A stretch of 36,381 nucleotides of DNA from Elainella saxicola E1 (GTDB taxonomy: Bacteria; Cyanobacteriota; Cyanobacteriia; Elainellales; Elainellaceae): positions 1 to 36,381 of the forward strand of contig LUGL01000002.1 in NCBI GenBank assembly GCA_002796835.1, read 5' to 3'. The translations under genes and the position numbers were made by a program. Positions within the stretch are counted from its first letter, which is position 1. Every line of letters begins with the position of its first letter. Below, one piece after another: positions 1 through 36,381 of this stretch. Under the pieces are notes generated by a model. The model made no database searches. It had not been told where the DNA came from and was given only the letters and a program-made list of their open reading frames with translations.

Positions 1-558
1 CTGTTAGAGAGTCTGCTGGCTCAGGGCAAGGTTGTGCATTATTTGTGTCAAGATGAAACCCGTGTTGGACTCAAGACCCAGCAGGGCAAGGTGATTACCG
101 CTAAAGGCATCAAGCCCAAAGTGAAAGTGCAATGGGGACGTGAGAATTTCTGGATTTATGGGGCAATTGCTCCATTGAGTGGGGATTGTTGGTTGCACGA
201 GTATGAAAAGCTGAATGGGGCGTGTTTTCAGGCGTTTCTAGACTGGCTATCCGAGGAATTAGGGGAAGAGTGGGCGATTTTACAGTTGGATCAAGCTCCA
301 GCCCCTATGGCATCGACGATTCGCTGGCCGGAGAACATCATTCCTTTAGTGCAACCAGCGCATTGTCCTGAGTTGAACCCGATTGAACGATTCTGGCAAC
401 TGCTCAAACAACCACTGAAGAATAAGATATTCCCATCGTTACAAGCATTACGTCAACGGGTTCAAGCGTTGTTTGACCAAGTCACAGAGGAACAAGTCAT
501 CTCGGTATCATCGTACAATTTTATTCTAGAAGCACTATTCTATGCAGCTTCAAATTAA
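1..558 (+). CDS. IS630-family transposase, C-terminal part (cut by window edge)
   Basis: This is the DDE catalytic half of an IS630/Tc1-mariner-type transposase. The frame is open from base 1, so the gene begins outside the window; the GTG at 34 is probably internal. Visible motifs are QDETRVGLK (first Asp), LQLDQAPAP (second Asp, where many relatives have LDNA) and HCPELNPIERFW (the final Glu, in the usual NPIE-W context). The protein ends in an intact-looking tail at a TAA. About 185 residues are visible of a family usually near 340-360 over one or two frames, so activity cannot be judged. I could not define the right terminal inverted repeat in the 86 bases before pcyA. Family assignment is firm; whether the element is complete is unknown. 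Confidence 0.85.
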   Translation: MLESLLAQGKVVHYLCQDETRVGLKTQQGKVITAKGIKPKVKVQWGRENFWIYGAIAPLSGDCWLHEYEKLNGACFQAFLDWLSEELGEEWAILQLDQAPAPMASTIRWPENIIPLVQPAHCPELNPIERFWQLLKQPLKNKIFPSLQALRQRVQALFDQVTEEQVISVSSYNFILEALFYAASN

Positions 559-644
559 ATTGGTATAACAGTTTTTTGATCTAACAAAAGTTCTTATTAA
601 ATTCCTTTCTTACCAAGCCCTTTATCCATCCTTGAGCAGTCCCT

Positions 645-1376
645 ATGGTTTCCTCTGTCTCACCTGACCTGCGAGAACAGCAACATCCAGTCATTCGGCG
701 TTTGGCCGATCGGATTGAAAGTGAATGGCATCGTCATTTAGATTTATCTCCCTACCAGGTTCCAGATGAGTTGGGCTATGTGGAAGGCAAACTAGAAGGG
801 GAAAAATTGCGGATTGCCAATCGCTGCTATCAGGCTCCGCAGTTTCGTAAGTTGCATTTAGAACTGGCCCGCGTTGGCAACAGTTTAGATATTTTGCACT
901 GCGTCATGTTTCCCAACCCCGACTATGCCTTACCAATGTTTGGTACGGATCTGGTGGGAGGACGGGGTCAAATCAGCGCCGCCATTGTGGATTTATCGCC
1001 GATCAGTCCCGATCGTCAATTGCCCTCAAGCTATCAATCAGCCTTGCAAACGCTGGCGCTACCCAATTTCAGTCAGCCTCGCGATTTGCCGACCTGGGGA
1101 GACATCTTTTCAGAGTTTTGCGTTTTTATTCGTCCAGCCAACGCAGCGGAAGAAACGGCATTTATTGAACATGTGGGAATGATGCTGCGCATTCACTGTC
1201 AGCAAGCTGCTGCAACGGTGGCTACACCTGAACAGCGATCGGAAATTTTGTTAGGACAACGGCGTTACTGCACGCAACAGCAGCAAAATGATAAAACTCG
1301 CCGGGTGCTCGAAAAAGCCTTTGGCACCGAATGGACCGATCACTATATGTCCACCCTATTGTTCGATTTTGTGTGA
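645..1376 (+). CDS. pcyA: Phycocyanobilin:ferredoxin oxidoreductase
   Basis: PcyA is a ferredoxin-dependent bilin reductase that converts biliverdin IXalpha to phycocyanobilin, the chromophore of phycobilisomes and cyanobacterial phytochromes. The 243-aa length is normal for the family. The conserved block [12 protein letters not shown] near residues 44-55 and the region ILHCVMFP near 83-90 match the family. The residues equivalent to the catalytic Glu76, His88 and Asp105 of the Synechocystis enzyme appear to be Glu73, His85 and Asp102 here. The C-terminal [13 protein letters not shown] motif is also present. ATG 645 is used; no strong ribosome site precedes it. The gene lies 87 bases after the IS630 transposase, so the insertion may affect its promoter. 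It is good evidence for a phycobilisome-containing cyanobacterium. Confidence 0.97.
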
Positions 1377-1454
1377 TTTGATTTTGCTGGATCTGAGGGT
1401 TGGATCAAACAAGTTGGATCGCGATCGAATCAGACTCAATTTTCTGCGCAGCCT

Positions 1455-1991
1455 ATGTTGATTAACGCCAGTGTTTATTTACCATTTCCGCGTTCCTTGG
1501 TCTATGCCACCTATCGGGACAATCTGCTGGATTTGGTTGGGCAAATGCACAATGTCAAAAGCGTCAAGCTGAAGTCCCGCCAAGAACAAGGCGCTGTTGT
1601 GCAGCAAACCTATGTGTGGCATGGAAAAAGTGACATTCCCGGCATGATGCAGGCCTTTATTAGCCAGGATCTCCTGACCTGGGATGATTTTGCCACCTGG
1701 AAAAACGATGAATTTGTGACAGATTGGCGGATTCAACCCCATGCATTTAGTGAAGCGATCGTCTGGACCGGACAGGATCGGTATTTGGAATCGGGGAATG
1801 GCACGAAAATTGAAAGCAAAGGGGAGTTACGCATCGATCCTCATCGGCTACAAGGCGTCCCCAGTTTCTTTAGTGGTCAAGTCAGCCACATAGCAGAAGA
1901 GGTGTTGGCGAAACAGGCAGAACCGAATTTTCTGGAGATGAGCCGCTGTGTCAAAGCTTATTTAGAGAAAACACAAGGCTCGCGACCTTGA
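1455..1991 (+). CDS. START/SRPBCC-like protein of unknown function
   Basis: The product is 178 aa, soluble, with no signal peptide. Its opening (INASVYLPFPRSLVYATYRD) and strand-rich pattern resemble the SRPBCC/START-like fold, where an N-terminal beta strand is followed by the phrase 'P-x-x-x-V-Y/W'. Proteins of this fold bind hydrophobic ligands in a deep pocket; no ligand can be named here. It follows pcyA by 78 bases on the same strand and could be co-transcribed, but no functional link to bilin metabolism can be shown from sequence. The fold call is by pattern recognition only. Confidence 0.6.
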   Translation: MLINASVYLPFPRSLVYATYRDNLLDLVGQMHNVKSVKLKSRQEQGAVVQQTYVWHGKSDIPGMMQAFISQDLLTWDDFATWKNDEFVTDWRIQPHAFSEAIVWTGQDRYLESGNGTKIESKGELRIDPHRLQGVPSFFSGQVSHIAEEVLAKQAEPNFLEMSRCVKAYLEKTQGSRP

Positions 1992-2019
1992 TCACTATCG
2001 ATCTTAATCACTATCGATC
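1991..2019. repeat. 13-bp direct repeat ATCACTATCGATC, two copies
   Basis: The 13-mer ATCACTATCGATC occurs at 1991-2003 and again at 2007-2019, a 16-bp period. It lies right after the START-like gene and about 80 bases before cynS. It could be a tandem slip or a regulator site; it contains the CGATCG core that is over-represented in cyanobacteria, which lowers its significance. Confidence 0.6.
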
Positions 2020-2085
2020 GCTGACAAACAAACTCAACCGCAGAGAGATGGTATTGTGATTTGCATTCCACCCTCTTTTTCGGTT

Positions 2086-2091
2086 AAGGAG
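2086..2091 (+). promoter_or_regulatory. Ribosome binding site deciding the cynS start
   Basis: AAGGAG lies 5 nt before ATG 2097 and overlaps the alternative GTG at 2091, which excludes the GTG as the likely start. Confidence 0.7.
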
Positions 2092-2096
2092 TGTCC

Positions 2097-2546
2097 ATGT
2101 CTAACGTTGAGATCCCTGAAATTACTGAAAAATTACTTGCTGCCAAGCAAACTAAGGGATTGAGCTTTGCTGATTTAGAGAAAATTCTAGAACGAGATGA
2201 AGTCTGGATCGCTTCCCTGTTTTACCGACAAGCAGCCGCCTCGGTTGATGAGGCCAGCAAATTGCTGCATGCTCTCGATCTGCCACAGGATCTCATTCCT
2301 GAATTAACGGCCTACCCGACAAAGGGATTAGGACCGATCGTGCCAACCGATCCGCTCATCTATCGTTTCTATGAAATCATGCAGGTATATGGCATGCCCA
2401 TGAAAGACATCATTCAGGAAAAGTTTGGGGATGGCATCATGAGCGCAATTGATTTCACGCTGGATATTGAAAAAATAGAAGATCCCAAGGGCGATCGCGT
2501 GAAAGTAATCATGAACGGTAAGTTCTTGCCCTATAAAAAGTGGTAG
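2097..2546 (+). CDS. cynS: Cyanate hydratase (cyanase)
   Basis: CynS catalyses bicarbonate-dependent decomposition of cyanate to ammonia and CO2, detoxifying cyanate and supplying nitrogen. The 149-aa product has the N-terminal helical DNA-binding-like domain and the C-terminal catalytic block [17 protein letters not shown]...[13 protein letters not shown]. The active-site Arg, Glu and Ser appear as Arg90, Glu93 and Ser116. An upstream in-frame GTG at 2091 exists, but AAGGAG at 2086-2091 is correctly spaced (5 nt) for ATG 2097, so that start is preferred. No cyanate transporter genes (cynABD) are next to it, so it stands alone here. A stem-loop follows the stop. Confidence 0.96.
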
Positions 2547-2559
2547 TTGACCAGAACAT

Positions 2560-2582
2560 GGGAGTGCATGAATTGTGCTCCC
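2560..2582 (+). terminator. Possible stem-loop terminator after cynS
   Basis: GGGAGTGCA (2560-2568) pairs with TGTGCTCCC (2574-2582) over nine positions, including two G-U pairs, with a 5-nt loop. The tail TCTTCTG is only moderately U-rich, so termination may be partial. Confidence 0.4.
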
Positions 2583-2591
2583 TCTTCTGAG

Positions 2592-2621
2592 TTGATTAAT
2601 ACTACTATATAATAATATAAT
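2592..2621 (+). promoter_or_regulatory. Putative promoter and overlapping AT-rich near-palindrome for the ArsR-type gene
   Basis: TTGATT (2592-2597) and TATAAT (2616-2621) are separated by 18 bp and precede the ArsR-family gene. The 14-mer TATATAATAATATA at 2606-2619 is symmetric at 12 of 14 positions and covers the start of the -10 box. ArsR-family repressors usually bind AT-rich imperfect palindromes over their own promoters, so autoregulation is a reasonable inference. Confidence 0.45.
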
Positions 2622-2665
2622 AAATCAGGTAAATCCTAAAATAACTAGACTCCATCCTGTGCTAT

Positions 2666-3004
2666 ATGACCCTACCTCCTTCCGCGCTCGCTCAAGTTGC
2701 TGATTACTTCAAAGTGCTGTCTGAACTGAGTCGATTGCAAGTGTTATGTTCTTTGCGATCGGGCTGTAAGAATGTGACTGAAATCATTGAAGAGACGGGA
2801 TTAGGGCAGGCCAACGTTTCCAAGCATCTCAAAATTCTGGCTCAGGCAGGAATTGTGTCTCGCACCCCGCAGGGAGTAAGCGTTTATTACGAAATCGCAG
2901 AGCCGTTTATTTTCGAACTATGTGAGCTAGTGGGCGATCGTCTCTCCACCCGTTTAGAAGCCCAATCCCAGCAGCTTCGGCAGCTCGAAGGATTGCGCCG
3001 ATAG
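2666..3004 (+). CDS. ArsR-family winged-helix transcriptional regulator
   Basis: This 112-aa protein is almost entirely one winged-helix domain. The recognition region is LGQANVSKHLKILAQAGIV (about residues 46-64), the hallmark of ArsR/SmtB proteins, followed by the beta-wing SRTPQGVSVYYEI. The classic ELCVCDL metal-binding motif of ArsR is absent. Three cysteines are present (Cys28, Cys34, Cys86), so a thiol, metal or redox signal is possible but not shown. The gene has its own AT-rich promoter-like region and is followed 61 bases later by bioB on the same strand, so the two could be co-transcribed. The start is the first ATG after that promoter. Target and ligand are unknown. Confidence 0.88.
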   Translation: MTLPPSALAQVADYFKVLSELSRLQVLCSLRSGCKNVTEIIEETGLGQANVSKHLKILAQAGIVSRTPQGVSVYYEIAEPFIFELCELVGDRLSTRLEAQSQQLRQLEGLRR

Positions 3005-3065
3005 GATTCTGCGTTTCTCACCTTTCGCAGTATGATTGGAAATTGCATATTTCGTAACTTCTGCC

Positions 3066-4040
3066 ATGCCAGCCACCGCTTCTCTGCTTCGCCATGATTG
3101 GACTACCGTCGAGATTCTGGCACTGTTGCAGCAACCGCTTCTGGATCTGGTCTATCAGGCCCAGACAGTTCATCGTCAATATAATCCGGGAAATGCCATC
3201 CAGTTGGCCACCTTGCTGAGCGTTAAAACCGGCGGCTGTGCGGAAAATTGTGCTTATTGTCCCCAGTCGGCCCATTATCAAACTAGCATTAAGCCAGAGC
3301 CGACGATGACTGTAGCGGAAGTGATGGCAACCGCTCAACGGGCCAAAGAAGTGGGAGCCACCCGGTTTTGCATGGGATGGGCTTGGCGGGAAATTCGGGA
3401 TGGCAAAGCCTTTGATGACATGCTGGACATGGTGCGGGGCGTTCGATCGATCGGTCTAGAAGCCTGTGTGACGGCAGGGATGCTGACAGACACTCAGGCA
3501 GAACGATTGGCAGCCGCAGGATTATCGGCCTATAACCATAATTTAGATACCAGCCCCGAATATTACGATCAGATTATTACCACGCGCACCTATGGCGATC
3601 GACTGCGGACTTTAGATTGTGTGCGGCAGGCAGGCATCACGCTTTGCTGTGGTGGCATTGTCGGCATGGGTGAATCCTTGCAGGATCGAGCCAGAATGCT
3701 GGAAATTTTGGCAACGATGCAGCCCCACCCGGAAAGTGTGCCGATTAACGCGTTGACTGCCGTAGAAGGTACGCCTTTGCAGGAACAGCAGCCGATCGAT
3801 CCACTGGAACTTGTACGCATGTGTGCCACTGCTCGGATTCTCATGCCTAAAGCGCGAATTCGCCTCAGTGCAGGCCGCAGCAATCTCAGCCGGGAAGCGC
3901 AAGTGCTCTGTTTTATGGCAGGCGTCAATTCGATTTTCTATGGCGAGAAACTGCTGACCACCGGAAATCCCGATCGAGATGCCGATCGTCAGCTCTTAGA
4001 AGACATTGGTGCAACTGCTCTCCAACCCTTCGCCGAATGA
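3066..4040 (+). CDS. bioB: Biotin synthase
   Basis: BioB is a radical SAM enzyme that inserts sulfur into dethiobiotin to make biotin, the last step of the pathway. The CxxxCxxC cluster motif is [13 protein letters not shown] (Cys58, Cys62, Cys65 from this start). Family motifs [21 protein letters not shown] and [11 protein letters not shown] (the last carrying the Arg that contacts the second cluster) are all present. An in-frame TTG at 3036 would add ten residues, but the ATG at 3066 gives a normal 324-aa length and is preferred; neither has a clear ribosome site. No other bio genes are in the window. Its end is 14 bases from the convergent SnoaL-like gene. Confidence 0.97.
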
Positions 4041-4054
4041 GCCTGACTTGTCAC

Positions 4055-4441
4055 CTAACGCATTAAGGGACTAGTATGGCGATGGATTAAAAACCAATTA
4101 CTGCCATCATACTCAAAAATATTTGTCACCATTCCCTGAGTTTCCATTCGCCGTTCCGGCACGACTTGCACCAAATTCTCAACCAAAACCATAAAAGCAA
4201 GGTTGCCCCGCACTTCGGTCGAAATCACATCTGCCGCAACTTCTAACTGTCGAGTATTCCGAAAGATCTGATCCCAAGAAAATCGAATCTGATCCCAACC
4301 CCGCAGGGCAGCTCGTCCGGGATGAATGCAGGTCACATTCGGCTCCTTCGACCAGATGGGGGCCATCGCTTCTAGATCCATGCGTTCAAACGCTTGATAA
4401 AAGGCTTGATTGGTTGCAATGACATCTTGTGCCGTAGACAT
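4055..4441 (-). CDS. SnoaL-like / NTF2-fold protein
   Basis: The product is 128 aa starting at MSTAQDVIATNQAFYQAF. The helix-rich start, the central IHPGRAALRGWDQI segment and the C-terminal strand region ending WFLIHRHTSPL match the SnoaL-like, NTF2-superfamily proteins common in cyanobacteria. Members are small ligand-binding or enzyme-like cone-shaped barrels; the substrate cannot be predicted. The frame is open upstream to 4705 but that extension has no family similarity and runs into the opposite-strand Rpn remnant, so the ATG at 4441 is chosen. It converges with bioB. Confidence 0.8.
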   Translation of the reverse strand: MSTAQDVIATNQAFYQAFERMDLEAMAPIWSKEPNVTCIHPGRAALRGWDQIRFSWDQIFRNTRQLEVAADVISTEVRGNLAFMVLVENLVQVVPERRMETQGMVTNIFEYDGSNWFLIHRHTSPLMR

Positions 4442-4574
4442 TTTATGATTCTCAATTGGGTTGACAGGTTGTTCGATGAATTGAGATAGACTCACCCAGA
4501 GTAATCTGCGGTTTAGATTGTAGCGTCTCCCTGTCGATCCGAACTGTTTTATTTTGTTGATGAGTCGCCTGTGA

Positions 4575-5245
4575 TGTAAGTGCTGGAATGCAGCAGCCTT
4601 AATGGCCAAAATGCGGATTGAACCTACCGATCGTCCCAGAGTCAAGGCAGAATACTTACGGTTATTAGCCACATTAAAGCTAGATCCAGCCCGGACTCGC
4701 CTCATCTCAGGCTTTGTGGATACTTATCTAAACTTGAGTCAGACAGAAGTAGAGGTGTTTCAAGAAGAGATTGGTAGACTGGAGGAAACAGAGCAGGAGG
4801 GCGTGATGGAGATTGTCACTAGTTGGATGCAACAAGGTATTGAGCAAGGTATTGAGCAAGGTATTGAACAGGGTGCTCAACAAGAAGCTCGTTCGCTCGT
4901 TCTGCGGCAATTGGTTCGCAAAGTAGGAGTGATACCGGAAGCAACTCAAACCCAAATTGATGAATTGTCGCTTAACTCAGATCTTGCACCTCTTGCAATA
5001 ACCCGCTCGCAGATAAATCGCGAGCTAATGGATTAACCCCACTAAAGTGGGCTGAAAGGCTTGCTTAGTCTGCTTTAGCAGAGTTTTGCTATTAGTCCGC
5101 AGTTTACTTGCGGACGGGACATGAGGTCAACAGTTAGAACAGGTGCAAGATCTGAGTTAAGCAACTGGAATTGCTGAGTGAAGCACTGCTCGATTTTGTC
5201 AACCTTTCAGACTTGCAGACTTGGTTAACTCAGACACTCAAGTGA
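4575..5245 (+). pseudogene. Rpn-family (PD-(D/E)XK) nuclease remnant, truncated and split by a MITE
   Basis: The readable part begins NAAALMAKMRIEP and continues through DRPRVKAEYLRLLATL and a QGIEQGIEQG repeat, the usual C-terminal half of Rpn/transposase_31-like proteins. The N-terminal nuclease domain is missing: an in-frame TGA at 4572 precedes the conserved 'AALMAKM' segment, so the ATG at 4602 lies inside the conserved region and is not the ancestral start. The frame now ends at 5036 inside an inserted element. Joining base 4974 to base 5160 restores a frame reading IDELSLKQLELLSEALLDF and ending at TGA 5243-5245, the expected C-terminus. The gene therefore has lost its 5' end and been interrupted. 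Near 4830-4870, a 12-bp unit (CAAGGTATTGAG) is repeated about three times. Confidence 0.8.
4975..5157. mobile_element. MITE with about 22-bp inverted repeats and internal hairpins
   Basis: Bases 4970-4991 are the exact reverse complement of 5141-5162, including the core ACTCAGATCTTGCACCT. The element is about 183 bp if a TA target duplication is assumed (4973-4974 and 5158-5159), or 181 bp if the duplication is TTAA; the sequence fits both. Inside are four stem-loops: GCTCGC/GCGAGC (5005-5025), CCCACT/AGTGGG (5038-5051), CTGCT/AGCAG (5070-5081) and GTCCGCA/TGCGGAC (5095-5115). The left part (5002-5030) reverse-complemented matches the right part (5090-5118) at about 20 of 29 positions, so the whole element is a foldback. 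It has no coding capacity and sits inside the Rpn remnant. Confidence 0.85.
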
Positions 5246-5278
5246 TCCTAGAGAAACATCTGTAGGGCGTTTTTAACT

Positions 5279-8182
5279 TCATTTTGCCTCCATCCAATTC
5301 TTACCGGCTCTGACTTCCACCACAAGCGGCACCGTCAAATCGACTGCTGATTCCATGGTTGATTTAATTTGGGGCTGCAACGCTTCCCACTCCTCTGGAT
5401 GGACTTCAAACACGAGTTCATCATGAACCTGCAGCAACAAATGGGCCCGTCGATCGCGCAAAATTTCCTGAAGCCGCACCATGGCAATTTTAATAATATC
5501 GGCGCTCGATCCTTGAATTGGAGCATTGGCTGCCGCTCGCAACAACTGAGCATCATATTGATCGCGCAATTTAATTTTGCTGAGATCGATCGCGCCAGGT
5601 TCCAGACCCCGCAGCTTTTTCAAGCTATCGCTACCAAAATTGAAATAGCGACGACGTCCTTTAATCGTTGTGACATATCCACGCGCTAAGGCTTCCTGCT
5701 GCATTTGCTGCAAATAGGCAAACACTTGGGCATATTTTTGGTTGAATCGTTCAATAAACACTTTCGCGTCTGCCGTCTTAAAGCCAGATTCACGGGCGAA
5801 CCGTTGCGCCCCCATGCCATAAATCACGCCAAAATTAATCACCTTGGCAAGGCGGCGTTCTTCAGGAGTAATCTCTTCTTTCTCAAACAGCAATTTTGCG
5901 GTGAGTGAGTGAATATCCTGGTTACTCTGATAAGTTTCTAGCAGCACTGGCTCTTGACTTAAATGAGCTAGAATCCGCAGCTCAATTTGCGAGTAGTCAG
6001 CAGCAACCATGAGCCAACCGGGTTCCGGAATAAAAGCGGCTCGAATTTGGCGGCTGAATGCTGTACGAATCGGGATATTCTGCAGGTTAGGGTTTGAAGA
6101 GGATAAGCGTCCCGTTGAAGTAATCGCCTGATTAAAATCTGTGTGAACTCGTCCTGTCTTCTGATGGACCAGTTCGGGCAACGCATCAACATAAGTAGAT
6201 TTTAATTTTGCCAATGTGCGATATTCAACGATTGCATCCACAACCGGATGATCGCCCTGTAATTTCTCTAACGTTGCGGCATCCGTGGAATAGCCTGTTT
6301 TGATTTTGCGTGACTTTTTGCGATCGAGTCCTAGTTTATTAAACAGCAATTCACTCAACTGTTTCGGAGAACCCAAACTAAACGTTTCTCCCGCAGCCTC
6401 ATAGGCTCGCTGCTCGATGCTAGCCAGATCTTGCTCCAGTTTTTTCGAGAATTGATGCAGATAATCCTGGTCGATGCGGATGCCGTGATTTTCCATCTCA
6501 GCTAACACGGGTTCAAGCGGCTGCTCAATCTCCAGCAAGAGCTGATACAGATCGGAATATTGCGATAATTCTGCCTGTAATTTCTCAACCAACTGTTTCG
6601 CAATATAAGCATCCATGCCGCAGTAGCGAGCGACAGGTTCCACGGCCAAATCCGCAATGTTTTTGCCTTTTGGCACCAGATCGCTATAGCTTTGAGACAG
6701 CAAATCCAAATATCGTAATCCTAGATCGCTCAGATTATGGCTTGCTTCTGGATTCAGCACATAGCTGGCCAGCATCGTATCAAACACCACGCCCTGTAAC
6801 GGGATGCCCTGATGCCGCAACACTAGCCGATCGTACTTGGCATTTTGCAGCACTTTTGGATAGGTCTCGCTTTCCAGAATGGGACGCAGAGCTTCCAGAA
6901 CTAGTGTTTTATCGAGATTGCCGTCCGATCGATGTCCGGTGGGAATATAGGCCACATCTGACAAACCCGCTCCCCAACAGCAGCCAATCCCAACCAGGTC
7001 TGCATCAATCGGATCGAGCGAGGTAGTTTCCGTATCCCAGGCCACGGGATTCGCAACATCGATGTAGGTCAGCAGCCGATCGACCAAAGCCTGCAACTTA
7101 TCCGGACTGTCGATCACTTGAGGCTGAATCGGCGCTTCTGTCATGCGCTGGCTGTTTTCAGTTTCTTCGGCGCTAAAGAACCAGGTATCCCCTTCTGAAT
7201 CAGCTTGTTTCGCCGCAGGTTTGGACTGAGTTGGAGTCACCTCGGTCAACACTTCACCGCCGAGCGTCTGCTGGAGCTGATTAATCTTGTTGAGGAACGA
7301 TCGAAATTCCAGCTTTTCCAGCAAAGGCGTTAGTTGGGTATGGTCAAAGCCTTTGAGCTTGCAGTCTTCCAGATCAATGCTCAATGGCACGTCCAGGTGA
7401 ATTTGGGCCATATATTGCGATCGACAAGCATCCTCATGCCCCGATTCCAATTTCTGCCGCACTGCCCCTTTGATCTCACCAAGAGAGGCATAGACTTTTT
7501 CTAAAGAGCCGTAGGTCGTGAGCAGATTCACCGCCGTCTTTTCACCAATGCCCCGCACGCCTGGAATATTATCCGACGCATCACCGCACAGCGCTTTATA
7601 GTCCACGACCTGAGAGGGCAGCACGCCCAGCTTATCCTTCACCTGCTCAATCCCGAATTCTTTGGGCGGCGGTGTGCCTTTGCCGAATGTAGTACTGAGA
7701 TATAAGACAGTCGTTTGCTCATTCGCATCAATTAGCTGAAATAAATCGCGATCGCCCGACAGAATTTTGATCCGCCAGCCTGCGTTAGTCGCCCGTCGCG
7801 ACAGCGTGCCAATAATGTCATCCGCCTCATATCCCGGCACCGTCAGCACTGGAACACTGAGGGCAACCAGCAATTCCTGCAGGTTCTGGATATCGGGAAT
7901 GAAGTCTTCAGGGGTTTCGGGCCGTCCAGCCTTGTAAGTTTCATCGGCCTCATGGCGAAAGGTTGGCTCACCCAAATCAAAGGCGATCGCCACATATTCT
8001 GGCTTTTCTGCTTCGATCGCCTCTAGCAGTGCTTTTAGAAACCCATAGGAGACGCTGGTCGGGATGCCCGTCGAAGTGCGAAGGCCACCGTCTCGTCCCT
8101 TGGCGTAGGCAAAATAGGAGCGAAAGGCGAGGGAATGCCCATCGATCAGCAGCAATTTGGGTTGGGTTTCAGGCAGGGACAT
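5279..8182 (-). CDS. polA: DNA polymerase I
   Basis: PolA fills gaps in repair and removes RNA primers. The 967-aa product has all three domains. The 5' nuclease (about 1-300) shows DGHSLAFRSYFAY, GYEADDIIG and GDASDNIPGVRGIGEKTA. The 3'-5' exonuclease (about 375-545) keeps Asp383 and Glu385 (WDTET), Asp451 (NAKYD) and Tyr520/Asp524 (RYCGMD), so proofreading looks intact. The polymerase domain has motif A DYSQIELRILAHLS (Asp729), motif B RRLAKVINFGVIYG and motif C QVHDELVF (Asp921). A short insertion around 850-880 between RRRYFNFG and AANAPIQGSSADI is longer than in E. coli. The start is ATG 8182. It follows the alpha/beta hydrolase by 165 bases on the same strand. Confidence 0.98.
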   Translation of the reverse strand: MSLPETQPKLLLIDGHSLAFRSYFAYAKGRDGGLRTSTGIPTSVSYGFLKALLEAIEAEKPEYVAIAFDLGEPTFRHEADETYKAGRPETPEDFIPDIQNLQELLVALSVPVLTVPGYEADDIIGTLSRRATNAGWRIKILSGDRDLFQLIDANEQTTVLYLSTTFGKGTPPPKEFGIEQVKDKLGVLPSQVVDYKALCGDASDNIPGVRGIGEKTAVNLLTTYGSLEKVYASLGEIKGAVRQKLESGHEDACRSQYMAQIHLDVPLSIDLEDCKLKGFDHTQLTPLLEKLEFRSFLNKINQLQQTLGGEVLTEVTPTQSKPAAKQADSEGDTWFFSAEETENSQRMTEAPIQPQVIDSPDKLQALVDRLLTYIDVANPVAWDTETTSLDPIDADLVGIGCCWGAGLSDVAYIPTGHRSDGNLDKTLVLEALRPILESETYPKVLQNAKYDRLVLRHQGIPLQGVVFDTMLASYVLNPEASHNLSDLGLRYLDLLSQSYSDLVPKGKNIADLAVEPVARYCGMDAYIAKQLVEKLQAELSQYSDLYQLLLEIEQPLEPVLAEMENHGIRIDQDYLHQFSKKLEQDLASIEQRAYEAAGETFSLGSPKQLSELLFNKLGLDRKKSRKIKTGYSTDAATLEKLQGDHPVVDAIVEYRTLAKLKSTYVDALPELVHQKTGRVHTDFNQAITSTGRLSSSNPNLQNIPIRTAFSRQIRAAFIPEPGWLMVAADYSQIELRILAHLSQEPVLLETYQSNQDIHSLTAKLLFEKEEITPEERRLAKVINFGVIYGMGAQRFARESGFKTADAKVFIERFNQKYAQVFAYLQQMQQEALARGYVTTIKGRRRYFNFGSDSLKKLRGLEPGAIDLSKIKLRDQYDAQLLRAAANAPIQGSSADIIKIAMVRLQEILRDRRAHLLLQVHDELVFEVHPEEWEALQPQIKSTMESAVDLTVPLVVEVRAGKNWMEAK

Positions 8183-8347
8183 AGGCGCAGTCCAAACAGA
8201 TGACAGGATTGGGTCGAGCGGACATTTGTTCTGCTTATGGTATAGCGAGAAATGCCGGGACTCAACAACCGACAGCCATAGTAGCGCGTCCTTGACCGAT
8301 CGCGTTTTATCGAGGGCAGATGATGGCTGGAAATTCAGGCCGAAAAT

Positions 8348-9184
8348 TCAGGAACGGCGTGGAGTCAGGTAGCGATCCGCAAAAGATTGGAGTGCTTGTC
8401 GATGGCGATCGCCCGCAACCCAGGTGAAGTCGTCATGGCCGGCCCCCTCGATCCAGAGAGACATTTTAGATTCCGGGGCCGCTTGAAACAGCGTCTGACT
8501 ATGCTGAATCGGAATGGTTCGATCGGCCTGACCATGCATCACAAGCACCGGGGAGTGAATCGCTTTCAGTTTGTCGAGGTTCGAGAACTTATCAAAGGGC
8601 AAAAGCGGAAACGGCACAACGACTCGGAAAGCGGAGGTAAAGGTACTTTCTAAAACCAGACCAGCTACAGGATATCGCTTTGCCAATTCAGTGGCCGATC
8701 CACCCCCGACCGATCGACCATAGACGATGATTTTATCAGGAGATATTTTGAGCTGTTGAGTCAGGTATTGATAGGCAGCATCCGCATCTTGATACGCATG
8801 ACGTTCACTGGGTTGACCACTGCTGGTTCCATAACCGCGATAGTCATACGCAAAAACACTAAATCCCCAACTCTGCAAGCGGTCCAGCATTAGACGAATA
8901 TCACCCAGATCTTCTGCATTACCATGAATGTAAAGCAGGGTATAGGTGGCCTGAGCATTGGGTAAATAGATGGCCGAAATTTTCTCAGTCTGGCTGACAG
9001 GTATTTTAAGGATATCCTGCGTATCTTGATAGCTGGGAGGCTGGGGCAGAAAAATCATGCTGTCTGCCCGAAAGTAGACATAGACCGCAAAAAAAGCGTA
9101 GATAAACAGCAGCGATCGTACTAGTCTTTTCCAACTCAATTCACCGATCAGCAGTTTTCTGAGTGGCACATGACGCATAAACAT
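8348..9184 (-). CDS. Membrane-anchored alpha/beta hydrolase
   Basis: This 278-aa protein has one N-terminal membrane segment (about residues 22-40, LLFIYAFFAVYVYF) followed by a soluble alpha/beta hydrolase domain likely outside the cytoplasmic membrane. The oxyanion region is YIHGNAEDLGD. The nucleophile elbow is YGRSVGG with Ser158. The likely acid is Asp221 (HGQADRTIP) and the catalytic His is His250 (GAGHDDF). This is the ABHD13/BEM46/YqjL-like lipase-peptidase group; substrate is unknown. Two ATGs (9184 and 9178) begin the frame and neither has a good ribosome site. It may be co-transcribed with polA. Confidence 0.87.
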   Translation of the reverse strand: MFMRHVPLRKLLIGELSWKRLVRSLLFIYAFFAVYVYFRADSMIFLPQPPSYQDTQDILKIPVSQTEKISAIYLPNAQATYTLLYIHGNAEDLGDIRLMLDRLQSWGFSVFAYDYRGYGTSSGQPSERHAYQDADAAYQYLTQQLKISPDKIIVYGRSVGGGSATELAKRYPVAGLVLESTFTSAFRVVVPFPLLPFDKFSNLDKLKAIHSPVLVMHGQADRTIPIQHSQTLFQAAPESKMSLWIEGAGHDDFTWVAGDRHRQALQSFADRYLTPRRS

Positions 9185-9287
9185 ACACTACGAGCTTCAG
9201 CCATTTATAGTACCCACTATCGTTGTTGGGTAAGATAACCATAGATATCGATGATGCTCGATTTTTGAATCGATCGGACGACGGTGG

Positions 9288-9395
9288 ATGAAGTCGCTCA
9301 GTGTTGATCTCCTGACGCTCATCAATACGGCTGTTTTGATTATTGCTTTAGCGATCGCCCTTATCCACAGTTTTTGGGTATTGAAACGGCTCTGA
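9288..9395 (+). CDS. Candidate 35-aa single-pass membrane microprotein
   Basis: An ATG at 9288 opens a 35-codon frame ending in TGA at 9393-9395. The product has a polar start (MKSLSVDLL), a hydrophobic helix of about 22 residues (roughly 9-30, with NTAVLIIALAIALIHSF) and a basic end (LKRL), giving a positive-inside C-terminus. This is the profile of small membrane subunits, but it matches none of the photosystem, cytochrome b6f or NDH small subunits I can recall. It sits in the 230-bp gap between the hydrolase and recR, on the opposite strand to both. No clear Shine-Dalgarno precedes it and part of the helix is encoded by a HIP1 octamer, so a chance ORF is possible. Confidence 0.35.
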   Translation: MKSLSVDLLTLINTAVLIIALAIALIHSFWVLKRL

Positions 9396-9414
9396 ATATT
9401 TGGTCAGAGAAAAG

Positions 9415-10011
9415 TTAATCTAGCTCGCGTCTTCCTTCTAAAGCACGGGCTAATGTCACCTCATCTGCATATTCCAAATCCCCCCCCATTGGTAATCCAA
9501 AGGCAATCCGAGTCACCTTGGTGAATGGCTTGAGCAATTGACCAATGTATAGCGTCGTTGTTTCTCCTTCAACGCTAGGATTAATCGCCAGGATTACTTC
9601 TTTTATATCTTGTTTGCTGACGCGACGCACAAGCTGTGTGATGTAGAGCTGATCGGGACCAATCCCGTCCATTGGCGAAATCAATCCACCCAGCACATGG
9701 TATTTGCCTTTATACTCACGAGTTCGTTCTAGGGCGATCACATCTCTAGAATCGGAAACGACACAAATCACATGCTGTTCTCGGTTCGTATCTCGACAAA
9801 TTTCACAAACGGGTTCTGCAGACAGGTGAAAACAAACCGAACAAAGGCCGACTTGCTGCTTGGCTTCTAGAAGCGCTTGTGCTAAAGCCTGGACCTCTGC
9901 TTCAGGTCGTTTGAGAATATGAAGTGCCAAACGTTGAGCGGTCTTAGGACCGACTCCGGGTAGGCGTTGCAGTTGCTCGATCAGACGAGCCAAGGGACGT
10001 GTGTAAACCGT
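9415..10011 (-). CDS. recR: Recombination mediator RecR (start apparently ACG)
   Basis: RecR acts with RecF and RecO to load RecA on gapped DNA. The helix-hairpin-helix [17 protein letters not shown], the zinc finger CSVC...CEIC, the Toprim segment [13 protein letters not shown] and the GPDQL...NPSVEGE region are all intact. No ATG, GTG or TTG is available at the expected N-terminus. The frame is open back to a stop at 10084-10086 and reads (T)[13 protein letters not shown], the usual RecR opening, with ACG at 10009-10011 in the start position and GGAGG (10019-10023 on the plus strand as CCTCC) 7 nt upstream of it. A TTG at 9993 is 25 nt from that ribosome site and lies inside the conserved segment. 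I give the ACG start; it could also be a sequencing error or mutation. The product would be 198 aa. Confidence 0.9.
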
Positions 10012-10018
10012 TGGAGTG

Positions 10019-10023
10019 CCTCC
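10019..10023 (-). promoter_or_regulatory. Strong ribosome binding site before the recR ACG codon
   Basis: On the minus strand this reads GGAGG, a full match to the anti-Shine-Dalgarno core, with a 7-nt spacer to ACG 10011-10009. It is the main evidence that translation begins there rather than at the internal TTG. Confidence 0.7.
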
Positions 10024-10093
10024 ATGCTTGCAATAAAAAGAACCGAGTCGAAAACCGCTGAGATCTCTTCGATCGTAGCAATTTTACTGAATC

Positions 10094-10648
10094 TCAGCCG
10101 GATTGCGCGATCAATTCCTTAACGCACTGAATCGCTTCTTCACACCATTCCACCCACTCGGTTTCATAGCGAATGCCGCGCCGCAACGTTAAGTGATGCA
10201 GCCGATCGGCAGGAGTGGGATTTTCAGGCTGGGGAAAAACCTCCGTTTCAAAATGCTTGAGCCGATCGAGATTGGTTTGGTGAAGCTGATGCCGTCGCTG
10301 CAATTCCGCGAGTAGAGGTTCCAAGGGCGCTAATCCACCCGTTTTCAGCTTAATCATCAACGGTTCACGAATGGGGGTTGGATCGCTCGGCAAGACCGCC
10401 CAGATCGCAAGCTGCTGTTTCCCTGTTTCAGTAATGCTGTAAACGATTTTGTTGGGTCGGCCTGTTTGGGCAATTGTCTCTGGACTGATCCAGCCCTTCT
10501 TTTCCAATTCCCGCAGTTCTTTATAAACCTGCTGATGGGACGCCGACCAGTAACAGCTAATGTACTCATCAAAGCGCTTGACGAGGTCATATCCACTACA
10601 GGGACCCGCCATTGCCAGTGATGCCAAGATTGCTTGCGAAAGAGCCAT
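10094..10648 (-). CDS. PadR-family transcriptional regulator
   Basis: The 184-aa product has an N-terminal PadR winged helix (MALSQAILASLAMAGPCSGYDLVKRF..., with recognition segment HQQVYKELRELEKKGWI and wing GRPNKIVYSITETG) and a C-terminal helical dimerisation region typical of the Vir_act_alpha_C group. PadR proteins are usually repressors that respond to small ligands or membrane stress and often control a neighbouring transporter. It is transcribed divergently from devBCA across a 222-bp region with repeated TTGCATA boxes, so it most likely controls devBCA and itself. recR follows on the same strand after an 82-bp gap. Confidence 0.9.
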   Translation of the reverse strand: MALSQAILASLAMAGPCSGYDLVKRFDEYISCYWSASHQQVYKELRELEKKGWISPETIAQTGRPNKIVYSITETGKQQLAIWAVLPSDPTPIREPLMIKLKTGGLAPLEPLLAELQRRHQLHQTNLDRLKHFETEVFPQPENPTPADRLHHLTLRRGIRYETEWVEWCEEAIQCVKELIAQSG

Positions 10649-10677
10649 AGCAAAAAATTGTTTGACTATTCAAATTG

Positions 10678-10757
10678 TTGCATATAAGATCGATTGCAAA
10701 GAGTTTTATAAGCAAAAATTTGCATAATAGTTATTTTGCATACCGTTACTTTGTATA
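10678..10757. promoter_or_regulatory. TTGCATA box cluster between padR and devB (candidate operator)
   Basis: TTGCATA occurs exactly at 10678-10684, 10720-10726 and 10736-10742, and a one-base variant TTGTATA at 10751-10757, all on the plus strand. The last three are spaced 16 and 15 bp. A possible devB -10 (TATAGT, 10754-10759) overlaps the last box and a weak -35 (TTATTT, 10731-10736) lies 17 bp before it, so binding would block the promoter. Binding by PadR is inferred from position only. Confidence 0.5.
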
Positions 10758-10870
10758 GTGGTTGACCGATCGGGCAAACTCGCCCCTGTCGAAAAACCGT
10801 TTGGATCCTTAAGCCTCCCTGATCCACTAGAGAACTTCGCTCAACTCGCTTCCACCAGAAGGACATTGCC

Positions 10871-12073
10871 ATGCAAGGAACGAATGATTTGAATTGGACC
10901 GATCGCTTTTGGCCGAAATCGCCGAGTCAACGGATTTTGATCGCGTTATTAGGCGGTTCATTGCTGACTTTTGCCACCTTACAAACGGTGCTGCAACGGC
11001 CTGCTCCGGTGGCCAGTGTGACTGCCATTAGTCCTCAACCTCAGTCAGTCGTGGCCTTGGGACGGTTAGAACCACGAGATGAAATGATTCGGCTGGCACC
11101 CACAACATCAGGTAGCCGATTAGCCAAACTGTTGGTGCGGCAAGGCGATCGCGTTAAAACGGGTCAGGTGATTGCATGGCTCGATTCGCACGATCGGCTC
11201 CAGGCAGCCCTAGAGCAAGCCAAACGTCAGGTAGAAGTGGCGCAAACCAAATTGGCGCAGGTGAAAGCAGGCGCAAAACAGGGAGAAATTAACGCTCAGA
11301 AAGCCTCGATCGATCGCACTGCCGCCCAGTTGCGGGAAGATGTGCAGGCAAAAACGGCGACCGTGGCACGACTCGAAGCGGAATTGGCCAATGCTCAAAC
11401 GGAATATCAGCGCTATGAAACGTTGTACCAGTCCGGAGCCATTTCTGCCTCTCTGCTCGATAGTAAACAACTCACCCTGGATGCCACGTTGCAGCAACTC
11501 AATGAAGCCAAAGCGAATCGGGATCAGGCCAATGCCACCCTGACTGCTCAGTTGAATGAAGCGAAAGCGACGCTCGATCGGATTGCCGAGGTGCGTCCGG
11601 TCGATGTAGCGGCTGCCCAGGCGGAAGTCAATAGCGCGATGGCTGCTGTGCAACAAGCCCAGGCAGAACTGGAGCTGGCCTATGTCCGATCGCCTCGGGA
11701 TGGACAAATCCTCAAGGTGCATACCTGGGCCGGGGAACTGGTTGGGGCAGAGGGCATTGCTGACTTGGGACAGACCAGCCAAATGGATGTGGTGGCAGAG
11801 GTATATGAATCAGATATTCAAAAGATACGAGTCGGTCAAACTGTTGAGATAACGAGCGCAGCATTGAATCGACCGATCGCAGGAACAGTTAAAGAAATTG
11901 GTTTGCAGGTGCTCAAAAAAGGACTCCGCGATACCGATCCCACAGCCGATACTGACGCTCGCATTGTGGAAGTGAAAATTGCGCTCGATGCTGCCAGCAC
12001 TCAACAAGCCGGTCATCTGACCAATCTCGAAGTCACCGTCAAAATTCCGCTACAGGAGAGCAATGCCCGATGA
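10871..12073 (+). CDS. devB: DevB-type membrane fusion (periplasmic adaptor) protein
   Basis: This 400-aa HlyD-family adaptor links an inner-membrane ABC transporter to an outer-membrane TolC-like channel. It has an N-terminal membrane anchor (about 21-42), a first half-lipoyl segment (VVALGRLEPRDE...LLVRQGDRVKTGQVIAWLD), a long Ala/Gln/Glu-rich coiled-coil hairpin (about 110-265), the second lipoyl half (YVRSPRDGQILKVHTWAGE) and a beta-barrel. The GRLEP motif is typical of DevB. In heterocyst formers the DevBCA pump exports envelope glycolipid; in other cyanobacteria the cargo is generally unknown. Its stop overlaps the devC start by 4 bases (ATGA), showing translational coupling. No tolC/hgdD-like gene is in the window. 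Confidence 0.93.
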   Translation: MQGTNDLNWTDRFWPKSPSQRILIALLGGSLLTFATLQTVLQRPAPVASVTAISPQPQSVVALGRLEPRDEMIRLAPTTSGSRLAKLLVRQGDRVKTGQVIAWLDSHDRLQAALEQAKRQVEVAQTKLAQVKAGAKQGEINAQKASIDRTAAQLREDVQAKTATVARLEAELANAQTEYQRYETLYQSGAISASLLDSKQLTLDATLQQLNEAKANRDQANATLTAQLNEAKATLDRIAEVRPVDVAAAQAEVNSAMAAVQQAQAELELAYVRSPRDGQILKVHTWAGELVGAEGIADLGQTSQMDVVAEVYESDIQKIRVGQTVEITSAALNRPIAGTVKEIGLQVLKKGLRDTDPTADTDARIVEVKIALDAASTQQAGHLTNLEVTVKIPLQESNAR

Positions 12074-13224
12074 AACGCCGAGTTCCGCTTGCCTGGTTGC
12101 AGGTCAGCCGAGAAAGAAGTCGATTGCTGGTGGCCATGGCGGGCATTGCCTTTGCCGATATGCTGATGTTCATGCAGCTGGGTTTTCAAACCGCGCTCTA
12201 TGATAGCAATACGCGCATGCATCGCAGCTTACGCGCCGATCTGGTCATGGTCAGTCCTTTAGCCCGCACGATGGTCAGCATGTCCGATTTTCCGCGTCGC
12301 CGCCTCTATCAGGCTTTAGGATTTGATGGGGTTGCAGCGGTCGATCCAGTTTATATGGAATCGCGGCCTTGGCGGAATCCAGATACTCGCAAAGAAGAAG
12401 GCATTTTAGTGCTGGGGTTTAATCCAGAGCGATCGATTTTTAATTTGGATGGCGTGAATCAGAATTTGCAGCAGCTGAAATTACCGGATGCCGTGCTGTT
12501 TGATCAGGGGTCACGCGGCGATTACGCCACCACGCTGGCAAAACTGGTTGAAGGGCAGGTGGTGCAAACCGAGTTGAATCAGCGCAGGCTCAAGCTGGTT
12601 GGGTTATTCCAAGTCGGGGCTTCCTTTGCCGCAGATGGCAATGTGATCACCAGCGATCAAACTTTCTTGCGTTTATTTCCCGATCGCCAACAGTCGGAAG
12701 TTAGTGCAGGGTTAATTCGGTTAAAACCGGGCGTGGATCCGTTGCAGGTAGCCCAGGCCATGCAGACCCATTTACCAAATGACGTGCGAATTTTAACGCT
12801 GGATCAATTTGCCGAACTCGAAGAAAACTATTGGAAGAATAATACGCCGATCGGTTTCATTTTTAGTCTGGGAACGGCAATCGGTTTTGTGGTGGGCACG
12901 GTGATTGTCTATCAGATTCTCTCGAACGATGTAGCCGATCATCTGGCAGAATATGCCACCTTAAAAGCCATGGGCTATCGAGATTTTTATCTGCTTGGGA
13001 TTGTATTTCAGGAAGCGCTAATTCTGGCCGTTCTTGGATTCATTCCTGGATACGGCATCGCTGCTATTCTCTATTCATTAACCCGAGGCGCAACCAATCT
13101 TCCCTTATTCATGACCCTGGGGCGAATTACTCTGGTTTTCATGTTGACTCTGATCATGTGCCTCATTTCAGGCGCGATCGCCACTCGGAAACTGCGATCG
13201 GCAGACCCCGCTGATATTTTCTAA
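12070..13224 (+). CDS. devC: DevC-type ABC transporter permease
   Basis: The 384-aa permease has the FtsX/MacB-like layout: one N-terminal membrane helix (about 16-42), a large periplasmic domain (about 43-255, including ADLVMVSPLARTMVSMSDFP), then three C-terminal helices (about 258-284, 305-335 and 352-372). DevC pairs with DevA in the inner membrane and with DevB in the periplasm. The gene overlaps devB by 4 bases and precedes devA by 26 bases. Its sequence is full length for the family, with no frameshift seen. Confidence 0.94.
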   Translation: MKRRVPLAWLQVSRERSRLLVAMAGIAFADMLMFMQLGFQTALYDSNTRMHRSLRADLVMVSPLARTMVSMSDFPRRRLYQALGFDGVAAVDPVYMESRPWRNPDTRKEEGILVLGFNPERSIFNLDGVNQNLQQLKLPDAVLFDQGSRGDYATTLAKLVEGQVVQTELNQRRLKLVGLFQVGASFAADGNVITSDQTFLRLFPDRQQSEVSAGLIRLKPGVDPLQVAQAMQTHLPNDVRILTLDQFAELEENYWKNNTPIGFIFSLGTAIGFVVGTVIVYQILSNDVADHLAEYATLKAMGYRDFYLLGIVFQEALILAVLGFIPGYGIAAILYSLTRGATNLPLFMTLGRITLVFMLTLIMCLISGAIATRKLRSADPADIF

Positions 13225-13250
13225 TCTATTTGTTGCGCTCACAACATCCT

Positions 13251-13982
13251 ATGGATCCAACCTCACTCACACCTGCCATTGCCATCCAAAACTTAAATCA
13301 CTATTATGGTCACGGCAAGTTGCGCAAGCAGATTCTGTTTGAGATCAATCTCAATATCTATCCAGGTGAAATTGTAATCATGACCGGACCCTCTGGTTCA
13401 GGTAAAACTACCTTACTGACGCTGATTGGGGCGTTGCGATCGGTGCAGGAAGGCAGCCTCAAAATTTTTGATCAGGAATTGGGCAATACATCTCCCATGC
13501 AGCAGGTGATGATTCGACGAGAGATTGGCTACATCTTTCAGGCCCATAATCTATTGCGATCGCTCACCGCTAAACAGAATGTATTAATGTCGTTGCAACT
13601 TCATTCTGGGTCTACTGCCATAGAACAGCAGGCTGAAGCGATCCTGCAAAAAGTTGGTTTGGGTGAACGGATTGACTATTATCCCGATCATTTATCGGGT
13701 GGTCAGAAACAGCGGGTGGCGATCGCCAGAGCCTTAGCCAGTCATCCCAGGTTAGTTTTGGCCGATGAGCCAACTGCTGCATTGGATAAGCAATCGGGGC
13801 GGGATGTGGTGGAACTCATGCAGCATTTAGCCAAAGAACAGGGCTGTACAATTCTGCTGGTCACCCATGACAATCGCATTCTGGATATTGCCGATCGAAT
13901 TATCCAGATGGAAGATGGATGTTTGATCAGGAATAGCAATCCGATGTCAACAACTCTAACTGGAGACAGACAGACGGCCTGA
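13251..13982 (+). CDS. devA: DevA-type ABC transporter ATPase
   Basis: This 243-aa ATPase drives the DevBC exporter. Walker A is GPSGSGKT (residues 46-53), the signature is [15 protein letters not shown], Walker B is LVLADEPTAALD and the switch His is in LLVTHD. It resembles LolD/MacB-class ATPases. An in-frame TTG at 13230 would add seven residues, but ATG 13251 is the normal start. It is the third gene of the devBCA operon. Confidence 0.95.
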   Translation: MDPTSLTPAIAIQNLNHYYGHGKLRKQILFEINLNIYPGEIVIMTGPSGSGKTTLLTLIGALRSVQEGSLKIFDQELGNTSPMQQVMIRREIGYIFQAHNLLRSLTAKQNVLMSLQLHSGSTAIEQQAEAILQKVGLGERIDYYPDHLSGGQKQRVAIARALASHPRLVLADEPTAALDKQSGRDVVELMQHLAKEQGCTILLVTHDNRILDIADRIIQMEDGCLIRNSNPMSTTLTGDRQTA

Positions 13983-14066
13983 ATCATTTCTTTCTGCTAG
14001 CAGAGGTAAATTAAACCTGTTCTTGCCATGCTAGGGGAGACCAAACGACAAGTCAGGAGTCAACGG

Positions 14067-14267
14067 ATGAGATTTAAACCACTTGCTTTCGGATTTCCTT
14101 TGCTGGTGGGCCTCACCCTGGTAGTGAGTGCTTGTGAACAACCAGAAACCGAAATCGAGACGCCCAATGGCGAAACTGAGATCGAACAACCTGCTGAATC
14201 TCCTGCAGTTGCACCAGATGCACCTGCCGTATCGCCTGCCCCCACTACTTCTCCAACGGCTCCATAG
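14067..14267 (+). CDS. Small Pro/Glu-rich lipoprotein
   Basis: The 66-aa product has a signal peptide (MRFKPLAFGFPLLVGLTL) and a lipobox VVSAC with the lipidated Cys at 23, followed by an acidic, proline- and alanine-rich tail with no predictable fold. ATG 14067 is chosen over an in-frame ATG at 14028 because AGGAG (14055-14059) is 7 nt before it and because it puts the signal at the N-terminus. It follows devA by 84 bases and might share its transcript. Its last 23 bases overlap the convergent ribD 3' end. Function is unknown; a role with the exporter is speculation. Confidence 0.75.
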   Translation: MRFKPLAFGFPLLVGLTLVVSACEQPETEIETPNGETEIEQPAESPAVAPDAPAVSPAPTTSPTAP

Positions 14268-15375
14268 CGACTTTTGGCAAATTCCCTTCTAATAAATAAT
14301 CCGATCCGATCATCTGGCAACGCATCTTCTCTAGGGCAATCGCTTGGGTCATTTCTGTTAACCCCAAGTCACCGACTGGAGAGGGTGCGTTTTCACCACC
14401 AATGATTTTCGGGGCAATGAAGGCAAAGATTTTCTGCACGGCTCCGGCGGCGATCGCTTCAGCGGCCAACCGACCGCCACATTCCCAAAGGACGGAGAGG
14501 CAATTGCGTTCATAGAACACTTGCATGGCGGTTGCAGGAGAAAGCTGGGGGATGGCCAAGACTTCGACGCCTTGCTTTTCTAATAACGTCCGCGTTTGAG
14601 GAGACGCTTCCGGTGTAGTCAGCACCAGAGTCGGCACTTCTGACGTTTGCCAGAGTTGGGCTTGAGTGGGTAAGTCGAGCGATCGACTCATCACCACCCG
14701 TAGAGGATTGGCCCCATGGCCATGGCTAGTCAGTAAGGAATTGTCCCGTCGTACCGTATTGCCACCCACAATCACCACATCACAGGCACTCCGAAGTTGA
14801 TGCACCCAGGCACGGGCATCCGGTCCAGTCACCCAAGCACTATGCCCCGTCGTTGTCGCAATTTTGCCATCCAGCGTCATCGCGTATTTCAAAATGCCAA
14901 ACGGGCGTTGATACACCATGCGGTGAATAAAGCCTGCATTGAGTTCCTGACAGGCCTCTTCTTCAACACCGACCAAAACTTCCATGCCAGCAGCCCGCAA
15001 TCGATCGATCCCGGTCCCTGCCACCTGGGGATTTGGATCAACCATGCCAACCACAACTCTACGAATGCCAGCTTGAATCAGGGCATCGGCACAGGGCGGA
15101 GTGCGGCCATAGTGACTGCAAGGTTCTAAATTGACATAAATCGTTGCATTTTTTGCCCGATCGCCCGCTGCCCGCAGCGCAAACACTTCAGCATGAGGCT
15201 GCCCTGCCTGGGGATGAAAGCCTTCTCCCACAATTTCCTCTTGCTGCACAATCACCGCTCCCACCAGGGGATTGGGGGCAGTGCGCCCTAAGGCTCGACG
15301 AGCCAACTCAAGGCAGCGCTGCATCATCGCGCAATCGAACGCAGAGAAAGCATCAGCCATCGTGTCAGCCATCAT
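14245..15375 (-). CDS. ribD: Bifunctional riboflavin biosynthesis deaminase/reductase
   Basis: RibD performs the second and third steps of riboflavin synthesis: deamination of the pyrimidine, then NADPH-dependent reduction of the ribosyl side chain. The 376-aa protein has an N-terminal zinc deaminase domain with His61 and Glu63 (HAEVFAL) and Cys86/Cys95 (PCSHYGRTPPC), and a C-terminal reductase domain (from about 158, LKYAMTLDGKIAT...VGGNTVRRDN...ECGGRLAAEAI). Three in-frame ATGs (15375, 15372 and 15360) compete for the start; the longest is given. Upstream, the phrase CAGCCATCATGAA (plus strand) is duplicated at the N-terminal end. It converges with the lipoprotein with a 23-base overlap. 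Confidence 0.95.
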   Translation of the reverse strand: MMADTMADAFSAFDCAMMQRCLELARRALGRTAPNPLVGAVIVQQEEIVGEGFHPQAGQPHAEVFALRAAGDRAKNATIYVNLEPCSHYGRTPPCADALIQAGIRRVVVGMVDPNPQVAGTGIDRLRAAGMEVLVGVEEEACQELNAGFIHRMVYQRPFGILKYAMTLDGKIATTTGHSAWVTGPDARAWVHQLRSACDVVIVGGNTVRRDNSLLTSHGHGANPLRVVMSRSLDLPTQAQLWQTSEVPTLVLTTPEASPQTRTLLEKQGVEVLAIPQLSPATAMQVFYERNCLSVLWECGGRLAAEAIAAGAVQKIFAFIAPKIIGGENAPSPVGDLGLTEMTQAIALEKMRCQMIGSDYLLEGNLPKVAMEPLEK

Positions 15376-15933
15376 GAATCAGTCTCAGCCATCATGAACC
15401 GCTATCGTAGAAAATTTACAGAGCCTTGGCAAATATTTATGCTTTTTTCAGTTTTTTTATCAGATATTAAGTAGACTGCCACAAATTAACGGTTTCCTAA
15501 GGGGAAAGTCTAGCGTTCCTGGTGTGCTGACAGAACTTTCTGTCTGGATCGATCGGATGGTGTGAGGCATGGGGTCAGAAAATAGTCACTTTTTAATGAA
15601 CTCCCCCTTGGCAGAATGACAAATTAACGCTATCAATAGCTTCACGTTCTAAATCTTTCGAGGCTGGTTAATTTGAATTAATCAGCAGCATGGGGTCTGT
15701 AATGCTGGTCTTTGACTGGGGTTGCAGCGAAATGCAAATTCACGAAAACGGTTGGGAAATTGATATGGCAATTGTTCGAGCATTCGTTAGAATTTATCCC
15801 AATGCAGTTGTCCCCGGTGGGATCACTGTTGGATACAGCTCGAATCAAGGTGCAGCGTAACAAGTTCCTGCGTCGTACTTTCGTCACTCACCGCAATTTC
15901 CTTGTCGATTCTGTTTGACTGAAGGCTTATTGA
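15376..15933. other. 558-bp intergenic region with little coding signal
   Basis: This gap lies between divergent ribD and the SpoIIE-type phosphatase. It contains T-rich stretches near 15440-15460, an 11-mer ACAAATTAACG at 15481-15491 and again at 15619-15629, and a 56-codon open frame at 15690-15860. I saw no tRNA or recognisable riboswitch. Promoters for both flanking genes should lie here but no convincing -35/-10 pair stands out. Confidence 0.6.
15690..15860 (+). CDS. Candidate 56-aa protein, unknown
   Basis: ATG 15690 opens a 56-codon frame ending in TAA at 15858-15860; a second ATG at 15702 has GGGG six bases before it and would give 52 residues. The product looks like ordinary soluble protein rather than translated noise: segments MLVFDWGCSEMQIHENGWEI and IVRAFVRIYPNAVVPGG have mixed polar and hydrophobic spacing. 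I do not recognise a family. It could equally be a fragment of a decayed gene or a chance frame. Confidence 0.3.
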   Translation: MGSVMLVFDWGCSEMQIHENGWEIDMAIVRAFVRIYPNAVVPGGITVGYSSNQGAA

Positions 15934-17388
15934 ATGACTGCTGTGCCCGCCCCTCGACAGCCCTCCCAACCCTCTGACTTCACTGGTGGCAACTCTACCC
16001 CACCAGACATTACGCCTGTGTTTGCGTTGAAGGAACTGGTTTCCCGGCTGCATCGAGAGCAAAATAAGATTCAGGACTTGTTAAGCTCACTGGGGTTTGC
16101 CCTGCGGAGCTTCAAAAATCTTAATCAGTTTTTAGAACTCACTCCTTTAATTGCCAGTCGCGTCACCGATGCGGATGGGGGAGCGCTAGTTCTGTTTAAG
16201 CCCAATGGTCAAATGCGGTTGGAGCGGCTGCATTGCCAGGACAATAGTTGCCAGGATATTCGGGTGGCGATCGAAACTGCCACGCGTCAGTTAGCCGGTG
16301 GTCCAACCGCGATTCCACCCTATGGCAAAATGGTGCCGCAATTTAATAACCGCACTGCGGCGCTGGATTATCACGTCAATGCAACGCTGGGTTCCTCGGT
16401 GCAGCTATTTGGCACTGCCATTCTGACTAAGAATGTGGAGCGGGGACGCCTCTATGTATTTAGCCGCGATCCAGAATATACCTGGACAGAAACCCGTCAA
16501 AAGCTCGTGCGTCTGGTTGCCGATCAAACTGCCGTAGCAATCGAAAATGATGAGCTGACGGTCGAACTGCGCAAGAAAGAACGGCTCGATCGGGAGTTAG
16601 AAATTGGGGCTGAAATTCAGCTCCAGCTTTTACCCCGCCAGTGCCCAAAAATTGATGGCGTTGAAATTGCCGCCCTTTGTAAAACGGCGAATCGGGTGGG
16701 CGGTGATTATTACGATTTCATTCCGGCCAACTACGATCAATTCCGCAAAAAAGCAGGTGGCAGAACCGAGTCAGATAAATGGAGTCTGGCGATCGGTGAT
16801 GTCATGGGTAAGGGGGTTCCGGCTGGCCTGATTATGACCATGCTGCGGGGCATGCTGCGGGCAGAAGTGTTGAACGCCCACTCGCCTTCGCGCATTCTGC
16901 AACATCTGAATCACGTCATGTATGCCGATCTGGAAAATTCCAATCGGTTCGTGACGTTGTTTTACTCTGAATATGACGCTAAGACGCGCACCTTGTTTTA
17001 CAGCAATGCCGCCCACAATCCACCGCTGTTGTGGCAGGCCGCAACTGGCACGCTAAAACGTCTGGATACCCTGGGCATGCTGATTGGCTTAGATATGGAC
17101 AGCAAATATCACGAAGCTCAGGTGCAGCTCCAGCTCGGCGATACAATCATGTATTACACCGATGGCTTTACCGACGCAGCAAATCAAAGTGGCGATCGGT
17201 TTGATGAGGAGAATCTGGCCCGCCATTTTCAGTGGGCTTGTCAGCATTGCAATGGACCGCAGGCAATTCTGGAATATCTGTTTAACCAGGTGCAGAAGTT
17301 CATTGGCCCCGATCGCCACAATGAAGACGACATGACTTTGATTGTGATGCAAGTGAAGCCCGAACCAGCCCCTCCCAGTCTTCCATAA
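15934..17388 (+). CDS. GAF-domain SpoIIE/RsbU-type Ser/Thr phosphatase
   Basis: The 484-aa protein has a GAF-like sensory region (about 60-205), a short coiled linker (about 206-228, VELRKKERLDRELEIGAEIQ) and a PP2C/SpoIIE phosphatase domain (about 229-475). Metal-binding aspartates are visible in GGDYYDF (Asp258), GDVMGKGVPAG (Asp289), TDGFTDA (Asp410) and RHNEDDMTLI (Asp465/466). Such proteins usually dephosphorylate anti-sigma-factor antagonists in partner-switching pathways. No antagonist or anti-sigma gene is adjacent, so the target is unknown. No membrane segment is seen. A proline-rich N-terminus and C-terminus flank the domains. Confidence 0.92.
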   Translation: MTAVPAPRQPSQPSDFTGGNSTPPDITPVFALKELVSRLHREQNKIQDLLSSLGFALRSFKNLNQFLELTPLIASRVTDADGGALVLFKPNGQMRLERLHCQDNSCQDIRVAIETATRQLAGGPTAIPPYGKMVPQFNNRTAALDYHVNATLGSSVQLFGTAILTKNVERGRLYVFSRDPEYTWTETRQKLVRLVADQTAVAIENDELTVELRKKERLDRELEIGAEIQLQLLPRQCPKIDGVEIAALCKTANRVGGDYYDFIPANYDQFRKKAGGRTESDKWSLAIGDVMGKGVPAGLIMTMLRGMLRAEVLNAHSPSRILQHLNHVMYADLENSNRFVTLFYSEYDAKTRTLFYSNAAHNPPLLWQAATGTLKRLDTLGMLIGLDMDSKYHEAQVQLQLGDTIMYYTDGFTDAANQSGDRFDEENLARHFQWACQHCNGPQAILEYLFNQVQKFIGPDRHNEDDMTLIVMQVKPEPAPPSLP

Positions 17389-17469
17389 TTTTCTGCTTGC
17401 AAATCCAGGGAACTATGGCAAACTAGGGTTCGGTTGCTAACCCAATGTTTTGTGTGAGGTCTTGTGCTC

Positions 17470-17718
17470 ATGGTTGTCGATGTTTTTCAACAAGCCACGC
17501 CCTGGTTGGCTGATATTAGCTCTTGGGGCGATTTCCACCAAGGACTGCTGTGGCATTCCTCTTTTGATTGGAGTGTGTTAGCCCAATCTTTTGATACGGA
17601 TGTGTTTAAAAACACACGCACCATTCTGAATAATTTTGTTAAGTCAGGGCAGCTTTGGGCATTTCTAGGGGGACTGGTGGTTGGATATATCCTCCGCAGC
17701 GCCACCTCTTACGGTTGA
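17470..17718 (+). CDS. Small membrane protein of unknown function
   Basis: The 82-aa product has a polar, Trp- and Asp-rich N-terminal two thirds (SSWGDFHQGLLWHSSFDW) and one C-terminal membrane segment (about 61-75, QLWAFLGGLVVGYIL) with a short RSATSYG end. ATG 17470 is preferred; an in-frame GTG at 17464 is only 4 nt from GAGG at 17456-17459. It lies between the phosphatase and argH on the same strand. I do not recognise a named family; composition and frame integrity suggest a real gene. Confidence 0.6.
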   Translation: MVVDVFQQATPWLADISSWGDFHQGLLWHSSFDWSVLAQSFDTDVFKNTRTILNNFVKSGQLWAFLGGLVVGYILRSATSYG

Positions 17719-17931
17719 TCGATCGTTCCAACCCGCTGATTCATTTGCTCAAACTCCGATCGCTCACTGGGCAGAATACTCACTGGAGTCTCATCCCACA
17801 AACCGTACTCTATTGAGCAATGAATTGAAAAAATCGCTGCTAAAATACTCGATGCGAAGACGATGGCTACATCACGGCTGTAGTCTAGTTTGTGAAGCTC
17901 AACTTGCATTTCAACTGGTAGGAATCAGACC

Positions 17932-19344
17932 TTGGCAAATCCTTCCTCTGCTCAAACCTGGAGTCAGCGTTTTGAATCGGCTCTGCATCCCGTCATTGCT
18001 CAATTTAATGCCAGCATCGGCTTTGATATTGAATTGATTGAATATGACCTGACGGGGTCGCAAGCTCACGCGCAAATGTTGGCTCATACTGGCATCATTT
18101 CTCCTGAAGAAGGGGATCAGCTCGTGCAAGGATTAGAGCAGATCCGCCAGGAATATCGATCGGGCCAATTTCAACCGGGAATTGAAGCAGAAGATGTGCA
18201 TTTTGCGGTGGAGCGGCGATTAACCGAATTGCTGGGTGACGTGGGTAAAAAGCTGCATACGGCCCGATCGCGCAATGATCAGGTGGGAACGGATACACGG
18301 CTTTATTTACGCGACCAGATCCAGCAAATTCGCCAGCAAATTCTCGATTTTCAGGCGGTGCTGCTGCGGCAGGCCAGTCAGCATGTCGAAACCTTGATTC
18401 CGGGTTATACCCATTTGCAGCGGGCTCAACCCCTGAGCTTGGCCCATCATTTACTGGCCTATGTCGAGATGATGCAGCGGGATTGGTTACGATTAGGTGA
18501 AATTTATCATCGCGTGAATATCTCTCCCCTCGGCTGTGGCGCATTGGCAGGCACGACGTTTCCGATCGATCGCCATTATTCAGCCCAGCTTTTACAGTTT
18601 GAATCGGTTTATGCCAATAGCCTGGATGGGGTCAGCGATCGGGATTTTGCGATCGAGTTTCTCTGCGCTGCCAGTTTGATTATGGTTCACCTGTCCCGCT
18701 TTTCAGAAGAGATCATTCTCTGGGCCTCTGAAGAGTTTGGTTTCGTGACGCTGCGCGATAGCTGCTCCACCGGATCGAGCATCATGCCGCAGAAGAAGAA
18801 TCCAGATGTGCCAGAGTTGGTGCGCGGCAAAGTGGGCCGAGTGTTTGGCCACCTGCAAGCCCTGCTGGTGATGATGAAAGGATTGCCCCTGGCCTACAAC
18901 AAGGATTTGCAAGAAGATAAAGAGGCTATATTCGACGGCGTTAAAACTGTACAGGCTTGTCTAGCGGCTATAACCATTTTGATGGATGAAGGGTTGGAAT
19001 TCCGCACCCAGCGCCTGAATCAAGCCGTCGCTGAAGATTTCTCGAATGCGACTGATGTGGCAGATTATTTGGCCGCCAAGGGAGTGCCGTTCCGGGAAGC
19101 CTATAATCTGGTGGGCAAGGTGGTCAAAACTTCGCTGGCCGCAGGTAAATTGCTGAAGGATCTAACGTTAGAAGAGTGGCAGGCATTACATCCCGCTTTT
19201 GCAGCAGATATTTATGAGGCGATCGCTCCTCGACAGGTCGTCGCAGCCCGTAATAGCTTTGGCGGCACCGGCTTTGATCAGGTTCGGCAATCGCTGGCAA
19301 AGGCCCAGCATCGCTGGCAAGAAGCAGTAGATTCAAAAATTTGA
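17932..19344 (+). CDS. argH: Argininosuccinate lyase
   Basis: ArgH splits argininosuccinate into arginine and fumarate, the last step of arginine synthesis. The 470-aa protein shows the [13 protein letters not shown] substrate loop (about 109-121), the catalytic His161 in [10 protein letters not shown] and the family signature [12 protein letters not shown] (about 281-292), whose serine is catalytic. The start is TTG 17932: the upstream frame has no ATG before a stop at 17893, TAGGA (17919-17923) is 8 nt before TTG, and TWSQRFES follows at the usual distance. A TTG start may limit its translation. No other arg gene is nearby. Confidence 0.96.
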
Positions 19345-19610
19345 GTTTTGAGTTTTGCAGCTTGGTTTGGCCTTGCTGAATTTATCGCTGGACGAGGATG
19401 TTGCAGCCCAATAGGGGATTGCGGCTAAATTCATAGACGGCTTTGCTTCATGTCAGTCGTAAACTTTACATTTATCTATGAAGAAACATGTATAGATATA
19501 AAGAGAAATCAAAGAAATTCTGGTCCTGCGGCTAATTCTGGGGCAGTACCCATTAGGATCAAAGACAATGAGGATCTCGTGTTAACCCCCGCGCAACTGA
19601 GCGATGACCT

Positions 19611-19874
19611 ATGCTGACCCAGGAATTTGATCGTGAAACAGAACGCTATCTAGCTGACATTTTGGCCTACCAAAATATGACGAGCGACGAGTTAATTCGT
19701 CAATTAATTCGCGATCGCTGGCTAACATTGCAGCAGGTTCCTGTCCAAACTGCGGAAGACGCCGCAGAGATAACGCCCGAACTGCCAAAACATAAAAACC
19801 AAAAGCAGCAAATTGCCGAGTTTGTTAGACGGAAATATCAGCGATCGCTGTCACTTCATCAATATCCTGTTTAA
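19611..19874 (+). CDS. Small RHH/CopG-like protein
   Basis: The 87-aa product begins with a segment (FDRETERYLADILAYQ, then MTSDELIRQLIRDRW) that resembles a ribbon-helix-helix unit: a short strand-like start and two helices. The C-terminal half is basic and polar (KHKNQKQQIAEFVRRKY). It could be a small DNA-binding protein or an antitoxin-like gene, but no toxin partner is adjacent. Start ATG 19611 has no good ribosome site. The gene is followed by a palindromic hairpin and the convergent methyltransferase gene. Confidence 0.5.
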   Translation: MLTQEFDRETERYLADILAYQNMTSDELIRQLIRDRWLTLQQVPVQTAEDAAEITPELPKHKNQKQQIAEFVRRKYQRSLSLHQYPV

Positions 19875-19920
19875 TTGGCATTGAATTCTCTACATATCCC
19901 TGCCGATTCTCGCATGGATA

Positions 19921-19944
19921 AACCACCCCACTAGCGAAGTGGTT
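19921..19944. repeat. Palindromic repeat between convergent genes
   Basis: AACCAC (19921-19926) and GTGGTT (19939-19944) flank the inner hairpin CCACT-AGCGA-AGTGG (19928-19942). The CCCACT...AGTGG type palindrome also occurs inside the MITE at 5038-5051 and is a common small repeat in cyanobacterial intergenic DNA. It may act as a bidirectional transcript end, though no U-run follows. Confidence 0.6.
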
Positions 19945-19957
19945 GTTTAGCTGGAAG

Positions 19958-20833
19958 CTAATGGATACCCCAGCGGCGTCGCCAACTTGAAGTTGATTCT
20001 AACTGGGATTGCTGCTGTTCCAAGGCATGGCGAGCCAGGATTTGATCGGCAGAATCGGTCAGGGTTGGATCGCGATAAGGAATGGCGGCACGGGTCTGCA
20101 AATGCTCTTGTTCCATCAATGACAAGGGTGGTAAGCTGCTGCCGTCCAGACTGGCGATCGTTCCCTGTGACCATTCATGCGGTAAATGGCTCTCTTCTAA
20201 CGGGATGCTGCCAATCTGTAAACCTGCGGTTTGTAAGGCCGATCGCACTGAAGCCGAGCGCGAATAGGTAGCCAGTTTTCCGGTCGGAGCAAGACATTGA
20301 GCAACCTGCTGAAAAAATTCGATCGTCCAGAGCTGAGGACAACGACGCGGCGAAAACGGATCGAAGAAGATGGCGTCGGCCTGAAAATTCTGCTGGTGGA
20401 CTTGCTGCACCGTTTGACGAGCATCTCCGATCAACAAGGTGGCTTGCAGGTAGTCATCCCTGAACTGATATTCCAACGCGAGAGCTCTTAGAATGCCCTG
20501 CACTCTCGGTGTCCAGATTTGAATTAAATCTGGCGCGATCGCAGCCTGCGGCACAGAGGCATCCAGTTCCAGCCCATAGACCGCAACGTGGCAATCGGGC
20601 TGAATCGCCCAAATCGTTTCCAGCGCTGCCGCCGTGTTATATCCCAATCCATAGCAAACATCGAGCAACCGAATATATCCCCGTTGGACTTGCTGAGTTA
20701 GATCGGTCGCTTGAGCAAATTTGACAAACGCTTCTGCCCTAGCTCCCTGACGTGAATGGAAAGCCTCACCAAATTCTTCTGAGAAAAAAGTGAAAGAACC
20801 ATCATCTGTCGGTTGGGGAATCCAGGCTGGCAT
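19958..20833 (-). CDS. MnmC-like tRNA methyltransferase domain protein
   Basis: The 291-aa product is a SAM-dependent methyltransferase of the MnmC/MnmD (DUF752) type, which finishes the mnm5s2U modification at tRNA wobble positions. It starts DDGSFTFFSEEFGEAFHSRQGA, typical of the family, and has the SAM-binding segment LLDVCYGLGYNTAAA and the catalytic-region motif DAIFFDPFSPRRCPQLWT. The FAD oxidase domain of bifunctional E. coli MnmC is absent, as in MnmD. The start ATG 20833 gives a normal N-terminus. It is likely monocistronic, downstream of nothing on its strand within 74 bases except the ABC transporter operon. Confidence 0.85.
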   Translation of the reverse strand: MPAWIPQPTDDGSFTFFSEEFGEAFHSRQGARAEAFVKFAQATDLTQQVQRGYIRLLDVCYGLGYNTAAALETIWAIQPDCHVAVYGLELDASVPQAAIAPDLIQIWTPRVQGILRALALEYQFRDDYLQATLLIGDARQTVQQVHQQNFQADAIFFDPFSPRRCPQLWTIEFFQQVAQCLAPTGKLATYSRSASVRSALQTAGLQIGSIPLEESHLPHEWSQGTIASLDGSSLPPLSLMEQEHLQTRAAIPYRDPTLTDSADQILARHALEQQQSQLESTSSWRRRWGIH

Positions 20834-20907
20834 GGCACGATCGCGATCGGGAATAGCGACGATCGTAACGCCATCTACTCAGGTTTGAATTTTGATTTTT
20901 CCTGGCA

Positions 20908-21687
20908 TTAGTGCAGAATTTGCGACAGAAATTTCTTGCTGCGTTCCTCTTTGGGATTGCTAAAGAACTCCGCAGGGGTCGCTTCTTCCACCAACAAACC
21001 GTCAGCCATTAACACCACTCGATCGGCCACTTCCCGCGCAAATCCGACTTCATGCGTGACGCAAACCATCGTCATGCCACTGCTAGCCAGAGTTCGCATG
21101 ACATCCAACACTTCCCGCACCATTTCTGGATCAAGCGCCGAGGTGGGTTCATCAAACAGCATCACTTTCGGCTGCATGGCTAGGGCACGGGCGATCGCGA
21201 CTCGCTGCTGCTGCCCCCCCGAAAGCTGTCCAGGAAACTTATTGGCCTGATTGAGAATGCCGACTCTTTCTAGCAACTGCATCGCCACTTCTTCCGCTTT
21301 AGCTTTCGGCCAGCGCCGCACCCATTTAGGAGCCAGGGTGACGTTTTGCAGCACGGTCAGGTGGGGAAACAGGTTGAACTGCTGAAACACCATCCCAACT
21401 TCTCGACGAATGGCGTCAATGTTCTTCAGGTCATGGCTGAGCTGAATCCCATCAATTTCGATCGAGCCTTTTTGATAAGGTTCTAACGCATTAAACGTGC
21501 GGATAAAGGTCGATTTACCGGAACCTGACGGCCCCATCACAACCACCACTTCTCCTTTGGTAACCGTTAAGCTAACGCCCTTGAGAACGTGAAAGTTGTT
21601 GTCGTACCATTTCTCAACATTTTTAGCGGTAATAATGGGCTCGGCGGAAGCCTTAGTATCCGTGGTTTCAATTTGTGGTTGTGTCAT
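20908..21687 (-). CDS. aapP: Amino acid ABC transporter ATPase (AapP/BgtA type)
   Basis: This 259-aa ATPase powers the polar amino acid importer encoded upstream. Walker A is GPSGSGKST (52-60), the signature [15 protein letters not shown], Walker [13 protein letters not shown] and the switch His in [17 protein letters not shown], all typical of the GlnQ/HisP/AapP family. The short extended N-terminus (about 19 residues before [11 protein letters not shown]) is ordinary. It is the last gene of a four-gene minus-strand cluster, 86 bases after the second permease. Confidence 0.94.
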
Positions 21688-21773
21688 GAGCTTGTTCCCT
21701 GTTGTGAGCTAAGTGATGGGCTAAGTTGTGATCTCAATATTTACTATCTTGCAAGCACCCGTCGATCAGCACG

Positions 21774-23027
21774 TCAGGCAGCTTCACCCGCAACATCAGG
21801 CGGCAGTACGGTCGGACGGGCCGTTCCCAGCTGTTTCTCTAAGCGACGGCTAGCCCAGGACATGGCAGAACAGCAAAGGAAGTAGATTAAGCCAATAAAC
21901 AGCAGCACTTCTCCATTTCGACCCAAATATTCTGGGTTGGCCAAAACGGTCTGCCCCATGCCCAATAACTCGGCAAAACCAACGATCGTCAACAACGAGG
22001 TATCTTTAAACAGACTAATAAATTGTCCAACGATCGTGGGAATCACAGCCTTCAATGCTTGCGGCAGCACAATCAGCGAAGTGGTCAACACTGGATTCAT
22101 GCCCAATGCTTTGGCTGCTTCGGTTTGGCCACGTGGCACCGCCTGCAACCCACCTCGCACATTTTCTGCAAGATAGGCTGCACTAAACAAAGTTAACCCC
22201 ACTAAAGCTCGCACAACCCGCCCCGTGCGGATATAGCCCGGTAAGGCTAACGGCACCAAGAGCTGAGAGGCAAAGAGGATGGTGATCAGCGGCAAGCCTC
22301 GAATCACTTCAATATAAATCACTGACAGCCAGCGAATAATCGGCAGTTCGCTGCGCCGACCCAACGCCAGCAGAACCCCTAAGGGAAATGACAGGACAAT
22401 ACTCACCACCGCAGCAAATAACGTCAGCAGCAGGCCACTAAAGTCATCTAACCGCACGGGAGCACCGAAAATCAAACCTCGCACCAGCGCATAAGAAACG
22501 ATAAACCCAAACAGCCACAGTAGCGGTAGCCAGGTTCCGAGCTGAGGCTGCACCCGCCCGATCTGCTGACCCACAAACGCCATCCCTACCAGCAGGATGA
22601 TTAACCCCAGCGAAATGGCGATCGAAACAGGATCAGTTAGCAGTGCCAGCACCAGCACCAGCGTTGCCGATAGGATGCCCAACATAATCAAGCCGCGTCG
22701 ATCGAGCAGCCGTGTGTCGCGGGACAGTACTCCCCAGGAGAACCCACCCAGGCCCATAATCACAGCTAAGCTAAGCCAAATCCGCCAGAGTAAATTGACG
22801 GGATAACGTCCAACCATCAACAGTTTGAAGTTAGACGGAATCACATCCCAGCGGGCACTCGTGAAGGCCCAGCTCAAGAGGGTCGTCAACACCCAGCCTA
22901 GAACCAAGACGCTAACGATTGTCAGCAATGTATTGAACCAATCGCCGAACAAATTTTTCTTGGCCCAGGCCGAAATGCTGGTTTGACGAGTCGGCGGTGC
23001 AGAAAACTGAGGAGTGGTAGTAGTCAT
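21774..23027 (-). CDS. aapM: Amino acid ABC transporter permease (AapM/NatH type)
   Basis: The 417-aa inner-membrane permease has several N-terminal helices (from about 35) and a C-terminal MetI-like domain with the loop contacting the ATPase (GLQAVPRGQTEAAKALGMNP). A long N-terminal extension ahead of the permease core is normal in the AapM group. The segment RGLPLITILFASQLLVPLAL and the following helices are intact. It is the third gene of the cluster. Its 5' leader holds three CTAACTTT repeats. Confidence 0.93.
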   Translation of the reverse strand: MTTTTPQFSAPPTRQTSISAWAKKNLFGDWFNTLLTIVSVLVLGWVLTTLLSWAFTSARWDVIPSNFKLLMVGRYPVNLLWRIWLSLAVIMGLGGFSWGVLSRDTRLLDRRGLIMLGILSATLVLVLALLTDPVSIAISLGLIILLVGMAFVGQQIGRVQPQLGTWLPLLWLFGFIVSYALVRGLIFGAPVRLDDFSGLLLTLFAAVVSIVLSFPLGVLLALGRRSELPIIRWLSVIYIEVIRGLPLITILFASQLLVPLALPGYIRTGRVVRALVGLTLFSAAYLAENVRGGLQAVPRGQTEAAKALGMNPVLTTSLIVLPQALKAVIPTIVGQFISLFKDTSLLTIVGFAELLGMGQTVLANPEYLGRNGEVLLFIGLIYFLCCSAMSWASRRLEKQLGTARPTVLPPDVAGEAA

Positions 23028-23053
23028 GAGGCAAAATGAGTGCTGTACGTTGG

Positions 23054-23089
23054 CTAACTTTGGTGGTCTAACTTTAATCGCCTAACTTT
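23054..23089. repeat. Three CTAACTTT direct repeats, 14-bp period, in the aapM leader
   Basis: CTAACTTT occurs exactly at 23054-23061, 23068-23075 and 23082-23089, each separated by 6 bases. The array lies 27-62 bases before the aapM start (minus strand). Regular phasing suggests a regulator or a slippage product. Confidence 0.6.
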
Positions 23090-23174
23090 GACAAAGGGTC
23101 AAGGATTGGGATTGCAAAACCAAGTCCGAAATTCAAACCGAATGCGAAAGCTGCCGAATCGGTGGAAATTATCG

Positions 23175-24332
23175 TTACCGCTCTTTCAACTGAACGCGCT
23201 GGTTGAACCAGTTCATGCCCAACGAAATAATGATGTTGATGGTCAGGTAGAAGATCATGATCAGCAGCACGACCTCCAGGACTCGCCCCGTTTGGTTATT
23301 GATCGTGAAGCTAACCTGAAAGAAGTCAGCATACGCAATCCCAGCAGCCAAACTAGAGTTTTTTGCCAAATTGGCATATTCACTAGTCAGCGGCGGAATC
23401 ATCACGCGCAATGCCTGCGGAAAGACCACCAGCCGCATGGCGAGGTTAGAGCGTAGACCCAAAGCTTGAGAGGCTTCCCACTGGCCTTTGGAAACGGACT
23501 GAATTCCGGCCCGAACGACCTCAGCAATGAAGGCCCCGGTATAGAGGACAAGGCCAAACAGCAGCGCGCTGTACTCTGAAGACACATACAAACCACCGTT
23601 GACCCGACCCGCTTCAAAGCTCGGCATCTCCCATTGCAGGCCAAACAGCAGTGCTAGCACGCCCACGACAGTCAGGGCGATCAGGATTTTCTGATAGCCT
23701 TGTCCAGCATTTCCGCCTTGCAGTTCCATGATCTTGAGCTGTCGCTGCCGCAGCACCAATCCCGCAATCAGACAAGCAATGATGACTGCTAATGCAATCA
23801 AAGTCCGGGCAGAAGCAGCAGGCCAGAGGATATCCATGCCTCGATTCGACAGAAAGGTGCCAAACGGAAGCTGCAAGGGTTGCTCAGGGGGAGGCAACCG
23901 TAAAAAGCCTGCTTGATAAATCAAAAAGAGTTGTAACAACAGCGGCGTGTTGCGAAACAGCTCAACATAAAGGGTGGAAATTTGACGCACGAGCCAGTTG
24001 TCAGAGAGCCGCGCAATTCCGGCAACAATGCCCACTAGCGTCGCCAAAACAATGCCCAGAATGATCACGCGCAATGTATTGGTCACGCCAACTAACAGCG
24101 CTCGCCCAAAGGGATCGGTCGGGCTGTAAGGAATGATGTGATCGCCAATTCCGAACGACGCAGGGTTGTTCAGAAAGCCAAACCCAAAGTTCAGTCCCAG
24201 CCGCCTGAAATTAACAGAAATGTTGTGAGCAATGATGGAAAGAATCACAATCACTACGGCCAGAACAACAATCTGTCCGACCAGTTTGAGAAAGCGATCG
24301 TCACGCCAAAGCGGAATCTTTTGTTCGTCCAT
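23175..24332 (-). CDS. aapQ: Amino acid ABC transporter permease (AapQ/NatG type)
   Basis: The 385-aa permease forms a heteromer with AapM. It has an N-terminal membrane segment (about 18-40), the DPFGRALLVGVTNTLRV start of the transmembrane domain, the ELFRNTPLLLQLFLIY segment and the ATPase-contact loop AGIQSVSKGQWEASQALGLR. The frame is open up to 24398, but the extra 22 residues lack similarity, and MDEQKIPLWRDDRF at 24332 is the typical start. It lies 82 bases after the binding-protein gene, across a stem-loop. Confidence 0.93.
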   Translation of the reverse strand: MDEQKIPLWRDDRFLKLVGQIVVLAVVIVILSIIAHNISVNFRRLGLNFGFGFLNNPASFGIGDHIIPYSPTDPFGRALLVGVTNTLRVIILGIVLATLVGIVAGIARLSDNWLVRQISTLYVELFRNTPLLLQLFLIYQAGFLRLPPPEQPLQLPFGTFLSNRGMDILWPAASARTLIALAVIIACLIAGLVLRQRQLKIMELQGGNAGQGYQKILIALTVVGVLALLFGLQWEMPSFEAGRVNGGLYVSSEYSALLFGLVLYTGAFIAEVVRAGIQSVSKGQWEASQALGLRSNLAMRLVVFPQALRVMIPPLTSEYANLAKNSSLAAGIAYADFFQVSFTINNQTGRVLEVVLLIMIFYLTINIIISLGMNWFNQRVQLKER

Positions 24333-24370
24333 AGAGCAGGAGCGAAGATACAAGTGAATGTATTCAAACA

Positions 24371-24401
24371 GGGCTGCGGTACAGAAGACCATCCGCAACC
24401 C
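24371..24401 (-). promoter_or_regulatory. Intercistronic stem-loop after the binding-protein gene
   Basis: GGGCTGCGG (24371-24379) pairs with CCGCAACCC (24393-24401), eight of nine positions, with a 13-nt loop. It begins 14 bases after the binding-protein stop on the minus strand and has no U-run. Such hairpins often stabilise the binding-protein mRNA and lower expression of downstream permeases. Confidence 0.5.
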
Positions 24402-24414
24402 TTAGAGTGGCGAC

Positions 24415-25467
24415 CTACCGGAACGGCGGCGAGTAAATCAACCCACCTTCCGTCCAGAGTTTGTTCAAGCCTCGTTCAAGCTGGAAGGGTTTACCAATAT
24501 TGCGATCGTAAATTTCGCCATAGTTACCAACATGTTTAATCACTCGTGCCACGAAATCATTGGGTAAGCCCATGTCAGTTCCCAGCGTTCCTTCTTTGCC
24601 CAACAGCCGCTTCACTTCAGGATCGGTGCTGGACTCAGATTGACTGAGGTTGGCTTGAGTAATGTCTGATTCTTCCGCCTGGAACGTGCCATAAATAATC
24701 CACTTCACCGCATCGGCCCATTTGGAATCATTGTTACGCACTGCTGGCCCCAGTGGCTCTTTAGAAATCACCTCATCTAACACCACATAGTTGTCTGGAC
24801 TGGGCAATGATTTCCGTCGGGCAGTTAGCTGCGATCGGTCAGATGTAGCTGCCTGACAGCGACCTTGAGTAAAGGCAGCATACAGCGCGTCTTCATCGTC
24901 AAACACAACGGGTGTAAAAGGAATATTCAACTTGCGGAAGCGATCGGTCAAGTTTTGCTCCGTCGTCGTTCCCGATTGCACACAGATGGATTTGCCGCTT
25001 AAGCCTTTGACATCTTTGACGCCAGACGCTTTGGTCACCAGCATGCCTTGACCGTCATAGAAGGTAGTGGGCTCAAACTCCAGGCCCAAGGCCGTATCCC
25101 GGTTGATTGTCCAGGTTGTATTGCGAATCAGAACATCGATTTCGCCTGCTGCCAATGCGGTGAACCGCTCTTGAGCGCTCAAATTGCGATATTCCACTTT
25201 AGAAGGATCATCAAACAGAGCAGCAGCAATGGCCCGACAATAATCCGCATCTAGACCAGAATATTCACCTTTACTATCAACAAAGCTGAAGCCTGGAAGT
25301 TGACCATTCACGCCACAGATCAAAGAACCACGGCTCAAGACTGTATCGAGGGTGCTCGTTCCAGAACCACCGCCCCCTCCAGCCGTTGTGTCATTTGAGG
25401 ATGCACAGGCAACTGCAATGGTTGCTGTCAACAGCGTTGCTAACAGCAAGGAAAGCCATTTACGCAT
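24415..25467 (-). CDS. aapJ: Amino acid ABC transporter substrate-binding lipoprotein (AapJ/NatF type)
   Basis: The 350-aa periplasmic binding protein has a signal sequence (MRKWLSLLLATLLTATIAV) and a probable lipidated Cys21 (AVAC, with Ala at -3 rather than the usual Leu). A Gly/Ser spacer follows, then the binding domain VLSRGSLICGVNGQLPGFSF...GLDADYCRAIAAALF and the WADAVKWIIYGTFQAEE region typical of the AapJ family. It captures polar amino acids for the AapQMP permease/ATPase complex. Nitrogen control by NtcA is common for such operons, but I did not find a clear GTA-N8-TAC site upstream. Confidence 0.93.
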   Translation of the reverse strand: MRKWLSLLLATLLTATIAVACASSNDTTAGGGGGSGTSTLDTVLSRGSLICGVNGQLPGFSFVDSKGEYSGLDADYCRAIAAALFDDPSKVEYRNLSAQERFTALAAGEIDVLIRNTTWTINRDTALGLEFEPTTFYDGQGMLVTKASGVKDVKGLSGKSICVQSGTTTEQNLTDRFRKLNIPFTPVVFDDEDALYAAFTQGRCQAATSDRSQLTARRKSLPSPDNYVVLDEVISKEPLGPAVRNNDSKWADAVKWIIYGTFQAEESDITQANLSQSESSTDPEVKRLLGKEGTLGTDMGLPNDFVARVIKHVGNYGEIYDRNIGKPFQLERGLNKLWTEGGLIYSPPFR

Positions 25468-25845
25468 AAAACCCTATTTCACTCACCAAAATTAATCGAC
25501 AAAAACGCAGTTTGGAGCAAGATATCGATTTTGCGAGGGGATCGGACTCCAGCAGACACCGTGGCAAGAAACTAGTTGAGAAAAATAACTAACAGCCAAA
25601 TAGCGCTTACCTGAATTTCCGATCGCTCTAAATTAATGCTATCGAATATCCCATGAGAACCAATCGCGCTGAATAAACTCCCTGATCAATTGAGAGCATT
25701 CGAATTGCAACTGTTTCAACAGTCTACTGGTTTGCAATTTTTGTGTGTATCACACTTCACAGTTTGTAGCGTGACTGCAATAGAAAAAGCGCTGGATTGA
25801 CCCAACGCTTGACCCAAGGATTCGGATTATCCGAGTGAAATAGAG
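25468..25845. other. 378-bp intergenic region upstream of the amino acid transporter operon
   Basis: This holds the promoter region of the aapJ operon (minus strand), a symmetric GTGTG-TAT-CACAC at 25743-25755 and an intrinsic terminator for the downstream minus-strand gene at 25784-25810. I could not assign a promoter with confidence. Confidence 0.6.
25784..25810 (-). terminator. Intrinsic terminator of the 69-aa minus-strand gene
   Basis: On the minus strand AAGCGTTGG pairs with CCAGCGCTT (one mismatch) across a 6-nt loop and is followed by a U-run (TTTTTC). It starts 36 bases after the stop of the 25846-26055 gene and isolates it from the aap operon. Confidence 0.75.
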
Positions 25846-26055
25846 TTAAAATTCCTGCGCAAACTCTCGAATTAAGGGAAGGCGAGTATGGATGTAGTGC
25901 ATCAAAATTTCTGCCTCACGACGCCCCAAGGGTTGCTCAGAGCGAACCTGTCGGACCAGCCACTGTTCTAGACTCGTATCATCCAGGTTAATTGGAATAC
26001 TTGAGCGAATCCCATCAACCACAGACCAGAACTGCCTCATCATTGTAGGACTCAT
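25846..26055 (-). CDS. Small hypothetical protein, 69 aa
   Basis: The product is acidic-basic mixed and probably helical (WSVVDGIRSSIPINLDD, then RREAEILMHYIHTRLPLIREF). GAGG lies 5 nt before the ATG and a clear intrinsic terminator follows the stop, which together support a real, independently transcribed gene. No family is recognised. It could be a small regulatory or adaptor protein; that is a guess. Confidence 0.6.
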   Translation of the reverse strand: MSPTMMRQFWSVVDGIRSSIPINLDDTSLEQWLVRQVRSEQPLGRREAEILMHYIHTRLPLIREFAQEF

Positions 26056-26233
26056 GGCAACCTCAATTTAAGCTTTTCTTTATATTTAGCCTAACCTGAG
26101 TATATAGGTAGCAGATCCTCTCCCACACAAGATGACACAAGAATTACAAAAACCTTCACAAATCAATGTAAATCTTGGTACATCTCCCAGACCATCATGC
26201 TGCCTGGCAGGACATGGCCTTGAAACTCTCTGC

Positions 26234-26452
26234 TCAACGGTACCCGAAACTGACTGTGCTGCTTTCCCAAGCGCTATCCACCCAGGCGCTGTCAAATAGG
26301 AGAGCGTAATCTGCATTTGGCATCATTTGTTGCAAAACCTTGAGGTGGGCTTCCGCTTCATAGCGGCACTGGAAACGGTTCAGAACTTGATGTTGCAGAT
26401 TGGGCTGTAGACGCATAATGCACCAGGGACGGGGGTCGTCGGAATGAATCAT
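26234..26452 (-). CDS. Small hypothetical protein with SDDPRPWCIMR motif
   Basis: The 72-aa product begins MIHSDDPRPWCIMRLQPNLQ and continues HLKVLQQMMPNADYALLFD, a pattern I associate with a widespread small cyanobacterial family of unknown function (a 'RPWC...' segment followed by a 'HL..L...MP.A' helix). ATG 26452 is preferred over the TTG at 26464. Near the C-terminus, DSAWVDSAWE is a five-residue tandem duplication. No ribosome site is obvious. It lies between the 69-aa gene and the divergent COG2345 regulator. Confidence 0.55.
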   Translation of the reverse strand: MIHSDDPRPWCIMRLQPNLQHQVLNRFQCRYEAEAHLKVLQQMMPNADYALLFDSAWVDSAWESSTVSFGYR

Positions 26453-26696
26453 GATGAGTTTCAATTAAAGGCTGCCTGATTTTAACGATCGTTGCCCGAT
26501 TTGTATACCTGAGTTTTCAATTCGCAAGCAAGACTGATGTCTCTACTTCAGTAAGGTTAAAGTAGTGTCAGAGGCCCCCTCAATTGGCTTAAGACTATGG
26601 CTTGCCAGTGGAGCCTGCTCAACGATTCCTACAGAATTGTTATAGTCAACTGAAAAATGCGATGAAACCTTGTCTGATTCAGATCTAGGGTTTGCA

Positions 26697-27359
26697 ATGG
26701 AGGATGAGAAACAAAAGGTCAAAGATCAAATTTTGCAGTTGCTCAAACGGCAAGGGGCACAAACAGCTGCGGCTTTAGCAGCACAACTGCAAATCTCACC
26801 GATGGCGGTTCGGCAGCATCTTCAACAATTGCAAGCCGGGGAATGGGTGACCTATCAGGAAGAACGGCGGCCAATCGGGCGACCTGTAAAGCTTTGGCAG
26901 TTGACCGCCCGATCGCTAGAGCGATTTCCCAATAGCCATGCCGATTTAATTGTGGATTTGTTTCATGGCACGATCGCTCGATTTGGCGTGGAAGGATTAG
27001 AGCAGTTAATTAGCGATCGCAGCCATCGGCAAATTGAAACTTACCGCGCTAGGTTGTTGGAACTGATGCCGATCGCAGACTGGAAGCAAACAGTGGCGGG
27101 CATTGCCCAACTGCGGACCCAGGAAGGCTATATGGCTGAAGTGATTGAACAAGCCGATGGCACATTACTGCTGGTTGAAAATCATTGTCCGATTTGCATT
27201 GCGGCCCACCATTGTCCTCAGCTTTGCAGTGCCGAATTAGAGACCTTTCGGGCGATCTGCGGCACAACGGTAACGGTTGAGCGGGTTGAGCATCTTTTAA
27301 GCGGCGATCGACGCTGCGCCTATCGGATTGGACCTGTCCTTAGTCAATCCATGGGTTGA
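26697..27359 (+). CDS. SufR-like (COG2345) Fe-S-type transcriptional regulator
   Basis: The 220-aa protein has an N-terminal winged helix (ALAAQLQISPMAVRQHLQQLQ, then GRPVKLWQLT wing) and a Cys-rich C-terminus with Cys164, 167, 173, 177, 188 and 207 (ENHCPICIAAHHCPQLC...RRCAYRI). SufR of cyanobacteria uses a similar layout to hold an Fe-S cluster and repress suf genes. Here the third SufR cysteine, just before TVER, is replaced, and extra cysteines are present, so this is more likely a paralog than SufR itself. No suf gene is near. ATG 26697 is preferred; AGGG lies about 6 nt before it. Its last 20 bases overlap sppA's 3' end. Confidence 0.85.
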   Translation: MEDEKQKVKDQILQLLKRQGAQTAAALAAQLQISPMAVRQHLQQLQAGEWVTYQEERRPIGRPVKLWQLTARSLERFPNSHADLIVDLFHGTIARFGVEGLEQLISDRSHRQIETYRARLLELMPIADWKQTVAGIAQLRTQEGYMAEVIEQADGTLLLVENHCPICIAAHHCPQLCSAELETFRAICGTTVTVERVEHLLSGDRRCAYRIGPVLSQSMG

Positions 27360-29154
27360 AGGGCAAGCGGCTGTAAGCACCGAGGGGATCATTCATCATT
27401 TGTAAAACCTGCAAATCGGCTTGAAACTTCTGCAGCTTTTGGGTGATGGGATCATGAGCTACCTCTGCAGTTGCCTGATGACTCAAAAAGCGCCGCAAGA
27501 GCTGGCTTTCAAACGATCGTCCCTGTCCGTATTCTTCAAGTTGCCAATTATTTTGCAGTTTCGCCGCATCGGCAGCCGCTTGAATGGCAGCTTCTAACCC
27601 ACCCAGCTCATCAACCAAACCCAGCGTTTTAGCCGAAGTGCCTGACCAGACCCGACCCTGAGCAATTTCTGCAACTTTTTGGCTGGAAATCGGACGGGAT
27701 TCCGCCACCAAAGCCAAAAACTGACTATACAGGCGATCGACTACTTTTTGGGCAATTGCCAACTCTTCGGGCGTTTTAGGACGGGCGATCGAATCACTGT
27801 CGGCTAATCTACCCGTTTTCACCACATCCCAAGTAATCCCATTCTTGTTGGCAAGTTCCTTGACATTCGGCAGCATACCAAAAACACCAATTGATCCCGT
27901 AATGGTGTTTGGGGCTGCAAAAATCCGGTTGGCGTAGGATGAGATTTGGTAACCGCCTGATGCCGCGTAGCTGCCCATAGAGACAATCACCGGCTTTTTC
28001 TGTTTGGTCAACAGCACCTCACGCGCAATTTGAGCCGAAGCGGTGGCGCTGCCGCCTGGACTGTTCACACGCAGCACGATCGCTTTCACCTGATCATCCT
28101 GGCGCAGTTCCCGCAGTTGGTTCGTTAGCTTATCTCCACCAATGCTGCCTAAAGAACCATTGCCGCTGACAATTTCCCCTTCGGCATAGATGACGGCAAT
28201 CTTATTGGCGCTATAGGGCCGTCTTGCAGTTAAATCGATCGCTCTCGCATAGTCCTTCATGCTGATTTGCCGGAATGAATCGCTGTCTTTCGACTCCCCG
28301 GTTAAACCCTGCAGTTCAGCTAAAACTTCGTCTTCGTAAGCAACTTTATCAATCAATTTGGCAGCTTGAGCCTGATCTGGCATCAGCAATCCTTGTCGAT
28401 CAGCAATAGTTTGTAGCTGCTGGGGTTGCAAATTGCGGCTTTTTGCCGTGCTGGTCAAAAAATCATTCCACAAATCAGAAAGCAGTTTTTGGGTAGCCTC
28501 CCGCGCTTCTGGACTATTATCTACACGAGTGAAGGGTTCGATGGCTGATTTATATTTGCCAGCTCGAATCGGTTGGATACCCACCCCATACTTTTGGAAC
28601 GCGCCGCCAAAGAAAGTGGTTTCTAAGCTAAACCCATTCATTTCTAATGACGCTGAAGGATTCAAAAAAATTTGATCGGCCACTGAGGCAAGGTAATAGT
28701 CTCGCTCGGTCCAGCCACCTGTGTCATAGGCCAGAATCGGCTTGCCAGACTCCCGAAATTTACGCAGCGCCTGCCGCACTTCCTGCAACGTGGCCAACCC
28801 CGACCCTAATCCGGTAGAACTAACATTGCCCGACAGATAAATTCCTGCAATCCGATCGTCTTGTGCAGCTCGTTCCAAAGTTTCCAGCACGGTTCGCAAA
28901 GAGATGGTGTTACGCGGACTGTTGCCCGCAAGGGCTTGCCCAATCACTTCACTGGGATTGTTTTCCGCATTGGCATCTGTGATCTCCTGGGCCAGATCGA
29001 AATTTAAGATTGAATCTTGTTCAACTCGAGAGCTGGCCTCCCGTGAGGCAGCCGTGATTGCAATCAGGAGAACCGTCAGCCCAGTCGCACTCAACAGCAG
29101 AAACAGAAAAATGCCCGTCAGTGTAGCGAAAACTTGCTTGAGAAAATCGCGCAT
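27340..29154 (-). CDS. sppA: Signal peptide peptidase SppA (67-kDa type)
   Basis: SppA is an inner-membrane serine protease that degrades cleaved signal peptides; in cyanobacteria it is also linked to light acclimation. The 604-aa length is that of the long, duplicated type. One N-terminal membrane segment (about 9-33) is followed by two protease-like domains. The catalytic Lys is Lys202 (AGKYKSAIEPF) and the catalytic Ser is Ser399 (MGSYAASGGYQIS). The SPGGSATASAQIARE and TGSIGVFG motifs are intact. Start ATG 29154 lacks a strong ribosome site. Confidence 0.96.
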   Translation of the reverse strand: MRDFLKQVFATLTGIFLFLLLSATGLTVLLIAITAASREASSRVEQDSILNFDLAQEITDANAENNPSEVIGQALAGNSPRNTISLRTVLETLERAAQDDRIAGIYLSGNVSSTGLGSGLATLQEVRQALRKFRESGKPILAYDTGGWTERDYYLASVADQIFLNPSASLEMNGFSLETTFFGGAFQKYGVGIQPIRAGKYKSAIEPFTRVDNSPEAREATQKLLSDLWNDFLTSTAKSRNLQPQQLQTIADRQGLLMPDQAQAAKLIDKVAYEDEVLAELQGLTGESKDSDSFRQISMKDYARAIDLTARRPYSANKIAVIYAEGEIVSGNGSLGSIGGDKLTNQLRELRQDDQVKAIVLRVNSPGGSATASAQIAREVLLTKQKKPVIVSMGSYAASGGYQISSYANRIFAAPNTITGSIGVFGMLPNVKELANKNGITWDVVKTGRLADSDSIARPKTPEELAIAQKVVDRLYSQFLALVAESRPISSQKVAEIAQGRVWSGTSAKTLGLVDELGGLEAAIQAAADAAKLQNNWQLEEYGQGRSFESQLLRRFLSHQATAEVAHDPITQKLQKFQADLQVLQMMNDPLGAYSRLPFNPWID

Positions 29155-29421
29155 GGATACAGAGAAAAGGATTGCAGGTCAGAAGGTTTGGCTAGCCAGA
29201 TTGGCCAGATTCACCCAAACAATAGCTCATTGCGGCTTTGCCAAAAAATAAGATTGCTGGATGCAGCTGTAGTCAAAACTCCATCTCCAGTGTAATCTGC
29301 GAATTTTGTGATCTAGGGCGATCCATCCGATCGCTCAAGCAGCAAAAAGGGCACAGTCTCCTATGCCCCAAATCATTTGCAATTACAATTTTTGCAATTA
29401 AAGTTTGACTAATGTTTTAGG

Positions 29422-29868
29422 TTACTTCCGAGGAGTCACATCCTTCGCCATAGCCTTAAAGGGGTTGAGACTAGGACCTGGGCGACGACGGGGTGCACTC
29501 AATGGCATTAAACCGTCGGTGGCAAAATTCTTCACTTCCGGTACTGCTACAGGCTTCGGTGCAGGTGGAGTCACAGCAGCAGGCGTTGCAGGTTTCGTTT
29601 CTGCCTTCGCTGACTTGACTGCCTTCATCTTCTTCGATTTAGGTTCTGCCGCAGCCGTTTTTGCAGCAACAGCAACTGGCTCTGATTGAGCAGGAGCTAC
29701 TGGTTCTGGCTGAGCAGGGGCTTCTGCCACCGCCGGGGCAGGCTCTTCTGATTTTGCGGGAGCAGGAGTAGGCTCGGCAGCCTTAGCAGGTTCTGCTCCA
29801 TTGGTAGCCGGGGGTGCTTCTAGGAAATATTCAGATTTTTTGCCTAAGCCTAACAATTTAAAGACCAT
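29422..29868 (-). CDS. Pro/Ala-rich hypothetical protein with conserved ends
   Basis: The 148-aa product has a short ordered N-terminus (MVFKLLGLGKKSEYFLE), a long low-complexity Ala/Pro/Glu/Lys middle (about 18-105) and a basic end (NFATDGLMPL...RRRPGPSLNPFKAMAKDV). The two ends, but not the middle, look like those of cyanobacterial proteins I have seen before; function unknown. Much of it should be disordered. It follows ffh on the same strand by 144 bases. Confidence 0.65.
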   Translation of the reverse strand: MVFKLLGLGKKSEYFLEAPPATNGAEPAKAAEPTPAPAKSEEPAPAVAEAPAQPEPVAPAQSEPVAVAAKTAAAEPKSKKMKAVKSAKAETKPATPAAVTPPAPKPVAVPEVKNFATDGLMPLSAPRRRPGPSLNPFKAMAKDVTPRK

Positions 29869-29914
29869 GCTTAACGATCGCTCCCAACTTCTTATTAATC
29901 TCTGCGAGGTAAGG

Positions 29915-29935
29915 TTGCCTCTTTTTAGGAGGCAA
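29915..29935. repeat. Inverted repeat between ffh and the Pro/Ala-rich gene
   Basis: TTGCCTC (29915-29921) and GAGGCAA (29929-29935) form a 7-bp stem with a 7-nt loop. It lies after the ffh stop but lacks a U-run, so it may be a weak transcript end or a leader structure of the downstream gene. Confidence 0.4.
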
Positions 29936-30012
29936 AAGTTAGGGAAAATCTATAGTTTGTATTTGCCCTAGATATGAGCGTATCACGAGATGCGGTTGCG
30001 CATGGAGAAGAA

Positions 30013-31494
30013 TTAAAGGCTGCCAAAGCCTTTCTTTTTCTTGTCTTTCTTCTTTTTCGATTTGCCGCTGGGAGACTGATAGCCGCGCCATCCAGGGGGA
30101 GGTGCATTATAGCCCCCTCTAGGTGCACCGCCGCCAAACATATCCGCCATTCCTGGCATTCCCATTCCTGGCATGCCACCCATTCCCGGAAACTGGCCCT
30201 GTCCCATTTGCTGCATTAACGTGCGCATTTTCTGAAAATCAGCCACCAGCTTGCTGACATCATTCAGGTCATACCCCGCACCTTTGGCAATCCGCTTGCG
30301 ACGGCTGGGAGAGCTGGCCAGTAAGTCCGGATTTTTGCGCTCCTCCATGGTCATGGAGTTAATCATGGCTTCGGTACGTTTGAGCTGCACTTCCCCCTGC
30401 TGCAATTGCTCATCCGAAATTTTGTTGCCCATGCCGGGAATCAGCTTCATGATGCCAGCCAGCGAGCCCATGTTTTTCATCAGGCGCAGCTGTTTCAAGA
30501 AGTCTGTAAAGTCAAACTTGGCGGTGAGAATTTTTTCGGTCAGCTTTTCGGCTTCCGCGATATCTACTTCTTCCTGGGCTTTTTCCACCAGGGTCAGCAC
30601 ATCGCCCATGCCCAGAATGCGAGAGGCCATCCGATCGGGATAGAAAGGCTGTAAGGCCTCGACTTTTTCGCCCACCCCAATAAATTTGATCGGCTGTCCA
30701 GAAATCCGACGAACCGACAGAGCAGCCCCACCGCGCGTATCCCCATCCATCTTGGTGAGAATCGCGCCCGTGATGCCAATTTGCTCATGGAAGGTGCGGG
30801 TGAGATTGGCGGCCTCCTGACCCGTCATGGCGTCTACGACCAGCAACACTTCATCCGGCTTGACGGTGTCTTTGATCCGCGCCAGTTCTGCCATCATTGA
30901 TTCATCAATTTGCAGACGGCCTGCCGTGTCGATAATCACGGTATCAATGCCCTCTTCTCTGGCTTTCGCGACGCCTTGCCGCGCAATTTCTACTGGATCA
31001 GCCTTGCTGCCCATCTCGAACACCGGCACGCCGATCTGTTTCCCCAACGTGATCAGCTGATCGATCGCCGCAGGTCGGTAAACGTCGGTAGCTACCAGCA
31101 GAGTACTGCGTTCAATCTTGCGCAGGTGTAAGGCCAGCTTCGCGGTAGCGGTAGTTTTCCCGGTCCCCTGCAACCCGGCCATTAGCACGATCGTCGGCCT
31201 ATTTTCGACCTGAGCCAGCGGCACGTTCGTTTCGCCCATCACGTCTACGAGCTCGTCGTAAACGACTTTGATGAATTGCTGCCCTGGATTCACCCCCGCA
31301 ACGACTTCTAAGCCGAGGGCTTTTTCCTGTACTTCGGCAACAAAATCCTTGACGACCTGAAGATTGACATCGGCCTCTAGCAAAGCACGCCGCACTTCTC
31401 GCAGCGCTTCCTGAACGTTCGACTCGCTAATTTTGTCTTGGCCTCGGAGTTTTTTCCAGGCTCCTTCTAGGCGATCGGCAAGGGCTTCAAACAT
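30013..31494 (-). CDS. ffh: Signal recognition particle protein Ffh
   Basis: Ffh is the SRP54 GTPase that binds nascent membrane proteins together with the 4.5S/SRP RNA. The 493-aa protein has the N domain (about 1-100), the GTPase domain with GLQGTGKT (108-115), DTAGRL and TKMDGD motifs, and the Met-rich M domain (about 325-450, including GMGNKISDEQLQ and SRRKRIAKGAG). The C-terminus is Gly/Met/Pro-rich with a Lys-rich tail (GKSKKKKDKKKK). ATG 31494 is the standard start. The SRP RNA gene was not found in the window. Confidence 0.97.
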   Translation of the reverse strand: MFEALADRLEGAWKKLRGQDKISESNVQEALREVRRALLEADVNLQVVKDFVAEVQEKALGLEVVAGVNPGQQFIKVVYDELVDVMGETNVPLAQVENRPTIVLMAGLQGTGKTTATAKLALHLRKIERSTLLVATDVYRPAAIDQLITLGKQIGVPVFEMGSKADPVEIARQGVAKAREEGIDTVIIDTAGRLQIDESMMAELARIKDTVKPDEVLLVVDAMTGQEAANLTRTFHEQIGITGAILTKMDGDTRGGAALSVRRISGQPIKFIGVGEKVEALQPFYPDRMASRILGMGDVLTLVEKAQEEVDIAEAEKLTEKILTAKFDFTDFLKQLRLMKNMGSLAGIMKLIPGMGNKISDEQLQQGEVQLKRTEAMINSMTMEERKNPDLLASSPSRRKRIAKGAGYDLNDVSKLVADFQKMRTLMQQMGQGQFPGMGGMPGMGMPGMADMFGGGAPRGGYNAPPPGWRGYQSPSGKSKKKKDKKKKGFGSL

Positions 31495-31715
31495 GATGGG
31501 ATTCTATCGAGCAAATTGAGACTCCCTCTATTTTAGGACGTGGGGGCGATCGACGGTTTCATCGTCTTGATCGGGAACTCAGAGTTTCCAATCCAGCTAC
31601 CTCTACAGATACCCAAGATAAAAACCATGTGTTATGAGTTTAGAGGGTTACAGCACGGATTGGCCGTTGCCTGTAGTCTAAGCAGTGAGGTATCAAAAAA
31701 CAAACTTTAAGATCC

Positions 31716-33302
31716 ATGCAGATTCACACCCCAAATTGGGTTAAACACGCTATTTTCTATCAAATTTTTCCCGATCGGTTTGCCAAAGGGCAGATGGGTT
31801 CACCCTACAACTTGTCCCCCATGTTGCTAGAAGAGTGGGATGTACCGCCTACCCTGCAAGGCTATAAAGGCGGCAACCTTTGGGGTGTGATCGATCAATT
31901 AGGCTATCTTCAAGACTTAGGGATCACCGCCCTTTACTTCACCCCAATTTTCCAATCGGCTGCGAATCACCGTTATCACACCAACGATTACTACCAAATC
32001 GATCCCCTGCTGGGCGGCAATGATGCCTTTTTTCAACTGCTTTATGCAGCCCATTCACGCGGCATGCGAATTGTGTTGGATGGCGTGTTCAACCATGTGG
32101 GGCGTGGCTTTTTCTTCTTCAACGACATTGTAGAAAATGGTCCCTATTCTCCCTGGGTAGACTGGTTCAAAATTGAAGGCTGGCCGATCGCCCCGTATGA
32201 CGGCAGCCGACCGGCAAACTATGGCTGTTGGGCCAACAATCGAGCCTTGCCAGAACTTAACCATGCCAACCCCGCCGTGCAGGAATACATCATGCGAGTC
32301 GCGGAATATTGGATTCGTTGCGGCATTGATGGCTGGCGTTTGGATGTACCTTTCTGCATTCAGGAAGAAGGGTTTTGGGAAGAGTTTCGCACCCGGGTCA
32401 AAGCGATCAACCCAGAAGCCTATCTCGTTGGGGAAGTTTGGAGCAACACGCGGCCCTGGCTGGACGGCACCCGGTTTGATGGCGTGATGAACTATATCTT
32501 TACCGGCGCAACGATCGCGTTTAGTGGGGGCGATCGGGTGGATCCGCAGCAGGTAAAAGACCGAGACTATGAACCCTATCCCGGCATTGATGCCTTGACT
32601 TATGCCGAGAAAATTCAGCTATTGCTGCATGCCCATCCCTGGGAAATTCAGCAAACCCAGTTCAATCTGCTCGCCAGTCATGACACAGCCCGATTGTTAT
32701 CCATGACGAATGGCGATGCCGATACGGTCAAGTTGGCAACGCTGTTGCTGCTCACTTATCCAGGTGCGCCTTGCATTTACTATGGCGACGAAGTGGGGCT
32801 ACCGGGTGGTCTGGATCCTGACGCTCGACGCGGCTTTCCAGCAGAGGAAGCCTGGGATCAAGAAATCCTGCGCTGCCACAAACAGTTGATTTCGCTGCGT
32901 CATGCTCGCATGTCTCTGCGCACAGGGGAATATCGCTTCTTGGGTGAAGATTATAAAACCTATGTGTTTGCCCGCATTTATGAAGGAGATGTGCTGATTA
33001 TTGCGGTGAATGCAGCGGATACCTACGGCAAGATCGATTTGGAGTTTGTGGGCACTCGCTTAGGCGCACAGCCCAGCCACATTTTGTTCAACACGCAAAC
33101 ACCCAAACCAGAAACGCCAGGTGCAGCAATTGAAATTCAAGCTGAGGCTGAATCTGCTCCAGAAGCATCTCCTACTGAAACCGACGCCGAAATCGAAATC
33201 CTCACTCCGCCGGAGCCTGACCTCACCAAAATCGAAGTGGTTTGGACCGCAGACAACCTGTTTTTGGCTTTACCCCCCCGCACCGGGATTATTTTGGGAT
33301 AG
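31716..33302 (+). CDS. GH13 alpha-amylase-family glycosidase (cyclomaltodextrinase/neopullulanase-like)
   Basis: The 528-aa protein starts directly at the catalytic barrel (WVKHAIFYQIFPDRFAKG) and lacks an N-terminal CBM34-like domain. Motifs: LDGVFNHVG, GWRLDVPF (nucleophile Asp210), LVGEVW (acid/base Glu240) and LLASHDTARL (Asp323). This is the alpha-glucan hydrolase group of GH13, likely acting on glycogen-derived maltodextrins; specificity cannot be fixed from sequence. The C-terminal beta domain carries an acidic, Pro/Glu-rich insertion (about 462-504, with EIQAEAESAPEASPTE) before the final strand. No signal peptide, so cytoplasmic. Confidence 0.92.
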   Translation: MQIHTPNWVKHAIFYQIFPDRFAKGQMGSPYNLSPMLLEEWDVPPTLQGYKGGNLWGVIDQLGYLQDLGITALYFTPIFQSAANHRYHTNDYYQIDPLLGGNDAFFQLLYAAHSRGMRIVLDGVFNHVGRGFFFFNDIVENGPYSPWVDWFKIEGWPIAPYDGSRPANYGCWANNRALPELNHANPAVQEYIMRVAEYWIRCGIDGWRLDVPFCIQEEGFWEEFRTRVKAINPEAYLVGEVWSNTRPWLDGTRFDGVMNYIFTGATIAFSGGDRVDPQQVKDRDYEPYPGIDALTYAEKIQLLLHAHPWEIQQTQFNLLASHDTARLLSMTNGDADTVKLATLLLLTYPGAPCIYYGDEVGLPGGLDPDARRGFPAEEAWDQEILRCHKQLISLRHARMSLRTGEYRFLGEDYKTYVFARIYEGDVLIIAVNAADTYGKIDLEFVGTRLGAQPSHILFNTQTPKPETPGAAIEIQAEAESAPEASPTETDAEIEILTPPEPDLTKIEVVWTADNLFLALPPRTGIILG

Positions 33303-33321
33303 AAAAACGGGAGACGCTCCC
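33302..33321 (-). terminator. Intrinsic terminator of the pentapeptide-repeat gene
   Basis: On the minus strand GGGAG-CGT-CTCCC is followed by GTTTTTC. The stem (33309-33321) starts 33 bases after the stop of the pentapeptide-repeat gene and also separates it from the convergent GH13 gene. Confidence 0.7.
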
Positions 33322-33353
33322 TGTCCTATGCCGCCATTTTGCGTCAAACAGCT

Positions 33354-34613
33354 TCAAAAGCCACCCTGGAAGTCTGCCTCTTCGTCGTTGTCAGGCAATT
33401 TCTCGATCGGTGGCTCAGGCGGTTTGGCGGACGGATCGGCCTGTGGATCGATCGGTGGCTGATCGGCAGTAGTCTGCGACACAGGAGCTGGTTGAATTTC
33501 CGTCGGTGGAGGCGTTGGCTGTTGCGGCGCGATCGTCGTTTGTTCCGCTAGAGGTTTAGGCGTTGCCTGACTTGAGTTTTCCGCAGGGATCGGAGTGGCT
33601 GCTGGAGCAGAGGTCGAGCTTGCTGAAACCGGGGATGGCGCAGATGCAGGGGAAGGAGCGGATGACGGTGACTGGGGTGCAGTGGTATTCTGTGGAGCCG
33701 TTGTGTTCTGTGGTGCGGTCGTGTTCTGGGGCGCAGTGGTATTTTGCGGCGTATTTGCAGAGGGTGGAGTCGGCACAGGCTGAGGGGCAGGAATTCCAGG
33801 CTGACCACCAGACCCATTGGGAACTGGAGGGGATTTCTCCCTCAAATTAGCGACGATCAAATTGACATTATTCAGGTCGATCGGCGTCAGGCTATCGCTT
33901 CTAAGGGTGATGCTGCCCAGAGTGATGGTCGCCATTTGCGTATTGATCAGTGTTGCACCGGTCAGCTTAATGTTTGTGAGGTTGGCCCCATTCAAGTTGG
34001 CATCCGTTAAGTCAGCCTGTTCGAGATTGGCACTCGTTAAATTGGCATTACTGAAATTCGCCCCTTTGAGTTTGGCCTGAGTCAAATTGACATTACTCAG
34101 ATCCGTGTTGCTGAAATCAACGCCTTGCAATGAGGCTCCGCTGAGATTGGCCCCCTGGAGTTTGACGCCGCTGAGATTGGCTCGATCGAACTGTGTCCCC
34201 TGTAAGTTCGCCTCACTTAAGTCTGCCGTCTTCAAAATGGCTCGACTCAAATTGGCCTCACTTAAATCCGCTTTTTGTAAGTTGGCCCCACTCAAATTGG
34301 CATCATCCAGACTGGTTTTCCAGAGAAACGCCCGCTCTAAATTTGCTTTTTCCAGCTTTGCCTTGCGTAAACTGGCCCGACTCAAATTCGCATCCGTTAG
34401 CGTGGCGGCGGTGAGGTTAGCTTCCAGCAACAACGCCTGTTCTAGGTTGGCATGGCTCAAATCCACCTGCTGCAAATTGGCTCCGGTCAGAATCGCCAGC
34501 GGCAGGTGCACATAGGGCATTTTCTCGCCAGAGAGATCGACGCCTGCCAGGTTTGCATTTTTTGGCACGCTGATCAGAAGAAGTGCAAGTTGCTGCGCCG
34601 AAACTTTCGCCAT
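33354..34613 (-). CDS. Pentapeptide-repeat protein with low-complexity tail
   Basis: The 419-aa protein has a long run of A(D/N)LXX pentapeptides (about 38-240; for example ANLEQALLLEANL and ANLSGANLQKADL), which fold as a right-handed quadrilateral beta-helix. The C-terminal third is Pro/Ser/Thr/Gln-rich and unlikely to fold, with a hexapeptide APQNTT repeated about four times, encoded by an 18-bp tandem repeat. No signal peptide or membrane helix is clear. Functions of cyanobacterial pentapeptide proteins are mostly unknown. It is followed by a terminator. Confidence 0.9.
   Translation of the reverse strand: MAKVSAQQLALLLISVPKNANLAGVDLSGEKMPYVHLPLAILTGANLQQVDLSHANLEQALLLEANLTAATLTDANLSRASLRKAKLEKANLERAFLWKTSLDDANLSGANLQKADLSEANLSRAILKTADLSEANLQGTQFDRANLSGVKLQGANLSGASLQGVDFSNTDLSNVNLTQAKLKGANFSNANLTSANLEQADLTDANLNGANLTNIKLTGATLINTQMATITLGSITLRSDSLTPIDLNNVNLIVANLREKSPPVPNGSGGQPGIPAPQPVPTPPSANTPQNTTAPQNTTAPQNTTAPQNTTAPQSPSSAPSPASAPSPVSASSTSAPAATPIPAENSSQATPKPLAEQTTIAPQQPTPPPTEIQPAPVSQTTADQPPIDPQADPSAKPPEPPIEKLPDNDEEADFQGGF
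33679..33752. repeat. 18-bp tandem repeat encoding APQNTT
   Basis: Four near-identical 18-bp units encode the APQNTT hexapeptide in the pentapeptide-repeat protein tail. Unit number may vary among strains. The frame is kept because the unit is a multiple of three. Confidence 0.7.
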
Positions 34614-34687
34614 AACTGGGGATCCGAAGACAGGAACATGAAGGCTAAGACTACCGCCTAACCTCCTCTATTGCCCGTCAGCATAGC

Positions 34688-35332
34688 TCACTCTTTTGGC
34701 AACAGCGCCATAATCTCTCGGAACAATTGTTCAAATTCTTCAGCCGCCTCAACTGCCGCTTTCCCCAGGAGCTCCCAGACCGTCGCCGTTTGGCCAAAGG
34801 TATCAGCGATCGCCTGTCGTTGATGAATCACGGTTTTAAGAATGGGAATTCCCAAACTTTCTAAATGGCCCATGGCTTCATCTTTCAACCGGGTTCCCTT
34901 GACGGCACGAGATAGAAACACGGCAACCAGGGGTTCGCCTGCTCGATCGGCCTGGGCTTGACGAATCAGACGAACCGCATCAGCAGCCGATCGCAAATCG
35001 ACCCCTGTAGGCTGACAAGGAATAATTGCTAAATCGGCCAGTTGGACAATCGACTTCGTGGCATCTGACAGCCCCGCTGGACCATCGACGATCACCATGT
35101 CATGTTGGTCAGCCCATTTAGGAAGTTGCTTCAACAGTTCTTCTGAGGTTTGGGCGACGTGACAAGGAATCGGCGCTTCAAGGGACTCCAGCCAGATCGA
35201 ACTCGATCGCTGCGCATCTGCATCAACCAGCAGCACATTGAGCTGCTTATGAAAGAGCCAATATGCCAAATGGACAGCAGTGGTGGATTTCGCACACCCC
35301 CCCTTCTGGTTGACAAAGGCAATGACTGACAT
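34688..35332 (-). CDS. Orphan ParA-family ATPase
   Basis: The 214-aa protein has a deviant Walker A KGGCAKSTTAVHLAYWL (about 10-26) with the signature Lys10, the Walker A' Asp in VDADAQRS and the Walker B region MVIVDGPAGLSD. It belongs to the short ParA/Soj group, which lacks the N-terminal DNA-binding helix of longer partitioning proteins. No parB, parS-like centromere or plasmid replication gene is near, so it may position another cargo rather than DNA. It is upstream of the pentapeptide-repeat gene on the same strand, 74 bases away. Its start is ATG 35332. Confidence 0.9.
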   Translation of the reverse strand: MSVIAFVNQKGGCAKSTTAVHLAYWLFHKQLNVLLVDADAQRSSSIWLESLEAPIPCHVAQTSEELLKQLPKWADQHDMVIVDGPAGLSDATKSIVQLADLAIIPCQPTGVDLRSAADAVRLIRQAQADRAGEPLVAVFLSRAVKGTRLKDEAMGHLESLGIPILKTVIHQRQAIADTFGQTATVWELLGKAAVEAAEEFEQLFREIMALLPKE

Positions 35333-35501
35333 AAACCCGTCCAGCGTTAAAGGAACTTAATCTCTAGCAACTTTAACGCCAGAATAGCCGGAATTCGTCA
35401 CCTTTTTGAAAAATTGACCGGCGTTTTTTGCGATCGCGACTAAGAAGCGCAGCAATATAGTCAAGTCACCCAAACATCTCGTTTTCTACCAGAACGCCAA
35501 C

Positions 35502-35518
35502 GCGGGCAAGATACCCGC
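35502..35518. repeat. Small hairpin repeat GCGGG-CAAGATA-CCCGC
   Basis: A 5-bp GC stem with a 7-nt loop, within the phrase CGCGGGCAAGATACCCGCAC. This type of palindrome is a frequent dispersed repeat in cyanobacterial intergenic DNA. It lies 22 bases after the GNAT gene end. Confidence 0.55.
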
Positions 35519-35539
35519 ACTACAAAAGGATTTGCTGCC

Positions 35540-36052
35540 TCATGGCTGAGTCATTTCCGCTGCAACTTCTGCTGTAACTTCTGCTGCAACTGGCAGGCCC
35601 TCTTGAGAGACTGGCTGATTGAACAGCACCATCGTGGTCGAGGAATTCACTTCAAACCCAATCCGCTCATAGAATTTCTGCTGGTTGGTCGTCATCAAAT
35701 AAATTCGCTCAACCCGATTGACGTGGGGATGCATTAACACGGTTTCAACAAGCTTGCGGCCCAGCCCAGCCCCCTGATAGTCCGGGTGAATCACCACATC
35801 CCAAATCGTGGCCCGGTAGATGCCATCTGAAGTAGCCCGCGCACAGCCAATTAACCGATCGCCATCCCAGGCAGTGACGACGGGTTTACTGTTGGCAATG
35901 GCAATTTGCAGATCATCGAGGCAGCGATTCTGGGCCCAAAACGCTGTAACCTTAAACAATTCCTGGAGCTGGTGGAGATTAATATCGCGATAACACGAGT
36001 CGTTTGGCTCATTCTGGACACAAAACTGAACATGCCGACAGTCCATTCTCAT
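35540..36052 (-). CDS. GNAT acetyltransferase, plastid Ycf52/SNAT-like
   Basis: The 170-aa protein has a GNAT fold with acetyl-CoA motif A in VVIHPDYQGAGLGRKLVE and the segment ARATSDGIYRATIWDV, followed by MTTNQQKFYERIGFEVN. This layout is that of the cyanobacterial ancestors of plastid GNAT/SNAT (Ycf52-like) acetyltransferases, which acetylate protein lysines or serotonin in plants. The natural substrate here is unknown. The C-terminal tail has a repeated Ala/Glu/Val/Thr motif (VAAEVTAEVAAEM). Two starts, ATG 36052 and ATG 36046, are possible. Confidence 0.88.
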   Translation of the reverse strand: MRMDCRHVQFCVQNEPNDSCYRDINLHQLQELFKVTAFWAQNRCLDDLQIAIANSKPVVTAWDGDRLIGCARATSDGIYRATIWDVVIHPDYQGAGLGRKLVETVLMHPHVNRVERIYLMTTNQQKFYERIGFEVNSSTTMVLFNQPVSQEGLPVAAEVTAEVAAEMTQP

Positions 36053-36381
36053 CCAATTCCCTTTTTCGTGAGAGTTGAGTAAACGCTGACAGAGACCGTT
36101 GTGAAATCAGTACCGTGGATTGCCATTAGGGTTTGCCATCGTAGGTTGCCATCAAAGTACTGTGAAGTTATGTCAATCCTTGTATACCTAAATTAAGTGT
36201 TGTTTGGGGTGATCGGGCTTCCTCTTGTCGGAGGATGTTTGCTGTCTTTCCTGCTGGCACTCTCAAAGCCAAGGTGACGTCTGGTTTAAGGTCAAATCTT
36301 GATTTAAGCTGCCGTCGATCAGCATAGTGTCAAAGCGCCGTTTGTAACACAATCGTTAGACTATTTTTGTCTTGAATTCTT
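36053..36381. other. 329-bp non-coding end of the window with 13-bp tandem repeats
   Basis: No gene is seen. Three 13-bp units starting TTGCCAT lie at 36120-36158, upstream of the GNAT gene. The remainder is unstructured, and any neighbouring gene starts beyond the window. Confidence 0.6.
36120..36158. repeat. Three 13-bp TTGCCAT direct repeats upstream of the GNAT gene
   Basis: TTGCCAT occurs at 36120-36126, 36133-36139 and 36146-36152, a strict 13-bp period with partly conserved trailing bases (AGG/AGT). They are about 68-106 bases upstream of the GNAT start. Role unknown; could be a regulator array. Confidence 0.65.

Follow-up and report, generated by a model that had tools for sequence, protein, structure and literature searches.

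Well-documented, conserved non-canonical start codons are few in bacteria and comprise those of infC, sigR and some other genes. The closest case to have been tested is sigR of Streptomyces, which begins with GTC in 32 of 34 species and with GTT in 2 of 34 behind the strong ribosome-binding site (RBS) AGGAGGTG, is repressed by IF3, is overproduced when ATG, GTG or TTG stands in place of the native start, and was overlooked as a non-canonical start by annotation, as reported in PMC5472188. The same source describes infC, the gene for IF3, as starting with ATT or ATC and being translated in an IF3-dependent manner (PMC5472188). In Listeria, rnhC is described as having a stable ATC start, and ATA or ATT mutants of rsbW as showing lowered translation (PMC13068326); unlike recR, these cases lie within one species, and the descriptions consulted mention no ACG. 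Plastid genes also carry ACG at the start, which C-to-U editing makes into AUG (PMC9845219).

Here we examined recR, a core DNA-repair gene whose product is a recombination mediator, within a window of 36,381 nucleotides from Elainella saxicola E1 (contig LUGL01000002.1), the window being the whole stretch of DNA analysed. Our main reading, to which we assign a probability of roughly 0.86, is that a near-cognate, non-canonical codon serves as the translation start of recR in the window and in most of the sampled Cyanobacteriia. The start would be ACG in the window, in a set of Nostocales and in many other lineages, CTG in a family coded f2 and in some relatives of the window, and ATT, ATC or GTT elsewhere. 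Cyanobacterial recR resembles sigR in having a conserved non-canonical start behind a strong conserved RBS, but sigR concerns one genus and one codon type, whereas recR concerns most of the sampled class and several interchanging codons; moreover, the sigR start codon has been tested by mutation, while that of recR is proposed from sequence comparison. It differs from infC in that infC is the regulator itself, under autocontrol, and it shares with plastid genes an ACG at the start position within the cyanobacterial line of descent.

What appears to be new is the gene, the breadth of the trait, the exchange among codons and the conserved natural use of ACG, non-canonical bacterial starts as such being already known. 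Among the titles, abstracts and passages covered by the literature search, no report of a non-canonical recR start was found. A comment on Synechocystis proteogenomics makes no mention of recR, and the Synechocystis locus tag was found in one paper, which deals with gene content. A preprint by Gvozdjak and Samanta reportedly deals with genes that prefer non-AUG starts, and recR may be among them.

The recR locus of the window

The protein encoded in the window is RecR, matching NCBIfam model TIGR00615 over positions 2-196 of 196 (E 7e-84, 280 bits against a curated cut-off of 162.55, which is passed), and the genome holds a single recR match. The frame lies on the minus strand between two TAA codons (Table 1). 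A first-pass annotation made from the letters of the sequence had noted that this frame holds no ATG, GTG or TTG from its upstream stop to the conserved N-terminus, and that GGAGG stands exactly 7 nt before an ACG; both observations agree with the translation and the sequence, the spacer occupying positions 10018-10012. Directly after the ACG comes a valine codon (10008-10006), which we number codon 0, and by this count the first canonical codon downstream, a TTG, is codon 5. The sole ATG between the upstream stop and the ACG lies in another frame. Around the gene, the -10-like TAAAAT was picked out by eye and was not listed by the promoter scan, no Rfam family matched up to E 1 in positions 9400-10700, and the whole recR leader of the window folded no more stably than shuffled sequences (z 0.41).

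Table 1. Features of the recR region in the window (positions on the forward strand)
Feature	Position	Strand	Basis or remark
recR, proposed whole gene, ACG (10011-10009) to TAA (9417-9415)	9415..10011	-	translation; 198 codons before the stop
ACG, proposed start codon	10009..10011	-	7 nt 3' of GGAGG; comparison with relatives
Shine-Dalgarno (SD) GGAGG	10019..10023	-	sequence
Upstream in-frame stop TAA closing the recR frame; overlaps -10-like TAAAAT (10086-10081)	10084..10086	-	sequence; -10 by eye
TGGAG-GCA-CTCCA hairpin, would mask the SD	10012..10024	-	RNA fold
TTG, first downstream in-frame canonical codon; rejected as conserved start	9991..9993	-	not conserved
ATG, out of frame, overlaps the SD; rejected	10023..10025	-	sequence; 14 nt before the ACG
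PadR-like regulator, upstream neighbour; weak family matches below cut-offs	10094..10648	-	ends 82 nt before the ACG

Comparison of the N-terminus with close relatives bore this arrangement out and rules against an assembly slip, as three genomes of the same genus (G003, G004 and G001; loci L003, L009 and L012) likewise carry GGAGG, 7 nt and ACG. A further same-genus genome, G002 (L002), and Elainella sp. Prado103 (L031) have 99% identical proteins and no canonical start, with CTG ACA GTC replacing the CCA ACG GTT of the window; judging by the stretch shown, which is identical, these two are perhaps one genome.

Candidate start codons of recR across the Cyanobacteriia

We gathered recR loci, ranked by similarity to the window protein, from the relatives of the window, from named genome contigs (80 loci of 321 relatives) and from further families of its class and phylum; for the class genomes at least about 150 matches were listed, and genomes without a match (10/388) stand outside the counts. 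Loci were aligned at the valine codon and the frame was read upstream. With identical stretches (-45 to +60) counted once, 251 cyanobacterial loci became 237 unique ones, the count of 39 for family f2 (probably Prochlorococcus/marine Synechococcus-like) being the sole count in which identical stretches were kept, and counts out of 229 refer to the unique set before eight late additions. The Nostocales set comprised named records together with genomes of family code f32, a grouping of our own, and the 34 loci from outside the class comprised 33 of the same phylum and L109, titled Melainabacteria. Since the species are related, none of the locus counts are independent.

A canonical codon was found at codons -3 to 0 in 37 of the 237 unique cyanobacterial loci, which indicates that not every cyanobacterium needs a weak start, and was absent there in the other 200, as it is in the window. 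Within 20 codons, 174/237 loci had no ATG, GTG or TTG, and 158 of the 233 frames closed by a stop had no canonical codon back to that stop. In 26/237 loci, the nearest canonical codon stood 4-20 codons upstream with the frame open to it, and some of these codons could be real starts. By comparison, all 34 recR loci from outside the class were canonical at codon -1 or -2, 25 of them with ATG exactly at the codon that is ACG in the window, consistent with the earlier observation that this ACG occupies the place of Met in related proteins. Five control genes were read in 30 cyanobacterial loci each, counting those with ATG, GTG or TTG no more than 20 codons from the conserved core, and ffh, recF, recO and infC (all 30/30) and polA (29/30, the exception being L233) gave 149/150 in total, against 58/229 for recR under the same rule. 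As both the controls and the loci outside the class are canonical, the trait is one of recR rather than of cyanobacterial genes generally or of the method. The N-terminus of polA is variable, and this gene was a poor first control, with 26/30 in a narrower range. The canonical codons of infC lay at scattered places with no gap like that of recR, so that infC, considered as a co-regulated non-canonical gene in cyanobacteria, was unsupported in this role. Two infC loci of family f5 (L357 and L361, from G039 and G076) had no canonical codon within 14 codons of the matched start but one under the 20-codon rule.

When one candidate start was picked per locus in a fixed order of codons, which leaves the split among the rare classes approximate, ACG at -1 was the candidate in 80 of 229 unique loci, followed by ATT at 0 (46), CTG at -2 (40), GTT at 0 (16) and ATC at 0 (10), with few cases of ACG at 0 (3), ACG at -2 (1) and CTG at -1 (1), and a canonical codon in 32. 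At codon -1, these 80 ACG compare with ATG in four loci (L039, L051, L132 and L268), and at codon 0, ATT or ATC in 56/229 loci compares with ATG in 7. ATG occupies codon 0 in G048 and G039, which we take to be Gloeobacter violaceus and a Thermostichus-type Synechococcus, respectively, and many other loci have ATT or ATC there. By this alignment, the putative substitute codons occupy the canonical start position of relatives, although GTT is less certain as a start than the other substitutes.

The candidate codons were also close to invariant within groups. In the Nostocales set, codon -1 was ACG in 35/35 unique loci, against 14% of threonine codons in the gene body, and in a first f2 set codon -2 was CTG in 30/31 loci (the remaining one TTG), against 42% of leucine codons; the larger f2 count gave CTG 33, TTG 3, GTG 2 and ATG 1. 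In both sets, the codons after the start kept their amino acids through synonymous changes, whilst upstream of it, the SD apart, there was no protein conservation. Six loci with the same SD layout as the window have lost the ACG (L002, L005, L016, L017, L022 and L024), and all six have CTG at -2; over all 84 loci of that layout, from related species, CTG at -2 was found in 2/70 with ACG versus 6/14 without, the remaining 8 of the 14 being ATT loci. Codon -1 is ACA, ACT or TCA in some relatives of the window such as L002 and L016, where, as far as the sequence indicates, CTG at -2 or a still weaker codon must serve as the start. This exchange bears on the plastid parallel that the first-pass annotation had drawn, of which the ACG at the start position stands, while the comparison with editing is not needed, given that relatives have CTG, ATT, ATC or GTT there. 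An edited start of the plastid type was accordingly rejected for recR, as these codons are not convertible to AUG by C-to-U changes.

On a protein tree of 168 rows, a quick build with 28/164 inner branches starred that is weak and controls for ancestry in part, the split between canonical and non-canonical starts required 9 changes, where shuffling gave about 31 on average. Among the 149 cyanobacterial rows, codon identity required 30 changes and canonical versus non-canonical 8, and the non-canonical rows alone needed 22 codon changes, from which it follows that the start codon was mostly swapped for another weak codon, even though ATG is one step away from ACG, ATT, ATC or CTG. We read this, on a weak tree, as selection keeping a weak start.

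Two other placements of the start within the frame were weighed against these counts, and each seems very unlikely. RecR could begin a few residues later at a downstream canonical codon, which in the window would be the TTG at 9993, a codon in frame and the start taken by the mechanical list of open reading frames. Among the 156 loci without an upstream canonical codon, however, the first downstream one is found at codon 5 (8 loci), 8 (27), 12 (27), 15 (23), 18 (9) or 26-52 (34), or nowhere in the examined DNA (28), and such starts would cut into the conserved N-terminal region. Codons 1-15 are very likely translated, since synonymous changes there leave the amino acids conserved, and no GGAG, GAGG or AGGA stands in the 24 nt before TTG 9993.

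The second placement, improbable to the same degree, puts the true start at GTT or ATT at codon 0 throughout, with ACG as merely a conserved preceding codon. In 68 other loci, the favoured candidate is indeed codon 0, read as ATT, ATC or GTT, with an SD 11-16 nt off, and GTT follows ACG(-1) in 75/80 loci, compared with 270 of 976 valine codons in the body. Against it, most ACG(-1) loci have codon 0 at a distance of 16 nt from the SD register, which is the limit of that range, GCT takes the place of GTT in 3/80, three loci (L045, L121 and L127) carry ACG itself as codon 0 behind an SD 13-14 nt upstream, and 25/34 loci outside the class have ATG at -1. The remaining two codons after ACG(-1) were ATC (1) and CTG (1); as GTA and GTC are lacking at this place, avoidance of GTG alone is an insufficient explanation of the GTT preference.

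Shine-Dalgarno spacing and a putative masking hairpin

A start at the substitute codons themselves also fits the spacing of the SD, which we counted from the AGGAGG register as zero. Of the 84 loci with ACG, 72 had it at a distance of 13 nt and all had it at 12-15 nt, the distance being 13-14 nt where ACG is at codon 0 and 13 nt where it is at -2 (L296), and in the 68 ATT, ATC or GTT loci the distance was 11-16 nt, most commonly 12. An SD 4-mer in register was present in 161/167 non-canonical recR loci outside f2, versus 8/31 canonical ones, and in few control loci (ffh 0/30, recF 4/30, recO 2/18). Independent pairs contrasting SD and non-canonical start numbered 9 on the best tree and 1 on the starred branches, which gives little power and leaves the SD association not separable from ancestry. 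One pair of tree neighbours (support 94) comprises L051, with ATG and no SD, and L066, with ACG and GGAGG, the latter also having ATG at -12 and -18.

The same spacing bears on a further alternative, that translation begins upstream, either in another frame followed by ribosomal frameshifting or in frame followed by read-through of the stop, which we consider less likely still than the two placements above. The window does contain an out-of-frame ATG 14 nt before the ACG, and 92 of 197 non-canonical loci have an ATG, GTG or TTG of another frame within 45 nt that is open to codon 0. These codons share neither position nor frame (61 loci have one in one frame, 51 in the other and 105/197 in neither, with any ATG in 27), and the upstream stops close the recR frames at scattered distances. 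Furthermore, in 161 of the 162 SD-bearing non-canonical loci, the stretch 9-17 nt past the SD register holds no canonical codon whatever the frame, where randomisation of the spacer alone expects 15.6/162 loci with such a codon, and therefore an other-frame start using this SD is not a general explanation. That ATG was misread or lately mutated to give the ACG of the window, as the first-pass annotation had offered beside a rare start, is the least credible of all, for although ACG and ATG differ by one transition, the nearest relative reads CTG ACA there and not ATG, and many genera, sequenced independently of one another, share ACG behind an SD at a near-constant distance (84/229 unique loci, including L076 on the complete Calothrix sp. 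PCC 7716 chromosome), findings which support instead its other proposal, that ACG serves as a rare start codon.

In the window, a 5-bp hairpin, TGGAG-GCA-CTCCA, would mask the SD by its predicted pairing. Its three core pairs were found in 22/49 ACG loci outside the Nostocales set, versus 0-2 when the partner was slid along, and in 1/35 loci of the Nostocales set. The GGAG side is nearly fixed, which makes the hairpin evidence one-sided. No contrast was seen in the 9 CTG loci with an SD (hairpin in 6, and also in 6 with the partner slid by one) or in the 68 ATT, ATC or GTT loci (8, versus up to 10 slid).

Family f2 stands apart, with CTG in 33/39 loci and an SD in 1/30 non-canonical ones, and the SD argument is not applicable to it; elsewhere the substitute lies at a fixed place after the RBS. 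Most f2 recR loci (L158-L187) have a TAGATT(C)-like, -10-like element about 30 nt upstream of codon 0, the TAG or TAA of which is the common in-frame stop at codon -11. Judged by eye, this element would put the RNA start near the CTG.

Proposed initiation and the annotation of recR

The comparison of sequences displays the absence of canonical starts, the position of the substitutes, the tracking of the SD and the invariance of the codons, and from these we infer initiation with fMet, a low RecR level, IF3 sensitivity and a benefit to the cell. Outside f2, a strong SD about 13 nt upstream (in the AGGAGG register) would hold the 30S subunit while the near-cognate codon is decoded at low efficiency by the initiator tRNA (fMet), across one mismatch, or two for GUU compared with AUG. 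The output of RecR would be low and possibly IF3-sensitive, as in infC and Streptomyces sigR, and the most likely purpose would be a RecR level that is low or can be tuned through IF3. An E. coli figure quoted in PMC11497404 puts the output of CUG at 0.86% of that of AUG, and one study describes no reporter expression from CUG in chloroplasts or E. coli (PMC9845219). With output so weak or nil, the use of CTG in f2 would need additional help.

We give even odds to a broader proposal, in which a weak recR start would be kept by selection as a class-wide 'governor', making RecR follow IF3 and the fidelity of initiation. ACG, CTG, ATT, ATC and GTT would then interchange more often than they change to ATG, with the strong SD compensating in most lineages and the SD-masking hairpin acting in the relatives of the window. 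If true, this would represent translational control of RecFOR repair across a whole class and would make ACG a natural, conserved bacterial start. The recR gene would be a natural series for studying how initiator tRNA, SD and IF3 share in start selection.

These results suggest a risk that gene callers assign cyanobacterial recR a wrong start or omit it. A survey from 2016 lists recR as absent from three cyanobacterial strains (PMC5101192), and these absences, as given there, might merit a second look that admits non-canonical starts. The ten cyanobacterial genomes of our own sample without a recR match are each at least 90% complete; some may be real losses and others assembly gaps. In six genomes (G103, G112, G258, G306, G330 and G334), recR was found in two or three pieces, and in G330 the two pieces, separated by 51 nt on the same strand, join at query position 133, an arrangement that suggests an insert.
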